Assembly (NCBI RefSeq): GCF_007859315.1
Contig: NZ_VOHA01000003.1
Coordinates: 372,001-436,000, forward strand
From: Reyranella sp. CPCC 100927
GTDB lineage: Bacteria; Pseudomonadota; Alphaproteobacteria; Reyranellales; Reyranellaceae
Direction of reading: 5' to 3'
Length of the DNA stretch: 64,000 nt
Shown: one piece after another, positions 1-64,000 of the stretch
How positions within the stretch are numbered: the first letter of the stretch is position 1
Layout of the letters: each line of letters opens with the position of its first letter
Notes under the pieces: model-generated
Told to the model about the DNA's origin: nothing
The model's database searches: none
The model's input: only the letters and a program-made list of their open reading frames with translations
Program-made: the position numbers and the translations under genes

Positions 1-2
1 TG

Positions 3-464
3 CTGGGTACCGAGGGCATGGGCTTCATCCAGCTCATGCAGCAATTGCCGCAGGAGCGGCTGGTGATCGCCGTCCAGGCGATCGCCGCCATCGAGGCGGC
101 GCTGGAGCACACCATCGCCTACGTGAAGGAGCGCAAGGCGTTCGGCAAGCCGATCATCGATTTCCAGAACACGCGCTTCAAGCTGGCCGAGCTGAAGACC
201 AAGGCGACCGTGGCGCGCATTTTTGTCGACGAGTGCGTGGCCAAGCATCTGCGCGGGGAGCTGGATGTCGCCGGCGCCGCGATGGCCAAGTACTGGATGA
301 CCGATCTGCAATGCGAAGTCGTCGACGAGTGCCTGCAGCTGCACGGCGGGTACGGCTACATGTGGGAGTTCCCGATCGCGCGGCTCTATGCCGACGCCCG
401 GGTGCAGAAGATCTACGGCGGCACCAACGAGATCATGAAAGAACTGATCGGCCGCACTTTGTGA
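3..464 (+). CDS. acyl-CoA dehydrogenase, C-terminal part (cut by window edge)
   Basis: This is the last 153 residues of an acyl-CoA dehydrogenase; the reading frame is open to the left edge, so the start lies outside the window. The enzyme oxidises acyl-CoA to the trans-2-enoyl-CoA with FAD in the cytoplasm, the first step of beta-oxidation. The visible part is the all-helical C-terminal domain, with the family-typical LQLHGGYGY segment and the terminal RVQKIYGGTNEIMKELIGR segment that contacts flavin. The thiolase gene follows 87 bases downstream, on the same strand, which fits a fatty-acid degradation operon. Which chain length it prefers cannot be told. Confidence 0.93.
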   Translation: MGTEGMGFIQLMQQLPQERLVIAVQAIAAIEAALEHTIAYVKERKAFGKPIIDFQNTRFKLAELKTKATVARIFVDECVAKHLRGELDVAGAAMAKYWMTDLQCEVVDECLQLHGGYGYMWEFPIARLYADARVQKIYGGTNEIMKELIGRTL

Positions 465-551
465 GTTGCACGGCACACGACGCGTGTGCACCCGCGTAGT
501 CAAGAGCATGACCGGGCGCGAGCCCGGGCCCCGGATGGGAAGGAGCCAATC

Positions 552-1763
<1,212 letters not shown>

Positions 1764-1771
1764 GGTCTTCA

Positions 1772-1913
1772 CCTCTCCCGCAAGCGGGAGAGGTCGGCGC
1801 GCGTAAGCGCGACGGGTGAGGGCTTTACGCACGGCACCGCGTCTGTGGTCCCTCACCCTCCCATCGCGCTGGCGCGCGACGGGCCCCTCCCTCTCCCGCT
1901 TGCGGGAGAGGGG
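1772..1913. repeat. palindromic repeat between fadA and fadB
   Basis: The thiolase-fadB gap is filled by an inverted repeat. CTCTCCCGCAAGCGGGAGAG forms a hairpin at its left end and CTCTCCCGCTTGCGGGAGAG at its right end, with CTCACCCTCCCATCGCG and its partial complement inside. The same family appears at 29907-30094. It is transcribed with the operon and may fold in RNA. No coding capacity is apparent. Confidence 0.8.
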
Positions 1914-1936
1914 ACAAGAATTCGGAGGCTAATCAC

Positions 1937-4174
1937 ATGATCAACTACAACGTCGATTCCGACGGCATCGCGACCATCACGTGGGACATGCCGGGCCGGT
2001 CCATGAACGTGCTCAACGAAGCCTCGATGACGGCCTTTGCCGACATCATGCAGAAGGCGATCAAGGACGAGGCTGTCAAGGGCGTGATCCTGACCTCAGG
2101 CAAGGCCGATTTCATCGCCGGCGCCGATCTCGACATGCTGCTCAATGTCGATACCTCGGACGCCGCGGCGCTGATGACCCAGTTCAGCCAGCTGCAGAAG
2201 ATGTTCCGCGCCATCGAGACTGGCGGCAAGCCGTGGGTCGCCGCCATCAACGGCACGGCGCTGGGCGGCGGGCTCGAGATCTGTCTCGCCTGCCACTACC
2301 GCATCGCGGCCGACAACCCCAAGGCCAAGATCGGCCAGCCCGAAGTGAAGCTCGGCCTGCTGCCGGGTGCCGGTGGCACGCAGCGCATTCCGCGTCTGGT
2401 CGGCGTGATGAATTCGGCACCCATCCTGCTCGAGGGCAAGGAACTCAAGGTGCAGGAGGCCAAGGGGCTGGGCCTGATCCATGAGGTGGTGCCGGCGGGT
2501 GAATTGCTGGCGCGCGCCAAGGCGTGGCTGGTGGCACCGGGCACCGAGAAAGTGGCACCGACCTGGACCAAGGGTCTGCAGCTCGATGGCCGCGCGGTGC
2601 AGCCGTGGGACAAGCCCGGCTTCAAGACGCCAGGTTTCCCGGGCGGGCAGGTGTGGAGCCCGGCCGGCGTGCAGACCTTCATCGGCGGCAACGCCATGAT
2701 CGCGGGCAAGACCAACGGTGTCTATCCGGCGCCCAAGGCCATCATGTCCTGCGTCTACGAAGGCCTGAACGTGCCGTTCGACACCGGGCTCAAGATCGAG
2801 ACGCGCTACTTCGTCTCGCTGCTGCGCGATCCGGTGGCCAAGAGCATGATCCGCACGCTGTTCTTCGGCCTGCAGGATGCCAACAAGCTGTCGCGTCGGC
2901 CGCAGGGCGTGGCCAAGCAGACCTACACCAGGATCGGCGTACTGGGTGCCGGCCTGATGGGCGCCGGCATCGCCAACGTCTCGGCCCGCGCCGGACTTGA
3001 GGTCGTGCTGCTCGACCGCGACCAGGCATCGGCCGACAAGGGCAAGGCGCATTGCCAGGCCGACATCGAGAAGGATGCGGGCCGCGGTCGCCTGACCAAG
3101 GAGCAGGCCGTCGAGATCATTGGCCGCATCAAGCCGACGGCCGACTACGCTGACCTCAAGGGTTGTCAGCTGGTGATCGAAGCGGTGTTCGAGAACCGCG
3201 ACGTCAAGGCCGAGGCGACCAAGAAGGCCGAAGCCGTTCTGGCCGCCGACGCGATCTTTGCCTCCAACACCTCGACCTTGCCGATCACCGGCCTCGCCGA
3301 GGCCAGTGTCCGGCCGGCCAACTTCATCGGCCTGCACTTCTTCTCGCCGGTCGAGAAGATGCCGCTGGTCGAGATCATCGTCGGCGCCAAGACCTCGCAG
3401 GAGACCCTGGCGCGCGCGCTCGACTACGTGCAGAAGATCCGCAAGACGCCGATCGTGGTCAATGACAGCCGCGGCTTCTTCACCTCGCGCGTCTGCGGCG
3501 CCTACATCAGCGAAGGTCACCGCATGCTGAAGGAGGGTATCCCGGCGGCGATGATCGAGAACGGCGGGCGTCTTGCCGGCATGCCGGTGGGTCCGCTGTC
3601 GCTCAACGACGAGGTGGCCATCGATCTCTCCTACAAGATCATGGACCAGACCCGTCGTGACGCCGAGGCGGCCGGTCAGAAGTTCGAGGCCAGCGGCACC
3701 GAGGACATCCTGGAACTGATGGTCAAGAAGCTGGAGCGCTTCGGCCGCAAGAACGGCAAGGGCTTCTACGAGTACCCGGCGGACGGCAAGAAGCGCCTGT
3801 GGCCGGGCCTGAAGGAGCATTTCAAGGAGCGCGAGGAACTGGCGCACGGCGAGGGCCCCGACAAGATGGCCGTCGTCGACGAGGTCAAGAAGCGCCTGCT
3901 CTACGTACAGGCCGTCGACACGGCGCGCTGCCTGGAGGCCAACGTGCTCACCGATCCGCGTGATGGCGATGTCGGCTCGATCATGGGGCTGGGCTTCGCG
4001 CCGCAGACCGGCGGTGCGATCAGCCTGATCGACCAGGTCGGCATCCAGAAGTTCGTCGCCGAATGTGACGCGCTGGCACAAAAGTATGGACAGCAATTCG
4101 CGGTGCCGAAGCTGCTGCGCGACATGGCCGCCAAGGGCCAGAGCTTCTACGGCAAACAGGCCAAAGCGGCGTAA
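1937..4174 (+). CDS. fadB: FadB-type 3-hydroxyacyl-CoA dehydrogenase / enoyl-CoA hydratase
   Basis: A 745-residue bifunctional beta-oxidation enzyme. Residues about 1-190 form the crotonase domain with the two catalytic glutamates at Glu114 (GGGLE) and Glu136 (GQPEV), which hydrate enoyl-CoA. From about residue 333 there is an NAD-binding Rossmann fold (GVLGAGLMGAG) and the dehydrogenase active-site His467 in LHFFSPVEKMP. The C-terminal third is the two helical HAD domains. The ATG is preceded by GGAGG at good distance. It acts after the acyl-CoA dehydrogenase and before the thiolase, both encoded just upstream. Length is that of FadB/FadJ. No FadA-binding feature can be judged by eye. Confidence 0.95.
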   Translation: MINYNVDSDGIATITWDMPGRSMNVLNEASMTAFADIMQKAIKDEAVKGVILTSGKADFIAGADLDMLLNVDTSDAAALMTQFSQLQKMFRAIETGGKPWVAAINGTALGGGLEICLACHYRIAADNPKAKIGQPEVKLGLLPGAGGTQRIPRLVGVMNSAPILLEGKELKVQEAKGLGLIHEVVPAGELLARAKAWLVAPGTEKVAPTWTKGLQLDGRAVQPWDKPGFKTPGFPGGQVWSPAGVQTFIGGNAMIAGKTNGVYPAPKAIMSCVYEGLNVPFDTGLKIETRYFVSLLRDPVAKSMIRTLFFGLQDANKLSRRPQGVAKQTYTRIGVLGAGLMGAGIANVSARAGLEVVLLDRDQASADKGKAHCQADIEKDAGRGRLTKEQAVEIIGRIKPTADYADLKGCQLVIEAVFENRDVKAEATKKAEAVLAADAIFASNTSTLPITGLAEASVRPANFIGLHFFSPVEKMPLVEIIVGAKTSQETLARALDYVQKIRKTPIVVNDSRGFFTSRVCGAYISEGHRMLKEGIPAAMIENGGRLAGMPVGPLSLNDEVAIDLSYKIMDQTRRDAEAAGQKFEASGTEDILELMVKKLERFGRKNGKGFYEYPADGKKRLWPGLKEHFKEREELAHGEGPDKMAVVDEVKKRLLYVQAVDTARCLEANVLTDPRDGDVGSIMGLGFAPQTGGAISLIDQVGIQKFVAECDALAQKYGQQFAVPKLLRDMAAKGQSFYGKQAKAA

Positions 4175-4198
4175 ACCGAGAGGTACCTGACGGATGTT

Positions 4199-4230
4199 GA
4201 GGGCGGCCTGCAAAGGCCGCCCTCTCTTTT
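4199..4230 (+). terminator. rho-independent terminator after fadB
   Basis: A perfect 10-bp stem (GAGGGCGGCC at 4199-4208 with GGCCGCCCTC at 4215-4224), a 6-base loop and a following TCTTTT tract form a standard intrinsic terminator. It ends the beta-oxidation operon 24 bases after the fadB stop. Confidence 0.9.
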
Positions 4231-4307
4231 GGGCAATTGGTCTGCTGCATTGAGGGGTGACGGTCGCTGTACGCCCGTGTTAGCGAGATAGCCACGGAGG
4301 ACCAGCC

Positions 4308-5105
4308 ATGATGACCGATGCCGACATTGCCGCCCTTGCCGACAAGATTGCCGCTGCGCGCCAGAAGAAGACGGTGATTGATTTCCTGCCGGGCGCCTTG
4401 GCGAACGGCACCGAAGCGGATGCGTACAAGGTGCAGTTCGCGGTGCATGACAGGCTGACGACGTCGGGTGCCGATCGGATCGCGGGCTGGAAGGTTGCCG
4501 CCACCCTGCCAGCGCAGTATCAGCCGATCGGCCTGTCCGGCCCGGCCTTCGCCGGTATCTACCAGAGCGGCATCAAGGCATCGGGGGTGAGCTTTCCGAA
4601 AGGCTCTTTGCTGAAGTATGGGATCGAGTGCGAAGTCGTCGCGCGGATCGCACGTACAGTTCCGGCGAGTGCCACGGTGTACGATCGCGAATCGATCAAG
4701 CCGTTCGTCGGTGCGCTCTATTGCGGCATGGAGGTGGTCGAAAACCGCTTCGTCGACGTTTCCAAGGCCGACGGCAAGTCGCGCATTGCCGACGAGTTCC
4801 TCCAGGGCGCCTGCATCGTTGGTCCCGAGATCGCCAACTGGCAAGCGCTCGATCTGGCCGCACTGCACGGCCGCTCCTTGCATGACGGCAAGGAGCTTGC
4901 AGCCGGACCGGGTGCCAACGTCATGGGGCATCCCTTGACCTCGCTGGCGTGGCTCGCCAACCAGCTGCTGGCGCACGGCAAGGCTCTGCGCGCCGGCGAC
5001 CTGGTGCTCACCGGCTCGACCCACGCGCCGCAGTTCCTCGCCGGACCGGGCCTTGCCGTATCGGAGTTCGTTGGAACCGGTGAAACGCGGGTGACGTTCG
5101 AATAG
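4308..5105 (+). CDS. 2-keto-4-pentenoate hydratase family protein
   Basis: A 265-residue member of the fumarylacetoacetate-hydrolase/2-oxopent-4-enoate hydratase superfamily. Enzymes of this branch add water to 2-hydroxypenta-2,4-dienoate in aromatic meta-cleavage pathways, or act as related decarboxylases. Supporting segments are GIECEVV (metal-binding acidic residues), VVENRFVD, a GHPLTSLAWLANQL stretch and the terminal RAGDLVLTGSTH, all typical of the MhpD group. An SD GGAGG lies 9 bases before the ATG at 4308; the second ATG at 4311 is also possible. It may work with the ring-cleavage genes at 5631-8539, but no linking dehydrogenase or aldolase is present here. Confidence 0.82.
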   Translation: MMTDADIAALADKIAAARQKKTVIDFLPGALANGTEADAYKVQFAVHDRLTTSGADRIAGWKVAATLPAQYQPIGLSGPAFAGIYQSGIKASGVSFPKGSLLKYGIECEVVARIARTVPASATVYDRESIKPFVGALYCGMEVVENRFVDVSKADGKSRIADEFLQGACIVGPEIANWQALDLAALHGRSLHDGKELAAGPGANVMGHPLTSLAWLANQLLAHGKALRAGDLVLTGSTHAPQFLAGPGLAVSEFVGTGETRVTFE

Positions 5106-5116
5106 GGAGGCATCAC

Positions 5117-5599
5117 ATGTCCGCCGCCGATTTTTCATTCACCTCGATCGATGGTGCGCCGCTTCCGTTGAAGGATTTTGCCGGTCGCCCGATCCTGCTG
5201 GTCAACGTCGCATCGGCCTGCGGGTTCACGCCGCAGTATGCCGGGCTGCAGGAGCTTCACGAAAAGATGGGACCCAAGGGCCTGGTCGTGCTGGGCGTGC
5301 CGTCGAATGATTTCGGTGCCCAGGAGCCGGGCGGCGAAGGCGAGATCAAGCGCTTCTGCGAGACCCGCTTCGGGGTGAACTTCCCGATGACAGCCAAGCA
5401 GACGGTGATCGGCGGCAAGGCCCATCCGCTCTACCGCTGGATTGCCGAACAGCTGGGCGAGGGCGCGGCACCGAAGTGGAACTTCCACAAATACCTGATC
5501 GGCAAGGACGGCGCATTGATCGATGCCTGGCCCAGCCGCGTCGCGCCGATGTCGAAGGAGATCGTCGGTGCCGTCGAGACGGCGCTGGCGGCCAAGTGA
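5117..5599 (+). CDS. glutathione peroxidase family protein (Cys form)
   Basis: A 160-residue thiol peroxidase that reduces peroxides with thioredoxin or glutathione in the cytoplasm. The catalytic residue is Cys35 in NVASACGFTPQY, encoded by TGC, so it is not a selenoprotein. The partner residues Gln69 (FGAQEPG), Trp121 and Asn122 (PKWNFHKYL) are present. Cys81 in RFCETRFGVNFP sits where thioredoxin-dependent members have their resolving cysteine, so thioredoxin is the likelier donor. It starts 11 bases after the hydratase with a good GGGAGG site, so the two are probably co-transcribed. Confidence 0.93.
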   Translation: MSAADFSFTSIDGAPLPLKDFAGRPILLVNVASACGFTPQYAGLQELHEKMGPKGLVVLGVPSNDFGAQEPGGEGEIKRFCETRFGVNFPMTAKQTVIGGKAHPLYRWIAEQLGEGAAPKWNFHKYLIGKDGALIDAWPSRVAPMSKEIVGAVETALAAK

Positions 5600-5630
5600 T
5601 CCGCACGCCGGCGATGCAGCCGGTCAGTTC

Positions 5631-6836
5631 TCAGACCGGTACCGTGCTGGCATCGTAGCGGTAGATCCAGTCGAAGCGCTCCCGTAGCCGCGGTTCGGCG
5701 AACTCGCGTTCGACGTAGGCCTGGGCTCCACTGGGATCGGCCAGGGCCGGATTGTGGAACCGCCGCGTGTTGGCGGCGGACCCTTCCACGATACGCGCCG
5801 TTCTCTCCTGTCGTGCCGCCTCGTAGGCTCGCAGGGCCGACACGACGTCGCTGCCGTAAACCTCGAGCGCCCGTGCCAGTACGAACGCGTCCTCGATCGC
5901 CATCACGGCGCCCTGCGCCAGGAACGGCAGTGTCGGATGGCAGGCGTCGCCCAACAGGGTGATACGGCCGCGCGACCACTGCGTCAGGGGACGCCGCAGC
6001 TTGAGCGCCCATACGAAAGGCTGTTCGATGGCGCCGATCAGCGTCCGGATATCGGCATGCCAGCCGGTGAAATCTCGGTACATGTCGGCATGCGTGCCCG
6101 GCGTGGTCCACGACTCGCTGTGCCAATCGTCGCGCTCGACGACACCACCGAAATTGATCAGCTCGCCGCGGCGGACGGGGTATTGCACGACGTGGCGTCC
6201 GGGGCCGATCCAATTGGCGGCAACCGGTCGAACCAGATCATCCGGCAAGCGATCAGCCGGGATAACGCCGCGCCACACGGCGAGGCCGGTGAATGTCGCG
6301 TCGTCGGCACCGTGCAGTGCGCGGCGGATGACGGAGTGGATGCCGTCGGCGCCGACCAGCACATCACCCCTGGCCTGGTTGCCATCGGTGAAGTGCAGGA
6401 CGGCGCCGCTGGCGTCCTGTGTGCAGCCCACGACTGTTCGACCAAGGCGGATTGCCGTCGGCGCGGCGTCTTGTACGGCCTGCGCCAGGATCTCCAGCAG
6501 GTCCGGCCGGTACATGGTGACGTGAGGATGGCCGTAGGTGGCGTTTGCCTCGGCGCCGGGATCGAATGTCGTCCAGGATTGCCCGGTATTCCACAGCCGG
6601 ATCTCGCGCCGACGCGGCGTCGCTGCCAGCGCCATGGCGCGATCGGCGACACCGAGTGCGGCCAGCACCAGCATCCCGTTGGAACTGACATGCAGGCCGG
6701 CGCCGACCTCGCGCAGTGCCTGCGCCTGTTCGTAGACTTCGACCTCGAAACCGCGCCTCAGCAATGCCAGGGCCAATGTGAGACCACCAATGCCGCCGCC
6801 GGCGATCAGGATGCGTTTTCTCGCGCGTGCGTTCAT
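5631..6836 (-). CDS. FAD-dependent aromatic-ring monooxygenase (salicylate hydroxylase type)
   Basis: A 401-residue class A flavoprotein monooxygenase. The N-terminal ADP-binding fold reads GGGIGGLTLALALLRRG, the DG motif is VLVGADGIHSVIRR, and the FAD ribityl-binding GD motif is ITLLGDACHPTLPFLAQGA. Such enzymes use NAD(P)H and oxygen to hydroxylate hydroxybenzoates or salicylate-like substrates. It is the last gene of a minus-strand operon after a ring-cleavage-like protein and a solute receptor, which supports aromatic catabolism. The exact substrate cannot be read from sequence. A short hairpin (CCGGTC/GACCGG, 5620-5639) covers the stop codon and may end transcription from both sides. Confidence 0.88.
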   Translation of the reverse strand: MNARARKRILIAGGGIGGLTLALALLRRGFEVEVYEQAQALREVGAGLHVSSNGMLVLAALGVADRAMALAATPRRREIRLWNTGQSWTTFDPGAEANATYGHPHVTMYRPDLLEILAQAVQDAAPTAIRLGRTVVGCTQDASGAVLHFTDGNQARGDVLVGADGIHSVIRRALHGADDATFTGLAVWRGVIPADRLPDDLVRPVAANWIGPGRHVVQYPVRRGELINFGGVVERDDWHSESWTTPGTHADMYRDFTGWHADIRTLIGAIEQPFVWALKLRRPLTQWSRGRITLLGDACHPTLPFLAQGAVMAIEDAFVLARALEVYGSDVVSALRAYEAARQERTARIVEGSAANTRRFHNPALADPSGAQAYVEREFAEPRLRERFDWIYRYDASTVPV

Positions 6837-6867
6837 GGCAGGTCCTGCTTCGTTCGTATGGTGGGGG

Positions 6868-7881
6868 TTAATCGAGTTCGATCCGTGCTTCGCGCACGAT
6901 GTCGGCCCAGAAGCGGCGCTCCTTGACCAGACGCGCCGTCATGGCTTCGGAAGACTCGGTCGTCGCATCGTAGGCACTGTCCTCGAATCGCTTCCGGGTT
7001 TCGGGCAGCGCGGCAAAGCGTTCGATTTCGGCATTGAGCTTGTGCACGATGGATGGCGCGGTTCCCGCCGGTGCCACCAGCCCGAGCCAGATGCGCAGGT
7101 CGAACTGCGGGAAGCCGGCCTCGGCTATCGTCGGCACCTGGGGCACGCGCGCCGCCCGTTCGGCGGTCGATACTGCCAGCGGCAGCAGCTTGCCGGCATC
7201 GACATGAGGTTGGGCGTTGCCGACGCTGTCGAAGCCGTAGTCCGCTTCACCGCGCATCAGTGCCTGCAGAACGGCTGCGGTGCCGGGATAGCCGACATGC
7301 TCGACGTCGATGCCGGCGCGTCGGCGCAGCACTTCGTGAGCCATGTAACCGACGCTGCCGACGCCGAAGCTGGCATAGTTCAGCCGCCCCGGATGGGCAC
7401 GCGCGTGTTGCACCAGTCCCGCGATGTCGCGAAACGGCAGATTGGGTCGCCCGACGAGGTACATCGCGTAGCTCGTCAACAGGCCGATCGGTGCGAAATC
7501 GCGTTGCGGATCGAAGCCCGGGCGCTTCAGCGTCAAAGGCGTCAGCACGAACGTGCTGTTGGAACCGATCAGCAGCGTATGGCCGTCTGGTTCGGCGCGC
7601 GCCAGCGCCGCGGCGGCCACCGCGCCCGAGGCACCGGGTCGGTTATCGACGACGAAGCTGCCACCGAAGGTCCGCGCGAAATGCTCTGACAGCAGGCGGC
7701 CGTACAGATCCGCAGGCCCGGCGGGAGGACTGGGGATGATCATTCGCACCGGCCGCGTCGGCCATGCATTGGCGCGCGACAGCGTCGGGTACACGAGTGC
7801 CGTCGTTGCCGATGCGGCCAACAGGGCACGGCGGCTCAGCGCGCGACGCTTCGGGCGCGGCCCGATGTGGTCTGACGGCAT
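6868..7881 (-). CDS. Bug-family tripartite tricarboxylate transporter substrate-binding protein
   Basis: A 337-residue periplasmic receptor of the Bug/TctC family. The N-terminus (RRALSRRALLAAS then a hydrophobic stretch and SRANAWP) is a twin-arginine-like signal peptide. Family marks follow: WPTRPVRMIIPSPPAG near residue 40 and VDNRPGASG near residue 80, then YASFGVGS. The ATG at 7881 has an AAAGGATA ribosome site; the longer open frame upstream overlaps the previous gene and was rejected. No TctA/TctB membrane subunits are encoded nearby, as is common for Bug receptors. From its operon it probably binds an aromatic acid or a related carboxylate. Confidence 0.9.
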   Translation of the reverse strand: MPSDHIGPRPKRRALSRRALLAASATTALVYPTLSRANAWPTRPVRMIIPSPPAGPADLYGRLLSEHFARTFGGSFVVDNRPGASGAVAAAALARAEPDGHTLLIGSNSTFVLTPLTLKRPGFDPQRDFAPIGLLTSYAMYLVGRPNLPFRDIAGLVQHARAHPGRLNYASFGVGSVGYMAHEVLRRRAGIDVEHVGYPGTAAVLQALMRGEADYGFDSVGNAQPHVDAGKLLPLAVSTAERAARVPQVPTIAEAGFPQFDLRIWLGLVAPAGTAPSIVHKLNAEIERFAALPETRKRFEDSAYDATTESSEAMTARLVKERRFWADIVREARIELD

Positions 7882-7936
7882 GCTGTATCCTTTAGGGTTC
7901 CCGGGTCTCGCGTGGCACGGGTCTTGGGTGACAGGC

Positions 7937-8539
7937 CTAGCGCACGGGCAGTCCGCGCGGGCCGATCTCCGCTCGTCGTGTGAGGTCGGATAGAGGGACG
8001 CCAGCCTGGAAACGGGCCAACAGATCCTCGGGATCGAAGTCGACTCCGATGGGGTTGATGGCGAAAGCGTCGGACGCGAACCACGCGGCGGCCTCGGCGG
8101 CCTCGGCGGCCGAGGCGAAATTGTCGATTTGAAGCTCGACGCTGTTTCCGTCCGGATCCCGGTAATAAAGGGACGTGGTGGGACCATGGTTGATGGCGTG
8201 GGCTGGCCTGATGCCCACCGCCTTCAGACGGCTGTAGGTCTGCAGCAGGTCCTGCAGGTTGAGGTAGGTGAAGGCGACGTGGTGCAGGCCCGCGGTCGGC
8301 TGTGCGCTGGCTTCTAGGTTCGGCTCCTCGATTACCGCGATCCGGTGGTGCTCCTCGTCGTACGTCAGAAAACCGATGAACGCGTTCTCGAAGACAATGT
8401 GCGCACCCAGCACGGTCGCGTACCAGTCCATCAACGTCCGTTTGGCCCCGGTCCGCAGGACGATGTGCGCCAGTCGATCCGGCACCGCGATGCGTTCGCT
8501 CGGTTTTGTCGGGTCGGCGCTGTTGTGCGTCTCGGCCAT
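7937..8539 (-). CDS. VOC-family extradiol ring-cleavage dioxygenase-like protein
   Basis: A 200-residue vicinal-oxygen-chelate protein resembling type I extradiol dioxygenases. It has the expected metal triad: His25 in LAHIVLRTG, a second His in LHHVAFTYLNL and a Glu in DPDGNSVELQID. These enzymes open catechols next to the diol with Fe(II). The protein is shorter than the two-module enzymes (about 290 residues), so it is a one-module form; a glyoxalase-like or gentisate-related role is possible. The start at 8539 was chosen over a frame open 69 bases upstream because GGGAGG precedes it. It is the first gene of the operon and is transcribed away from the LysR gene. Confidence 0.82.
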   Translation of the reverse strand: MAETHNSADPTKPSERIAVPDRLAHIVLRTGAKRTLMDWYATVLGAHIVFENAFIGFLTYDEEHHRIAVIEEPNLEASAQPTAGLHHVAFTYLNLQDLLQTYSRLKAVGIRPAHAINHGPTTSLYYRDPDGNSVELQIDNFASAAEAAEAAAWFASDAFAINPIGVDFDPEDLLARFQAGVPLSDLTRRAEIGPRGLPVR

Positions 8540-8569
8540 TCCTTGGGACCCTCCCGGGGTTGATGACTT

Positions 8570-8640
8570 TTGTCCTAATATTGATGGGTTTGGCCTGGAA
8601 GATGGCAATTTCGCGAATTACTGTTCTATATGTAGGACAA
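8570..8640. promoter_or_regulatory. divergent regulatory region with inverted half-sites
   Basis: The 114-base gap between the dioxygenase-like gene and the LysR gene contains a perfect inverted pair, TTGTCCTA (8570-8577) and TAGGACAA (8633-8640), with centres about six helical turns apart, and a small TTCGCGAA palindrome between them. This is a likely LysR operator region controlling both directions. The right site lies just upstream of the lysR start. Promoter boxes are not clear. Confidence 0.5.
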
Positions 8641-8653
8641 TTGGATCGGGGCG

Positions 8654-9580
8654 ATGGATCTCCACCATCTGGACGATTTGCACTACTTCGCGCGTGTCAT
8701 CGAGCACCGCGGGTTCACGGCGGCGGCGCGTCGGCTGGGCATTCCCAAGTCCAAGCTCAGTCGCCGCATCGCCGCCCTTGAGGATCGCCTGGGCGTCCGG
8801 CTGATCCAGCGCACCACCCGGGGCTTCTCGGTGACGGACGTCGGCTGGGCCTATCACCGACACTGTCAGGCCGTCATTGCGGAAGCGGAAATGGCGCAAG
8901 AGGTGATCGACCGCGTGCGGGCGGAGCCGCAGGGCCTGGTACGCATCGTGTGCCCGGCGCCGTTGCTGCAGAGCACGGTGGCCAGAAGCATGACTCGTTT
9001 TCTGGCCGATCATCCTCGGGTTCGCCTGCATATCGAGGCGACAAACCGTGCCGTCGACGTCATTGAAGACGGCTTCGACATCGCGCTGCGTGTCCGTGTG
9101 CCGCCGCTGGATGAGACCGGTCTGGTCGTGCGGACGCTGGCCGGGCGCGGCAACGTGCTGGTGGCCAGCCGCGCGCTTGTTGATCGTCTCGGCCGGCCGG
9201 CCCTTCCGGCGGATCTGTCCCGCTTCGAGACGCTGGATATGGTTGGTCCTGGCCGCGATCACGGCTGGCGGTTCACGGGGCCCGACGAGAACGTTGCGAC
9301 GATCAACCACCGGCCGCGATTGATCACCGATGATCTGCTGATGCTGCGTCAGGCGACGGTCGATGGCCTTGGTGTCGCCGTACTGCCGGAACTGCTCGTT
9401 CGCGAGCAGGTCGAGAGCGGCGAGGTCGAGGTGTTGCTCCCGCAATGGACGTTGCCGGGTGGTATCGTCCATGCGGTCTTTCCCACGCGGCGCGGCTTGC
9501 TGCCGGCCGTGCGTGCCCTGATTGACCGGCTTGTCCTCGACTTCGCGTCCATGCCCGCGCATGGGATCGCCATGGCTTGA
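8654..9580 (+). CDS. LysR-family transcriptional regulator of the aromatic operon
   Basis: A 308-residue LysR regulator. Residues 1-62 form the winged helix-turn-helix (FTAAARRLGIPKSKLSRRIA followed by LEDRLGVRLIQRTTR), and the rest is the periplasmic-binding-protein-like effector domain. It is divergent from the VOC-Bug-monooxygenase operon, the classic arrangement for a LysR activator and its target, so it probably senses the aromatic substrate or an intermediate. The C-terminal half has the family motif GLGVAVLPELLV. The ligand is not predictable from sequence. Confidence 0.93.
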   Translation: MDLHHLDDLHYFARVIEHRGFTAAARRLGIPKSKLSRRIAALEDRLGVRLIQRTTRGFSVTDVGWAYHRHCQAVIAEAEMAQEVIDRVRAEPQGLVRIVCPAPLLQSTVARSMTRFLADHPRVRLHIEATNRAVDVIEDGFDIALRVRVPPLDETGLVVRTLAGRGNVLVASRALVDRLGRPALPADLSRFETLDMVGPGRDHGWRFTGPDENVATINHRPRLITDDLLMLRQATVDGLGVAVLPELLVREQVESGEVEVLLPQWTLPGGIVHAVFPTRRGLLPAVRALIDRLVLDFASMPAHGIAMA

Positions 9581-9607
9581 GCGCGATATGCCGGATGCGC
9601 CGGCGCG

Positions 9608-9763
9608 CTAGTACCCGCTATCGCTCGAGTGTGACTCGGGACTGTCATCCCGAGCGCAGCGAGGGATCTTTTGATGCAAGCGCACCCGTGCGTCACTTGC
9701 AGAAGATCCCTCGCTACGCTCGGGATGACAGCTGTATCAGTGACGCGTGATTCCGGGTACTAG
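9608..9763. repeat. 156-bp inverted-repeat element (MITE-like) with CTAGTACCCG ends
   Basis: The element is bounded by a perfect 10-bp terminal inverted repeat, CTAGTACCCG at 9608-9617 and CGGGTACTAG at 9754-9763. Inside is a long hairpin with arms GTCATCCCGAGCGCAGCGAG and its near-complement. A copy similar over about 150 bp, including the flanking parts, lies at 32384-32536. It has no open frame of note and no transposase. The right end supplies the stop codon of the gene at 9760-10347. Confidence 0.75.
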
Positions 9764-10347
9764 AGTTCGATCGCGCGCCTCAGATTCTCGCGGGCCCGCT
9801 CTTCGAAGTGCTGACGAAAATAGTCCGTCGCGAAGATCTCCGGCTTCTGAAGCATGCTGCCGTAGAACGATTTGCGTCCTGCCCAGAACGCGTCGTCGGA
9901 CGGATGCAGGTAGCGGAACTCGTAGCGGATATCCTCACCGTGGCGGACGAAGTCGTCCCACGGTGCGGCCAGTCGCCACAGATCGAGGTCGCACATGCGA
10001 GCCGCCAGCGGTGGCGGCGGCTGGGCGTGCGTCGTGGCGCGGACGATGGTGTCGGCGTCGGCGACGACGGCGGGTGAGGGCGCCGGTGCGGCGCCGGCAC
10101 GGTCGAGCGCGAACACGGTGGCGCGCATCAGGAGCGCCGATAGCCCTTCGTTTTCACCCCGCGGCGCGCCCGGCACATAGACTGCGTCATGGAACAGGAT
10201 CGCCAGCCGTTCGGCGGCCGTCAGGTCGGGCGCATGGGTCTGCGCCAGCTCGAGCAGCTCAAGAACATGGCGGGCGTCGTGGTAGGCGCGGTGCGGCTGG
10301 CGGTGGTGCGCCAGTGCGGCTGCCAGCAGCGGGTCGTCGGCCGCCAT
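9760..10347 (-). CDS. HD-superfamily metal-dependent phosphohydrolase
   Basis: A 195-residue protein of the predicted metal-dependent HD phosphohydrolase group (COG4339-like). The metal-binding residues are visible in YHDARHVLELLEL near residue 20 and in AILFHDAVYVPG near residue 60, followed by the group-typical GENEGLSALL and the DLDLWRLA segment. Its substrate is unknown; related proteins are uncharacterised. The start at 10347 lies 2 bases after the stop of the uracil-DNA glycosylase gene, so the two are co-translated. Its TAG stop lies inside the terminal repeat of the element at 9608-9763, so the natural C-terminus may have been changed by the insertion. Confidence 0.85.
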   Translation of the reverse strand: MAADDPLLAAALAHHRQPHRAYHDARHVLELLELAQTHAPDLTAAERLAILFHDAVYVPGAPRGENEGLSALLMRATVFALDRAGAAPAPSPAVVADADTIVRATTHAQPPPPLAARMCDLDLWRLAAPWDDFVRHGEDIRYEFRYLHPSDDAFWAGRKSFYGSMLQKPEIFATDYFRQHFEERARENLRRAIEL

Positions 10348-10349
10348 GA

Positions 10350-11021
10350 TCAGGCCTGGCGCAGCCGGTCGGCCACGGCGCGAAAGACGTCGTGGAACAT
10401 CGCTTCCGTCAGGCGGCCGGTGTTGGTGTTGTAGCGCGAGCAATGATAGCTGTCGGCCAGCACGCGCCCGTCGGGCAGCTCGTGCAGGCGGCCATGGATG
10501 AACGGATAGCGTGCCAACGACTTCACGCCCAGCGTACGCAGCGTCTGGTCGTGGGCCCCTTTGCCCAGCGCCACGAAGACGCGCAGGTTCGTCATCGCCG
10601 CGATCTCGCTGCGCAGGAAGGGCCGGCACGTGGTGAACTCGGCCGGCAGCGGCTTGTTCTCGGGGGGCACGCAGCGCACCGCGTTGGCGATGCGCGCATC
10701 CTTCAGTGTCAGGCTGTCGTTGGGATCGGCACGGTAGACGCCTTCAGCAAGGCCGAATGTCAGCAGGGTCGAGTAGAGCAGGTCGCCGGCATAGTCGCCG
10801 GTGAACGGCCGGCCCGTGCGATTGGCGCCCCGCAGGCCGGGCGCCAGGCCCACGATCAGCAGGCGGGCTTCCAGCGGGCCGAAGGAGGGAACAGGCGCGT
10901 TGTGCCAGTCGGTGAAGGCAGCCCGATGGCGCTGGCGGAACTCGACCAGCCGCGGACAGCCGTCACAGTCGCGTGGAGGCGGTGCGAAGACTTCAGTCGA
11001 AGGTACAGCAGCAGATGACAC
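10350..11021 (-). CDS. family 5 uracil-DNA glycosylase (UdgB-like)
   Basis: A 223-residue DNA-repair glycosylase that removes uracil and some deaminated or ring-opened bases. Four cysteines that would bind a 4Fe-4S cluster are visible: CDGC near residue 20 and the pair in AVRCVPPENKPLPAEFTTC near residues 115-133. The active-site motif is IVGLAPGLRGANRTGRPFTG, without the Asp of families 1 and 4, which is the family 5 pattern. The C-terminal SYHCSRYNTNTGR loop is also typical. It starts with GTG and has only a weak ribosome site. It forms a two-gene unit with the HD phosphohydrolase. Confidence 0.9.
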   Translation of the reverse strand: MSSAAVPSTEVFAPPPRDCDGCPRLVEFRQRHRAAFTDWHNAPVPSFGPLEARLLIVGLAPGLRGANRTGRPFTGDYAGDLLYSTLLTFGLAEGVYRADPNDSLTLKDARIANAVRCVPPENKPLPAEFTTCRPFLRSEIAAMTNLRVFVALGKGAHDQTLRTLGVKSLARYPFIHGRLHELPDGRVLADSYHCSRYNTNTGRLTEAMFHDVFRAVADRLRQA

Positions 11022-11102
11022 CGGGGGTGCGCTCCCAAGAGGACACCCAAGGCTCTAGCACGAACCGGCGCCCGGTGCGCCGGCTGCGTGCGACTGGTCG
11101 GC

Positions 11103-11720
11103 TCAGGCCGAACGCACCATCTGCTCGTCGTCGAGATCGCCTTCGCGGCTGCCGCCGGGCGCTCCCTGCCGATTCGGCCGCTCGCTGGGCGAGCGCGCGA
11201 TCAGGGGGGCCAGCTCAGCGAGTTCGATGAACTCGTCGGCCTGGCGGCGCAGCTCATCGGCCACCATCGGCGGTGCCGACTTGATGGTGCTGACCACGGA
11301 GACGCGCAGTCCCTTGCGCTGGACCGCCTCGACCAGCCGCCGGAAGTCGCCGTCACCGGAGAACAGCACCACGTGATCGAGGTTTTCGGCCATCTCCAGG
11401 ACATCGATGGCCAGCTCGATATCCATGTTACCCTTGATCTTGCGCCGGCCCATGGCGTCGGTGAATTCCTTGGTCGGCTTGGTCACCATGGTGTAGCCGT
11501 TGTAGTCCAGCCAATCGACCAGGGGGCGGATCGGTGAGTACTCCTGGTCCTCGACCAACGCCGTGTAGTAGTAGGCGCGCACCAGCCGGCCGCGGTCGCG
11601 AAACACCTTCAGGAGCTTGCGATAATCGATGTCGAAACCGAGCGCCCGGGCCGCGGAATAGAGATTGGCGCCATCGATGAAGAGGGCGATCCGCTCCTCG
11701 GCATAGAAATGACTTTTCAT
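11103..11720 (-). CDS. NYN-domain protein (LabA/DUF88 family)
   Basis: A 205-residue protein with a PIN-like NYN nuclease fold. Three acidic clusters expected to bind metal are present: LFIDGANLY near residue 15, KGNMDIELAIDVLEMA near residue 105 and VVLFSGDGDFRRLV near residue 125. The last 40 residues are polar and probably disordered. Such proteins are thought to act on RNA, but the substrate here is unknown. The ATG is preceded by AAGGAAAG. It is divergent from folK and is probably transcribed alone. Confidence 0.9.
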   Translation of the reverse strand: MKSHFYAEERIALFIDGANLYSAARALGFDIDYRKLLKVFRDRGRLVRAYYYTALVEDQEYSPIRPLVDWLDYNGYTMVTKPTKEFTDAMGRRKIKGNMDIELAIDVLEMAENLDHVVLFSGDGDFRRLVEAVQRKGLRVSVVSTIKSAPPMVADELRRQADEFIELAELAPLIARSPSERPNRQGAPGGSREGDLDDEQMVRSA

Positions 11721-11919
11721 CGGCGCTTTCCTTAATACGAGGGGGACTTATGAGATCGACCGGCTGCCATTATGACCGGTGCTGCGAATTGGTGCATGTT
11801 ACTGATATCAATGTAACCGACGCCGGCAACCGGCCGCAAGGCCGAAACCTGCTGAAATCACTCGCTTTTTTGCCCTGACGCACATTAAGTGCAGATGGTC
11901 CGGGGCGGAGCGCAGAAGC

Positions 11920-12426
11920 ATGTCTATCTTCATCGGATTGGGCGCCAATCTTGATCATCCGCGTCATGGTAGCCCGCGCCAAACTCTGGCACTGGCCCTG
12001 CAGCGTTTGGCCGCCATCGGCGTTATGCCGGCACGACGCTCGCGTTGGTATCGCACCAGTCCCGTGCCTGAATCCGATCAGCCCTGGTATATCAACGCCG
12101 TAGCTGAAGTTCATACCGGTTTAGGTCCGGAAGCGACGCTGGCCGCTCTGCACCGGGTCGAGGATGCCTTCGGGCGCGTCCGCAGTGAACGCGACGCGCC
12201 GCGATGGATTGATCTTGATTTGTTGGATTATAATAATGTGATTATATCAAATAATAACAATAGATTAATTAATCTTCCTCATGTGAGATTGCATCAGCGG
12301 GCGTTTGTGCTGCTTCCCCTGGCGGAACTGGTGCCGACGTGGCGGCACCCGGTTCTGCACGAACCGATCACGGCGCTGATCGCTGCCCTGCCGCCGGCGC
12401 AACAAATCGCTCCGCTGGATGGTTAA
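11920..12426 (+). CDS. folK: 2-amino-4-hydroxy-6-hydroxymethyldihydropteridine diphosphokinase
   Basis: A 168-residue HPPK that transfers pyrophosphate from ATP to the pterin in folate synthesis. The signature elements are GLGANLDHP at the start, the [17 protein letters not shown] segment, the ATP/metal-binding [14 protein letters not shown], and [24 protein letters not shown] lies upstream of the ATG. About 85 bases inside the gene (12208-12293) are very AT-rich, unlike all surrounding sequence, and encode an Asn/Ile-rich loop; the flanking protein still aligns with the family, so the gene looks intact. The next gene is rpoZ, an arrangement common in alphaproteobacteria. Confidence 0.94.
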
Positions 12427-12447
12427 GTGCCTGGCTGGCTGCTCTCC

Positions 12448-12476
12448 TTGCAATTTTGTGGCAGCACCTGTATCCC
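12448..12476 (+). promoter_or_regulatory. possible rpoZ promoter
   Basis: TTGCAA (12448-12453) is followed after exactly 17 bases by TATCCC (12471-12476), ending 27 bases before the rpoZ start. This is a plausible vegetative promoter, but the -10 box is weak and the call rests on spacing alone. Confidence 0.35.
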
Positions 12477-12503
12477 CTCCTTCCCCCGTTTCCGGAGTGC
12501 TCC

Positions 12504-12869
12504 ATGGCCCGCGTAACCGTCGAGGACTGCATTGTGCAGGTCCCCAACCGTTTCGATCTGGTGATGCTGGCGGCCCAGCGCGCCCGCAACATCTCGTCCG
12601 GCGAACCGCTGCTGATCGACCGTGACCGGGACAAGAATCCCGTCGTGGCCCTGCGTGAGATTGCCGACCAGAAGCTCGACCTCGAGGTCCTGCACGAGAA
12701 GATCGTGAAGGGCCTGCAGAAGGAGGGCGAGGTCGACAAGCCCGAGGAGGGCAACGAGATGCTGGAGCTCGAGGAGCATCTGGCTGCGACCCTGGCCCAG
12801 CAGGGCGCCGAGGCGTCGCAGCCGCGTCCGCTGCCGGCCGAAGACTACGACGACACCGATCAGCCGTAA
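12504..12869 (+). CDS. rpoZ: RNA polymerase omega subunit
   Basis: A 121-residue omega subunit, which helps assemble the beta-prime subunit and carries part of one ppGpp site in many proteobacteria. The start [20 protein letters not shown] and the [11 protein letters not shown] segment are near-invariant in the family. The C-terminal third is acidic and variable, as in other alphaproteobacteria. The start at 12504 was chosen by homology and by GGAG before it. It is followed by a terminator and then the spoT/rsh gene, the usual order. Confidence 0.97.
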
Positions 12870-12893
12870 GCGCTGGCCGTCTTCCGTCTTTGC

Positions 12894-12926
12894 AAGCGCC
12901 GGTCGGCTCTGTCGACCGGCGCTTTT
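12894..12926 (+). terminator. rho-independent terminator after rpoZ
   Basis: A perfect 12-bp stem (AAGCGCCGGTCG at 12894-12905 and CGACCGGCGCTT at 12913-12924) with a 7-base loop and a short T-run. It separates rpoZ from the stringent-response gene, which must therefore have its own promoter in 12927-13027 or depend on read-through. Confidence 0.9.
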
Positions 12927-13027
12927 CTTGTCGCCGCCGCGCGCATCACTGGAGTGCATCGTCGCCGGCGCCATGGCGGCGACATGCTCCGATGGTTATA
13001 TTTATCACTGGAGGTCGAGCGCGGCGC

Positions 13028-15196
13028 ATGATTCGGCAGTTCGAACTGGTCGAACGGGTGAAATCCTATGATCCCAAGGCGGACGAGGATCTGCTGAATC
13101 GCGCCTATGTCTACGGGCTGCGCAAGCACGGCGCGCAGACGCGCGCATCGGGCGACCCGTATTTCTCGCACCCCGTCGAGGTCGCCGGCCTTCTGGCGGA
13201 CATGCGGCTGGACTCGGCGTCGATCGTCACCGGCCTGCTGCACGACACCGTCGAGGATACCGACGCGACACTGGAAGAGATCGAGCAGCTGTTCGGCCCT
13301 CAGATCGCCAAGCTGGTCGACGGCGTCACCAAACTGTCGCGCCTGCAGTTGCAGTCGGATGACACCAAGCATGCGGAGAATTTCCGCAAGCTGGTAGTGG
13401 CGATGTCCGACGATATTCGCGTACTGCTGATCAAGCTCGCCGACCGGCTGCACAACATGCAGACCCTGCGGTTCATCAAGGATCCCGACAAGCGGCGGCG
13501 CATCGCGCGCGAGACCATGGACATCTACGCGCCGTTGGCCTCGCGCATCGGCATGGAGCACGTCAAGGAGCAGCTTGAGGACATGGCCTTCGCGGAACTC
13601 AATCCGGAAGGCCGCGAATCGGTGGTCAACCGCCTGCAGTTCCTGCGCGAGCATGGCCGCACCCTGGTGCCCGACATCTGCGAGGAGCTGCGCTCGGCCT
13701 TGAAGGAGGCCGGCATCGAGGCCGAAGTGACCGGCCGCGAAAAGACACCGTATTCGATCTGGCGCAAGATGCGCAGCAAGAACGTGTCCTTCGAGCAATT
13801 GTCGGACATCATGGCATTCCGCGTCGTGGTCGACAGCGTGCAGAGCTGCTACGCCGCGCTGGGCGCCCTGCATGGCCGCTATCGCACGGTGCCCAACCGG
13901 TTCAAGGACTACATCTCGGTCCCCAAGCCCAACGGTTACAGTTCGCTGCATTCCGGCCTGCACGGCCCGCGCGGCAACCGCATCGAAGTCCAGATCCGCA
14001 CCGAGGAGATGCATGACATCTCCGAGCACGGCGCGGCGGCGCACTGGGCCTACAAGGAAGGCGCAGCGACCACCGAGGGCCGGCAATACCGTTGGATGCG
14101 CGACCTGCTCGACATCCTGGACAAGGCGTCGGGGCCGGAGGAATTCCTCGAGCACACCAAGCTCGAGATGTTCCAGGACCAGGTGTTCTGCTTCACCCCC
14201 AAGGGCGATCTGCACACCTTGCCGCGCGGCGCCACGCCGGTCGACTTCGCCTATGCCGTGCACAGCCAGGTCGGCGATACCTGCGTCGGCGCCAAGGTCA
14301 ACGGCCGCATGGTGCCGCTGCGCACGCCGCTGCAGAACGGCGATCAGGTCGAGATCGTCACGTCCAAGGCGCAGACGCCGTCGCCGACCTGGGAGCGCTT
14401 CGTCGTCACCGGCAAGGCCAAGGCGGCGATCCGCCGCTACGTGCGGCTGAAGCAGCGCGAACAATATCTCAGCCTGGGCAAGTCACTGCTGCACAAGGCC
14501 TTCAACGAGGCCGGCGAGGCGATGACGGAGAAGGGCCTGCACGACGTACTGGCCAACTTCAAGCAGCAGTCGATCGACGATCTCTACGCCGCCGTCGGCG
14601 CCGCCCTGGTACCGGCGCGCGAGGTCGTGCATGCGGTCTATCCCGGCCTGAAATCGCGGGCGCACAAAGCCAGCGCCGATGTCGTGCCGATCGCGCGGGC
14701 GCGTGCCCGCCTGCGCGAGGGCGGCGAGGCGTCGCCCGAGGATCCTTCGATTGCCGTGCGCGGCCTGATCCCGGGCATGGCGGTGCACTTCGCACGCTGC
14801 TGCCACCCGCTGCCGGGCGATCGCATCGTGGGCATCATCACCACCGGCAAGGGGGTGACGATCCACACCATTGACTGCGAGACGCTGGAAAGCTTTGCGC
14901 ACCAGCCGGAGCGCTGGATCGATGTCGGCTGGCAGGGCAGCACGGACAACGGCAGCAAGTATGTCGGCCGCCTGCGCGTGACCGTGGAAAATCGCACCGG
15001 CACGCTGTCGAGCCTGTCGACGGTGATTGCCCGCAATGACGGCAACATCATCAACCTCAAGATCACCAACCGTTCATCCGACTTCTTCGACATGTTGTTG
15101 GATATCGAGGTGTCGGACGCCCGCCACCTGGCCGACATCACCGCCGCGTTGCGCGCGACACCCGCCATCAACGCCGTCGAGCGCGCGCGCGCCTGA
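13028..15196 (+). CDS. spoT: bifunctional (p)ppGpp synthetase/hydrolase
   Basis: A 722-residue long RSH enzyme (Rsh/SpoT) that makes and degrades (p)ppGpp. Domains in order: HD hydrolase with His48 and the His72-Asp73 pair in LLHDTVEDTD; synthetase with YSIWRKMRSKN and QLSDIMAFRVVVDS near residues 240-270; TGS domain about 381-448 (FTPKGDLHTLPRGATPVDFA); and a C-terminal ACT domain about 648-721. Both catalytic centres look intact, so the protein should be bifunctional, as in alphaproteobacteria with a single Rsh. The start at 13028 follows GGAGGTCGAG; an upstream in-frame extension runs into the rpoZ terminator. Confidence 0.96.
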   Translation: MIRQFELVERVKSYDPKADEDLLNRAYVYGLRKHGAQTRASGDPYFSHPVEVAGLLADMRLDSASIVTGLLHDTVEDTDATLEEIEQLFGPQIAKLVDGVTKLSRLQLQSDDTKHAENFRKLVVAMSDDIRVLLIKLADRLHNMQTLRFIKDPDKRRRIARETMDIYAPLASRIGMEHVKEQLEDMAFAELNPEGRESVVNRLQFLREHGRTLVPDICEELRSALKEAGIEAEVTGREKTPYSIWRKMRSKNVSFEQLSDIMAFRVVVDSVQSCYAALGALHGRYRTVPNRFKDYISVPKPNGYSSLHSGLHGPRGNRIEVQIRTEEMHDISEHGAAAHWAYKEGAATTEGRQYRWMRDLLDILDKASGPEEFLEHTKLEMFQDQVFCFTPKGDLHTLPRGATPVDFAYAVHSQVGDTCVGAKVNGRMVPLRTPLQNGDQVEIVTSKAQTPSPTWERFVVTGKAKAAIRRYVRLKQREQYLSLGKSLLHKAFNEAGEAMTEKGLHDVLANFKQQSIDDLYAAVGAALVPAREVVHAVYPGLKSRAHKASADVVPIARARARLREGGEASPEDPSIAVRGLIPGMAVHFARCCHPLPGDRIVGIITTGKGVTIHTIDCETLESFAHQPERWIDVGWQGSTDNGSKYVGRLRVTVENRTGTLSSLSTVIARNDGNIINLKITNRSSDFFDMLLDIEVSDARHLADITAALRATPAINAVERARA

Positions 15197-15308
15197 ACCC
15201 GCCATCAGGTGAATGCCGCTCACGTAGCGGCCCGTCCGTTTCTTTTGTCAGACGCCATCGCGATGCGCAGTGTCCGGGGGCTTTACCAAGCTTTCCGGAG
15301 GACACGTC

Positions 15309-16082
15309 ATGAGCGTGCGCTATGAGGTCGATGGGCCGATTGTCATCGTCACCCTTGATCGCCCCGAAGTATCCAACGCCATCGACGGCCCTACGGCGGC
15401 GGCGCTGGCCGACGCGTTCCGGCGTTTCGACGCCGACGTCGATCTTGCCGTCGCCGTCCTGACAGGGGCCAATGGCCGGTTCTGTGCCGGCAACGACCTG
15501 AAATCGATGATCGAGCGTGACCCGGCCAAGCGCATCCGCGTCGAGCCCGACGGCGATGGGCCCTGCGGCGTCACGCGCATGCTGCTGGGCAAACCCGTGA
15601 TCGCCGCGATCGAAGGCCACGCGGTGGCGGGCGGGCTGGAACTCGCGGCGTGGTGCGATCTGCGGGTGGCAGCGGACAACGCGGTGTTCGGCGTGTTCTG
15701 CCGGCGCTGGGGGATCCCGTTGATGGACGGCGGCACCATCCGTCTGGCCCGGCTGCTGGGGCACAGCCATGCGCTCGATCTGATCCTCACCGGCCGCGGT
15801 GTGTCGGGAGAGGAGGCGCGGCGTATGGGCCTTGCCAATCGCCTGGTGCCGCCCGGACAGGCGCTACCGGAGGCGATCGCGCTGGCGCGCAGCCTGTCGG
15901 CACTGCCGCAGGCGGCGATGCGCAGCGACCGTCTGTCATCCTACCAGCAATGGCCGATGCCGATGACGGATGCGATCGCCAACGAGTTTGACCACGGGAT
16001 CGCGACGATCCGCACGGGCGAAATGATCGGCGGCCTGCAGCGCTACGCGGCGGGAGCGTGGCGGGACGCTCCGCGCTCATAG
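15309..16082 (+). CDS. enoyl-CoA hydratase/isomerase family protein (crotonase fold)
   Basis: A 257-residue crotonase-family protein. The oxyanion-hole segment RFCAGNDLKSM and the HAVAGGLELAAWCDLRVA helix are clear. At the position of the second catalytic glutamate the sequence is FCRRWGIPLMDGGT, so the glutamate of true hydratases appears to be replaced; isomerase, dehalogenase or decarboxylase activity is possible. GGAGG stands 9 bases before the ATG. It follows spoT by 112 bases on the same strand with no clear link to it. Confidence 0.85.
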   Translation: MSVRYEVDGPIVIVTLDRPEVSNAIDGPTAAALADAFRRFDADVDLAVAVLTGANGRFCAGNDLKSMIERDPAKRIRVEPDGDGPCGVTRMLLGKPVIAAIEGHAVAGGLELAAWCDLRVAADNAVFGVFCRRWGIPLMDGGTIRLARLLGHSHALDLILTGRGVSGEEARRMGLANRLVPPGQALPEAIALARSLSALPQAAMRSDRLSSYQQWPMPMTDAIANEFDHGIATIRTGEMIGGLQRYAAGAWRDAPRS

Positions 16083-16110
16083 GCGCTAACTTTGGCGATA
16101 ATCCAGCCAC

Positions 16111-16255
16111 CAACCTCATCCTGAGGAGGCCGCGCAGAGCGGCCGTCTCGAAGGATGGGCTACAGACGGAGTCGTAGAAAGGCGTGTTCGCAGCGACTGT
16201 GCTGTTGCCCACCCTTCGAGACGCGGCCTGTCGGGCCGCTCCTCAGGGTGAGGTT
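16111..16255. repeat. palindromic repeat between the crotonase gene and hisZ
   Basis: Arms CCTCATCCTGAGGAGGC (left) and GCTCCTCAGGGTGAGG (right) with inner complements CTCGAAGGATGGG and CCCACCCTTCGAG form a long imperfect hairpin. It fills the space between two convergent genes and could act as a terminator for both. No coding content. Confidence 0.75.
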
Positions 16256-16271
16256 CATGCGCTCCCAGGGG

Positions 16272-17492
16272 TCAGAGGGCGATCGGCTGGCCGCCGATCA
16301 CGGCGTGGCTGCAGCCCAGCCGCCGGGCCTCTTCCTTGATGTCGCTGACCGGATCGAAGCCGCGCACAGTCAGGTAGCCATCGCGCTGCCAGGCTGCGAG
16401 GTCGCCCCAGGCGACGCCGGCCGGCACGTAGAGACGCTTTCCCGGTACCTCGACGTTCGCCGCGCTCGACACCGTGTCCATGAACAGGGTGAAGCCGGTG
16501 GCCGCTTCCGTCTGCCCTGTGTCGCTGGGGGGCGGCGTGAACGGCACCACGGACGGATCGGCGATATCCTCGGGATAGCCGGCGCGGTAGCGGCCGCCGC
16601 GGCCCAGTTCGCCGCGTGTCTCCAGGGCGTAGAACGTGAAGCTCACGCCGGTCTGGTACTCCAGGCCGCGATACTCGACCGGGTCGATCGTCAGGCGCAG
16701 GTCGGGGGCCGCCGCGCGCACCAGGTTCACGGCGGCAGCCAGGCGTTCAGCCTCGATACGCGCCTCAGACGGCAGGCCCAACGCCTGCAGGGCGGCGATG
16801 CCACTGTCCGCCGGCCCGACGCTGCGCAGCAGGCCGACGAACAGCGCCGTCGAATCGCCTGGTCCCTGCGTCTCCAGCGCGCGGCGCACGCCGTCTTCGT
16901 CCTTGCCTTCCAGTGCTCGACGCAGGCGAGCCACGACGGGGCCGGGCAGCGCCAGGGCGCGGCACACCGCCGTCACCAGGGTCGGCAGATTGAGGTCGAC
17001 CGACAGGTTCGCAACCCCCACGGCGCGTAGCGCCTCGACCGCCAGCAGCACGGCCTCGGCATCGGCCTCGGCCGAATCGGGCCCGAACAACTCGGCGCCG
17101 ACCTGGGCGAATTGCCGTTCGGGCCGCAGCTGCGTGCCGCGCACCCGGATGACGTTGCCGGCGTAGCTGAGGCGCAGGGGGCGCGCTGCGTCCTTCAGCC
17201 GCGTCACGGCGATGCGCGCCACCTGGACCGTCATGTCAGGGCGTACGCCCATCATGCGCTGCGATACCGGGTCCATCAGACGGAACGTGTCCTTGGCCAG
17301 CGCCGCACCGGGGCCGCCCAGCAGGGACTCCTCGAATTCGACCAGGGGCGGCTTGACGCGCTGATACCCGTGCGCGGCCAGGCGGCCGATCACCAGTTCC
17401 ATGGCGCGCGATTCGCGTGCCGCTTCCGGCGGCAGCATGTCGCTCAAGCCGGCCGGCAGCAGGCCGCGATGTGGTGTGTCGGAAACGCTCAC
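16272..17492 (-). CDS. hisZ: ATP phosphoribosyltransferase regulatory subunit
   Basis: A 406-residue HisS-like protein without tRNA-synthetase function. It forms the regulatory part of the short-form HisG enzyme, the first step of histidine synthesis. Family marks include GLLPAGLSDMLPPEA near the start, RPDMTVQVARIA, the RQFAQVGAELFG segment, and GLEYQTGVSFTFYA. The start is the GTG at 17492, preceded by GGAGAAG; a frame that stays open 195 bases upstream encodes low-complexity sequence and overlaps the purA leader. No hisG lies in the window. In many alphaproteobacteria hisZ lies beside purA; here the two are divergent. Confidence 0.92.
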   Translation of the reverse strand: MSVSDTPHRGLLPAGLSDMLPPEAARESRAMELVIGRLAAHGYQRVKPPLVEFEESLLGGPGAALAKDTFRLMDPVSQRMMGVRPDMTVQVARIAVTRLKDAARPLRLSYAGNVIRVRGTQLRPERQFAQVGAELFGPDSAEADAEAVLLAVEALRAVGVANLSVDLNLPTLVTAVCRALALPGPVVARLRRALEGKDEDGVRRALETQGPGDSTALFVGLLRSVGPADSGIAALQALGLPSEARIEAERLAAAVNLVRAAAPDLRLTIDPVEYRGLEYQTGVSFTFYALETRGELGRGGRYRAGYPEDIADPSVVPFTPPPSDTGQTEAATGFTLFMDTVSSAANVEVPGKRLYVPAGVAWGDLAAWQRDGYLTVRGFDPVSDIKEEARRLGCSHAVIGGQPIAL

Positions 17493-17629
17493 CCGATCTT
17501 CTCCATGCGGCGGGTGTAGCGGATGCGGGGGCGGGACGGAAGGCGCGAAGTACCCGCGTGGCGCCGGCGCCGGCAGAGGGGGATAAAATCGGGTTTCCGC
17601 GGCGCGGCCGGCCGTGCTAGACGGCTTCA

Positions 17630-17665
17630 CGCCCCTCACGGCCCTTTGCCGGGAGGGGCGTTTTT
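17630..17665 (+). terminator. terminator-like hairpin in the purA leader
   Basis: CGCCCCTC (17630-17637) pairs with GAGGGGCG (17653-17660) and is followed directly by five T residues. It reads on the plus strand, inside the 215-base hisZ-purA gap and 42 bases upstream of the purA start. It could end an upstream short transcript or work as an attenuator for purA. Nothing else on the plus strand needs terminating here. Confidence 0.6.
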
Positions 17666-17707
17666 CGTGCGTGCGGTGTGCGCGCATGACTATGCAGGAA
17701 CCATGCG

Positions 17708-19000
17708 ATGGCTAACGTGGCAGTGGTCGGCGCCCAGTGGGGCGACGAGGGCAAAGGCAAGATCGTGGACTGGCTGTCGGAACGCGCCGAGGTCGTGGTG
17801 CGCTTCCAGGGCGGTCACAATGCCGGCCATACGCTCGTCATCGGCAACCAGACCTACAAGCTCTCGCTGTTGCCCTCCGGCGTCGTGCGGCCGGGCAAGT
17901 TGTCAGTGATCGGCAACGGTGTCGTGGTCGATCCCTGGCATTTCGTGGCCGAGATCGACAAGCTGGCGCAGCAGGGTGTCAAGGTCACGCCCGATACTTT
18001 GCGCGTGGCCAACCACGCCGTGCTGATCCTGCCGCTGCACCGCGACCTCGACGGCTGGCGCGAGGACGTGCCGGGTGTGATCCGCATCGGCACCACGCGG
18101 CGCGGCATCGGGCCGGCCTACGAGGACAAGGTCGGCCGGCGTGCCATTCGAGTCGGCGACCTCTCGGAACCGGAGGTCCTGGCGCGCAAGGTCGATACGC
18201 TGCTCGCGCACCACAACGCCCTGCGACAGGGGCTCGGACGCGATCTCGTGTCTCGCGACGCGCTCCTGAAGGAGCTGCTCGATATCGCCCCGAAGATCCT
18301 GCCGTTTGCGGAGGATGTCTGGGAGCGCCTCGACGGGCTGCGGCGCGGCGGCAAGCGCATTCTGTTCGAGGGTGCGCAGGCGACGATGCTGGATATCGAT
18401 CACGGCACGTACCCCTACGTGACGTCATCGAACACGGTGGCGGCGCAGGCGATGATCGGCAGCGGCCTGGGTAACGGCAGCGTCGGCTATGTGCTGGGGA
18501 TCGCCAAGGCCTACACGACGCGGGTCGGCGACGGCCCGTTCCCGACCGAGCTGTTCGACGCCATCGGCGATGGCCTGCAGCAGCGCGGCCACGAGTACGG
18601 CGTCAACACCGGCCGCAAGCGGCGCTGCGGCTGGTTCGATGCGGTCATGGTGCGCCAGGCGGTGAAGCTCAACGGCATGGACGGCGTGGCGCTGACCAAG
18701 CTCGACGTGCTGGATGGCATGTCCGAGGTGAAGGTCTGCACGGCCTACAAGCTCGGCGGCAAGACCATCGAGCGCTTTCCCTTCACCATGGACGCGCAGG
18801 CCAAGATCGAGCCGGTCTACGAGACCTTCGAAGGTTGGCAGCAGAGCACCCGCGGCGCGCGCTCGTGGGTTCAGCTTCCGGCGGCGGCGATCAAGTACGT
18901 GCGCCGGCTGGAGGAACTGATCGGCTGTCCGGTGGCGCTGCTGTCGACCTCGCCGGAGCGCGACGACACGATCCTGATGCAGGATCCGTTCGCCGACTAG
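17708..19000 (+). CDS. purA: adenylosuccinate synthetase
   Basis: A 430-residue GTP-dependent enzyme that joins IMP and aspartate in AMP synthesis. The P-loop-like [13 protein letters not shown] with its catalytic Asp is at residues 10-22, GGHNAGHTL follows near residue 38, and the IMP-binding [13 protein letters not shown] and [11 protein letters not shown] segments and the GTP-binding C-terminal [11 protein letters not shown] are present. Length is normal. The ATG at 17708 has only a modest ribosome site. A terminator-like hairpin lies just upstream. Confidence 0.97.
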
Positions 19001-19048
19001 CGCGCTTCACGTTTTGATAGAAGCGGAGAGGCCTGGTCGGCCGCCGCT

Positions 19049-19171
19049 GTCATCCTGAGCGAAGCGAAGGATCCTGCGGTGTTGGTATAGCCGCTGTCGG
19101 CGCCGCTGATCACCAGCGCCGACGCTCTTTGAGCGATCCACCGCAAGGTCCTTCGCTGCGCTCAGGACGAC
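19049..19171. repeat. inverted-repeat element, CCTGAGCGAAGCGAAGGATC family
   Basis: Left arm GTCATCCTGAGCGAAGCGAA with GGATC, right arm AAGGTCCTTCGCTGCGCTCA with GGACGAC. The core differs between copies. Relatives are at 25280-25410 and 36942-37068, and half-elements occur inside 26966-27317. This copy and the next one fill most of the 333-base gap after purA; no gene is visible in that gap. Confidence 0.75.
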
Positions 19172-19214
19172 GGCAAATGGCGACTCCATCACACGATGAA
19201 TCGTTCTAGCGCCG

Positions 19215-19299
19215 GTCATCCCGAGCGTAGCGAGGGATCTCCTGCGGAGGACGCACAGTGCGCCATTCGCGGGAGATCCCTCGCTGCGCTCGGGATGAC
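19215..19299. repeat. inverted-repeat element, CCCGAGCGTAGCGAGGGATC family
   Basis: An 85-bp hairpin with left arm GTCATCCCGAGCGTAGCGAG and right arm CTCGCTGCGCTCGGGATGAC, with GGGATCTC/GAGATCCC next to them. It belongs to the same group as the core of 9608-9763 and 32344-32561 but lacks their flanks. It sits downstream of the convergent exported-protein gene and may act as its transcription end. Confidence 0.75.
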
Positions 19300-19333
19300 A
19301 TCGGCAACCAGCATTCCAGCTAACGGCTGAGCG

Positions 19334-19873
19334 TCAGGACGCGGCCGCCGTCCAGGGCTTGGGGATCAGCACCCAACGGCCGTTGACATGGACCAGACCG
19401 TCGAACGCCATGCCGGTCGTCGAACCGGGTTGGACGAACTTGAAGCGTGCGATGGGCAGCCCGCGCTTCATGTCGCCCACGACCTTCCTGTAGCCGCCGG
19501 GGAACTCCGCGAGCGCCGGCTTGCCGTCGATCAGATCGTCCGTGCGCACGACGAGGAGCAGCAACTCCGTCTGTTCCGGTTTACCCGCCAGCACCGTACC
19601 TGCGTCCCAGATCTTGCGGTGTTCCTGCTCGAGCCGGCCGGCGAGCGGATCCTGGTAGACGGCGCGGTAGTCGGCGGCCGCGGGCCGCAGCGTGCGCATC
19701 ACGGCCGCCTTGTCGGTCTTCGCATTCGGCAGGAACTGCATCAGCAGCGCGCGGGCGCCGGCCTCGGTACCGGGAAAGGTTTCGGCGGTGGCCGGCCTGA
19801 CGAAACCCGCGCCGAGGAGGATGGCGCCGGTGGCGATGTGCAGTGTTGATCGACGTGACAACAGGTTTGTCAT
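19334..19873 (-). CDS. exported protein of unknown function
   Basis: A 179-residue protein that I do not recognise. The N-terminus (LSRRSTLHIATGAILLGAG, then FVRPATAETFPG) is a signal peptide with a possible twin-arginine start and an ATA-E cleavage site, so the mature part of about 150 residues is periplasmic. It contains LMQFLPNAKTDKAAVMRTLRP, a run of five leucines/valines (TELLLLVV) and ends with a HVNGRWVLIPKPW strand, which resembles small lipid- or ligand-binding folds. It lies 114 bases downstream of another exported protein gene on the same strand, and the two may be functionally linked. Confidence 0.75.
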   Translation of the reverse strand: MTNLLSRRSTLHIATGAILLGAGFVRPATAETFPGTEAGARALLMQFLPNAKTDKAAVMRTLRPAAADYRAVYQDPLAGRLEQEHRKIWDAGTVLAGKPEQTELLLLVVRTDDLIDGKPALAEFPGGYRKVVGDMKRGLPIARFKFVQPGSTTGMAFDGLVHVNGRWVLIPKPWTAAAS

Positions 19874-19987
19874 CTATTGCTCCCATGTATTTGCCCAGCT
19901 TGCGGGCGGCCTTGCCGCCGCAGCTTCCGCAGCCGGCATCTGGCGACACGTGATGGTCGACGCCGGACCGGTTACCGACGAACGCGG

Positions 19988-20605
19988 CTACTCGACGTTG
20001 ATCATCCACACGCAAGCACGGCCGGCCGCGTTCGGCCGCCCGCCTGGATAAACATGTACGTTGATCTCGCCCCGCGAAAACATCTTGCCGCGACGGCTGC
20101 CGTGCGAGCCGAAGATGGTGCTCTCCTTGAATCCCATATCCCTGAAAGCGGCCGCATGGGCGTCGTAGTCGAAGGTGCAGACCGGGGTCATGTCCGTCGT
20201 GTCGAGATCGGCCGTTGACCCCGGAACGAATGACAGATCGAGCCGGGCACGCGTCTTCTCCGGTGGATAGCGATAGATCTGCAGATGATAGAGCCATGGT
20301 GGGATCAGCTTTCCGGAGGCTGCGGCACCGGCGGGATCGCTGCTGCGCTGGGTGTGCTTCCTGCCGCTGCTGTCGATCCACTCGGATATCGATTCGACCG
20401 GAGAGATGAGCTTCACACCGGTAAACTTTTCGACCCGCTCCGGGGTGATGTCCTGATTGGTCTTCAGGCTCTCGATCAGTTTCAGGACGCGGCGGCTCGC
20501 ATCTTCCGCTGACGAGGGGGGCCCGGATTGCGCCGCCACCGGCGTGCCGAGGACCAATGCAACACATGTCGCCAGCATCGCCGGCCAACGTCCTGGGCTT
20601 CGCAT
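19988..20605 (-). CDS. exported protein of unknown function
   Basis: A 205-residue protein with a signal peptide (MRSPGRWPAMLATCVALVLG, cleavage after VAAQ). The mature part has a helical segment SSAEDASRRVLKLIESLK, then a KFTGVKL segment and a C-terminal beta-rich region with RGEINVHVYPG and ACVWMINVE. No known family is evident by eye. The start at 20605 was chosen over a frame open 42 bases further up because AAGGA precedes it and the signal peptide then starts correctly. A good promoter (TTGACA, 17 bases, CATATT) lies 24 bases upstream and mirrors the promoter of the divergent DUF2157 gene. Confidence 0.75.
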   Translation of the reverse strand: MRSPGRWPAMLATCVALVLGTPVAAQSGPPSSAEDASRRVLKLIESLKTNQDITPERVEKFTGVKLISPVESISEWIDSSGRKHTQRSSDPAGAAASGKLIPPWLYHLQIYRYPPEKTRARLDLSFVPGSTADLDTTDMTPVCTFDYDAHAAAFRDMGFKESTIFGSHGSRRGKMFSRGEINVHVYPGGRPNAAGRACVWMINVE

Positions 20606-20628
20606 TTCGGTCCTTGGTCGTTTGATTA

Positions 20629-20657
20629 AATATGAGGGAACAGTCACTTATTGTCAA
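20629..20657 (-). promoter_or_regulatory. promoter of the exported-protein gene
   Basis: Read on the minus strand: TTGACA, 17 bases, CATATT. The first 14 bases, TTGACAATAAGTGA, are identical to those of the promoter facing the other way at 20855. The -10 box ends 23 bases before the start codon, giving a short leader that carries the AAGGA site. Confidence 0.65.
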
Positions 20658-20705
20658 TGCTGCCACACCTGTCACTGCGATTGAACCGCGAGAAACCCGA
20701 TCACT

Positions 20706-20791
20706 CCTGGGAGCGCGGGCGTCCCGCCCGCTCATGTCTTGCGAAAGCAAAGCTTTCGCCTTGATGCGGGCGGGACGCCCGCGCTCCCAGG
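20706..20791. repeat. hairpin repeat with 26-bp perfect arms
   Basis: Left arm 20706-20731 starts CCTGGGAGCGCGGGCG and right arm 20766-20791 is its exact complement over 26 bases; the inner loop also contains GCGAAAGC/GCTTTCGC. It lies between two divergent promoters, so it is not a simple terminator of either gene. No coding content. Confidence 0.8.
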
Positions 20792-20854
20792 GCTCGCTTT
20801 GCTCGCAATGACAGCGAAATCGAATGCGACTGTGAGTCACTGAGACGAGCGGCC

Positions 20855-20883
20855 TTGACAATAAGTGAGTATATACTCATATA
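20855..20883 (+). promoter_or_regulatory. promoter of the DUF2157 gene, with a palindrome between the boxes
   Basis: TTGACA (20855-20860), 17 bases, CATATA (20878-20883); TATAAG at 20880 is an alternative -10. The perfect 14-bp palindrome TGAGTATATACTCA (20866-20879) fills the spacer and is a likely operator. The -10 ends only 6 bases before the ATG at 20890, so the transcript would start at or within the start codon. Confidence 0.6.
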
Positions 20884-20889
20884 AGCCCG

Positions 20890-22062
20890 ATGTTTGCCAA
20901 TCGTTATCTGTCGCGCTGGCAAGGCGCCGGGCTGATCGACGCGGCCGGTGCGCAGCGCATTGTCGACTGGGAGCGGGCGCAGGCGCGCCCGGTCTGGCTC
21001 TGGGCGCTGGCCGGTCTGGGCGCTTTCGCCATTGGGATGGGCGTGCTGGCCGTGGTCGCGGCGAACTGGGAACGGATCCCCGGCTGGCTGAAGATCACCG
21101 TCAACCTGGCGCTGAATGTCGGCGCGGCCGCCGCGCTCTTCGTGTCCTGGCAGCGCGGGTGGGAAAAGACCCGGGAAATCCTGGCGATCGTCCTGTCGGG
21201 CCTGGTGCTGAGCGGCATTGCGCTGATCAGCCAAGTCTACCAGCTCGACGGTCCAGCCTGGCAGGCGCTGCTGCTGTGGATGGCGATCTGCACACCCTTC
21301 ATTGCCCTGGTCACGCGATCGCGCGTGCTGGGCGTTGCCTGGGCCGCGGCTGCGACGATCACCTACCTGAGCTCCATCGAAGCCCTGGATCGCCTGCTCG
21401 GCCGGCTGCTGCACGGCGACGCCGTCATCGTGATGACCTGGGTCCCAGCCCTTCTTCTGGTGGTGGTCGGCATCGTGCGGGGCTGGTTCGCAACGACGCG
21501 CGGCCAGGCCGACGCGATCGTCGCTTGCGCCGTGCTGGCGCTGTTGTTCGCCGCCAGCGTGCCGCAGGTCATCGTGTTCCGGCCACGTGAAGAGGTCGGG
21601 ACCATCGCGGCGATCATGGCGAGCCTGCTGGTGATGGCGCTGCTCCTGCGCGAACGGCGCCGCGGCGATGATGCTGCCACGCCGCTGATGGCGATCGTGC
21701 TGGCTGGGTTGGGTGTCTGGCTGGCCTCCATGCTGATCTGGAAATTGGCCGGCGCCAACGACACCACGCACTCGACCTGGAGTCTCACGGACAGGCTGCC
21801 GGCGCTGGGCGCGGCTCTTGTCTTCATCGTCTTCTGGGGCGTGGTGAGTTGGCTCGCCTTGCGCGCGGGACGGCGCACGCTGTTCGTGCTGGCGTTTGCC
21901 GTGATCACGATCCGCGTCTTCATCATCTACTGGGAGGCGTTCGGCGGGCTGCTGAACACCGGCCTCGGGCTGATCGGCGGCGGGCTGTTGTGCCTCGCGT
22001 TCGCGGCACTGGGCTGGCACATCGCGCGGCGCGCCGGCCGGCCGGTGGAGGCTGCGATATGA
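20890..22062 (+). CDS. DUF2157 domain-containing membrane protein
   Basis: A 390-residue integral membrane protein. Residues 1-35 are a soluble N-terminal segment (GLIDAAGAQRIVDWERAQ) typical of DUF2157, followed by about ten hydrophobic segments starting with LWALAGLGAFAIGMGVLAVVA. The N-terminal domain motif NWERIPGWLKI between the first two segments is also diagnostic. Function is unknown. No ribosome-binding site precedes the ATG and the promoter is almost on top of it, which suggests leaderless translation. Its stop overlaps the start of the GDYXXLXY gene, its usual partner. Confidence 0.88.
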   Translation: MFANRYLSRWQGAGLIDAAGAQRIVDWERAQARPVWLWALAGLGAFAIGMGVLAVVAANWERIPGWLKITVNLALNVGAAAALFVSWQRGWEKTREILAIVLSGLVLSGIALISQVYQLDGPAWQALLLWMAICTPFIALVTRSRVLGVAWAAAATITYLSSIEALDRLLGRLLHGDAVIVMTWVPALLLVVVGIVRGWFATTRGQADAIVACAVLALLFAASVPQVIVFRPREEVGTIAAIMASLLVMALLLRERRRGDDAATPLMAIVLAGLGVWLASMLIWKLAGANDTTHSTWSLTDRLPALGAALVFIVFWGVVSWLALRAGRRTLFVLAFAVITIRVFIIYWEAFGGLLNTGLGLIGGGLLCLAFAALGWHIARRAGRPVEAAI

Positions 22063-22628
22063 AGCGCATGATGATGGTCCTGGTGATTGCGGCGCTGGCG
22101 TTGCCGATCGCGGTGCTGGCGGCCATGGTCGGCGATGCCGAACATCGCATTGCCAATGCCCAGGTGGTGCGCGTCGCCATCCGTGGCTACGATCCGCGCG
22201 ACATGCTGCGCGGCCACTACCTGGTCTACCGCTTTGACTGGAACGCGGAGATCACGTTCGTCGGTCGCACCGAGCGGCTGTGCGTGGTGACCGCGCCAGC
22301 CGATGCGCCGGCCCGCGTGCGGCCGCTGGCAGCAGACGGGACCGAGGCCTCAACGGCAGGCTGTGCCCTCGTGCTGAAGGGCTGGGGCGAGGTGCTGCCC
22401 GAAGCGCGTCGCATCCAGCTGGACGAGCGTCGGCTGCAGTTTACACCGGCCGGTGTCGCGAGCGGGCGGCTCTATGTGCCGGAGCGGCACGCGCGGGAAC
22501 TCGAACGTCTGCTGGCGTCCGGCAAGGTGCAGCTGACCATCGACCTCGCCGTCATGGAAACCGGTCGCGCCAGCGTCAAGGCCTGGCATATCGACGGCAA
22601 GACGGTCGACGCCTACTTCGCCCAATAG
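22059..22628 (+). CDS. GDYXXLXY-domain exported/membrane protein
   Basis: A 189-residue protein with an N-terminal hydrophobic anchor (MMMVLVIAALALPIAVLAAM). The defining motif occurs as RGHYLVYRF after DPRDMLRG near residue 50. The mature part would be periplasmic. Proteins of this family are nearly always paired with DUF2157 membrane proteins, as here, where ATGA joins the two genes. The role is unknown; a shared membrane complex is a reasonable guess. A strong hairpin follows 2 bases after the stop. Confidence 0.85.
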   Translation: MKRMMMVLVIAALALPIAVLAAMVGDAEHRIANAQVVRVAIRGYDPRDMLRGHYLVYRFDWNAEITFVGRTERLCVVTAPADAPARVRPLAADGTEASTAGCALVLKGWGEVLPEARRIQLDERRLQFTPAGVASGRLYVPERHARELERLLASGKVQLTIDLAVMETGRASVKAWHIDGKTVDAYFAQ

Positions 22629-22630
22629 AA

Positions 22631-22653
22631 GAGGGCCGGCAGAGCCGGCCCTC
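22631..22653. terminator. hairpin between convergent genes
   Basis: GAGGGCCGGC (22631-22640) and GCCGGCCCTC (22644-22653) form a perfect 10-bp stem with a 3-base loop, between the convergent GDYXXLXY and rpoH genes. T-rich sequence is weak on both sides, so it is a probable bidirectional terminator rather than a textbook one. Confidence 0.7.
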
Positions 22654-22695
22654 TCCAGACTGTCCCGCGGCGCGGGATGGAAACAGGTTTCGCGG

Positions 22696-23586
22696 TTACG
22701 GCCGTGCCGCCTGTACCACGGCGTTCTTCATGGCACGCTGCAGCTTCTCGAAGGCGCGGACCTCGATCTGGCGCACGCGCTCGCGGCTGATCTTGAACTC
22801 GTCGGACAGATCCTCGAGCGTCTTGGGCTCCTCGATCAGCCGGCGCTGTGTCAGGATGTGCCGTTCGCGGTCCGACAGGGTGCGCATGGCGTCGGTCAGC
22901 AGCGAACGGCGCTGTTCGAGCTCCTGGTTCTCCGAGAACCGCGCCTCCTGGTCCGGCGAATCATCGACCAGCCAATCCTGCCACTCCGACTCGCCATCGG
23001 TGCGGGTCGGTGCGTTGAGCGACTGGTCGGGCGCCGTGAGGCGGCGGTTCATGTTGACCACCTCGTCCTCGGGCACGCCCAGCCGGGTGGCGATCTTCTT
23101 CACCTGGTCGGGATTGAGATCGCCGTCGTCGATCGCCTGCATCTGGCCTTTGATCTTGCGCAGATTGAAGAACAGCTTCTTCTGCGCCGCCGTGGTGCCC
23201 ATCTTCACCAGCGACCAGCTGTGCAGGATGTATTCCTGGATCGAAGCGCGGATCCACCACATGGCATAGGTCGCCAAGCGGAAACCGCGATCCGGATCGA
23301 AGCGTTTGACCGCTTGCATCATGCCGACATTGCCTTCGGAGATCAGCTCGCCGATCGGCAGGCCATAGCCGCGATAGCCCATGGCGATCTTGGCGACCAG
23401 CCGCAGATGCGACGTGACCAGCTTGTGCGCCGCGTTGCTGTCGTTGTGCTCGCGCCAGCGCTTGGCGAGGATGTACTCCTCGTCCGGGGCAAGCATCGGG
23501 AATTTCCGAATTTCCTGCAGATAGCGTGTCAGATTGCCGTCCGGCGACAGGCTGACAACAGCAGGTAGGGCAGCAGCAGTGGCCAT
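22696..23586 (-). CDS. rpoH: RNA polymerase sigma-32 type heat-shock sigma factor
   Basis: A 296-residue group 3 sigma factor. The RpoH box QKKLFFNLRK at residues 135-144 identifies it as the heat-shock type. Region 2 contains GELISEGNVGMMQAVKRFD and FRLATYAMWWIRASIQEYI; region 4 ends with the helix-turn-helix EDLSDEFKISRERVRQIEVRA. A strong GGAGGGGAG site precedes the ATG at 23586; a short in-frame extension upstream was rejected. It directs transcription of chaperones and proteases. rluD lies 175 bases upstream on the same strand, the common alphaproteobacterial order. Such genomes often carry a second RpoH. Confidence 0.95.
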   Translation of the reverse strand: MATAAALPAVVSLSPDGNLTRYLQEIRKFPMLAPDEEYILAKRWREHNDSNAAHKLVTSHLRLVAKIAMGYRGYGLPIGELISEGNVGMMQAVKRFDPDRGFRLATYAMWWIRASIQEYILHSWSLVKMGTTAAQKKLFFNLRKIKGQMQAIDDGDLNPDQVKKIATRLGVPEDEVVNMNRRLTAPDQSLNAPTRTDGESEWQDWLVDDSPDQEARFSENQELEQRRSLLTDAMRTLSDRERHILTQRRLIEEPKTLEDLSDEFKISRERVRQIEVRAFEKLQRAMKNAVVQAARP

Positions 23587-23761
23587 GATCTCCCCTCCGT
23601 GTGTGCGGGATCCCCACCAGGGCATCCCGTACCGATCGGAACGCGTACGCTACGCTATGGCTCCGCGCGCAGCTTTGGCACTCCAACTCTATGACTGCCA
23701 GATATGCTGCGCTGCGGCGAAGTACAAGGAGGATACCCGACTAATCATGTCGGAAATGTGT

Positions 23762-24835
23762 TCAGGGCAGGCCTCGGAGGATAACAATTAATTCATTGAT
23801 ATCATGAGGAAAGCTTGTCTCGAAGGAGACACGCTTGTGGCTGGCGGGGTGGTTGAAGGCCAGGTACCGGGCGTGGAGAGCCTGGCGGCCGAAGGCCCGC
23901 GCGGCGGCCGGGAGGGCGGTGCCGCGGGCCGCCCGGCCGGTGGCATAGAGCGGATCGCCCAGGAGCGCATGGCCAAGGTGGGCGAGATGAACCCGGACCT
24001 GGTGGGTGCGGCCGGTCAGCAGCTCACACCGGACAAGGCTGGCGACCGGTTTGATGTTGGGTCCGAACGTTTCGGCCACGGCATACCGCGTCGCCGCCGG
24101 CTTGCCCCCGTGGGGCACCACGGCCATGCGCTGGCGATCCCGCGGGTGGCGGCCGATATTGCCCTCGATCAGGCCGGCACGTGGCAAAGGCGCGCCGTGG
24201 ACCGCGGCGACATAGGCCCGGTCGATGCTGTGGGCGGCGAACTGCCGGGCCAACGACTGGTGCGCCCGGTCGTTCTTGGCCACCACCATCACGCCGCTGG
24301 TGTCCTTGTCGAGCCGATGCACGATGCCCGGCCGCCGTACGCCGCCGATGCCGGAAAGGCTGTCGCCGCAGTGGGCCAGCAGGGCGTTCACCAGGGTGTG
24401 GTCGGGGTTGCCGGGCGCCGGATGCACGACCAGCCCGGCCGGCTTGTTCAACACCAGCAGGTCGTCATCCTCATGCAGAATCTCGAGCGGAATCGCCTGG
24501 GGAACCGGTGTCGCGGCGACGCTTTCCGGCACGGTGATCTCGTAGATCTCCGCCGCCTTGACCTTGTGGGAGGCGTCCGCCATGGTCGCGCGCGTCGCGT
24601 CGGGCGCGCGGCGGCTCACGCAACCGGCCTCGATCAAGGCCTTGCCGCGGGTGCGCGACAGGGCCGGCAGCCAGGCCGCGATGCGGCGGTCGAGCCGGTC
24701 GCCGCTGTCGGCACCGTCCACGGTAAAGGCGTACAGGCCAGGTGCCGGTGCGTCCGTCGTTGGATCGGCGGGCATCGTCGGCAGGACATCGTCGTCGAAA
24801 TCGGCGACGTCGGTCGGGGATGGGCGGCGCGGCAT
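23762..24835 (-). CDS. rluD: RluD/RluA-family 23S rRNA pseudouridine synthase
   Basis: A 357-residue pseudouridine synthase that modifies uridines of a large-subunit rRNA helix. An S4-like RNA-binding domain lies at about residues 40-95 (SGDRLDRRIAAWLPALSRTR). The catalytic Asp is in PGIVHRLDKDTSGVMVVAK, and LLTGRTHQVRVHLAHLGH and GDPLYA are the usual downstream motifs. The frame stays open to a TTG at 24859, but the ATG at 24835 is the better start. The gene is head to head with the DUF6476-like gene and upstream of rpoH. RluD rather than RluC is inferred from position and architecture. Confidence 0.9.
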   Translation of the reverse strand: MPRRPSPTDVADFDDDVLPTMPADPTTDAPAPGLYAFTVDGADSGDRLDRRIAAWLPALSRTRGKALIEAGCVSRRAPDATRATMADASHKVKAAEIYEITVPESVAATPVPQAIPLEILHEDDDLLVLNKPAGLVVHPAPGNPDHTLVNALLAHCGDSLSGIGGVRRPGIVHRLDKDTSGVMVVAKNDRAHQSLARQFAAHSIDRAYVAAVHGAPLPRAGLIEGNIGRHPRDRQRMAVVPHGGKPAATRYAVAETFGPNIKPVASLVRCELLTGRTHQVRVHLAHLGHALLGDPLYATGRAARGTALPAAARAFGRQALHARYLAFNHPASHKRVSFETSFPHDINELIVILRGLP

Positions 24836-24884
24836 GGGAGCGATGAAGGGCGGGGGCAACGGTAAGGGAATGCAGCAGGAACCA

Positions 24885-25223
24885 ATGTCGCGCGGTCAGC
24901 GTGTGTTGGCGTGGATCGTCGGCGTGATGGGTGTGTTGATCGTCGTCGGCTTCGCGATTGTGCTGGTCGAGATCGGACGGCGCATGTTTACGACGAAATC
25001 GGGTGTCCCGGAACCCACTGTGATGACGCCGGGACCGGCGCTGCGTCCATTCGGCCAGGTCGATGTCCGGATCCCCGAGGGCGCCAAGGTCGAGAGCCTG
25101 ACGGCGATGGGCGACCGGCTGGTCGCCCACGTGCGCACCCGCGAGGGTGCGTCGGTGGGGTTGATCATCGATGCGGCGACCGGCGCCGTCCTGGGCACCA
25201 TCCGGTTCACCGACGTGAAATAG
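24885..25223 (+). CDS. DUF6476-like small membrane protein
   Basis: A 112-residue protein with one transmembrane segment at residues 6-27 (RVLAWIVGVMGVLIVVGFAI) and a short C-terminal domain (EGAKVESLTAMGDRLVAHV, then GLIIDAATGAVLGTIRF) that would form a small beta structure. It resembles the DUF6476 group, found next to rluD in alphaproteobacteria. Function is unknown. ATG codons at 24843 and 24870 are alternative starts; I chose 24885 because AGGA is correctly spaced and the protein then begins at its conserved part. Confidence 0.75.
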   Translation: MSRGQRVLAWIVGVMGVLIVVGFAIVLVEIGRRMFTTKSGVPEPTVMTPGPALRPFGQVDVRIPEGAKVESLTAMGDRLVAHVRTREGASVGLIIDAATGAVLGTIRFTDVK

Positions 25224-25279
25224 CCGGGCCACCGTGCTCGACCCAGGGCAATCGCATATGCCGTTGTGGCGCGGTTTCT

Positions 25280-25410
25280 GTCATCCTGAGCGAAGCGAAG
25301 GATCTTTTGGGCCGCCGGTTCGCACGGGCCACGCGATTGCGCAGCTGCGCTGTTTTCCGGGCCCGTGCCTTTCGACGGCTCAAGAGATCCTTCGCTTCGC
25401 TCAGGATGAC
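25280..25410. repeat. inverted-repeat element, CCTGAGCGAAGCGAAGGATC family
   Basis: Left arm GTCATCCTGAGCGAAGCGAA and right arm TTCGCTTCGCTCAGGATGAC enclose a 90-base core holding CGCACGGGCC and GGGCCCGTGC, complementary to each other. The copy at 36942-37068 has the same plan, including CGCACGGGCC at the same place. The element ends 24 bases before the next start codon. Confidence 0.8.
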
Positions 25411-25434
25411 AAGACGGCGTATGCGAATCCTCTG

Positions 25435-25812
25435 ATGCTGGATCACCTCTCGATCACCACGGCCGACCTCGATCGCGCTCAGCGCTTCTACGACGCGGTG
25501 CTATCGGCCCTGGGCTATCCCCGCGTCTATCGCAGCGAACGCGGCATCGGCTATGGCGAACGCGGCGCGGCCGGCGGCTATATCTCCGTCTTCCGGAGCG
25601 AGAACGTGGTCGCCGACAATCGTCATTGGGCGTTCCGGGCACCCAGTCGCGCCGCTGTGCGTGCCTTTTACGAGGCTGCCCTGGCACAAGGCGGTCGCGA
25701 CGACGGGCCGCCCGGCCTGCGCCCCGAGTACAACCCGACCTATTACGCCGCCTTCGTCCTGGATCCCGACGGCAACAGGATCGAGGCGGTGTGCCGCGAA
25801 CCGGGAGAGTGA
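25435..25812 (+). CDS. VOC-family (glyoxalase/bleomycin-resistance-like) protein
   Basis: A 125-residue single-module vicinal-oxygen-chelate protein. It begins MLDHLSITTADLDRAQRFYD, with the first metal His in DHLSI, and ends with AFVLDPDGNRIEAVCR, the usual last strand with its Glu. The middle RHWAFRAPSRAAVRAFYEAA segment is common in this group. The substrate cannot be assigned. The ribosome site is weak, and the start codon lies just after a repeat element. It is 6 bases before the aldolase gene, so both are probably in one transcript. Confidence 0.85.
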   Translation: MLDHLSITTADLDRAQRFYDAVLSALGYPRVYRSERGIGYGERGAAGGYISVFRSENVVADNRHWAFRAPSRAAVRAFYEAALAQGGRDDGPPGLRPEYNPTYYAAFVLDPDGNRIEAVCREPGE

Positions 25813-25818
25813 TCATCC

Positions 25819-26901
25819 ATGGATGCCCCCAGCGACAGCACCGCCGCGACCGCCCTGGATTTCCGCAGCGACAATACGGCCGGCGCCCATCCGGCGATCC
25901 TCGATGCGCTCGTCCGCGCCTATCGCGCTGGTCCGCTGACGTCCTACGGCGATGATCCGCTGACCGAGCGGGTGGTGCAGCGCCTGCGCCAGCTTTTCGA
26001 GCACGATACGCTGGTGGCGTTCCCGGTCGCCACCGGTACGGCCGCCAACGCACTGGCGCTGTCCTGCCTGACGCCGCCCTGGGGCGTCGTCCATTGCCAT
26101 CCGGCGGCGCACATCCAGGTTGACGAGGCGGGCGCGCCGGAGCTGTTTACCGGCGGCGCGAAGCTGGTGCCGGTCGACGGGCCCGCCGGCAAGATCGAGC
26201 CGCAGGTACTGGCGGCGGCATTGGCGCAGGACGTCAAGGGGGTGGTGCACCACCCGCAACCGGCCGCGATTTCGATTACCCAGTCGACCGAGTGTGGCGC
26301 CACCTATACGCCCGACGAGGTGAAGGCGATCTCCGAGATTGCCTGGGCGAACGGCCTGGCGCTGCATATGGACGGCGCGCGCCTGGCTAACGCGGTGGTC
26401 CACCTGGGCTGCTCGCCGGCGGCAGTCACGTGGCGGGCCGGTGTCGACGTGCTGAGCTTCGGCGCCACGAAGAACGGTGCCTTGGGCGCCGAGGCCGTGG
26501 TGTTCTTCGATCCCGCGAAGGCGGCCGAGTTCGAATTCCGGCGCAAGCGCGGCGGGCACCTGTTCTCCAAGATGCGGCTGCTGTCGGCGCAACTCGATGC
26601 CTATCTCGACCATGACCTGTGGCTGGCTAATGCGCGCCATGCCAACGACATGGCGGCGCGGCTGGAGCAGGGCTTGTCGCGGCTCAACAGCGTGCGCCTG
26701 CTCTACAAGCGCGAGGCCAACGAGCTTTTCGTGGTGCTGCCGGACGCCGTCGCCGATCGCCTGCGCGATGCCGGGGCGCTGTTCTATCCCTGGCCCAGCG
26801 ATCGGCCGGGGGAGAATGCCTACCGCCTCGTCACATCGTTCGAGACGCAGGCCGAGCAGGTGGCACGCTTCGTGGCGATCGCGGCCGGCGATGCTGGTTG
26901 A
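25819..26901 (+). CDS. low-specificity L-threonine aldolase (PLP enzyme)
   Basis: A 360-residue beta-eliminating-lyase-family PLP enzyme that splits L-threonine or allo-threonine to glycine and acetaldehyde. The N-terminal DFRSDNTAGAHPAILDAL, the cofactor-contact LHMDGARLANA and the Schiff-base Lys in SFGATKNGALGAE are all present. The C-terminal part has the GGHLFSKMRLLSAQLDAYL segment of bacterial low-specificity aldolases. It follows a VOC protein by 6 bases. Closely related beta-hydroxyaspartate or phenylserine aldolases cannot be excluded. Confidence 0.9.
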   Translation: MDAPSDSTAATALDFRSDNTAGAHPAILDALVRAYRAGPLTSYGDDPLTERVVQRLRQLFEHDTLVAFPVATGTAANALALSCLTPPWGVVHCHPAAHIQVDEAGAPELFTGGAKLVPVDGPAGKIEPQVLAAALAQDVKGVVHHPQPAAISITQSTECGATYTPDEVKAISEIAWANGLALHMDGARLANAVVHLGCSPAAVTWRAGVDVLSFGATKNGALGAEAVVFFDPAKAAEFEFRRKRGGHLFSKMRLLSAQLDAYLDHDLWLANARHANDMAARLEQGLSRLNSVRLLYKREANELFVVLPDAVADRLRDAGALFYPWPSDRPGENAYRLVTSFETQAEQVARFVAIAAGDAG

Positions 26902-26965
26902 CGGCGACGACCAGTGTCATCCCGAGCGTAGCGAGGGATCTCCCGCGAGTGGCGACCCTGTACGC

Positions 26966-27317
26966 TTAGAGCGGTTCATCGCTTGATGGAAACGGCAGGT
27001 CGGTGCCCGTCGACCGAGCGCAGCGAAGGACCTTGCGGTGCGTCCAACACCGACATCGTGCGTTTGACGCACCGGCAGAAGATTCACCACAGAGGACACA
27101 GAGACGCACAGAGGAAGATTTCCCGCGCGCCGACGGCGCTCAAGCTCTTTCATCTCTGTGTTCCTCTGTGTTCCTCTGTGTCCTCTGTGCCTCTGTGGTG
27201 AATTCTTCCTATCGCCAACCCGGCTGTGATGATCGACGCACCGCAAGATCCTTCGCTGCGCTCAGGATGACAGAGGCGGCCGACCTGCCGTTTCCATCAA
27301 ACGATGAACCGCTCTAG
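26966..27317. repeat. 352-bp composite inverted repeat, three layers nested
   Basis: Outer ends TTAGAGCGGTTCATCG and CGATGAACCGCTCTAG, then GGAAACGGCAGGTCGG against CCGACCTGCCGTTTCC. A second layer inside is GAGCGCAGCGAAGGACC with CCTTGCGGTGCGTC against GACGCACCGCAAG. The innermost layer (27082-27203) is ATTCACCACAGAG against CTCTGTGGTGAAT with repeats of CTCTGTGTTC. A single left arm of another family (GTCATCCCGAGCGTAGCGAG, about 26916) lies just outside. The 412-base gap 26902-27313 has no gene. Confidence 0.75.
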
Positions 27318-28135
27318 GGCAGCAGGTCACGGACCTCATCCAGCATTTCCGGTACGCCGAACGGCACGACCAGCAGGGCGTCGTCGAACCCAAGGTCGGC
27401 AATGCGGCGCAGGCGGTCGCGAGCCTCGGCCTTGCGGCAGACCAGTGTCGTCTTGGCGCGTGCGATCAGCGGATGGGCGGGCGGATCGGGACGCAAATCG
27501 GTGAAGACGTTGGCGAGAAGGGTGCGCTGGCCGCCGGCCTTGCGAAACATGTCCAGGCCGATCGGCAGATCGTCCAGCGATGCGTATATCGCTGACGCGA
27601 TCCAGCCGTCGCAGTGCCTGGCCGCGAGGTTGATCCACCGAGGGCTGCGCCAGGCGCCGAGATAGACCGGCGGGCCGCCTTCCGTGCCCGGCCAAACGGA
27701 AAGGGCGGGCCCGTAGACCGGCTCGCCCGCCCAGACCTTGCGCATCACGGCGAGATATTCCGGCAGCACCGCGAAGCGGCGCTCATAGTCGACCTGCACG
27801 GCGTCGAAATCATGCTTGGTCGACCCACTGCCGACGCCGAAGCGGAAGCGCCCGCGCGACAACAGGTTCACGGTCTGGGCGCGATGCGCCAGCTCGACCG
27901 GATGGCGTAACGGGACCTGCAACACGCAGGTGCCCAGCTCGATGCGCTCCGTCGCCTGGCAGAGCGCGCTGAGGAAGACCAGCGGATCAAGCGTGGCGCT
28001 GCCGCGGGCGAAGGCATCCGTGGTCCATAGCCCGGCGAAGCCCAGCGCTTCGGCGCGCGCCGCGAAGGTGATGGCGCGCTCGAAAAGTCCGCCAGCTTCA
28101 TGGGCGGTGGGAATGGCGACGATCCCTAATCGCAT
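27314..28135 (-). CDS. LLM-class flavin-dependent oxidoreductase (luciferase-like)
   Basis: A 273-residue luciferase-like TIM-barrel enzyme using FMN or F420. The start MRLGIVAIPTAHEAGG, the GFAGLWTTDAFARG segment and RFRFGVGSGSTKHDF are typical of the F420-type branch, as is VYLGAWRSPRWINLAA near residue 170. AGGAG stands 6 bases before the ATG. The substrate is unknown. The TAG stop lies in the end of the composite repeat at 26966-27317, so the C-terminus may have been trimmed. It is divergent from the DUF3987 gene and may share its control region. Confidence 0.85.
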   Translation of the reverse strand: MRLGIVAIPTAHEAGGLFERAITFAARAEALGFAGLWTTDAFARGSATLDPLVFLSALCQATERIELGTCVLQVPLRHPVELAHRAQTVNLLSRGRFRFGVGSGSTKHDFDAVQVDYERRFAVLPEYLAVMRKVWAGEPVYGPALSVWPGTEGGPPVYLGAWRSPRWINLAARHCDGWIASAIYASLDDLPIGLDMFRKAGGQRTLLANVFTDLRPDPPAHPLIARAKTTLVCRKAEARDRLRRIADLGFDDALLVVPFGVPEMLDEVRDLLP

Positions 28136-28222
28136 GGCAGCTCCTGATGGGCTTGGCAGTTTCCCCTGCGGGATAGGGCTACTCCAGTTCCAGGGCGATG
28201 GGTGTCGTCCTGTGTTTTGTTC

Positions 28223-28265
28223 TTGATTTGTTCATTAACATATTGTATCTGATTCGTGAACATAT
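28223..28265 (+). promoter_or_regulatory. promoter with two direct-repeat operators upstream of the DUF3987 gene
   Basis: TTGATT (28223-28228), 17 bases, TATCTG (28246-28251) is a good vegetative promoter in a markedly AT-rich stretch. TTCATTAACATAT (28231-28243) and TTCGTGAACATAT (28253-28265) share 11 of 13 bases, are 22 bases apart, and cover the spacer and the start-site region. This is the layout of a repressor operator pair. Confidence 0.6.
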
Positions 28266-28302
28266 AGCTTTGTCTATGACGGACGCCAAAGGAGCGAGCG
28301 TC

Positions 28303-30048
28303 ATGAACCCGCATATCCTCGAGACTCCGGATTCAGCCGCACCCGATCCCGTCGAGCCGTGGGCCAAACCGGACCTCAGCCTGCTTGACGAGCAGGTGGG
28401 CGCGCCGCCGCTCTTTCCGCTGGACGTGCTGCCATCCCTCTGGCGCGCATGGACCGAGGCCGCCGCGGCAAATACGGGTGCGCCGACCGACTATGTGGCC
28501 CTGTCACTGCTCACGGCAGCGGGCAGCCTCGTTTCGGACCGCCGGGTCACGCCGGCCGCGGGGTGGGGGGAGCCGTGCATCCTGTGGACGGCGCTGGTCG
28601 GGCCGCCCTCGTGCGGCAAGACACCGGCCGTGGAGGCGGCCTGCGGTCTGCTGCGGACGCTATGGCATCAACGCCGGCAGGGGCCGCACAATCCGCAGGG
28701 ACAGACCACGCCCGCGCCGTTGTTCACCAACGGCACGACCATCGACGCCGTGCTGGGTGTGCTGCACGAGACCGAGCCGCAGGGCGTGCTGCTGGTGCGC
28801 GACGAGCACGGCGGCTGGCTATCGCACATGGCGCGCGGCACGCGCGACGGCAACGTGCACGCCTTCTGGCTCTCCGCGTGGTGCCAGCGCAGCCTCGATC
28901 TGGGCTGGCGCGGCAAGACGGTCGAGCTTGACTACCCCTCGCTCTCGATCCTGGGCACGACGCATCCCGATGCGCTGGTGCCGGCCTTGACCCGCGACGA
29001 CGGCGGCGTGCTGGCACGCTTCCTGTTCGTGCGCCCGGCAACGGGGACGCGCCCACGGCCGCTGTCGGACGAAGATGAAACCGTGACGCGCCAGGCGGTC
29101 GCCGCCTTGCGGCGGCTTCGCGATCAGCGCTGGCAGATTCGCGATCTGCCCTTGGCGCATGACGCGCTGGCGGCCTTCGAAGGCTTTCGCCGTGCACATC
29201 ATGCGCCGATGCTCGATCTCGCGGGCAAAGCGGCGGCGTGGTGGGGCAAGGGGCCCAGCCAGGTGCTGCGGCTGGCCGGCGTACTGACATTGCTGGACTG
29301 GGCGGCGGGTCCGCGGGATGTGGCCGAGCCGACGCAGGTACCGGCCTGGGCCATCGATGCGGCGGCACGGCTGTGGCGCGACTACCTGTGGCCGCACGCG
29401 CAGGCGACGTTCCGCATCGCCGGCACCGGCAGTGAGCGCGAGAGCCGCCAGCGCCAGGTGCTGCGCTGGCTGGCGGTACACCGGCTATCCGAAGTGTCGC
29501 GCGAAAACATCCGCCGTGAGGCACTCTCGCAGGCGCTGGATGCTGCCCAGACTCAACGGCTGATCGAGGATCTCGTGGACAGCGGCTGGCTGCAACCGAT
29601 GGCCCCGGCGGAAGGCGGCCGCGGTCGTCGCCGCCGGTGCTGGCAGGTCCACCCCACGCTCTGGAGCGTGCGTGATATCGGGGCGACCGCTTCGGATGAT
29701 GCCGCCCTTCCAATTCCCGCAATTTCCGCAAGCAAGTCTCGCGCACCTGCCGTCGCCGCGGATGATGTGCCGGAGGATCCAGATACACCCGCGGTCATTT
29801 CCGCTATTCCCGCAAACGAAATCGTCACCCGTACCACGACGGGCGTTGGTGGGCTGCCGCAGCTCAGCAAGCGCACGCGGCCGGCGATGCGGGCTGACGG
29901 CGACTCCCCCTCTCCGCCCACGCAGTGGGGGGAGAGGGAGGGGCCCATGCCGAAGGCATGGGAGGGTGAGGTGGGTGCTTCTACATGGACGATCGATGTT
30001 GTGAGAGCGAGGCCGGGTTCAACACCCACCTCACCCTCCCATCGCTGA
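28303..30048 (+). CDS. DUF3987 domain-containing ATPase-like protein
   Basis: A 581-residue protein of the DUF3987 type, a P-loop family met in phage, plasmid and genomic-island primase/helicase-like proteins. Walker A is GPPSCGKTP at residues 100-108, and a Walker B-like VLLVRDEHGG lies near 161-170. A winged-helix-like segment follows about residues 380-450 (RQRQVLRWLAVHRLSEVSRE). The ATG at 28303 has AAAGGAG; an upstream ATG at 28276 is in frame. The last 48 or so residues are encoded by a dispersed repeat (29907-30094). No integrase, capsid or plasmid gene is near. The role is unknown. Confidence 0.78.
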   Translation: MNPHILETPDSAAPDPVEPWAKPDLSLLDEQVGAPPLFPLDVLPSLWRAWTEAAAANTGAPTDYVALSLLTAAGSLVSDRRVTPAAGWGEPCILWTALVGPPSCGKTPAVEAACGLLRTLWHQRRQGPHNPQGQTTPAPLFTNGTTIDAVLGVLHETEPQGVLLVRDEHGGWLSHMARGTRDGNVHAFWLSAWCQRSLDLGWRGKTVELDYPSLSILGTTHPDALVPALTRDDGGVLARFLFVRPATGTRPRPLSDEDETVTRQAVAALRRLRDQRWQIRDLPLAHDALAAFEGFRRAHHAPMLDLAGKAAAWWGKGPSQVLRLAGVLTLLDWAAGPRDVAEPTQVPAWAIDAAARLWRDYLWPHAQATFRIAGTGSERESRQRQVLRWLAVHRLSEVSRENIRREALSQALDAAQTQRLIEDLVDSGWLQPMAPAEGGRGRRRRCWQVHPTLWSVRDIGATASDDAALPIPAISASKSRAPAVAADDVPEDPDTPAVISAIPANEIVTRTTTGVGGLPQLSKRTRPAMRADGDSPSPPTQWGEREGPMPKAWEGEVGASTWTIDVVRARPGSTPTSPSHR

Positions 30049-30094
30049 CGCGATGGGCCCCTCCCTCTCCCCCCGCGTGGCGGGCGGAGAGGGG
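29907..30094. repeat. inverted repeat overlapping the 3' end of the DUF3987 gene
   Basis: About 70-base arms: left CCCCTCTCCGCCCACGCAG to GGAGGGTGAGGTGGGT, right ACCCACCTCACCCTCCCATC to GCGGAGAGGGG. The right arm shares CTCACCCTCCCATCGC and GGGCCCCTCCCTCTCC with the element at 1772-1913. The DUF3987 gene runs into it and stops in the right arm. Confidence 0.85.
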
Positions 30095-30155
30095 TGAATC
30101 GCATTCCCTCGAAACATGCTCTACCGTCAGCCCGTCCCATCCGTGTCGGCGGTGC

Positions 30156-31106
30156 ATGCTCACACTTCGGCAGATCGAGGTCATTCGCGCGATCATGGTG
30201 ACGGGCACTGTCGGCAGTGCGGCCCGCCTGCTCAACGTGTCGTCGCCGGGCATCAGCCGCGTGATGAAGCATGCCGAAAGCGTGCTGGGGATGCGGCTGT
30301 TCAGCCGCCGCAACGGCCGCTATGCGCCAACGCCGGAGGCGCGCGACATCTTTGCCCAGATCAATGGCGTCTACGACAAGGTCGAGGACCTGCAGTACGT
30401 CATCAAGCGCCTGGCCCGCGGCGCCGATTCGGCGCTCAAGATCGGCTCGGTCCCCAGCATCGCCAACGTCATGGTGCCGCGCGCGATTGCCGGCGTGCGG
30501 CGGCGCTTTCCCAACCTTCTGATCGACTTCGACGTGCTCAAGATCGAGGAGGCGATCGACTACCTTCTGCTTGGCAAGGGTGAGGTCGTGGCCATGAGCT
30601 ATCGCTACGACCATCCGATGCTGGCCTTCGAGCCGTTGGCCACGGGACGGCTGCGTTGCATCGTGCCGGAACAGCACCCGCTGGCCGGGCGGACCACGAT
30701 CTCGGCGCGCGAGATCGTGCGTTATCCTCTGATCGGGATCGATCCCAACGATCCCTACGGCCGGGTGATGACCGCGATCTTCGCGCGCCATGCGCTCGAC
30801 TATAACGTCACGATCCGGGCGCGTTTCGGCTCCACCGTCTGCGCGCTGGTGACCACCGGCCTGGGCATCGCGATCGTCGACGAGTTCACGATCGCCGGCG
30901 ACAACTGGCCGCGGCTGTGCCAGCTCGCCATCGAAGAAGACACCGATTTCCAGACCTACGTCGCGATGCGCAAGGACGCCACGCTGTCGAGCTACTGCGA
31001 GCAGTTCATCCATGTCTTGCGCGGCGAGATGGAACAGCTCCGCTCGGCTGGCCGCGAGCGTCGCAGGAGTCCTGTAGCCCGGCCGCGCGCCCGGGCCAAA
31101 AAGTAA
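30156..31106 (+). CDS. LysR-family regulator of the quinate/shikimate cluster
   Basis: A 316-residue LysR protein. The helix-turn-helix is at residues 1-60 (TGTVGSAARLLNVSSPGISR, then GMRLFSRRNGRYAPT). The effector domain has GLGIAIVDEFTIAGDNWP, and the group resembles LysR proteins of amino-acid and opine-type catabolism. It stands directly upstream of and in the same direction as the transporter genes. A perfect dyad of LysR-box type covers its own stop codon. The ligand is presumably the imported compound. The C-terminus is basic (RPRARAKK). The ribosome site is weak and the start was chosen by homology. Confidence 0.9.
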   Translation: MLTLRQIEVIRAIMVTGTVGSAARLLNVSSPGISRVMKHAESVLGMRLFSRRNGRYAPTPEARDIFAQINGVYDKVEDLQYVIKRLARGADSALKIGSVPSIANVMVPRAIAGVRRRFPNLLIDFDVLKIEEAIDYLLLGKGEVVAMSYRYDHPMLAFEPLATGRLRCIVPEQHPLAGRTTISAREIVRYPLIGIDPNDPYGRVMTAIFARHALDYNVTIRARFGSTVCALVTTGLGIAIVDEFTIAGDNWPRLCQLAIEEDTDFQTYVAMRKDATLSSYCEQFIHVLRGEMEQLRSAGRERRRSPVARPRARAKK

Positions 31107-31117
31107 CCTCAGGTTAC
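31103..31117 (+). promoter_or_regulatory. LysR-type operator overlapping the lysR stop codon
   Basis: GTAACCTCAGGTTAC is a perfect 7-bp dyad around one base and contains T-N11-A (31104-31116), the consensus form of LysR sites. It lies 77 bases upstream of the binding-protein start and overlaps the TAA of the regulator. TTGATC at 31131 could be part of the promoter it controls. Confidence 0.6.
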
Positions 31118-31193
31118 CTCTGGCGCCAAACTTGATCATTGCCTTTACATTGGGCGTGCGACACCGTGCCTTTGCTATGGGAGGAAAAAGCCA

Positions 31194-32330
31194 ATGAACC
31201 GTATTCACGCGCTGGGGCTGATTTTTGCGTTGGGGCTTGCGACGCCGGCCGTCGCCCAGGACACCATCAAGATCCCCAATATCATCGAGCTGTCGGGCGC
31301 CGGCGCCACGGTGGGTACCAACTGGAAGAACGGGTCCTCGCTGGCCGTCGACGAGATCAATGCGGCCGGCGGCATTCTCGGCAAGAAGATCCGCCTGGAA
31401 TTCGTCGATACCGCGAGCGATCCCGGCAAGGCGCGTGCCGCCGTGCAACGGGCGCTCGATGAGGAGCCGATCGCGATCTTCGGTCCGATCTATTCCGGCA
31501 GTGTCAGCGCCACATTGAAGCTGACCAACGATGCGGAGGTCGCGCAGATCATCGGCGGCGAGGCGGCCAACCTGACGGCGCAGGGTTCGAAATACCTGTT
31601 CCGCACGTCGTTCGGCCAGAACGTGTCGATGCCCAAGATCGCCAACTATCTGCGCGACGAGGTCAAGGCAAAGTCGGTCGCCGTCATCTACGTCAACAAC
31701 GACTTCGGCAAGGGCGGCCGCGACGCGATCATCAAGGAGTTCAAGGAGCGCAACATCACCGTTGCCGCCGATCTCTCGACCGAGGCCGGCCAGGCCGATT
31801 TCGCCGCCGATGTGATCAAGCTCAAGGGCGCCAATGCAGACGCCGTCTTCGTCTACCTGAACGAGGAGGAGAGCGCGCGGTTTCTGCGCGAGGCCAAGAA
31901 GCAGGGCCTCAACAAGCCGCTGATCGGCGAAACCACCTTGCTCGGGCAGAAGGTGATCGATCTTGCCGGCGATGCCGCCAACGGCGTGCGCGGGCATGTC
32001 GGCCTGACGGTTGATGCCCCGATCCCCGCCATTCAGGAGTTTGGCCGCAAGTTCCAGGCCAAGTTCAACTACAAGCCCGACCACAACGGCGTGAAGGGCT
32101 ACATCGCGCCCTACATGATCAAGGCCGCGGCGGAGAAGGCCGGCAAGCTGCAGGCCAAGCCGATCGCGGCGGCGCTGCGCGGGCTCACCATCACGCCGGA
32201 CAAGACACCGGGCATCCTGATCGAGGCGAGCTGGGACGACACCGGCGAGATCGACCGCATCAGCTTCCTGGGTGAGGTCAAGGACGGCAAGCAGGTCATC
32301 ACCCAGACCCTGCCGAAGCTGAAGAAATAG
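31194..32330 (+). CDS. branched-chain-amino-acid-type ABC transporter substrate-binding protein
   Basis: A 378-residue periplasmic binding protein of the LivK/HAAT family. The signal peptide is MNRIHALGLIFALGLATPA with cleavage after VAQ. The mature start DTIKIPNIIELSGAGATVG and the ligand-contact region IFGPIYSGSVSAT are typical. Strong GGGAGGAAAAA stands before the ATG. Members of this family bind amino acids, but many also bind aromatic or alicyclic acids. Because a QuiC-type dehydratase and shikimate dehydrogenase follow, quinate, shikimate or a related compound is the most likely ligand; this is inferred from context only. Confidence 0.92.
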   Translation: MNRIHALGLIFALGLATPAVAQDTIKIPNIIELSGAGATVGTNWKNGSSLAVDEINAAGGILGKKIRLEFVDTASDPGKARAAVQRALDEEPIAIFGPIYSGSVSATLKLTNDAEVAQIIGGEAANLTAQGSKYLFRTSFGQNVSMPKIANYLRDEVKAKSVAVIYVNNDFGKGGRDAIIKEFKERNITVAADLSTEAGQADFAADVIKLKGANADAVFVYLNEEESARFLREAKKQGLNKPLIGETTLLGQKVIDLAGDAANGVRGHVGLTVDAPIPAIQEFGRKFQAKFNYKPDHNGVKGYIAPYMIKAAAEKAGKLQAKPIAAALRGLTITPDKTPGILIEASWDDTGEIDRISFLGEVKDGKQVITQTLPKLKK

Positions 32331-32343
32331 AATCGTCCACTGG

Positions 32344-32561
32344 CATCCCGAGCGTAGCGAGGGATCTTTGTGAGTCGACTGGCCTAATACCGACTGTCGC
32401 TAGAGTGTGACTCAGGATCGTCATCCCGAGCGCAGCGAGGGATCTTTCGATGCAGGCGCACCCGTGTGTCACTTTCAGAAGATCCCTCGCTGCGCTCGGG
32501 ATGACAGCTGTATCAGGACGCGTGATTCCGCGTACGAGATCCCTCGCGTTGCTCGGGATAA
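32344..32561. repeat. inverted-repeat element interrupted by a second element
   Basis: Outer arms CATCCCGAGCGTAGCGAGGG at 32344 and GATCCCTCGCGTTGCTCGGG ending near 32558. Inside (32384-32536) lies a copy of the 9608-9763 element, recognisable by GAGTGTGACTC, the hairpin core and GACGCGTGATTCC. The 304-base gap between the binding-protein gene and livH has no gene; the repeats fill most of it. Confidence 0.75.
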
Positions 32562-32634
32562 CAGCGGAGCGTGGGCAGCGCTCGGGTGCTTTATCCATGC
32601 GCAGCCTCTGTCGCGCACTCAAGGACGACGCAAC

Positions 32635-33513
32635 ATGGCTGACTTCCTTCAACTGATCATCGCGGGCCTTGCCACCGGCGCGATCTATGCGCTGGCCGCC
32701 ATCGGCTTCACCTTGCTGTGGCAGACGTCGCAGACCATCAACTTCGCCCAGGGCGAATTCGTGATGCTGCCGGCCTTCTTTGCGCTGATCGCCATGACGT
32801 GGTTCGGGCTGCCGTTCGCAGTGGCCGTGATCGTCGCCATCGCGACGGCGGTGCTGCTGCTGGGCCTCGTGTTCAAGCTCGTGGTGGTCCAGCCGCTGAT
32901 CAAGCAGGGCGTGCTGCCGCTGGTCATCTCGACCATCGCGCTCAGCGTGTTGCTGAAAGAGGGCGCCAAGGACGTCTACAGCGCCGAGGCTCAGCCGTTC
33001 CCGACGTTGTTCCCCGACGTCACCTTGTCCGTGGCCGGCGTATCGGTGTCACTGGCGCAGATCGGCGTGCTCGTGGTGGCGTTCGGCACCATCGTTGCCT
33101 TGCAGTGGTTCCTGGGTGCGACCCGCACCGGCCGGCAAATGCAGGCCACGGCGCAGAATCCGACCGTCGCGCGCATCCTGGGCGTCGCCGTCGAGCGGAT
33201 GATCCTCTACACGTTCCTGATCAACGCCGCCCTGGCGGCGATGGCGTCCATTCTGATCTCGCCGATCTACCTCGCGAAGTTCTCCAACGGCGAAAGCCTG
33301 GGGCTGGCGGCGTTCGTTGCCGCCATCGTCGGCGGTTTCAATCAGGTCCGGGGTGCGATTGTCGGTGGCCTGCTGATCGGCGTCGTCGACAACCTCGCCG
33401 CCGCCTATGTCTCGACGTCCTATCGCCAGGCAGTGCCGCTGATCCTGCTGGTCCTGATCATCCTCTTCCGTCCGCAAGGCCTTCTCGGCCGGGCAGAGGA
33501 GCGCGCGGTATGA
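32635..33513 (+). CDS. LivH-type ABC transporter permease
   Basis: A 292-residue inner-membrane permease with about eight hydrophobic segments. The start FLQLIIAGLATGAIYALAAI and the following TINFAQGEF motif are hallmarks of LivH. The cytoplasmic loop facing the ATPases contains TRTGRQMQATAQNPTVARIL. It pairs with the LivM-type permease, whose gene overlaps its stop by 4 bases. The upstream frame runs through repeat DNA and was discarded; the ATG at 32635 gives the normal N-terminus. Confidence 0.93.
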   Translation: MADFLQLIIAGLATGAIYALAAIGFTLLWQTSQTINFAQGEFVMLPAFFALIAMTWFGLPFAVAVIVAIATAVLLLGLVFKLVVVQPLIKQGVLPLVISTIALSVLLKEGAKDVYSAEAQPFPTLFPDVTLSVAGVSVSLAQIGVLVVAFGTIVALQWFLGATRTGRQMQATAQNPTVARILGVAVERMILYTFLINAALAAMASILISPIYLAKFSNGESLGLAAFVAAIVGGFNQVRGAIVGGLLIGVVDNLAAAYVSTSYRQAVPLILLVLIILFRPQGLLGRAEERAV

Positions 33514-34526
33514 CGATCCCGGCCAAGCTGGCATGGCCTGCGCTGGCGGTCGTCGCGCTGCTGCTGGTCCTGGCGCCCGTCGACCTGACCGGCATCGGGA
33601 TTCCCTATCCCGGGCTGAAGCGCTACGGCACCTACATCATGACGCTGTGGCTGGTGACGGCCATCGCGGCCATGGGCGTCAACCTGATCGTGGGCTACGC
33701 CGGTCTGGAGACCCTGGCGCAGGCGGCCTTTCTGGGGATCGGCGCCTATACCACGGCCCTGATGGTGAAAGCCGGGCTGCCGTTCGGCCTGGCCTTCGCC
33801 GCCTCCGGCGCGGCCGCCTTTGTCGTCGGGATCGCGCTGGGCTTTCCGGCCCTGCGGGTGCGCAAGCACTATCTGGCGTTCGTCACCCTGGCGTTCTCGG
33901 TGCTGGCCTGGCTCGTCTTCCGCAACGAGCAGTGGCTGACCGGTGGCGTGATGGGGCTGCCGGACATCAGCCGACCGTCGCTGTTCGGCATCTCGCTGCG
34001 CCGGCACGTCAACTTCTACTGGTTCGTGCTCGCCATCACGGCAGCGCTGACATTCGTGCTGTGGTGGATCGTGCGCTCGCCCTGGGGCCGGGCCTTCATG
34101 GCACTGCGCGAGAACCCCATCAGGGCCGAAAGCCTGGGCATCGATGTGCGCCTCTATACCCTGCTGGCGTTCGCCATCGGCTCGGCGTACGGCGGCATGG
34201 CGGGGAGCCTGTACGCGCCGCTGGTCGAGTTCATCGACCCCAATCCGTTCGCGCTGGGCCCGTCGCTGCTGTTCATGTTGATGGTCGTGGTTGGTGGTGT
34301 CGGCCGGTTCGCTGGCCCATTCGTCGGCGCCGCTGTCGCCGTGCTGCTGCCGGAATGGCTGCGCTTCGCCGAAGGCTTCTACCTGTTGATCTATGCGGCG
34401 CTGGTCATGGCGATGATGGCGTTCTGCCCGACCGGCATTCTCGGCCTGGTCGAGCGCCTGCTGGCGCCGCGGCGCCGGACGCAGGCCGATCCGAAAGCAT
34501 CCCTGCTCGGGGAGGCGAAGCCATGA
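33510..34526 (+). CDS. LivM-type ABC transporter permease
   Basis: A 338-residue second permease of the HAAT-type importer, with about nine hydrophobic segments. NLIVGYAGLETLAQAAFLGI and GFPALRVRKHYLAFVTLAF are LivM landmarks, and the coupling loop reads PWGRAFMALRENPIRAESLG. It overlaps livH by ATGA and its own stop overlaps the ATPase start. It forms the channel with the LivH-type subunit. Confidence 0.93.
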   Translation: MTIPAKLAWPALAVVALLLVLAPVDLTGIGIPYPGLKRYGTYIMTLWLVTAIAAMGVNLIVGYAGLETLAQAAFLGIGAYTTALMVKAGLPFGLAFAASGAAAFVVGIALGFPALRVRKHYLAFVTLAFSVLAWLVFRNEQWLTGGVMGLPDISRPSLFGISLRRHVNFYWFVLAITAALTFVLWWIVRSPWGRAFMALRENPIRAESLGIDVRLYTLLAFAIGSAYGGMAGSLYAPLVEFIDPNPFALGPSLLFMLMVVVGGVGRFAGPFVGAAVAVLLPEWLRFAEGFYLLIYAALVMAMMAFCPTGILGLVERLLAPRRRTQADPKASLLGEAKP

Positions 34527-35266
34527 CCGCGGTCCTGGAAGTGCGCGATGTCGCCAAGTCGTTCGGGGGCGTGCACGCGGTGCAGGGTGTGTCCTTCGAC
34601 GTCCATGAAGGCGAGATCCTGGGCATCATCGGCCCCAATGGATCCGGCAAATCGACCCTGTTCAACTGCATCCTGGGCCAGTTGACGCCGACGCGCGGCG
34701 AGGTGCGCGTCGACGGCAAGAGCGTCACCGGTCTGCGGCCGTCGGAACTCAACCGGCTGGGCATCAGCCGCACGTTCCAGCTCCTGCAGGTCTTTCCGCA
34801 GCTCACGGTGCGCGAGAACCTGATCCTCGCCGGCCAGGAGCACCAGGGCTCGCGCCTGGGCCGGCTCTTCGGTGCCCGCGATGCCGGCCTCGGTGCCGCC
34901 GCCGATCGCATGATCGCGTTCTTTCGGCTCGGCCACCTCGCTCAGGAGAGTGCGGGCGGCCTGTCCTATGGCCAGCAGAAGCTGCTCGATGCGGCGATGG
35001 CGTTCATGGCCGGGCCGCGGCTGGTGCTGCTCGACGAGCCGGCCGGCGGCGTCAACCTGACGATGCTGGCCAGCCTCAAGGAGAGGCTGCAGGCGATCAA
35101 CAGCGAGACGCGGGCGACCTTCGTGGTGATCGAGCACAACATGGAGTTCGTGATGTCGCTGTGCTCGCGCATCATCGTGCTGGCCGAAGGCAAGATCATC
35201 GCGGAAGGAACGCCTGACGCCGTGCGTCGCGATCCTCTGGTGATCGAAGCGTATCTGGGACACTGA
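34523..35266 (+). CDS. LivG-type ABC transporter ATPase
   Basis: A 247-residue ATP-binding subunit. Walker A is GPNGSGKST near residue 38, the signature is LSYGQQKLLDAAMAFM, and Walker B is LVLLDEPAGGVN near 170. The C-terminal IVLAEGKIIAEGTPDAV is typical for LivG. It energises the importer together with the next gene. Confidence 0.94.
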   Translation: MTAVLEVRDVAKSFGGVHAVQGVSFDVHEGEILGIIGPNGSGKSTLFNCILGQLTPTRGEVRVDGKSVTGLRPSELNRLGISRTFQLLQVFPQLTVRENLILAGQEHQGSRLGRLFGARDAGLGAAADRMIAFFRLGHLAQESAGGLSYGQQKLLDAAMAFMAGPRLVLLDEPAGGVNLTMLASLKERLQAINSETRATFVVIEHNMEFVMSLCSRIIVLAEGKIIAEGTPDAVRRDPLVIEAYLGH

Positions 35267-35270
35267 CGCC

Positions 35271-36017
35271 ATGACCGTGGATGCCATCCTGACGCTCGAC
35301 AGCGTGATTGCCGGCTACGGCAAGATGACGATCCTGAACGGCACGACGGCCGCGGTCCGCCGCGCCGCCATCACCACGGTGATCGGTCCCAACGGGGCCG
35401 GCAAGTCGACGATGTTCAAGACCGTCTTCGGCCTGCTGGGTGTTCGCGCCGGCCGCGTGATCTTCGACGGCAAGGATACGAGCCGCTGCACGCCGCGGCA
35501 GATGCTGGATGCCGGCATGTGCTACGTGCCGCAGGGCCGCAACATCTTTCCGGAACTCTCGGTGCGCCACAATCTGGAGCTGGGCGGCGTGGCGCTGCCC
35601 GACCAGTCGCGCCTGGGCCAGCGCGTCGATGCCATGATGACGCGCTTTCCGATCCTGCGGGAGAAGGCGGGCGCCCAGGCGTCGACCTTGTCGGGTGGCC
35701 AGCAGAAGCTCCTGGAAGTGGCGCGCGGCCTGCTGCTCGACCCGAAGCTGATGCTGATCGACGAGCCCTCGATCGGGCTGTCGCCGCTGATGGTCCAGGA
35801 GGTGTTCGCCATCCTCAAGGACCTGCGCGACAAGGGTGTCACGATCCTGCTGATCGAACAGAACGCCAAGCAGGCCCTGGAAATGTCGGACTACGGCCTG
35901 GTCCTCGAACAGGGCCAGACCCGCATCGAGGACACTGCCGGCAACATCCTGAACGATCCCCGCATCGCCCAGCTGTTCCTGGGCGGCGGCCTGGCGCCGG
36001 CGCAGCAGGTGGCATGA
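35271..36017 (+). CDS. LivF-type ABC transporter ATPase
   Basis: A 248-residue second ATPase. Walker A is GPNGAGKST near residue 41, the signature LSGGQQKLLEVARGLL and Walker B LMLIDEPSIGLS follow. The CYVPQGRNIFPELSV stretch is a LivF hallmark. It starts 4 bases after livG and its stop overlaps the dehydrogenase start, so transporter and catabolic enzyme are translationally linked. Confidence 0.94.
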   Translation: MTVDAILTLDSVIAGYGKMTILNGTTAAVRRAAITTVIGPNGAGKSTMFKTVFGLLGVRAGRVIFDGKDTSRCTPRQMLDAGMCYVPQGRNIFPELSVRHNLELGGVALPDQSRLGQRVDAMMTRFPILREKAGAQASTLSGGQQKLLEVARGLLLDPKLMLIDEPSIGLSPLMVQEVFAILKDLRDKGVTILLIEQNAKQALEMSDYGLVLEQGQTRIEDTAGNILNDPRIAQLFLGGGLAPAQQVA

Positions 36018-36898
36018 TGCGCAAGAGCATGCTGGTCGGCCTGATCGGGTCGAACATCACCAACTCGCTGTCGCCGGTGCTGCACGAGGATGCGTTCGCC
36101 ACCGCCGGCATTGCCGGGCACTACCACCTGATGGACGTCAACCGGCTCAAGGGCCGTCAGCTCGAAACGCTGTTGGCGGCTGCCCGCACCGCGGGCTTCG
36201 CCGCCGTGAACATCACGCAGCCTTTCAAGGAAGCTGTCATCCCGCTGCTCGACGAGGTCTCGGCCGGGGCGCAGCAGGTCGGTGCCGTCAACACCGTGGT
36301 CATCGATCCCAGCAGTCGCCTGATTGGCCATAACACGGACCGCTCGGGCTTCCGCCGCGCGTTCGAGGAAACACTGGGGCGTGACGCGGCGGCCGGCAAA
36401 CCGGTGCTGCTGCTGGGCGCCGGCGGCGCCGGCCGCGCGGTCGCCTTTGCGCTGATGGATGTCGGTGTCGAGCGCCTGATGATCTACGACACGGAGCAGG
36501 CTCGTGCCGCCGCGCTCTGTGCCGATCTCATCGTGAAGTCGGGTATCACTCACGGTGCCTTCGTCGCCGATCCGAAATCCGCTGCCAGGACGGCCGCCGG
36601 CATCGTCAATGCGACTCCCATCGGCATGCTGGGGCACGCGGGCATGCCGATCGACGATGCGCTTGTGCGATCCGAGCAGTGGGTCGCCGACGTCGTCTAC
36701 ACGCCGCTCGAAACGCAGTTCGTCGCCCGGGCACGGGCCAAGGGATGCCGGGCCATGACCGGCGGTGCCATGTGCGTGCACCAGGCTGCCGATGCCTTCC
36801 AGCTGTTCACCGGATTGGTGCCCGATGTCCGGCGCATGCGCCGCGTCTTCGACGAAGCCTGCGCCGGGCGTGATGCCGCATTGGCCGCCATGGCGTGA
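36014..36898 (+). CDS. shikimate/quinate dehydrogenase, NAD-type
   Basis: A 294-residue AroE-family oxidoreductase. The substrate residues are present: Ser-x-Ser (SLSP) near 18-20, catalytic Lys72 in NITQPFK and Asp109 in GHNTD. The Rossmann motif is LLLGAGGAG at 132-140. At the end of the next strand the sequence is IYDTEQAR, with Asp159 where biosynthetic AroE has the Asn-Arg-Thr that binds NADP, so NAD use and a catabolic direction are likely. It is the first enzyme after the transporter genes, overlapping livF by 4 bases. It would oxidise quinate or shikimate to the 3-dehydro form. Confidence 0.88.
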   Translation: MMRKSMLVGLIGSNITNSLSPVLHEDAFATAGIAGHYHLMDVNRLKGRQLETLLAAARTAGFAAVNITQPFKEAVIPLLDEVSAGAQQVGAVNTVVIDPSSRLIGHNTDRSGFRRAFEETLGRDAAAGKPVLLLGAGGAGRAVAFALMDVGVERLMIYDTEQARAAALCADLIVKSGITHGAFVADPKSAARTAAGIVNATPIGMLGHAGMPIDDALVRSEQWVADVVYTPLETQFVARARAKGCRAMTGGAMCVHQAADAFQLFTGLVPDVRRMRRVFDEACAGRDAALAAMA

Positions 36899-36941
36899 GG
36901 TGAAGGCCTGACGCACAGGGCGTTGTAACGCAGTCCCTGTC

Positions 36942-37068
36942 GTCCTGAGCGAAGCGAAGGACCTGTTAGACGGCCCAATCGCACGGGCCCATCGATAGCG
37001 TAGGTGCGCCAGTTTTCGCGGCCTGTGCGCGTCTGGGCGTCCAACAGGTCCTTCGCTTCGCTCAGGAC
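36942..37068. repeat. inverted-repeat element, CCTGAGCGAAGCGAAGGACC family
   Basis: Left arm GTCCTGAGCGAAGCGAAGGA with CCTGTT and right arm AACAGG with TCCTTCGCTTCGCTCAGGAC. Same plan and partly the same core as 25280-25410. It fills the 194-base gap between the dehydrogenase and quiC genes, so it is in the middle of the presumed operon. Confidence 0.8.
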
Positions 37069-37092
37069 GACATAGAACCTGGAGGCGAGACG

Positions 37093-38976
37093 ATGCAGAC
37101 AGCGATTGCGACCGTGTCGCTTAGCGGCGCGCTCAACGAGAAGCTGGAAGCCATCGCGGCGGCCCGTTTCAAGGGCGTCGAGATCTTCGAGAACGATCTG
37201 CTGTCCTTCGACGGCACGCCCGCCGACGTTCGTGCCATGGTCGCGGGACTCGGGTTGCGGTCCGTCACGTTCCAGCCGTTCCGCGACTTCGAGGGCATGC
37301 CGGCTGACCGGCGCGACCGGATCTTCGCGCGGGCCGAGCGCAAGTTCGACGTGATGCAGGAGCTGGGCTGCGATCTGCTGCTGGTGTGCTCCAACGTCTC
37401 TCCCGAAAGCCTGGGTGGCATCGAGCGGGCCGCCGCCGATCTGCGCGCGCTGGGTGAGCGGGCGGCGCGGCGCGGGCTGCGCGTCGGGTTCGAGGCGCTC
37501 GCCTGGGGCCGGCACATCAACGACTATCGCGATGCCTGGGAGGCCGTGCGGCGCGCCGATCATCCGGCCATCGGCCTGGTGTTGGATACGTTCCATATCC
37601 TGGCCCGGAAAACCGACCTCGGCGCGATCGCGGCGATCCCGCGCGATCGCATCTTCCTGGTCCAGGTCGCCGACGCGCCGGTTCTCGACATGGACTATCT
37701 GTCCTGGAGCCGGCACTTCCGCAATTTTCCGGGCCAGGGCGACCTGCCGCTGCTCGATTACATGGCGGCGCTGCAGGCCACCGGTTACGACGCGTTGCTG
37801 TCATTGGAGATCTTCAACGACCAGTTCCGTGCCGGTTCGGCGCGCAGCGTGGCCGTCGACGGTCACCGCTCGCTGATCTATCTGATGGATCAGCTCCAGG
37901 CGCATACCGGCGTGATGGACCAGAGTGCGCCGCCGTTGCCGCCACGGGCGCGCTGCCAGGGCACGGAGTTCATCGAGTTCGCGATCGATGAGGGTGATGC
38001 ACCATCATTCCGGCAGATGCTGGCCGGGCTGGGCTTCCGCTGCCGCGGCATCCACAAATCGAAGGCCGTTGAACGATGGCGCCAAGGTGACATCAACCTG
38101 GTGATCAACAGCGAAAAGGAAGGCTTTGCCCATTCCTACAACATCGTGCATGGCACCGCCGTTTGTGCGATCGGGCTGAACGTCGAGGACGCCGCAGCCA
38201 CGCTGGATCGCGCGCGCCGGCTGCTGGACACGCCGTTTCAGCAGGCCGTCGGGCCGGGCGAACTCGAAGTGCCGGCCGTGCGCGGATTGGGCGGCAGTCT
38301 TCTCTATTTCATCGATCACAAGACCGATCTCGCCAGGGTCTGGGACATCGAGTTCGATGTGCCCACGTACGAAGGCCCCGATACGGCCGTCGGGTTGACG
38401 CGGGTCGATCACATCTCGCAGTCGATGCAGTACGAGGAGATGCTGACATGGCTGCTGTTCTATACGTCCTTGCTCGATGTCACGAAGACGTCGGAGCAGG
38501 ACGTCGTCGATCCCGGCGGATTGACCAAGAGCCGGGTCGTGCAGGCCGCCGATGGCGGGATCCGCATCGTGCTCAACGCCTCGCAGTCCAATCGCACGTT
38601 GTCCTCGCGTTTCCTGTCGGAGATGTTCGGTTCGGGCGTGCAGCACATCGCCTTTGCGACGGACGACATCTTGCAGACCGCGGCGCGGCTGGCGGCCAAC
38701 GGGGTCGACGTGTTGCCGATTCCGGAAAACTACTACGACGATCTGGAGGCCAAGAGCGACCTGACGCCGGCGCTGATCGCGCAGTTGAAGGCGCACAACG
38801 TGCTCTACGACCGCGAGGGTGGCGCTGAATACCTGCAGATCTATGTCCAAGCCACCGAGCAGCGCTTTTTCTTCGAGATCGTCGAGCGGCGCGGCTACAC
38901 CGGCTTTGGCGCCGCGAACGCACCGATCAGGCTTGCCGCACAGACACGATTCGTCCGACAGTCGCATCATCTGTGA
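37093..38976 (+). CDS. quiC: two-domain 3-dehydroshikimate dehydratase
   Basis: A 627-residue fusion. Residues 1-280 are a sugar-phosphate-isomerase-like TIM barrel with a four-residue metal site, Glu134 (GFEALAWG), Asp165 (LVLDTFHI), Gln191 (LVQVADAP) and Glu239 (SLEIFND), the Glu-Asp-Gln-Glu set of QuiC1-type dehydratases. Residues about 310-610 resemble 4-hydroxyphenylpyruvate dioxygenase and keep its iron triad, His440 (VDHISQ), His518 (QHIAFATDD) and Glu595 (FFEIVE). The enzyme dehydrates 3-dehydroshikimate to protocatechuate. GGAGG precedes the ATG. No protocatechuate dioxygenase gene lies in the window. Confidence 0.92.
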   Translation: MQTAIATVSLSGALNEKLEAIAAARFKGVEIFENDLLSFDGTPADVRAMVAGLGLRSVTFQPFRDFEGMPADRRDRIFARAERKFDVMQELGCDLLLVCSNVSPESLGGIERAAADLRALGERAARRGLRVGFEALAWGRHINDYRDAWEAVRRADHPAIGLVLDTFHILARKTDLGAIAAIPRDRIFLVQVADAPVLDMDYLSWSRHFRNFPGQGDLPLLDYMAALQATGYDALLSLEIFNDQFRAGSARSVAVDGHRSLIYLMDQLQAHTGVMDQSAPPLPPRARCQGTEFIEFAIDEGDAPSFRQMLAGLGFRCRGIHKSKAVERWRQGDINLVINSEKEGFAHSYNIVHGTAVCAIGLNVEDAAATLDRARRLLDTPFQQAVGPGELEVPAVRGLGGSLLYFIDHKTDLARVWDIEFDVPTYEGPDTAVGLTRVDHISQSMQYEEMLTWLLFYTSLLDVTKTSEQDVVDPGGLTKSRVVQAADGGIRIVLNASQSNRTLSSRFLSEMFGSGVQHIAFATDDILQTAARLAANGVDVLPIPENYYDDLEAKSDLTPALIAQLKAHNVLYDREGGAEYLQIYVQATEQRFFFEIVERRGYTGFGAANAPIRLAAQTRFVRQSHHL

Positions 38977-38991
38977 CGCAGAGGGCAGGGA

Positions 38992-39993
38992 ATGAACCAG
39001 GCGGAGCGACTCGATACCACCCGGCTGCAGGCGCTGGCGTTGGCCTATCAGCAGAGTGCGGCATTGATGGCGGCGGTCGAATTGGACGCCTTCACCGTGA
39101 TTTCGCGGGGCGAGGCGACAATTCCCAAGGCGGCCGCAGCAATGGGCATCATGCCGCGCCATGCCGAACGGCTGCTGACGGCGCTGACCGCGATGACCCT
39201 GCTGACCAAGAACGGCGAGACCTATGCCAATGCGCCGGATGTCGAGCGTTTCCTGGTGAAAGGCTCGCCGCGCTACGCGGGTCCGTGGATGACCTTCACC
39301 AAGCCGCGCTGGGAGCGCTGGGGCAAGCTGTCGGACGCCTTGAAGGTGACGGCCGAGAAAGTGCTGGGCGACTACGAAGGCTTTACGGTCGAGGATGCGC
39401 GGCGCTACCACGCCGCCACCAACTCGATCGGCATGGGCGCCGGCCGCCGCTTCTGCCGCCAGGTCGACCTGTCGAACCGCCGCAAGCTCCTGGACCTGGG
39501 CGGCGGGTCGGGGGCCTACAGCATCGTGGCGGCCCAGACCTGGCCGCAGTTGGAAGCGATCGTGCTCGACCTGCCGCCGGTCGTGGTCGTGGCCCGCGAG
39601 TATATCGCCCAGCACGGCGTGGCCGACCGGGTCTCGGCCGTGGCGGGCGACTTCACCAAGAGCGATTTTCCGTCCGGCGTCGACGTCGTGGTGATGGCGA
39701 GCAACCTGCCGCAATACAGCCCGGACCTCATCCAGCTCGTGGTCAGCAAGGCCTTCGCTGCCCTGGTGCCGGGCGGCGAGATGCACCTGGTGGGCGAGAT
39801 GCTCAACGATGACCGCAGCGGCCCCTTGAACCCGGCCCTGTGGGGCCTCAACGAGGCGGTGTTCGGCAGCACCGGCGTGGCTCACAGCGAGGCCGATGTC
39901 CGGCGCTATTTCGCCACCGCGGGCTTCGTCGGCGTGACGGTCAACGACTTCATCCCCGGCATCCTGAGCCGCGTGACCGGCCGCAAGCCGTAA
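38992..39993 (+). CDS. AdoMet-dependent methyltransferase (plant-type O-methyltransferase fold)
   Basis: A 333-residue protein with an N-terminal helical dimerisation/winged-helix part (residues 1-90, TIPKAAAAMGIMPRHAERLL) and a C-terminal Rossmann methyltransferase domain with AdoMet motif LDLGGGSGAYSIVAA near 168-182 and the acidic ribose contact IVLDLPPVV. The later VVMASNLPQYSPD and HLVGEMLNDD match the O-methyltransferase family. It starts 15 bases after quiC with a GCAGGGA site, so it belongs to the quinate/shikimate transcript. It could methylate a catechol such as protocatechuate, but the substrate is not shown by sequence. Confidence 0.82.
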   Translation: MNQAERLDTTRLQALALAYQQSAALMAAVELDAFTVISRGEATIPKAAAAMGIMPRHAERLLTALTAMTLLTKNGETYANAPDVERFLVKGSPRYAGPWMTFTKPRWERWGKLSDALKVTAEKVLGDYEGFTVEDARRYHAATNSIGMGAGRRFCRQVDLSNRRKLLDLGGGSGAYSIVAAQTWPQLEAIVLDLPPVVVVAREYIAQHGVADRVSAVAGDFTKSDFPSGVDVVVMASNLPQYSPDLIQLVVSKAFAALVPGGEMHLVGEMLNDDRSGPLNPALWGLNEAVFGSTGVAHSEADVRRYFATAGFVGVTVNDFIPGILSRVTGRKP

Positions 39994-40071
39994 CACTGGC
40001 CAGAGAGGGTGGGTGGCGGTGAGGGGTTGCTTCCGGGGGCACATTGGACTACAAGCCGCCGGTCAGGCCTC

Positions 40072-40147
40072 GCCCCCTTCGTCTAGAGGCCCAGGACGCG
40101 GCCCTCTCACGGCTGAAACAGGGGTTCGAATCCCCTAGGGGGCGCCA
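40072..40147 (+). tRNA. tRNA-Glu (anticodon CUC)
   Basis: A complete 76-base cloverleaf with encoded CCA. Acceptor arm GCCCCCT/AGGGGGC, D arm with the glutamate-typical TTCGTCTAGAGGCCCAGGAC, anticodon loop CTCTCAC with anticodon CTC at 40106-40108, and T arm GGGGTTCGAATCCCC. Discriminator base is G. It lies 78 bases after the methyltransferase gene and is followed by its own terminator. Confidence 0.96.
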
Positions 40148-40159
40148 GTCGCCAAAAAC

Positions 40160-40190
40160 ACCGCAGAACATCGAGTTTCTGCGGTTTTTT
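40160..40190 (+). terminator. rho-independent terminator after tRNA-Glu
   Basis: ACCGCAGAA (40160-40168) pairs with TTCTGCGGT (40177-40185) around an 8-base loop and is followed by five more T residues. It ends the tRNA transcript. Confidence 0.9.
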
Positions 40191-40236
40191 CGTGTCTGAG
40201 TGGTACGAAAGATACGACGAAGGCCACGATGCTGCG

Positions 40237-41004
40237 CTAAAATAGGGCGGCGCGTGCGGCGTCTTCCAGCGCTTTCATCGCCAGCAAATAGGGGCGAGGG
40301 CCGTGGCTGACGCGGGCGACGCCATGGCCGGCCAGAGCCGGCAGCGGCGGCGTTGTGTCGTCGACCATGATGTTGAGCGGTAGCGGCGATGCTTCGGCGA
40401 GGCGCGCGATCAGCGCAAGATTGCTGAGGCCGGGCGCGAAAAGGCCGTCGGCACCGGCCTGTGCGTAGGCTTGCGCCCGTTCGAGCGCCGTGGCGATCGT
40501 TGTCGTGTCGTGTTCGGCAGGCGGCTGCTGGAAGAAAACGTCGGTCCGCGCATTGATGAAGAACGGCACGGCGGCGGCATCGGCGACCTGTCGTGCCTGT
40601 CGAATGCGCGCGGCTTGCTCATCGATCGTGCGCAGCGTCGCATCGGCGGGAAAGCTGTCCTCGAGATTGCATCCGACGGCGCCGGCCTCGAGCGCGAGGC
40701 GGACGGATTCGCCGACCGCCGCCGGCGAGTCGCCATAACCTGCTTCCAGATCGATGGTCACAGGCAGGTCCGAGGCACCCACGATCCGGCGTAGATTGTC
40801 GATCGCCAAGGCGAGGGGTAGCCGCTCGCCATCGTCAAAACCGAACGCATGCGCGACCGACCAGCTGCCGGTCGCGAGCGCCCGGGCGCCGCCGGCAGCG
40901 ACCGCTTTGGCGCTGCCGGCATCCCAGACATTGAAAAGGACCAGTGGCCTGCCCGCGACGTGCAGTATGCGAAACTGCTCCGCCTTGCGTCGTTGGTCGC
41001 TCAT
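40237..41004 (-). CDS. isocitrate lyase/PEP mutase family protein
   Basis: A 255-residue TIM-barrel protein of the PEP mutase/isocitrate lyase superfamily. The start LVLFNVWDAGSAKAVAAGGA, LPVTIDLEAGYG, VGCNLEDSF and FFINARTDVF are the usual metal- and phosphonate/carboxylate-binding strands. The KKCGH loop of isocitrate lyase is absent, so it is not that enzyme; oxaloacetate decarboxylase-, carboxyphosphonomutase- or 2-methylisocitrate-lyase-like activity is possible. AGGGG stands before the ATG. It is the last gene of a minus-strand unit with the hydrolase and the Cys-rich small protein. Confidence 0.85.
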   Translation of the reverse strand: MSDQRRKAEQFRILHVAGRPLVLFNVWDAGSAKAVAAGGARALATGSWSVAHAFGFDDGERLPLALAIDNLRRIVGASDLPVTIDLEAGYGDSPAAVGESVRLALEAGAVGCNLEDSFPADATLRTIDEQAARIRQARQVADAAAVPFFINARTDVFFQQPPAEHDTTTIATALERAQAYAQAGADGLFAPGLSNLALIARLAEASPLPLNIMVDDTTPPLPALAGHGVARVSHGPRPYLLAMKALEDAARAALF

Positions 41005-41035
41005 GATGTTTACCCCTGGATGGATCGGCGCGGCG

Positions 41036-41890
41036 TCACTGGGCTTCGAGCCAATGCGCCCGCAGTTCCTTGTTGAAATCCACCCAGCGCTCCTCGGGGA
41101 AGAAGAGCCTGGCGTCCTTGAACTCGATCCGGCGTCGGGTCCCGGGGATCGTGTCGGCAAGCCACCGTGACCACTTCACATCGAAATACACATCGTCGGT
41201 TCCCCAGACGATGAGAGTCGGCACCCTGAGGGTCTTGAGTCGGGCTTCGATGGCGCGCGTGTGCGCATTGTCGAAGGCGGCCAGGAAACGCTGGAAGTCG
41301 CGCGTACGCTGCTCGGTGCGGAGCAGCGGCCGCAGGTAGATCTCGATGCTCTCGTCGCTCAGGCGGTCCGGATGCTCATAGGCCGGTGCCAGGGCCGTGC
41401 GATAGACGCTCTTGTCCGCCAGCATCGCCTCAAGCGTGCCCCGCAGGCCACCAGCGGCGGCCATCTCCAGAAAGGGTTTGAACGCCTCGGGCGGCCAGTT
41501 GTCCTGTGTATCGCAATCGGTCAGCGTCAGGCTGCGGACGCGCTCGGGGTACGACGCGGCGAAGATCTGGGCGATGCCGCCGCCGCTGTCGTTGCCGACG
41601 AGATCCACCGTGTCGATGTTCAGGGTATCGAGAAATTCCTTGAGCATGGTGGCGTTCGCCGTCACCGAGACGTCCTGCCCGGGCGCGCTCTCGGTGTCGC
41701 CGTGCGTGAGCAGGTCCACGGCGATGCAGCGGCGCAGGTCGGACAGATGAGCCAATTGATGGCGCCAGAGATGGCCGTTCAGCAGCACGCCGTGCACGAA
41801 CAAAGCCACCGGTCCGCTGCCCTGTTCGGTGTAGCCGATACGGCCCGATGCTGTCTGGACACTGTGCCGCGTGGGCGAGGCTGTGGCCAT
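41036..41890 (-). CDS. alpha/beta hydrolase with an Asp at the nucleophile position
   Basis: A 284-residue alpha/beta hydrolase. The oxyanion region FVHGVLLNGHLWRHQL is typical. At the nucleophile elbow the sequence is DLVGNDSGGGIAQ, with Asp101 where most members have Ser, as in haloalkane dehalogenases. At the site of the catalytic His it reads DARLFFPEER (259-268) without any His. An acidic partner may be in VWGTDDVYF. The activity is therefore uncertain: a dehalogenase-like, non-standard or inactive protein. It starts 3 bases after the small Cys-rich gene, under the AraC-type regulator upstream. Confidence 0.82.
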   Translation of the reverse strand: MATASPTRHSVQTASGRIGYTEQGSGPVALFVHGVLLNGHLWRHQLAHLSDLRRCIAVDLLTHGDTESAPGQDVSVTANATMLKEFLDTLNIDTVDLVGNDSGGGIAQIFAASYPERVRSLTLTDCDTQDNWPPEAFKPFLEMAAAGGLRGTLEAMLADKSVYRTALAPAYEHPDRLSDESIEIYLRPLLRTEQRTRDFQRFLAAFDNAHTRAIEARLKTLRVPTLIVWGTDDVYFDVKWSRWLADTIPGTRRRIEFKDARLFFPEERWVDFNKELRAHWLEAQ

Positions 41891-41893
41891 GGT

Positions 41894-42049
41894 TCAGCCC
41901 TCCCCAGCTGTCGTCGTGCCGGCGTGTGCTTCCTTCAACTTCCGTGCACACGCATCGCAGCACACTTCGACCGCCTTGCCGCCGATCTTGACCGTGACCG
42001 CATTGGCATCGAGCTCGCAATCGCAAGCCGCACACGTTCTCTCAGCCAT
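41894..42049 (-). CDS. 51-residue Cys-rich protein (putative metal-binding knuckle)
   Basis: A very short gene that is easily missed. The product begins MAERTCAACDCELDANAVTV and has three cysteines in CAACDC and three more in VEVCCDACARKL, an arrangement that would bind zinc or another metal in a small treble-clef or ribbon. The C-terminus is small and Ala/Thr/Gly-rich. GGAGGG stands correctly before the ATG, and the stop is 3 bases before the hydrolase start, which supports real translation. Function unknown. It may deliver metal, or interact with the hydrolase or the Cys-containing AraC protein encoded upstream. Confidence 0.75.
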   Translation of the reverse strand: MAERTCAACDCELDANAVTVKIGGKAVEVCCDACARKLKEAHAGTTTAGEG

Positions 42050-42143
42050 GACATCGCCCTCCATGAACACCTGCGGGGTGGGGAGGCGACTAGGCCATGT
42101 CGAAGGGTTGCGGCGCTGTCAGAATCTTTAGCGACTTGAGCGG

Positions 42144-42974
42144 CTAGCGGCGCAGTGCCGACTGCCTGAAAGACGAGGGCGAGCGACTATAGGCGTCGCG
42201 GAAAGCCGCGCTGAAGTGGCTGTGGCTGGAGAAGCCGAGCTCCAGGCCGAGTGCGGTGAGGTCGTCATACTGAGCGAGCAGGTCCAGTGCCCGCGCCAGG
42301 CGCAGCCGCAGCTGATACCGGTAGAGGGGCATGCCCTCGACCTGGCGGAAGACCTGCGTGAGGTAGACCGGCGAGCCGCCCACTTCGGCCGCAATCTCCG
42401 CCAGCGTCCAGCGCCGCGCCAGGTCGCTGGCCAGCACCAGCTTGGCGCGGTCGACCAGCCGTTGCCGCCCGGTGCTGGCAGCGGCGGCATGCGTGGTGCG
42501 TGGCCCCAGGGCCCGTTGGGCCAGGGTCAGCGCCAGGCTTTCCGCCTCCAGCGGCTCGGCGATGTTCTGGTGCAGGCTGTGCCGCAGCAGGGCGACCAGC
42601 ACCTGCGTCCGCGAATCGATCCGCAGGCGTTGCCGGCGGAAGGCGAGGGGCGCATCGTCGCGCAACAGGCTCTCGGGTGCCAGCTCGCGCAGCAGCGTCT
42701 CGTCGACGACCAACACCAGGCTGGCGTCACCGCCCTCGATGGGGTGGCTGACGCGATAGCCTTCGCCGGCATTGAAGAACAGGACCTGACTGGCCTCCGC
42801 CACGGCGTCGTCGCGCCCCATGTGACGCACATAGGCGCCGCGATAGGGAAACACCATCTGGGTGACGCTGGCACACTCCTCCGGTGTCTTGTGGCGGCAA
42901 CGGCCCTGGCAGCACACGTCGCGGACTTCGACGCTCGGCGTGGTCAGCAGGGATTGATCGTCAAATTCAGACAC
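42144..42974 (-). CDS. AraC-family transcriptional regulator
   Basis: A 276-residue regulator with an N-terminal cupin-like sensor and a C-terminal AraC DNA-binding domain, whose two helix-turn-helix units are WTLAEIAAEVGGSPVYLTQV and LTALGLELGFSSHSHFSAAF. The N-terminus has four cysteines in a short stretch (DVCCQGRCRH and PEECAS), which may bind metal or sense redox state. The start is uncertain: GTG at 42974 is used here, and ATG at 43028 or GTG at 43043 would add 18 or 23 residues. It lies 94 bases upstream of the Cys-rich/hydrolase/PEP-mutase-like unit and probably controls it. Confidence 0.87.
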   Translation of the reverse strand: MSEFDDQSLLTTPSVEVRDVCCQGRCRHKTPEECASVTQMVFPYRGAYVRHMGRDDAVAEASQVLFFNAGEGYRVSHPIEGGDASLVLVVDETLLRELAPESLLRDDAPLAFRRQRLRIDSRTQVLVALLRHSLHQNIAEPLEAESLALTLAQRALGPRTTHAAAASTGRQRLVDRAKLVLASDLARRWTLAEIAAEVGGSPVYLTQVFRQVEGMPLYRYQLRLRLARALDLLAQYDDLTALGLELGFSSHSHFSAAFRDAYSRSPSSFRQSALRR

Positions 42975-43132
42975 GTGGTCACCAGTTGCATCGCTCCGGC
43001 ACCATCGCGCCGTGGATTTTCGGCGCATGCGTCGGACACTCACCCACCATAACCCGGTTTCATCACACGGTCATGACGATGCAGACCACGTCGCCTGAGC
43101 GACCATCGCTAGAAGGTGAGCGTCCTGGTTCG

Positions 43133-43969
43133 TCAGGCGAAGCGGAGCAACGGTATGGCGCTTGCCGCCAGCAGCAGGGCAAACAACCGCAGCCGCGTGA
43201 GTGGTTCTTTCAGCCAGACGACGGCGATTACAATGGCGAAGATCGCGCTCATGTCACGCAACGCGGCGGCCGGTGCGATCGCCGCGACGCTCCATACCCA
43301 CAGGATCAGCAGATAGGACGCAACGGCGGCGATCGCGATCGGCGTTGCCGTCACGGCGTGACTTGTGATGACACGCCACGGCCAGGCAACGACGTTTTGC
43401 CGCCACGCCATCGCGGCGGCGTTTGTGATCGACACGGCAAATCCGTAGGCCCATGGCGAGCCGGCGCGGCGCACGCCTTGCGCATCGCACATCACATAGG
43501 CCGCCGTCGTCACGCCGGCGATCGCGATCCAGCCCAGGGCGGCTCGCGGTACGGCGCTGTGTCCGGTATTGCCGATCGCCAGCGCCAGCAGGGATGTGGA
43601 CACCAGTCCGACGCCGATCAGTCCGGCGACGCTCAACGTCTCGCCGGACAAACCCGCTGCCAGCGGCACGACCAGCATCACCGAGAGCGCACGCACGACG
43701 GGATAGACAGTACCGAAGCCGGCCAGCTCGTAGGCCCGCAGCAGGGCCGTCACGGTCACGAGGTTCAGCGCCGTCGAGCCGGCGATCCAGATCCATGATG
43801 CGGACGCCGGCAATCCGGTCCACAGGAGGCCGGGCAGGACGATCACCGCGCTCATCACCATCTGGGCCGTCATGAGTTCCCGGGGCTGCGATCCGGCCTT
43901 GACGGCGGCATTCCAGCCGGCGTGCAGCACGGCGCTGGCGAGTGCGGCGGCAACGTGGACGTAGTCCAT
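43133..43969 (-). CDS. EamA/DMT-family transporter
   Basis: A 278-residue membrane protein with ten hydrophobic segments and two EamA halves. The first half starts VHVAAALASAVLHAGWNAAVK and ends near VSTSLLALAIG; the second half ends with SAIFAIVIAVVWLKEPLTR, a hallmark of the drug/metabolite transporter group. It is the last gene of a three-gene unit with an acetyltransferase and an XRE-cupin regulator. Amino-acid or metabolite export is the usual role. The start at 43969 lies 4 bases after the acetyltransferase stop. Confidence 0.88.
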   Translation of the reverse strand: MDYVHVAAALASAVLHAGWNAAVKAGSQPRELMTAQMVMSAVIVLPGLLWTGLPASASWIWIAGSTALNLVTVTALLRAYELAGFGTVYPVVRALSVMLVVPLAAGLSGETLSVAGLIGVGLVSTSLLALAIGNTGHSAVPRAALGWIAIAGVTTAAYVMCDAQGVRRAGSPWAYGFAVSITNAAAMAWRQNVVAWPWRVITSHAVTATPIAIAAVASYLLILWVWSVAAIAPAAALRDMSAIFAIVIAVVWLKEPLTRLRLFALLLAASAIPLLRFA

Positions 43970-43973
43970 CGGC

Positions 43974-44504
43974 TCAGGCGAGCCGGCGATAATAGACGCT
44001 GGTGGCGCAGAGCCCACCGTGCGGCCACAGGGCGTAGTCGGGAACGACACCGGCCAGGGTCCATCCCAGCCGCGCGTAGAGCCGCTCGGCATCGCTGCCG
44101 GTCGCGGTGTCGAGGACCAGCAGTGTCCTGCCGGCGGCACGTGCCGCAGCCTCCGCTGCCCGCATCAGCGCCGTGGCCACGCCGCGCCCACGGGCCCGGC
44201 GATGGACCAGCATCTTGGAAACGTCGGCACGGTGCGGCTGGTTCTCGGCGCGCGCGCAGATCACCTGGACGGTGCCGACCAAGCCGCCGGCATCGCGGGC
44301 GGCGAACAGCAATCGGTTGCCGCTGGCGATGTCAGGACGCATCTGGCGCCAGAAGTCGCAGGCCTTGTCGCGCGCCAGGGGATGCATGAAGCTGACCGAC
44401 GCGCCGCCGGCAACGCAGTCGATCAGGATATCGGCCAACTGCTCGATATCGGCATCTGCGAGAGCGGGCAGGACGCTGACAGTCATGTCGTCGGGAGAGT
44501 GCAT
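43974..44504 (-). CDS. GNAT-family N-acetyltransferase
   Basis: A 176-residue GNAT enzyme. The acetyl-CoA-binding motif is MLVHRRARGRGVATALMRAA (Arg/Gln-x-x-Gly-x-Gly/Ala form), preceded by LVGTVQVICA and followed by LLVLDTATGSDAERLYARLG. The N-terminus has an ADADIEQLADILIDCVAGGA segment. The substrate is unknown; an export or detoxification link with the adjacent transporter is plausible. ATG at 44504 or 44486 could be the start. It begins 3 bases after the XRE stop. Confidence 0.88.
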   Translation of the reverse strand: MHSPDDMTVSVLPALADADIEQLADILIDCVAGGASVSFMHPLARDKACDFWRQMRPDIASGNRLLFAARDAGGLVGTVQVICARAENQPHRADVSKMLVHRRARGRGVATALMRAAEAAARAAGRTLLVLDTATGSDAERLYARLGWTLAGVVPDYALWPHGGLCATSVYYRRLA

Positions 44505-44507
44505 GGG

Positions 44508-45089
44508 TCATCTCGGTCCGTCAGCACCCGCGACCATCACCACGGCATAGCGTGCCGGTTTGCGGGTTCGATTGCTGTACGCCGTGGGGCGATCGAGAAC
44601 GAAAGCGAGGCAGTCGCCGGCACTCAGCGCATGTCGTTGCTCTCCCACGGTGACGTCGATCTTGCCCTCGAGCACCCAGACCTGGTGATGCGGTGGCGTC
44701 TGGCGCGCCACGGTCTCGTAGGCGACGTGCGCGCCCGGCGGGAAAGTCACCTCGACGATCTGGATGGGAGTCGGGTAGCCGCTGGGCGACACGTTGCGGC
44801 GGACGTAGCCGGACGCCGGGTCGCGCCACAGGGCCTGGTCCGATCGACGTGCGATCGGCTCGGCCGGGCTGGCGGCAGGCTGGAACAAACCCGCCAAGGT
44901 GGTGTTCAGCGCCGCCGCCAGCTTCTCCAGCAGGACAGCCGTCGGACTCGTTTCGCCCCGCTCGATCAGCGAAATCATCGATCGGCTGACGCCGCTGCGG
45001 TCCGCCAACGCGTCCAGCGACATGGCGCGCTCGGCGCGCAACTGGCGCACGCGTGCCGCGATCTGCTGATTGAGATCGGGCGCGCTCAC
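44508..45089 (-). CDS. XRE-family regulator with a C-terminal cupin domain
   Basis: A 193-residue regulator. Residues 9-63 are a lambda-repressor-like helix-turn-helix (LRAERAMSLDALADRSGVSR, SMISLIERGETSPT), and about 110-185 form a cupin that may bind a small ligand (VEVTFPPGAHVAYE, HHQVWVLEGKIDVTVG, ALSAGDCLAF). It starts with GTG and heads the transporter operon. Two palindromes immediately upstream, one covering the ribosome-site region, suggest autorepression. Confidence 0.9.
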   Translation of the reverse strand: MSAPDLNQQIAARVRQLRAERAMSLDALADRSGVSRSMISLIERGETSPTAVLLEKLAAALNTTLAGLFQPAASPAEPIARRSDQALWRDPASGYVRRNVSPSGYPTPIQIVEVTFPPGAHVAYETVARQTPPHHQVWVLEGKIDVTVGEQRHALSAGDCLAFVLDRPTAYSNRTRKPARYAVVMVAGADGPR

Positions 45090-45096
45090 GGAAGAT

Positions 45097-45144
45097 CATC
45101 CATCATGATGGATGGAAAATCCAATAAATTGGATGTCGTGTCAA
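45097..45144 (-). promoter_or_regulatory. XRE promoter with double palindromic operator
   Basis: The 18-bp perfect palindrome CATCCATCATGATGGATG (45097-45114) and the near-palindrome ATCCAATAAATTGGAT (45119-45134) have centres 21 bp apart, two helical turns. On the minus strand TTGACA (45144-45139) is upstream of both, so the second palindrome fills the promoter spacer and the first overlaps the transcription start and leader. Confidence 0.65.
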
Positions 45145-45178
45145 TATCCGGCCACGCCACACCGTGGTTGGACGCGCT

Positions 45179-46030
45179 TCACTTGATCTCGGCGCCGATA
45201 TGCTCCGCCAGGTGCCGTACCGCGTGAACGTTGCGCCGTGTTGCATTCCGTGGGTCAGCAGGCACGTGCGTTTCGATCGAGGCCAGCACCTCGCGGGACT
45301 TGGTGTCGCCCAGCAGGATCGGCAACAGGCCGGCGAAATCGACATCACCCTGGCCGATCGGCACGACCTTGCCGGTCGCGATGCTGTAATCCTTCAAGTG
45401 GAGATGGTCGGTGCGCGGCGCCACGGCACGCAGGTCGCTTGGCGCTGGTGGGGCACCCCGGGTGTATACATTGCAGATGTCGACCAGCGGCCGCAGCCGG
45501 CGGTGTGCGAACGTGCCGAGCACGGCACCGAGGTCGGCGATGGTGGCGACATTGCAGACGGGTTCGTTTTCCATCTGCAGATCGACGCCATAGGTGTCGG
45601 CAAGCGCGCACAAAGCGGCGAGCGGCTCGGCCAGATCGGCCGGCGTGAAGCCATCATAGGCAAGCCAGCTGAAGATCCGCAGGCGCGTGGCGCCGAGCAT
45701 CAGGGCGATGTCGAAGGCATGCTGGAACGGATCCGGGGCGGGGCAGTTGGCAGGATCGAAGGCGAAATCGGCCTTGCCCGTGCTCGTCCTGCCCGGCGCC
45801 GGCCATTTCAGCACGGGCGATACGAAGGTCGGCACCGTGATCCGCGCCTTGTGGATGCGCGCGGCGATCGCGGCGACCTCATCCAGCGTCATGCCCAGCA
45901 GATTGCGCCCCTCGACCGTACGCATTTCGAGTCGCGAGACGCCGTTCTCGGCGCAGAACGACAGCATCTCGTCCAGCGTCGGCCCGATCTCGTCGCCGAT
46001 CACCGACAGCAGCAGGCGGGGCATGATCAT
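45179..46030 (-). CDS. sugar phosphate isomerase/epimerase family TIM-barrel protein
   Basis: A 283-residue protein of the xylose-isomerase-like AP endonuclease 2 superfamily. Strand-end residues expected to bind metal include the Glu in LQMENEPVCN, the Asp in LVDICNVY, the His in HLHLKDYS and the terminal Glu in LASIETHV. GAGGAAA precedes the ATG at 46030. It could be an inosose or hydroxypyruvate isomerase or a dehydratase; the substrate cannot be called. It is divergent from the acyl-CoA ligase gene. Confidence 0.85.
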   Translation of the reverse strand: MIMPRLLLSVIGDEIGPTLDEMLSFCAENGVSRLEMRTVEGRNLLGMTLDEVAAIAARIHKARITVPTFVSPVLKWPAPGRTSTGKADFAFDPANCPAPDPFQHAFDIALMLGATRLRIFSWLAYDGFTPADLAEPLAALCALADTYGVDLQMENEPVCNVATIADLGAVLGTFAHRRLRPLVDICNVYTRGAPPAPSDLRAVAPRTDHLHLKDYSIATGKVVPIGQGDVDFAGLLPILLGDTKSREVLASIETHVPADPRNATRRNVHAVRHLAEHIGAEIK

Positions 46031-46235
46031 GGGATTTCCTCGCGGCGGGCCTTGCAGCGACCGACTATAAGGTCGGCGTCGAAGCGACGCCATGCATCCT
46101 CTGAACCCGGCGAGTCATGCTTTACGTGCAGTCGTTGCATGCAGGTTGGTGCCTCCATATCGGACCCCCGATCGTCCCACACTCGGTGTCCATATAAGGC
46201 GAAACTGACACAGGGACGGGAGGAGACACGGGGCA

Positions 46236-47876
46236 ATGGAGTGGTATCCCAAACGCCGCTTCGGCGACTTGCCGCGAGACGCCGCGGCGCGGTTGCCGGA
46301 AGCGGAGGCCTTGGTGTTCGACAAGGCCCGCTATACGTTCCGCGACCTGTCAACCCGTGTCGATGATGCCGCGAAGCGATTGATGGCGTCCGGCGTCCGG
46401 CATGGTGATCATGTCGCGCTCTGGCTGAACAACAGCGACGACTGGATTTTCATCGCCTTCGGTATCCTGAAGATCGGCGCCGTGCTGGTGCCGATCAATA
46501 CCCGGTTCCGCTCCCGCGACCTGGCGTATGTGCTCAAGCAATCCGACAGCAGCGTGCTGATCACCCACGACCGGTCAGGACCCGTCGACTATCTCGATCT
46601 GGTGCGTGAGGTGGTGGCCCTGCCCACGAGCGGCGATCGGGTCGAGGACGGCGCCTATCCGTTGTTGCGCCGCGTCATCCTGCTCGGCGAGCGGCCGCAT
46701 GCCGGCACGGCAGACTGGGCCAGCCTTGCGGATGCGGGCGCCCGGATTGCGGCTGACGATCTCGCGGCACGAGCCCAGGCGGTCGATCCCGATGCGACCG
46801 CCTTCATCATGTATACGTCGGGCACGACCGGCTTTCCCAAGGGTGTCGTGCACACCCACAGGCTGATCCGCAACGTGGAGGAACGTGCCTACCGGATGGC
46901 CATCACGCACAACGACGTGATCCTGAACTACCTGCCGCTGTTTCATGCCTTCGGCCTGTCCGAAGCGGCCTGGATGTCCCTGGTCACCGGGGCAAAACAT
47001 GTCGTCACGCGCACGTTCGATCCCGACGAGAGCCTCGACCTGATCGAGCGCGAGCGCGTCAGCATCATTCACGGCTTCGAAGCGCATATGAAGGGACTGA
47101 CCGAAGCGCAGGAGGCGCGCCCCCGTGATCTCTCGAGCCTGCGCACGGGCATCTTCGCAGCCGGCATGCTGAGCGCCACGCCTGTCGTGCGCCGCGGCGC
47201 CAGGGTGCTGGCGCCGCTCAAGAACCTCAGCGGCTTCGGCATGACCGAGACATGGCTTGGCGTCACGCTGTGTGCGCTGGACGATGACGAGACACACCGC
47301 TGCGAATCGTCGGGCTATCCCGGCCTGGGATTCGAGGTGCGCGTGATGGACAGCGAGACGGGCACTGCGGCCGGCATTGGCGTGCCGGGCGAATTGCAGG
47401 TCCGCGGCTTCAGCGTGATGCGGGAGTACTACAAGAAGCCGGCGGAGACCGCTGCCACCTTCGCCGAGGATGGCTGGCTGCGCACCGGCGATGCCGCGAT
47501 GTGGCTTGCGGATGGCTATATCCGCTTTCTCGGCCGCTACAAGGACATGCTCAAGGTCGGCGGCGAGAACGTCGATCCGATGGAAACGGAGGGCCTCCTG
47601 CTGGAGCACCCGATGGTCCACCAGGTGGCTGTCGTCGGACTGCCCGATGCGCGACTGGGCGAAGTGCCGGTGGCCTATGTCGCCTGCACGCCGGGGGCTC
47701 ATCTCGAGGCGGATGCGGTCATCGACCATTGCCGCGGCAAGGTGGCGAGCTTCAAGGTACCGCGGCACGTCATCTTCATCGACAGCTTCCCCATGACCGA
47801 ATCGGGCAAGATCCGAAAGGCCGACCTGCGCGCGGATGCCAAGAAGCGCCTGGGAACGAAGGAGACAAAGGCATGA
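46236..47876 (+). CDS. AMP-dependent acyl-CoA synthetase/ligase
   Basis: A 546-residue adenylate-forming enzyme that activates a carboxylic acid with ATP and CoA. The P-loop is YTSGTTGFPKGVVHTH near residue 190, the A5 region is FGMTETWLGVTL, the hinge LRTGDAAMWLADGYIRFLGR contains the ribose-binding Asp, and the A10 lysine is in MTESGKIRKADL. GGAGGAG stands before the ATG. It overlaps the LLM monooxygenase gene by ATGA, so the two enzymes probably act on the same acid. The acid is unknown; a medium-chain or alicyclic/aryl acid would be usual. Confidence 0.9.
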   Translation: MEWYPKRRFGDLPRDAAARLPEAEALVFDKARYTFRDLSTRVDDAAKRLMASGVRHGDHVALWLNNSDDWIFIAFGILKIGAVLVPINTRFRSRDLAYVLKQSDSSVLITHDRSGPVDYLDLVREVVALPTSGDRVEDGAYPLLRRVILLGERPHAGTADWASLADAGARIAADDLAARAQAVDPDATAFIMYTSGTTGFPKGVVHTHRLIRNVEERAYRMAITHNDVILNYLPLFHAFGLSEAAWMSLVTGAKHVVTRTFDPDESLDLIERERVSIIHGFEAHMKGLTEAQEARPRDLSSLRTGIFAAGMLSATPVVRRGARVLAPLKNLSGFGMTETWLGVTLCALDDDETHRCESSGYPGLGFEVRVMDSETGTAAGIGVPGELQVRGFSVMREYYKKPAETAATFAEDGWLRTGDAAMWLADGYIRFLGRYKDMLKVGGENVDPMETEGLLLEHPMVHQVAVVGLPDARLGEVPVAYVACTPGAHLEADAVIDHCRGKVASFKVPRHVIFIDSFPMTESGKIRKADLRADAKKRLGTKETKA

Positions 47877-48955
47877 AATTCGGTGTCACGATCGTACCGC
47901 GGATATCGGACTGGCGGCTGTTCGTCGAACTCGAGGAGATGGGATACGACTGCGCCTGGGCCGCCGATTCCCAGATGATCTACTCCGATGCCTATGCCGT
48001 GCTGGCGCTGGCGGCGGAGCACACGTCGCGTATCCGGCTGGGAACCGGCGTCTCGGTCGCGCCGACGCGGTTGGCACCGGTGACCGCGCATTCGATCGCG
48101 ACCATCAACCAGCTGGCGCCGGGGCGCACGTTCCTGGGCATCGGCACCGGCCACACCGCGATGCGCGTGATGGGCAAGGATCCGATGAAGGCCGGCGCCT
48201 TTCGTGACTATCTGCGGGTGTTGCGCGCCCTGCTGCACGGCGAGGAGGTCGACTACCCGCTCGGCGAGCAGCACAGCGACATCCGGTTCCTGCATCCCGA
48301 GGACGGCTTCATCAACGTGGATCAGCCGGTGCCGATCTATGTCGCCGCCGATGGTCCGCTGGCGCTGAAGGCCGCCGGCGCCTACGGCGATGGCCGCGTG
48401 TGTTCGCACAACCAGACCAAGGCGCGCCTGCAGAAGAGCATGGAGGTGATGCAGTCGGGTGCGACCGCCGTCGGTCGGACGTTGCCGACAGACTTCCATA
48501 CCGCGTCACTGGGCTATGCCTGCGTGCTGCAACCCGGCGAGAAGATGACGTCGGACCGGGTGATCGACGAGATCGGATCAATGGCGGCCGCCACGCTGCA
48601 CTACTGGTGGGAGCTCTACCAGATGAACGGCGATACCAGCACCGTCGCGGGGCGTTGCCGTGATCTGTGGGCTGAATATCTCGACTTCACGGAGAAGATG
48701 GAAACGCCGCCGGCCAAGCGCTACCAGCAGGTCCATCGTGGGCACTGCGCCTTCCTGCCGCCGGAAGAGCGGCGTTTCATCACCGAGGATTTGATTCGGT
48801 CGACCGGCGGCCTGGTCGGGACACCCGACGAGATCATCGCCATGCTGCGCGAGCGCGAGGCAATGGGACTGACCGAGATCACGCTGTTGCCGGCCATGGC
48901 GACTGCCCGCCGCAATCTGCGGGACTTCGCCGAAAAGGTGATGGCCCGGTATTGA
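47873..48955 (+). CDS. LLM-class (F420-type) flavin-dependent oxidoreductase
   Basis: A 360-residue luciferase-like monooxygenase or F420-dependent reductase. The start KFGVTIVPRISDWRLFVELE, RIRLGTGVSVAPTRLAPVTA and the GRTFLGIGTGHTAM segment are characteristic, and PVPIYVAADGPLALKAAG matches the F420-dependent branch. It is translationally coupled to the acyl-CoA ligase. It converges on treY with only 9 bases between the stops. A role in oxidising the CoA-activated acid is a guess. Confidence 0.85.
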   Translation: MKFGVTIVPRISDWRLFVELEEMGYDCAWAADSQMIYSDAYAVLALAAEHTSRIRLGTGVSVAPTRLAPVTAHSIATINQLAPGRTFLGIGTGHTAMRVMGKDPMKAGAFRDYLRVLRALLHGEEVDYPLGEQHSDIRFLHPEDGFINVDQPVPIYVAADGPLALKAAGAYGDGRVCSHNQTKARLQKSMEVMQSGATAVGRTLPTDFHTASLGYACVLQPGEKMTSDRVIDEIGSMAAATLHYWWELYQMNGDTSTVAGRCRDLWAEYLDFTEKMETPPAKRYQQVHRGHCAFLPPEERRFITEDLIRSTGGLVGTPDEIIAMLREREAMGLTEITLLPAMATARRNLRDFAEKVMARY

Positions 48956-48964
48956 CCGCTACGG

Positions 48965-51679
48965 TCATTCCGGTTCGAGAACCGCCATCGGCAATGCGGC
49001 AAGGACGTCATTCAGCCTCAAGCGATTTGTCTCGGCATGAAGGGAGCTGCCCGTCAGTACGTTGCGCCAGCGGGTGGTTCGCAATGATCCGGGCAGGTCG
49101 ACGTGAGTGTCCTGCCACAAAGCCGCGTCTATGAGCGGTCTCTCGAGGCTGGGCTGCAGGCGCAAGGGCAACCGGGTCGCCAGCACGATGACAGTGTCGG
49201 TGCCGTGCTGGCGCGCGAATCCCAGCACGTGAGCTGCGCACGGCCCTTTTGCCGATAGCGGGCTATAGCTGCCTTCGGCGAACACCACCGGTCGGCGCTG
49301 CCGCAGGCGAAGCATATCGGCGATCAGGCGTTGCTTGACGGCGCCGTCGTGCCATGTCGCGAGCAGCTCGGCACACGTCGCATCGCGCGCCAGCATCGCT
49401 TGCCGGACATTGAAGTCGACGGGCCGGCGATTGTCGGGATCCACCATGCTGAAGTCCCACAGCTCGGTGCCCTGGTAGAGGTCGGGAACGCCGGGGACGG
49501 TGACGCGCAGCAGTGCCTGTACAAGGCCGTTGAGCGCGCCGGCCGCCGCGATGCGGCCCACGAATCCCTGTAGGCTGTGGCGGAAGGGCGTGGATTCGCC
49601 CAGCGCGCGCATCACGAACTGGCGGCAGGCGTCCTCGTAGGGACGGTTCGGCGCTCGCCATGACGTCTGGCGCTTGGCTTCGCGCAGCGCCTTTTGCTGC
49701 CATGCCGCCAGCCGCTCGGCAAACGAGAGGACACCGGCCTGGTCGTCAGCGCTCAGGTCGAGCGGCCAACCGCCGGCCATCATCTGGTACAGCATGAACG
49801 CGTCCGCGGCGTCGGGGGCATCTTCGGTGCCGACCCGGGTGCGCAGTGGAGCGTTCATCGCCGTCCACGCCTGCACGGCTTGCGCCCATGCCTGCGGGAT
49901 TTCGCTGAGAACGGCGAGGCGGGCCCGCAGATCCTCACCCCGCTTGTGGTCATGGGTTGCTGTTGCCAGCATGGCGGCCGGAAATGCCTGCAGGCGCTGC
50001 CGGCAGGACGCGTGGAACTGGTCCGGCGACAGCGCGAACTGTGCTGGCGAGGCACCGACGTCGTTGCGCGACAGCAGCCGGCCATAGCGATAGAAGGCCG
50101 TGTCCTCGACGGCCTTGGCCGTCAGAGGCGCCGAGAGGTGCTGCAGCCGCGCTGCCAGACGCTGCTGGGTCAGGGCGCGTGCGACAAGAATAAGGGCCCG
50201 CCGCTGCGATACCGGCAGATCCAAACGGGCCTTGCGCAGGGTCGCGGCCAGTACCGCTCTGTCGGGCGCATCAAGGTTATTGCCGTACAGGCGATAGACC
50301 GGCAGATGGACCAGAAACCGCAGCAGCGCTTGCCGCAGGGCGCCCGACGGCGTGTCGCGCCATTGGAAATCGTGATCGGCCATCGCGTCCAGCGCGTCAC
50401 ACGCCGCGGCGAATGCGCCACTGAACGACGTCGCCAGGACGTCCGGCTTGGCAGCGTGTGCCACGTCGTCGAAGGCGGCCGTGCTGCCGCTGACGTCTTG
50501 CCACAAGGTGGTCAGAGCGTTTTCGCCGTCAGGGGCATGCTGGACAGCCGACACGTCGTTCATGAAGTCGTAGCCGCTGGTGCCGTCCGTTCGCCACGAC
50601 GCCCGCAAGCGTTCGTCGGGCGCCAGGATCTTTTCGACAATGACGTAAGGCGACCCGGACGGCGCACCGGCGGGCCGGTGCGCCGTCCGGGCCTCCAGGG
50701 ATCTGCGGAGCCGGCGGCAATAGCCACCGGGATCGGTAAGCCCGTCGACGTGATCGACGCGCACGCCATCGATCAGGCCGTCGGCGTAGAGCTGCAGGAT
50801 CAGGGCGTGGGTGGCGTCGAAGACTTCCTGGCGTTCGATCCGAAGCGCCGCCAGATCGTTGACATCGAAGAACCGGCGCCAGTTGATGCGGTCCGCCGCC
50901 GATCCCCACCAGCTCAGCTGGTAGTATTGGCGCTCCAGCAGCGTATGCAGGCGCTGGCGCCCGTCGGCATGGCTGGCGTCGTGCGCTTCGATCACCGCAG
51001 CCATGGCATCGGCGTCGCGCTGGCGGAGGGTATGACGCAACCGTGTCGCCGTATCACCGTCGGGAGTCTGGCGCGACGCGAACGCATCGCTGAAGGTATC
51101 GGCGAGATGGCGGAAGGACGCGTGACGTCCCAGCAGATCAGCATACGATGCGAGATTGATCGGAAAGCGGTGGTGGTAGTAGGCGGCAAAGAACCGTCCG
51201 TCCGTCGGATCGAATCGCAGCGCGATGTCGCCCCGCTCGAGACAGGTGCCGTAGGACTCACCCAGAAACGGTGCCAGCACCTTGCCGTGCAAGGTCGGTG
51301 TTCGCGGCTTCCAGTCGATGTCGAAAAACCGGGCGTAGCGGCTGTGCGGTCCCCATTCCAGCACGTCGAGCCACCAGGTATTGTCATCGCCGCCCACGGC
51401 CATGTGGTTGGGCACGATGTCGAGGATCAGGCCCGTGTTTCTCGACCGAAGCGCGGTCACGAGGCGCTGCAGGGCGTCGTAGCCACCCAGTTCCGGATTG
51501 ATATGGGTATGGTCGACGATGTCGTAGCCGTGCAGCGATCCGCTGCGCGCCGTCATCAGGGGCGAGGCATAGATGTGGCTCAACCCCAGATCGGCGAAAT
51601 AGGGAACGAGGCCCAGCGCGTCGTCGAGCGTGAAGCCGCGGTGGAACTGCAGCCGTACGGTTGCGCGAGGCCGCATCAT
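48965..51679 (-). CDS. treY: malto-oligosyltrehalose synthase
   Basis: A 904-residue GH13 enzyme that turns the reducing end of maltodextrin into a trehalose unit. The family-specific start TVRLQFHRGFTLDDALGLVP, SHIYASPLMTARSGSLHGYD and the nucleophile Asp in DGVRVDHVDGLTDPGGY (about residue 307) are clear, as are VEKILAPDERLR with the acid/base Glu and the THDHKRGEDLRARLA box. Length is normal for TreY. The start ATG overlaps the malQ stop (ATGA). It is the last gene of the glycogen/trehalose operon. Confidence 0.96.
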   Translation of the reverse strand: MMRPRATVRLQFHRGFTLDDALGLVPYFADLGLSHIYASPLMTARSGSLHGYDIVDHTHINPELGGYDALQRLVTALRSRNTGLILDIVPNHMAVGGDDNTWWLDVLEWGPHSRYARFFDIDWKPRTPTLHGKVLAPFLGESYGTCLERGDIALRFDPTDGRFFAAYYHHRFPINLASYADLLGRHASFRHLADTFSDAFASRQTPDGDTATRLRHTLRQRDADAMAAVIEAHDASHADGRQRLHTLLERQYYQLSWWGSAADRINWRRFFDVNDLAALRIERQEVFDATHALILQLYADGLIDGVRVDHVDGLTDPGGYCRRLRRSLEARTAHRPAGAPSGSPYVIVEKILAPDERLRASWRTDGTSGYDFMNDVSAVQHAPDGENALTTLWQDVSGSTAAFDDVAHAAKPDVLATSFSGAFAAACDALDAMADHDFQWRDTPSGALRQALLRFLVHLPVYRLYGNNLDAPDRAVLAATLRKARLDLPVSQRRALILVARALTQQRLAARLQHLSAPLTAKAVEDTAFYRYGRLLSRNDVGASPAQFALSPDQFHASCRQRLQAFPAAMLATATHDHKRGEDLRARLAVLSEIPQAWAQAVQAWTAMNAPLRTRVGTEDAPDAADAFMLYQMMAGGWPLDLSADDQAGVLSFAERLAAWQQKALREAKRQTSWRAPNRPYEDACRQFVMRALGESTPFRHSLQGFVGRIAAAGALNGLVQALLRVTVPGVPDLYQGTELWDFSMVDPDNRRPVDFNVRQAMLARDATCAELLATWHDGAVKQRLIADMLRLRQRRPVVFAEGSYSPLSAKGPCAAHVLGFARQHGTDTVIVLATRLPLRLQPSLERPLIDAALWQDTHVDLPGSLRTTRWRNVLTGSSLHAETNRLRLNDVLAALPMAVLEPE

Positions 51680-53754
51680 GGTCGCCGGCGTGCCCCGACC
51701 AGGGCGCTGATGCGGCTCTTGACGGTGGGATCCTGCATCAGGTGTTCGACGGCAAGGGGCAGGCGACGGCGCCAGTTGGGATGCGTGTCCGTCGTGCCGG
51801 GCAGGTTGGGTTGTTCGATCAGGCCCAGGATGTCTTCCAGCGGCAGAATGGCCAGCGCGGAGCGCGTGGCACCGATGAAGGCTGCGATCGCGCCGAGGAC
51901 GGGGGCGGGATCGTTCGGCGCCGGCATGGCGCCAGTGGCTGTGCCCGCATCGCATAGATTCTGCCAGAGCGCGCTACGATCGGCGATGCGGTCCGCCTGC
52001 AGGGTTTCGTGCGTCTCGTGCGGGCCCAACAGCGCGAGGTTCGTGCGCCATTCGATGTCGCGCCCGGCCCACCATCCGGCGATGGTCGGCAAGTCGTGAG
52101 TCGTGCTGGTGGCGACCGTGGCGAGCGGCCACTGGCGCGCTGGGACGAAGCCCTTGCCCTGGCGTTCGAACCACAGCACCCGCGTACCAAGGACGCCGGC
52201 GTTGCGCAGCGTGGTGCGAAAGCCGGCCGGCACGGTTCCGAGGTCCTCGCCGATGACCACGGTGCGATGTCGCCACGATTCCAGCGCCACCAGCCGCAGC
52301 AGGTCTTCCAGGGGATAGCCGAGATAGGCGCCGTCACCCGATGAGGCACCGTGCGGCACCAGCCACAGCCGCTTGAGACCCAGTACATGATCGATACGCA
52401 TCCCGCCGGCGTGGCGCATCACGGCGCGCAGCAGGTTCACGAACGGGGCGAATCCCTGGTTGCGCAACGCATGGGGCGAGAAGGTCGCCAGTCCCCAATC
52501 CTGACCCAGGGGGTTGAACAGGTCGGGCGGAGCCCCGACCGAAAGACCAGGCAGCGTGTCGGCCTGATGCCCCCAGGCATAGGAGCCGCTCGGGTCGGTG
52601 CCGATGGCCAGATCGGCAATCAGGCCCAGGCCCATGCCGGCGTCCTTTGCCGCTGTCTGTGCCGCCGCCAGGTCCTTGTCGGCACGCCACTGCAGGAAGG
52701 CATGGAACGCGACATCATGCGCGGCATCGCGGATGAAGGCCGACACATCGGGACTGTCAGGATCGTCCAGGCCGGCAGGCCAGGTTCGCCAGAACCAGCG
52801 GGTCGGGTCGGCGCGCAGCATGTCAGCCTGGATGGCTTCGAAGGCCGCATGCCGTTCCAGCGGCCGGCCTCTTTCCTGGCGAAACGCCAGGAAATCACGT
52901 CCGATCGGTGTATCGGCAACGAGAAGCCCGCTCAAGCACATAGCCTCGAAGGCCTTGCGCAGCAGCACAAGCCTGCGCGCCGCGATAGCAGGCCAGTCGA
53001 TGATTGGCGCCTGATCACCATCTCGGAGCGCATTCTCCGCGGCATCATCAATCGCGACACCGCATTGAGCGCACAACGCGTCGATGTCGATATGCAGGAT
53101 ATTGAGAAACAGCCTGTTGGAGGGCGCGTACGGACTGAAGCGCGTGACATCGTTGGCGAACAACGCGTGGACGGGGCTGACCACCACGGCATCGGCGGCG
53201 GGTGAGATCGCCCGGACCAGGGCCGCCAGTGCGCCATAGTCACCGATCCCGCCATCACGTGCCTGTCGCAGCGAGTAGAGCTGGGCCGCCAAGCCCCACG
53301 CGCGTTCATGGCCAAGCGCGTCCCGAACGCTGAACGAGCGTGCTGGCGCTACCGCCAGCGTGGCGGTCGTGTCACCGAGGCTGAGGCGGTGATAGCCGCA
53401 GATCTCCACCGGCGGTATCGCGCCAGCAGTATCGTCGGGGAGGATGCCGTCGATCCGGCTGCCGTCCTCGCATTCGAGGCGGTAGTGCCGCGAGCCGGCC
53501 GTTCCGGCCGGCAGTACGATCGGCTTGCCGACTTCCGCGGTGATCAACGGGGCCAGCCCGCTGCGCTGAGCATCCTGTGCCAGTGCGGCTCGCGCCTCAC
53601 GGATCTGGTTTGTGGTCGCTGCCGGCAGCCCCAGCGACGCCAACAGGGCGCGTTGCGTTTCGGGCGAGACCGTGCGCTGATTGCCGAACGCATCCCGCCA
53701 GCGCACCATGATGCCGGCCGCGCGGGCCAGCGACGCCAGGTGCCGGTCGGTCAC
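51676..53754 (-). CDS. malQ: 4-alpha-glucanotransferase
   Basis: A 692-residue GH77 amylomaltase that moves glucan segments between maltodextrins. The catalytic nucleophile Asp455 is in GMRIDHVLGLKRLWLVP, and the acid/base Glu is in IGEDLGTVP. The GSYAWGHQADTLPGLSVG and PPDLFNPLGQDWG segments are typical. It starts with GTG overlapping the treZ stop (GTGA) and its stop overlaps treY. In this operon it would reshape the oligosaccharides released by GlgX before TreY acts. Confidence 0.95.
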   Translation of the reverse strand: MTDRHLASLARAAGIMVRWRDAFGNQRTVSPETQRALLASLGLPAATTNQIREARAALAQDAQRSGLAPLITAEVGKPIVLPAGTAGSRHYRLECEDGSRIDGILPDDTAGAIPPVEICGYHRLSLGDTTATLAVAPARSFSVRDALGHERAWGLAAQLYSLRQARDGGIGDYGALAALVRAISPAADAVVVSPVHALFANDVTRFSPYAPSNRLFLNILHIDIDALCAQCGVAIDDAAENALRDGDQAPIIDWPAIAARRLVLLRKAFEAMCLSGLLVADTPIGRDFLAFRQERGRPLERHAAFEAIQADMLRADPTRWFWRTWPAGLDDPDSPDVSAFIRDAAHDVAFHAFLQWRADKDLAAAQTAAKDAGMGLGLIADLAIGTDPSGSYAWGHQADTLPGLSVGAPPDLFNPLGQDWGLATFSPHALRNQGFAPFVNLLRAVMRHAGGMRIDHVLGLKRLWLVPHGASSGDGAYLGYPLEDLLRLVALESWRHRTVVIGEDLGTVPAGFRTTLRNAGVLGTRVLWFERQGKGFVPARQWPLATVATSTTHDLPTIAGWWAGRDIEWRTNLALLGPHETHETLQADRIADRSALWQNLCDAGTATGAMPAPNDPAPVLGAIAAFIGATRSALAILPLEDILGLIEQPNLPGTTDTHPNWRRRLPLAVEHLMQDPTVKSRISALVGARRRP

Positions 53755-55529
53755 GGCGCGGCGTCGCTCAGTGTGGCCATCAGGCTGCGCGCCGGCAGAC
53801 TGCCGGTCGCCATGTGGCGCACGACAACCTCGTCCGTGGCAAACAGCACGCGTCCGTCGCTCACTTGGCAGGGCACGGCATCCACGCCGAAGTTGGCGGC
53901 GATCGTCAGGATCGACTTGTCACCCAGACGCCAGCTTGCCTGTACCGCGGTGTCGCCAATGGCCTGTGCTCCGATGCTCTGCGCTCCCTGCAGATACGGT
54001 GTGATCGCATCACGGCGCACGGCAAGCAGCTCCCGGACAAACGCACGCCAGCGGGTGCTCCCGTCAGATGGCATTTTCAACAGGATATCGGACGCCTGGA
54101 ACGTGGCCGGACTATTGGGATCGGGAATGCGACTTTGACTCTCGGCCGATGCGAAAGCCGGAAACCGGGCGAACTCGCGGCGCCGTCCGTCGCGCACCGC
54201 GACGGCCAGCGCGTCGTTGTGGCTTGTGAAATAGAGGAACGGCGATGCGCTGGCCCATTCCTCGCCCATGAAGAGCAGGGGAATCTGGGGTGACAGCAGC
54301 ACCAGCGCCGTCGCGGCTCGCAGGGCGTTGGGTGGGCAGAGCTGGTTCAGGCGCTCGCCGAATGCCCGGTTACCCACCTGATCATGGTTCTGGAGGAAGA
54401 GAACGAAGGACGTCGGCGAGAGGTGGGCGCTGGGCTCGCCGCGCGATTCGCCGTCGCGATAAGGCGAGGGATCGCCTTGATAGATGAAGCCTTCCGAGAG
54501 GCACCGCGCCAGATGGCGCGCTGGCGCATCGGCATAGTCGCCGTAGTAGCCATCCCGCTCACCGGTCAGCAGTACGTGCAGTACGTGGTGGCCGTCATCG
54601 TTCCATTGCGCGTCGAAGCCCCGGGTCAGGTGGCTGGCCGCGTTGCCGTCGTGCTCCAGGACGAGGTGTACGTGCCGATCCGGCTCGACGGTCCGGCGCA
54701 CCTCGGCGGCAAGCGCATCCAGCCAGCCAGGATCGCCAATGGCGTGAACCGCATCGAGCCGCAAACCGTCGAAGCGATATTCCATCAGCCAGTAGAGCGC
54801 GTTCTCGATGAAGAACTGCCGAACCTGAGGACGCCTGAAGTCGATGGCCGGACCCCAGGGCGTCGTCGTGTCATGACGAAAGAAGGGCGAGGCATAGGCG
54901 CCGAGATAATTGCCGTCCGGACCGAAGTGATTGTAGACGACATCGAGGAACATCATCAGGCCCAGGCCATGCGCGCGATCGATCAGCGCCTTCAGATCAT
55001 CGGGCGTGCCATAGGCGCGGTCGGGGGCGAACGGCAGCACACCGTCATAGCCCCAGTTCCGGGAACCGGGAAAATCGGCCACGGGCATCAGTTCGACGGC
55101 CGTGATGCCCAGATCGACCAGCTCCGGGAGCTTCTGCGCGAGGCCGGTGAAGCCGCCGAGCAAGCCAACGTGCGCTTCGTAGAGGACGGTTTCGTGCCAA
55201 GGCCGGCCGCGCCAGGCGGTGTTCTGCCAGGCATAGGCACGTGGATCGATCACCAGGCTGGGGTCATGGACGTCAGTCGCCTGGGCGCGTGATGCGGGAT
55301 CGGGAACAACGAGGTCCGGACCGACGCGGTAGCGATAGCGGGCTTGCACAGCACAAGCCACCGTCGCGGTGAAACAGCCGTCGCCTTGCGGCTGCATGGC
55401 GGTTGATGCCGCGCCATCGATCTCGAGGGAGACCGTGCGGCAGTCCGGCGCCCATAAACTGAAGTGGGTGCGTCCGTCACTGCCGCGGTTTGCGCCGAAT
55501 GACAGGGGATACATGAAACGATCAGTCAC
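53751..55529 (-). CDS. treZ: malto-oligosyltrehalose trehalohydrolase
   Basis: A 592-residue GH13 enzyme that releases trehalose from the TreY product. It has an N-terminal carbohydrate-binding-like domain (FGANRGSDGRTHFSLWAPDC), then the barrel with VYNHFGPDGNYLGAYASPFF, the nucleophile Asp in DGLRLDAVHAI (about residue 256), and the third acid in FLQNHDQVGNRAFGERL. The start is GTG overlapping the glgX stop. It is the partner of TreY, encoded two genes downstream. Confidence 0.95.
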   Translation of the reverse strand: MTDRFMYPLSFGANRGSDGRTHFSLWAPDCRTVSLEIDGAASTAMQPQGDGCFTATVACAVQARYRYRVGPDLVVPDPASRAQATDVHDPSLVIDPRAYAWQNTAWRGRPWHETVLYEAHVGLLGGFTGLAQKLPELVDLGITAVELMPVADFPGSRNWGYDGVLPFAPDRAYGTPDDLKALIDRAHGLGLMMFLDVVYNHFGPDGNYLGAYASPFFRHDTTTPWGPAIDFRRPQVRQFFIENALYWLMEYRFDGLRLDAVHAIGDPGWLDALAAEVRRTVEPDRHVHLVLEHDGNAASHLTRGFDAQWNDDGHHVLHVLLTGERDGYYGDYADAPARHLARCLSEGFIYQGDPSPYRDGESRGEPSAHLSPTSFVLFLQNHDQVGNRAFGERLNQLCPPNALRAATALVLLSPQIPLLFMGEEWASASPFLYFTSHNDALAVAVRDGRRREFARFPAFASAESQSRIPDPNSPATFQASDILLKMPSDGSTRWRAFVRELLAVRRDAITPYLQGAQSIGAQAIGDTAVQASWRLGDKSILTIAANFGVDAVPCQVSDGRVLFATDEVVVRHMATGSLPARSLMATLSDAAP

Positions 55530-57634
55530 GCCGGGTTCCCGTCGGCTCGAGTGACCAGGAGCACCGCGCTGTGCGCTTCGACAGTGATCGGCCCTTGCAC
55601 GCCATCTTCCTTCGTAGGCTCAGGTACGGCCGAATCGAGTGCCCGGCGCCAGATGAATTGCGGCTGCGGCAGGGTAAACTGCTTCGCGTCCACCCCGGCG
55701 TTGAACACGACCAGCGTGATGTCGATGCTCTGCTCGGTACGGCACGCCCGTCGTAACGCCAACGCCCGCCCCTGGGGATCGTTCCACGCTTCCGCCGAGA
55801 CAGGTTCGCCGTCAGGATCGAACCATGCGACGTCGGCCAATCCCGGGGCCAGCTCGACTCTGCCGTGGAGATAGCGATCGCTGCGGAGACTGGGGTGAGC
55901 CTTCCGCAAAGCGACCAGGCGGCAGACAAAACGATAGAGCGCCTGATTCTCCGGCAGTGCTGCGGCCTCCCAGTCGATCCACGTCGTCTCGTTGTCCTGG
56001 CAATACGCGTTATTGTTACCCTTCTGGCTGTGGCCGAACTCATCGCCGGCCAGCAGCATCGGCGTGCCGTAAGAGAAGAGCAGCGTCGCCAGCATCGCGC
56101 GCTTTACGCGGTTGCGCACGTCGACGACGGCTTGATCGTCGCTGGGGCCTTCGCTGCCCCAGTTGGCACTGTAGTTCTCGTTGTGCCCGTCGCGGTTATC
56201 CTCGCCGTTGGCTTCGTTGTGCTTCTGTTCGTAGCTGACGGCATCGTGCAGCGTGAAGCCGTCATGGGCGGTCACGAAGTTTACCGACGCCCAGGGACGC
56301 CGGCCGTGATGCTCGAAAATGTCACCGGATCCCATGAGGCGCGCGGCAAGCTCCGGCCGCTGGCCTTCATCGCCGCGCCAGAAGCGCCGCACACAGTCAC
56401 GATACTTGTCGTTCCATTCGGCAAACCCGGAGGGGTGATTGCCCAATTGGTAGCCGCCGGGTCCGATGTCCCAGGGCTCGGAGATCAGCTTCAAGCGCGA
56501 TAGCAGCGGATCTTGCCGTATGACGTCGAAGAAGCCCGATCCGGGGTCGAATCCGTTCGCTTCACGGCCGAGATTCGCGCCCAGATCGAAGCGGAAACCA
56601 TCGACATGGAACGTCGTGGCCCAGTATCTGAGGGAATCCATGACCATCTGCAGAACGCGCGGATGCGTGACGTTGAGCGTGTTGCCGCAGCCGGTGTCAT
56701 TGATGAGATGGCGCGCGTCTCCCGGCATAAGCCGGTAGTAGCTAGCGTGGTCAAGACCACGTAGAGATAACGTCGGTCCGGCTTCGCCGCCCTCGCACGT
56801 GTGATTGTAGACGACGTCAAGGATGACCTCGATGCCCGCCGCATGCAGGCGCCGAACGGCAACCTGAAGGTTCAGCAGCGCGCCGTCAGCGAGATAGCGT
56901 GGCTCCGGTGCGAAAAAGCACAGCGTGCTGTAACCCCAATAGTTCCGCAGGCCCTTCTCGGCCAGAAAGCGGTCCTGGAGAAATGCCTGTACGGGCAGCA
57001 GTTCCACGGTCGTCACACCCAGGGTGTGCAAGTGATCGATGAACCTCGGGTCGGCGAGTGCGGAAAACGTGCCGCGTTCGGGTATCGCGATATCCGGATG
57101 GCGGATCGTCGCGCCGCGGACATGCGCCTCATAAATGACCGTGTCGGCCCAGGGAACGTGTGGCCGTGCATCGTTGCCCCAGTTGAAGGACTCGTCGATC
57201 GTGACGACGGCACGCGGCATCGCCGCAGCACTGTCACGACGGTCGAAGGAGAGATCGCCACGCGGACTGCCAACGCGATAGCCGAACAACGCGTCGGCCC
57301 ACTTCACCTCGCCGGAAATTCGCTTGGCATAAGGGTCGAGCAGAAGTTTGTGCGCGTTGAAGCGATGACCGTTGCGCGGATCGTACGGTCCATGCGCGCG
57401 ATAGCCGTACTGCAGGCCGGGACCGGCGTCGGGCAGATATCCGTGCCATACCTCGTCAGTGCACTCCGGCAAGGCAAGCCGGGCGATCTCCCGGCGACCG
57501 GAGGTATCGAAAATGCATAGATCGATCCTTTCGGCATGTGCGGAGAAGACAGCGAAGTTCACGCCGAGCCCATCCCATGTCGAGCCGAGCGGATAGGGGC
57601 GACCGGCCGTCAACCGATCGGGGCGTGTTGCCAT
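55526..57634 (-). CDS. glgX: glycogen debranching enzyme
   Basis: A 702-residue isoamylase-type GH13 enzyme that removes short alpha-1,6 branches from glycogen. It starts with PYPLGSTWDGLGVNFAVFSA (the N-terminal module), the barrel has VYNHTCEGGEAGPTLSLRG, the nucleophile Asp in VDGFRFDLG (about residue 347), the Glu in LISEPWDIGPGGYQLG and the Asp in VTAHDGFTLHDAVSY. The start is 3 bases after the glgB stop. It feeds malto-oligosaccharides to MalQ and TreY. Confidence 0.95.
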   Translation of the reverse strand: MATRPDRLTAGRPYPLGSTWDGLGVNFAVFSAHAERIDLCIFDTSGRREIARLALPECTDEVWHGYLPDAGPGLQYGYRAHGPYDPRNGHRFNAHKLLLDPYAKRISGEVKWADALFGYRVGSPRGDLSFDRRDSAAAMPRAVVTIDESFNWGNDARPHVPWADTVIYEAHVRGATIRHPDIAIPERGTFSALADPRFIDHLHTLGVTTVELLPVQAFLQDRFLAEKGLRNYWGYSTLCFFAPEPRYLADGALLNLQVAVRRLHAAGIEVILDVVYNHTCEGGEAGPTLSLRGLDHASYYRLMPGDARHLINDTGCGNTLNVTHPRVLQMVMDSLRYWATTFHVDGFRFDLGANLGREANGFDPGSGFFDVIRQDPLLSRLKLISEPWDIGPGGYQLGNHPSGFAEWNDKYRDCVRRFWRGDEGQRPELAARLMGSGDIFEHHGRRPWASVNFVTAHDGFTLHDAVSYEQKHNEANGEDNRDGHNENYSANWGSEGPSDDQAVVDVRNRVKRAMLATLLFSYGTPMLLAGDEFGHSQKGNNNAYCQDNETTWIDWEAAALPENQALYRFVCRLVALRKAHPSLRSDRYLHGRVELAPGLADVAWFDPDGEPVSAEAWNDPQGRALALRRACRTEQSIDITLVVFNAGVDAKQFTLPQPQFIWRRALDSAVPEPTKEDGVQGPITVEAHSAVLLVTRADGNPA

Positions 57635-57637
57635 GGT

Positions 57638-59830
57638 TCAATCGCCCTGACGCAGAAAAAGCACGGCCAACGGCGGCAGGGTGAGCGTCAGGGATGCAGG
57701 AAGACCGTGCGCTGGTGCGCTCTCGGCGACGGCCAGGCCATCGTTGCCGACGTTCGAGCCGCCATAGATCGCGGCATCGCTGTTGAGGATCTCCCGCCAT
57801 AGACCTGCCGCGGGGACGCCCAGGCGATAGCCGTAACGCGGTACCGGCGTCAGATTGCACACGCAGAGGATGGTTCGATCGCCGTCGGCGCCATACCTGA
57901 GAAAGGCAAAGACGCTCTGGTCACGGTCGTCGACCACGACCCAGCGGAAGCTGCCGGCCTCAGCGTCGCGGCGATACAGTGCCGGTTCACCCCGGTAGAC
58001 CGTGTTGAGGTCGCGAACCAGCCGTTGCAGTCCCCGGTGTGCTGGATTGTCGAGCAGCGACCAGTCGAGCTGCGCATCGTGATTCCATTCGCGCTCCTGG
58101 CCGAACTCGCCGCCCATGAACAACAGCTTCTTGCCGGGATGTGCCCACATGAAACTGTAATAGGCGCGTAGATTGGCCAGGCGTTGCCAGGCATCGCCGG
58201 GCATCCTGCCCAGCAGCGAGCGCTTGCCGTGCACGACCTCGTCATGCGACAGCGGCAGCATGTAGTGCTCCGAGAAAGCATACACGGCGCTGAACGTGAA
58301 CTCGTCGTGATGGTGTTTCCGGTAGGTGGGATCGCGCGCCATGTAGTGCAGCGAGTCGTGCATCCAGCCCATATTCCATTTGTAGGTGAAGCCGAGACCG
58401 CCATCCGCGACGGCACGCGACACGCCAGGCCAGGCTGTCGATTCCTCAGCCACCATGATGGCACCGGGGCAGCGTTGCGCGATCGTCTGGTTGAGCTGCC
58501 GCAGAAACGCGATGGCTTCGAGATTCTCACGCCCGCCATAGATATTGGGTACCCATTCGCCGGCCGGGCGGCTGTAGTCGCGGTAGAGCATCGATGCCAC
58601 CGCATCGACCCGCAATCCGTCGATGTGATAGTGCTCGATCCAGTGCAGCGCGCTGGCAATCAGGAAGGCGCGGACCTCGTGACGGCCATAGTTATAGATC
58701 AACGTGTTCCAGTCGCGATGAAAACCTTCGCGGGGATCCTCGTGCTCGTACAATGCCGTGCCGTCGAAACGGACAAGCCCGTGAGCGTCGTTGGGAAAAT
58801 GGCCGGGAACCCAGTCCAGGATCACGCCGATACCCGCTTCGTGGCACCGATCGACCAGCCGTGCCAAACCGGTTGGCGATCCCATCGTGCCCAAAGGCGA
58901 GAAGTTGCCGATCGGCTGATAGCCCCATGACCCGGCAAAGGGATGGTTCATGATCGGCAGTAGCTCCAGATGCGTGAAGCCCATGTCGGCGACGTAGGGC
59001 ACCAGGCGATCCGCCAGGGCATCCCAGTCGAAAGGCTGGTTGTCGGCCTGGTGCCGCATCCATGATGTGGCATGCACCTCGTAGGTGGAAATGGGTGCCG
59101 TGACCGATTGACGGTCGGCGCGCTCGTGACACCAGTCGTCGTCGGTCCAATGGAACGGCCCCGCGTCGGCGACGACCGATGCCGTCGCCGGCGATGGTTC
59201 GCTGGCCCGCGCCACCGGGTCGGCCTTCAAGGGAAGGCGCTCGCCGGAAGGGCCGAGCAGTTCGTATTTGTAGCGTGCGCCCGCGATCAGGCGCGGAATG
59301 AACAGTTCCCACACCCCGGCGCCATGGCGCCGGCGCATGGGATGTCGCCGTCCATCCCACTGATTGAAGTCCCCCACCACGGAAACGCGACGGGCATTGG
59401 GTGCCCAGACTGCAAATCGGACACCGGCCACAGCGCCGACCGTCATCGGTATGGCGCCGAGGCAGGCAGAAAGATCCTGGTGCGTGCCTTCAGCGATCAG
59501 ATGCAAGTCGAGATCGCCCAGCAGCGGGCCGAACGAGTAGGGGTCCTCGGTCTCCTGGACGTCGCGGCCCCAGTCGATGCGCAGAAGATAGGGCCGTCGC
59601 TCGCCGGCATAGCCACCGAACACGCCGGCGGGATGCAGTTCCGTCAACGTACCCAGGGCCTGCCGGGAGTCCCGGGCCAGGACATCGACGCGGCAGGCGC
59701 CCGGCAGGAACGCGTGGATCGTCGTGCCGTCGGTCCTGTCGTGTGGGCCGAGGACGGCGAACGGATCGCCGCAGTGCCCGCTGATGATGGCATCGATCGT
59801 GCCCGCATCCATGGCCGCATTACCATCCAT
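57638..59830 (-). CDS. glgB: 1,4-alpha-glucan branching enzyme
   Basis: A 730-residue GH13 branching enzyme with the N-terminal domains of the long bacterial form ([12 protein letters not shown] and the later [20 protein letters not shown]). Barrel motifs are [14 protein letters not shown], the nucleophile in [18 protein letters not shown] (about residue 408), the acid/base Glu in [13 protein letters not shown] (about 458) and [11 protein letters not shown]. The gene starts 3 bases after the TreS/maltokinase stop. It adds branches to the glucan made by GlgE. Confidence 0.96.
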
Positions 59831-59833
59831 CGG

Positions 59834-62800
59834 TTACGCGTCCTCGAGCGCTGGCTGTTTTTTCAGAAGGCGAGCGGCCAACAGGGCGAGGCCGTTGACG
59901 GGCAGCGCCAACCATGTTGGCCGGTTGGCGGCCTCGTAGCGGATTTCGTAGCCGGCCTTTTCAAGCAGGAAGAGCTCGAGCAAAGGCGGTGCAGCCCGTT
60001 TGCCGACCCACGGACGGGGCGCAGCTCCCAGCACACCGCGGTACGCCGACAGGAAAGCGGTGCTGGCATGGTGCGTGAAACGCTCCAGCAGCTGCGTGCG
60101 GCGTTCGCCCGTCTGCGGCGACGTCGCCGAACGGCCCGGCGCGGCCGCGGCACTGGCATAGTGGAACGATCGCAGAAGACCGGCGACATCCCGCAACGGA
60201 CACGTCTTGCGCCGCCGCTCGCTCAACGGCCTTGCCGGTTCGCCCTCGAAATCGATGATGAACGCATCGCCCTGGACAACCAGGACCTGGCCGAGATGGA
60301 AGTCGCCGTGCGCACGGGTCTTCAAGGCGCCCAGGCCGGCACGCGCCAGCTGCTTGGGCAGGGCGAGCAGCTGCCGGCGCTGCCCCAGGAGCGTGGCCAC
60401 GCGCTGTGCTGTTCCCTCGTCGGGCCAACTCTTCGTGGCGCGGATAATGTCGAGCGCTGCTGTCAGCCCTGCCGTCGTCTCCGTTGACCACAGATCGATA
60501 TCATCCTGGGACACCGTCTCCGGATCAAAGTCAGGCTGATCGGACGGCGCGGCCAGGATCGCATGCATTTCAGCCAGCCGCCGGCCAATGGCCCCCGCAA
60601 AGTGCGTGTAGTTCGCAAACGCGTCGGCGGTGGTGTGGCCGTCGTCGCCGGTCACGGCGATCTCCTCGATCGCGCGCGCCAGGAAGTCGAGCGTCCACGC
60701 CCAACCGTCACCCTGATTGCGCACGAAGCTTTGCAGGATGGCGAGGGTGTGGGGCGTGCCGTCGGCGCCGACGCGCACGATCTCGCCCAGTAGCGCGGGA
60801 GAATTGCCGAAGCCCTGGTCCGTCAGATAGCGGCTCATTTCGGCCTCGGGATGGATCCCGCCATGCACGCTGCGCAACAGCTTGAGCATCGCGGTATCAT
60901 CGATGATGACCGAGCTGTTCGACTGCTCGACCGAGAGGTGCCGAAGCTCGGGTGTCTTGGAGACCTCAACATCGGTGATTTTGCTGGTGGCACGGAACTC
61001 GATCGTGCCGTCGGGGCAAGGCAGCGGTTGACCGGCCTTCAGCGCGCTGAACAGAGTCCGCGGCAGGGTGCCCAGGGAAAAAGCGTCCGTCAGAAGGCCG
61101 ACGCGGCGACCACGCCGCACCCGCGCCAAGGCCAACTGCTGCGGCAGCGGCGGCGTGGTCTCATCCTCCCAGACAATGCCCAGCGGCAGCAGATAGCGGG
61201 CGTTGCCCTTGTCTTGCTGCGTTTCGACCTCGGCGAACATCACTTCGTCGCTGCCCGGGGAGAGCGCGAGCGGCAGGGCATAAGCGATCTGCACGCGATC
61301 CAGGCGCTCCTGCTTGCCGCCGAACCAGCGGCGTTTGGGCAGGTAGGCCGGCAGCACTTCGGTTTCGAGGATCGTGCGCGCCGGCGGCGCCAGTAGCTCG
61401 CCCAGGCTCTTGCGCAGCACGATCGTCGCATACTCCGGCATCACTTCCGGGGCCGGGATGTGCCAGGCGGGCAACTGGGCCTCGGGCGCCAGCAGGAACC
61501 AGTAGACGCCGTAGGGCGGCAACGTGAGGAGATAGGTCAACTGACCGACCGGCGGGAAGTGCGAACCGCCGACAAGATCGATGGGCACCCGGCCGGCGAA
61601 AGCCGAGAGGTCGAGCTCCACGGCCTGCGCCGTCCGCGACAGGTTGTTGACGCAGAGGATGCTGTCGTCCTGGTGCTCACGCAGGTAAGCCAGCACTTTG
61701 CGGTTCAGGGGATAGAGGAACCGCAGCGAGCCGCGCCCGAAAACGCGATGGCGCTTGCGTACTGCGAGCATGCGCTTGGTCCAGTTCAGCAGCGAGTGCG
61801 TGTCGTTGCTCTGGGCCTCCACATTGAGGGCCTCGTATCCGTAGATCGGGTCCATGTTGGTGGGCAGGACAAGCTTGGCCGGGGTCGCCTTGGAGAAGCC
61901 GCCATTGCGGTCGGGCGACCACTGCATGGGTGTGCGAACGCCGTCGCGATCGCCGAGGTGGATGTTGTCACCCATGCCCAACTCGTCGCCGTAGTAGATG
62001 ATGGGCGTGCCGGGCATGGAGAGCAGCAAGGCATTCATCAACTCGACCCGGCGCCGATCATGTTCCATCAGCGGCGCGAGGCGTCGGCGGATGCCGAGAT
62101 TGAGGCGCGCCCGCTGGTCCGAGGCATAGGTCTGCCACAGATAGTCCCGCTCACGGTCGGTCACCATCTCCAGAGTCAGTTCATCGTGGTTGCGCAGGAA
62201 GATCGCCCACTGACAGTCGGCGGGAATGGTGGGCGTCTGGCGCATGATGTCGGTGATCGGAAAACGATCTTCCTGGGCGATCGCCATGTACATCCGCGGC
62301 ATCAGTGGAAAGTGGAACGCCATGTGGCATTCATCGCCGTCGCCAAAGTACTGCTGAGCGTCCTCGGGCCACTGATTCGCCTCGGCCAGCAGCATGCGCC
62401 CGCTGCCATGCTCGTCGAGCTTGGCCCGGATGCGCTTCAGGACATCATGGGTTTCCGGCAGGTTCTCGTTGGACGTGCCATCGCGTTCCACGAGATAGGG
62501 GACAGCATCGAGCCGCAGGCCATCGACGCCCAGATCGCACCAGAACCGCATCACGCGCAGGACTTCTTCCAGCACATGCGGATTATCGAAGTTGAGATCG
62601 GGCTGGTGCGAATAGAAGCGATGCCAGAAGTACGCGCCGGCCACCGGATCCCAGGTCCAGTTGGATTTCTCCGTGTCGACGAAGATGATGCGCGTGCCGG
62701 TATAACGCTGGTCATCGTTGGACCAGACGTAATAGTCCCGTGCAACGGAACCAGGTTTGGCTTGGCGAGCCCGCTGAAACCAGGCGTGTTGGTCCGATGT

Positions 62801-63139
62801 ATGGTTGATGACGAGTTCGGTGATGACGCGCAGCCCGCGGTCGTGCGCCATGCGGATGAAGCGCCGGACGTCGGCCATGGTGCCGTAATCCGGATGGACC
62901 GACCGGTAGTCGCTGATGTCGTAGCCGTCGTCGCGGCGCGGTGACGGATAGAAGGGCAGCAGCCAGATGGTATTGACACCGAGCTCCACGATATAGTCGA
63001 GCTTGGCGATCAAGCCACGGAAGTCGCCGATGCCATCGTCGTTGGCGTCGAAGAACGACTTCACGTGCAGCTGGTAGATGACCGCGTCCTTGTACCAGTC
63101 GTGGTCGATGGTCGGAGCAGGGCGTTTGCGCGTGGCCAT
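59834..63139 (-). CDS. treS: trehalose synthase/maltokinase fusion
   Basis: A 1101-residue fusion protein. Residues about 1-560 are the GH13 trehalose-maltose isomerase TreS, with AVIYQLHVKSFFDANDDGIG, the nucleophile in DGLRLDAVPYLVERDGTS (about 210), LLAEANQWPEDAQQYF and FLRNHDELTLEMV. Residues about 580-1080 are a maltokinase (Mak/Pep2) with the kinase core AHGDFHLGQVLVV near 943, FIIDFEGEPARPL and CPLRDVAGLLRSF. Together it turns trehalose into maltose 1-phosphate, the donor for GlgE, which is encoded just upstream. The 3-base gap TGA-CCC-ATG links it to glgE. Confidence 0.96.
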   Translation of the reverse strand: MATRKRPAPTIDHDWYKDAVIYQLHVKSFFDANDDGIGDFRGLIAKLDYIVELGVNTIWLLPFYPSPRRDDGYDISDYRSVHPDYGTMADVRRFIRMAHDRGLRVITELVINHTSDQHAWFQRARQAKPGSVARDYYVWSNDDQRYTGTRIIFVDTEKSNWTWDPVAGAYFWHRFYSHQPDLNFDNPHVLEEVLRVMRFWCDLGVDGLRLDAVPYLVERDGTSNENLPETHDVLKRIRAKLDEHGSGRMLLAEANQWPEDAQQYFGDGDECHMAFHFPLMPRMYMAIAQEDRFPITDIMRQTPTIPADCQWAIFLRNHDELTLEMVTDRERDYLWQTYASDQRARLNLGIRRRLAPLMEHDRRRVELMNALLLSMPGTPIIYYGDELGMGDNIHLGDRDGVRTPMQWSPDRNGGFSKATPAKLVLPTNMDPIYGYEALNVEAQSNDTHSLLNWTKRMLAVRKRHRVFGRGSLRFLYPLNRKVLAYLREHQDDSILCVNNLSRTAQAVELDLSAFAGRVPIDLVGGSHFPPVGQLTYLLTLPPYGVYWFLLAPEAQLPAWHIPAPEVMPEYATIVLRKSLGELLAPPARTILETEVLPAYLPKRRWFGGKQERLDRVQIAYALPLALSPGSDEVMFAEVETQQDKGNARYLLPLGIVWEDETTPPLPQQLALARVRRGRRVGLLTDAFSLGTLPRTLFSALKAGQPLPCPDGTIEFRATSKITDVEVSKTPELRHLSVEQSNSSVIIDDTAMLKLLRSVHGGIHPEAEMSRYLTDQGFGNSPALLGEIVRVGADGTPHTLAILQSFVRNQGDGWAWTLDFLARAIEEIAVTGDDGHTTADAFANYTHFAGAIGRRLAEMHAILAAPSDQPDFDPETVSQDDIDLWSTETTAGLTAALDIIRATKSWPDEGTAQRVATLLGQRRQLLALPKQLARAGLGALKTRAHGDFHLGQVLVVQGDAFIIDFEGEPARPLSERRRKTCPLRDVAGLLRSFHYASAAAAPGRSATSPQTGERRTQLLERFTHHASTAFLSAYRGVLGAAPRPWVGKRAAPPLLELFLLEKAGYEIRYEAANRPTWLALPVNGLALLAARLLKKQPALEDA

Positions 63140-63142
63140 GGG

Positions 63143-64000
<858 letters not shown>

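Follow-up and report, generated by a model that had tools for sequence, protein, structure and literature searches.

Two outward-facing promoter modules of one type around a putative IS4-related relic in a Reyranella genome

The window, i.e. the whole stretch of 64,000 nucleotides from Reyranella sp. CPCC 100927 that was analysed here, contains a 14-mer, TTGACAATAAGTGA, in two exact copies that are inverted around a hairpin: one at 20644-20657 on the minus strand and one at 20855-20868 on the plus strand. Each copy opens a promoter-like module that leads outwards into a gene. This raises the question of what the pair represents: the terminal repeats of a mobile element with outward promoters, which on insertion could have switched on both neighbours, or two promoters that owe nothing to the DNA between them. 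From the sequence comparisons below, the latter is likely: a divergent region in which two promoters of one type flank a bystander relic that would have supplied neither. The features of the region are as follows (window coordinates):

19334-19873, minus strand: next gene, same direction as the orphan gene; its counterpart in V. terrae lies directly beside the DUF2157 gene
19988-20605, minus strand: orphan open reading frame (ORF) of 205 amino acids behind the left promoter, with a match in its own genome only
20629-20657, minus strand: putative left promoter, with -35 TTGACA (20652-20657), 17-nucleotide spacer and -10 CATATT (20629-20634); operator-like core with one half altered
20659-20832, no strand: putative decayed MITE-like element, IS4-family relative; edges approximate, target duplication not seen in this copy
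20706-20731, no strand: left arm of the hairpin (element core), 26 nucleotides, perfect
20766-20791, no strand: right arm of the hairpin (element core), 26 nucleotides, perfect
20855-20883, plus strand: right promoter, with -35 TTGACA (20855-20860), 17-nucleotide spacer and -10 CATATA (20878-20883); ATG 6 nucleotides on
20866-20879, no strand: perfect operator-like palindrome TGAGTATATACTCA inside the right promoter; the motif family occurs in the genus and beyond
20890-22062, plus strand: DUF2157 membrane-protein gene behind the right promoter (Pfam PF09925, E 1.6e-27)
22059-22628, plus strand: GDYXXLXY gene, following the DUF2157 gene in the same orientation (Pfam PF14345, E 3.7e-14)

A first-pass annotation of this DNA had described the exact inverted 14-mers, a 17-base spacer followed by CATAT(A/T) in both directions, genes directly behind both modules and a hairpin with perfect 26-bp arms. 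All of this holds: the modules read TTGACA-N17-CATATT (minus strand) and TTGACA-N17-CATATA (plus strand), the start codons are at 20605 and 20890, and the hairpin arms are 100% complementary. The pair of 14-mers is also above chance. With up to two mismatches allowed, the window has two sites, the mean of shuffled windows is 0.05 and none of 100 shuffles had two; in the intergenic flanks (53 and 57 nucleotides), the longest exact inverted repeat is 14 nucleotides, a length reached in none of 5000 dinucleotide shuffles (maximum 12). The likeness of left and right continues beyond the 14-mers, over 34 nucleotides at 79%. In the whole 9.08-Mb genome, the exact 14-mer occurs at the two window sites only, with one further site at a single mismatch. 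A scan with the sigma-70 consensus passed the left site (10 of 12 matches) but did not list the right one, because CATATA has only three of the six consensus bases and lacks the final T.

That close relatives conserve the right module, read here as the promoter of the paired DUF2157 and GDYXXLXY genes, is well supported. The DUF2157 protein has matches in seven of 61 genomes, its own included, and only two of these exceed 50% identity, both from the same genus (74% and 67%). Four orthologues with at least 67% protein identity were compared: the window gene and those of Vineibacter terrae CC-CFT640 (74%), strain SYSU D60007 (67%) and a contig labelled as Anaerolineae MAG (69%); the first two named relatives were taken to be the two genus loci above and entered the comparison once. 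All four have TTGAC-N4-AGTGAGT...CTCA upstream of the gene, and in all four the ATG follows 5-6 nucleotides past the -10 element; a leaderless DUF2157 mRNA that starts at or beside the ATG is therefore predicted. The four more distant homologues (L015-L018, 43-49% identity) have no right-promoter motif within 400 bp upstream. The contig labelled as Anaerolineae MAG (JAHCIE010000467.1, 3187 bp) has a DUF2157-GDYXXLXY-sigma factor block with 78% DNA identity to the window over 2717 columns, and is probably mis-binned DNA from a Vineibacter relative.

The interior is not confined to this locus. When the 255-bp region was compared with its own genome, 80 matches were found, corresponding to at least 40 places (at least 39 elsewhere), as the palindromic core makes every place match on both strands; the count is a lower bound from the 40 of 311 first-look candidates that were scored. 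Seven other places (L002-L008) match the greater part of the interior with 87-97% identity, the match in L007 ending at the hairpin, and 20 more loci that were read with their flanks have mainly the ~88-bp core and in a few cases part of the outer element. The 14-mer is absent from all 27. A full-length copy (L003) has matches in 15 of the 61 genomes, with up to 13 candidates scored per genome; outside its own genome, most of these cover just the arms or the core of the hairpin, with a best E of 1.1e-9. The intergenic DNA has no match among plasmids. The hairpin was also considered as a known RNA family, but the six Rfam matches between 19000 and 23000 (E up to 1) were all below gathering scores and belong to eukaryotic or viral families. 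A role as terminator of the flanking genes was rejected as well, as it lies upstream of both.

Near-full copies start and finish with GCTGTCGNATTCACACA, and these ends lie inside the 14-mers. With up to two mismatches, GCTGTCGNATTCACACA has 24 sites in the genome (reversed control: none), and several pairs bound copies of the element; in the window copy, both terminal repeats are altered or shortened. Nine elements with ends of this type were examined for 9-bp target duplications, with shifts of up to four bases allowed: 9/9 positions agree in L002, L008 and L093 and 8/9 in L005, L006 and L100 (null P 0.006-0.028), L004 reaches 7/9, L007 5/9, and L003 8/9 only if its edges are moved four bases into the repeat, which was not counted. 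No target duplication was found for the window copy (best 6/9, null P 0.42). Two of the nine, L093 (G000 C31:7537-7880, 344 bp) and L100 (C56:403824-404574, 751 bp), have like ends and other cargo with no copy of the hairpin; ends of the GCTGTCGNATTCACACA type appear to enclose interiors that vary and are in part palindromic. By eye, members of the family and an S. meliloti IS4 element (flanks of L002, L003, L006, L008 and L147) lie between C-rich and G-rich arms that resemble terminator stems, as if terminators were preferred.

The same ends point to the IS4 family. With up to one mismatch, GCTGTCGNATTCACACA occurs in eight of the 61 genomes, its own included; single matches in far relatives are no evidence, because the reversed control gave six matches in two genomes. 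In one genome (G036), five of the 15 end sites lie within 141 nucleotides of a contig start, a pattern expected of a multicopy element, and at the one site that was read the end adjoins 39 codons that look like the C-terminal end of an IS4-family transposase (E 6.8e-4 to NCBIfam NF033590, a match far below the cut-off; no Pfam match). Among plasmids, this tail matches 16 records, of which seven are annotated as IS4 family transposase at the match; the sequences of two were read. An IS4 gene of B. septentrionale (Bradyrhizobium) has the ends GCTATCGCATTCACACA and TCTATCAGATTCACACA, with one and three mismatches to the repeat of the Reyranella genome; the annotated start of this transposase gene is outside the left end, and its DDE_Tnp_1 match has an E of 4.5e-6. 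An IS4 gene of S. meliloti (Sinorhizobium) has the ends GCTACTATATTCACACA and GCTACTAGATTCACACA, with four mismatches each. The IS4 link comes from the below-cut-off 39-residue tail and from like ends at one to four mismatches; searches for transposase remnants at five loci of the own genome that have the terminal repeat gave nothing or E values of 0.08-0.71. As the interior is repeated elsewhere with other ends that are like IS4 ends, we consider its identification as an insert inside the 14-mers, a decayed, non-autonomous, MITE-like relative of an IS4-family insertion sequence, to be well supported.

Operator-like sequences are found beyond this promoter too: the palindrome TGAGTATATACTCA is part of a motif that also stands upstream of other genes of the family. 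The pattern TTGAC-N{0,6}-GTGAGTNNNNNCTCA is matched 23 times, in 16 of the 61 genomes, and never in the reversed control; with a looser pattern, 14 matches cover all four genomes of the genus (control: one). Outside the genus, 11 of the 12 matches are upstream of an ORF that starts with MIRS (for two, the DNA itself was read); the one MIRS ORF tested is a Pfam acyltransferase, as is the ORF that adjoins a one-mismatch operator site in the own genome (L027). L113-L123, from 11 genomes of a related genus, have an operator-like motif upstream of an acyltransferase-type ORF. Within the genus, doubled operator-like sites are found upstream of small ORFs of ~119-138 amino acids (L022, L023, L132), and the one at L132 has no Pfam match. 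In TetR-type regulation, a palindrome is placed between the -35 and -10 elements of a sigma-70-type promoter; from this layout, the regulator could be TetR-like. None of 96 TetR_N matches adjoins an operator site of the own genome, the nearest being ~3.6 kb away (150 of 292 candidates scored).

In structure and spacing, the left module is like the right one, and with the right one being kept in close relatives, the first-pass view of like promoter modules facing apart is borne out. Eighteen positions are invariant in the DUF2157 promoters of the three relatives; the left module keeps 16 of these, as does the right one, and the next best of the 79 TTGAC sites of the window keeps 12. Over 29 positions, left and right are identical at 23, and the right module is identical to those of the three relatives at 20-24. 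The gap of the left module, TTGAC-N5-GTGA, is that of the DUF2157 promoters, while the 20 other operator-pattern matches have a gap of one or two, within a pattern that allowed 0-6. One half of the left operator core is changed, so that control there would be weaker or lost. The core is no palindrome; it agrees with the site C56:50388 at 17 of 20 positions and with the right promoter at 14 of 20. The changed half and this closer agreement speak against a simple copy. Compared with the own genome, the left 63 bp find nothing apart from themselves and the right arm (31 nucleotides, 81%, E 0.5). The protein encoded behind the left module has no match outside its own genome among 61 and among 385 genomes (sets that partly overlap), none in Pfam, NCBIfam or plasmids, and in PDB only matches with E 0.37 or weaker. 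The third-position GC of its ORF is 0.76, compared with 0.84-0.90 in five neighbours. In V. terrae, an ORF of 338 amino acids is found between the counterpart of 19334-19873 and purA. The region is variable, with a different left neighbour and different upstream DNA in relatives, and for this reason no clean empty site could be shown.

The inverted 14-mers around a repeated interior would fit a mobile element of 225 bp whose promoters point outwards, and the first-pass annotation had offered this as an alternative. It also names where such an element should be seen again, in other 14-mer pairs with the same interior; the genome has no such pair, the 14-mer is missing from every one of the 27 other copies read out of at least 39 other places, near-full copies end differently, and relatives without an element at this place do have the right module. 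We therefore regard this reading as extremely unlikely. A related possibility is that the left -35 is a decayed element end (TGTC of the terminal repeat), so that the insertion made the left promoter. By eye, TGTC can be aligned with the family end if a few bases were inserted, and AGTCACT at 20643-20649 and 20835-20841 could be a decayed target duplication; the 14-nucleotide match to the right promoter would then be a coincidence of a kind absent from all 5000 shuffles, and the best duplication of the window copy does not stand out from its null. This origin is quite improbable.

It is harder to decide how the left promoter came to resemble the right one. It may have arisen independently or have come with the orphan gene, its likeness to the right promoter being due to the same repressor and sigma factor acting on both. 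The operator-like motif is indeed found upstream of other genes, and the left core is nearer to C56:50388 than to the right promoter. Yet the left module has the DUF2157-specific spacing, in contrast to the shorter gap of the 20 other regulon-like sites, and the free positions that separate TTGACA from AGTGA read ATA on the left as on the right. An independent origin is thus possible, if on the unlikely side. More probably, the left module goes back to the right promoter, copied in inverted form, a claim we hold at somewhat better than even. The fuller scenario, in which the promoter was copied inverted together with its operator, perhaps aided by the palindromic relic, and the orphan gene thereby gained a regulated promoter ready for use and joined an old membrane-gene regulon, is more doubtful.

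Taking the divergent region with a bystander relic as the working model, RNA polymerase would probably start at or beside the ATG of DUF2157, on a leaderless mRNA, and a putative dimeric repressor would bind the palindrome between the right -35 and -10 elements and block RNA polymerase. The left module would be another promoter of this type, though an imperfect one, that may serve the orphan gene and probably arose by inverted duplication of the right promoter. The hairpin-bearing relic between them would be the source of neither promoter.

All parts of this locus are of known kinds. MITEs are non-autonomous derivatives of insertion sequences, and an IS4-type kind is already known. The family described here is, like these, short and non-coding, with the terminal repeats of a transposase-bearing relative and 9-bp duplications in several copies; the window copy differs in having neither intact ends nor a duplication, and most of the genome's copies read with flanks consist of the hairpin core only. 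REP/BIME-type elements are dispersed palindromes and have in common with this family a dispersed, intergenic palindromic core, but some copies of the family form part of larger elements that have terminal repeats and are flanked by target duplications. Repressor-controlled sigma-70-type promoters likewise have TTGACA, a 17-nucleotide spacer and a palindromic site in the spacer; the right module differs in its predicted leaderless start. DUF2157 membrane proteins are placed in a LiaF/PSP envelope-stress context in PMC11237479; the window gene has the domain in common with these and is paired with a GDYXXLXY gene. Within the portions available of the literature on Vineibacter, DUF2157/GDYXXLXY, outward promoters, MITEs, IS4 and leaderless or TetR-type systems, nothing on this locus was found.

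A dispersed element with an inverted repeat on either side can be mistaken for a transposon with outward promoters; here, a conserved promoter and its look-alike would produce this picture. If the left module is a copy, the locus would be a small, testable case of a promoter duplication that gives an orphan gene regulated expression. Two annotations are of use beyond it: one is the operator-like motif seen in Vineibacter and related genera, the other a MITE-like family with ends common to an IS4 element. The window has another dispersed-looking hairpin at 19217-19303, downstream of purA, with its arms around GTCATCCCGAGCGTAGCGAGGGATC.
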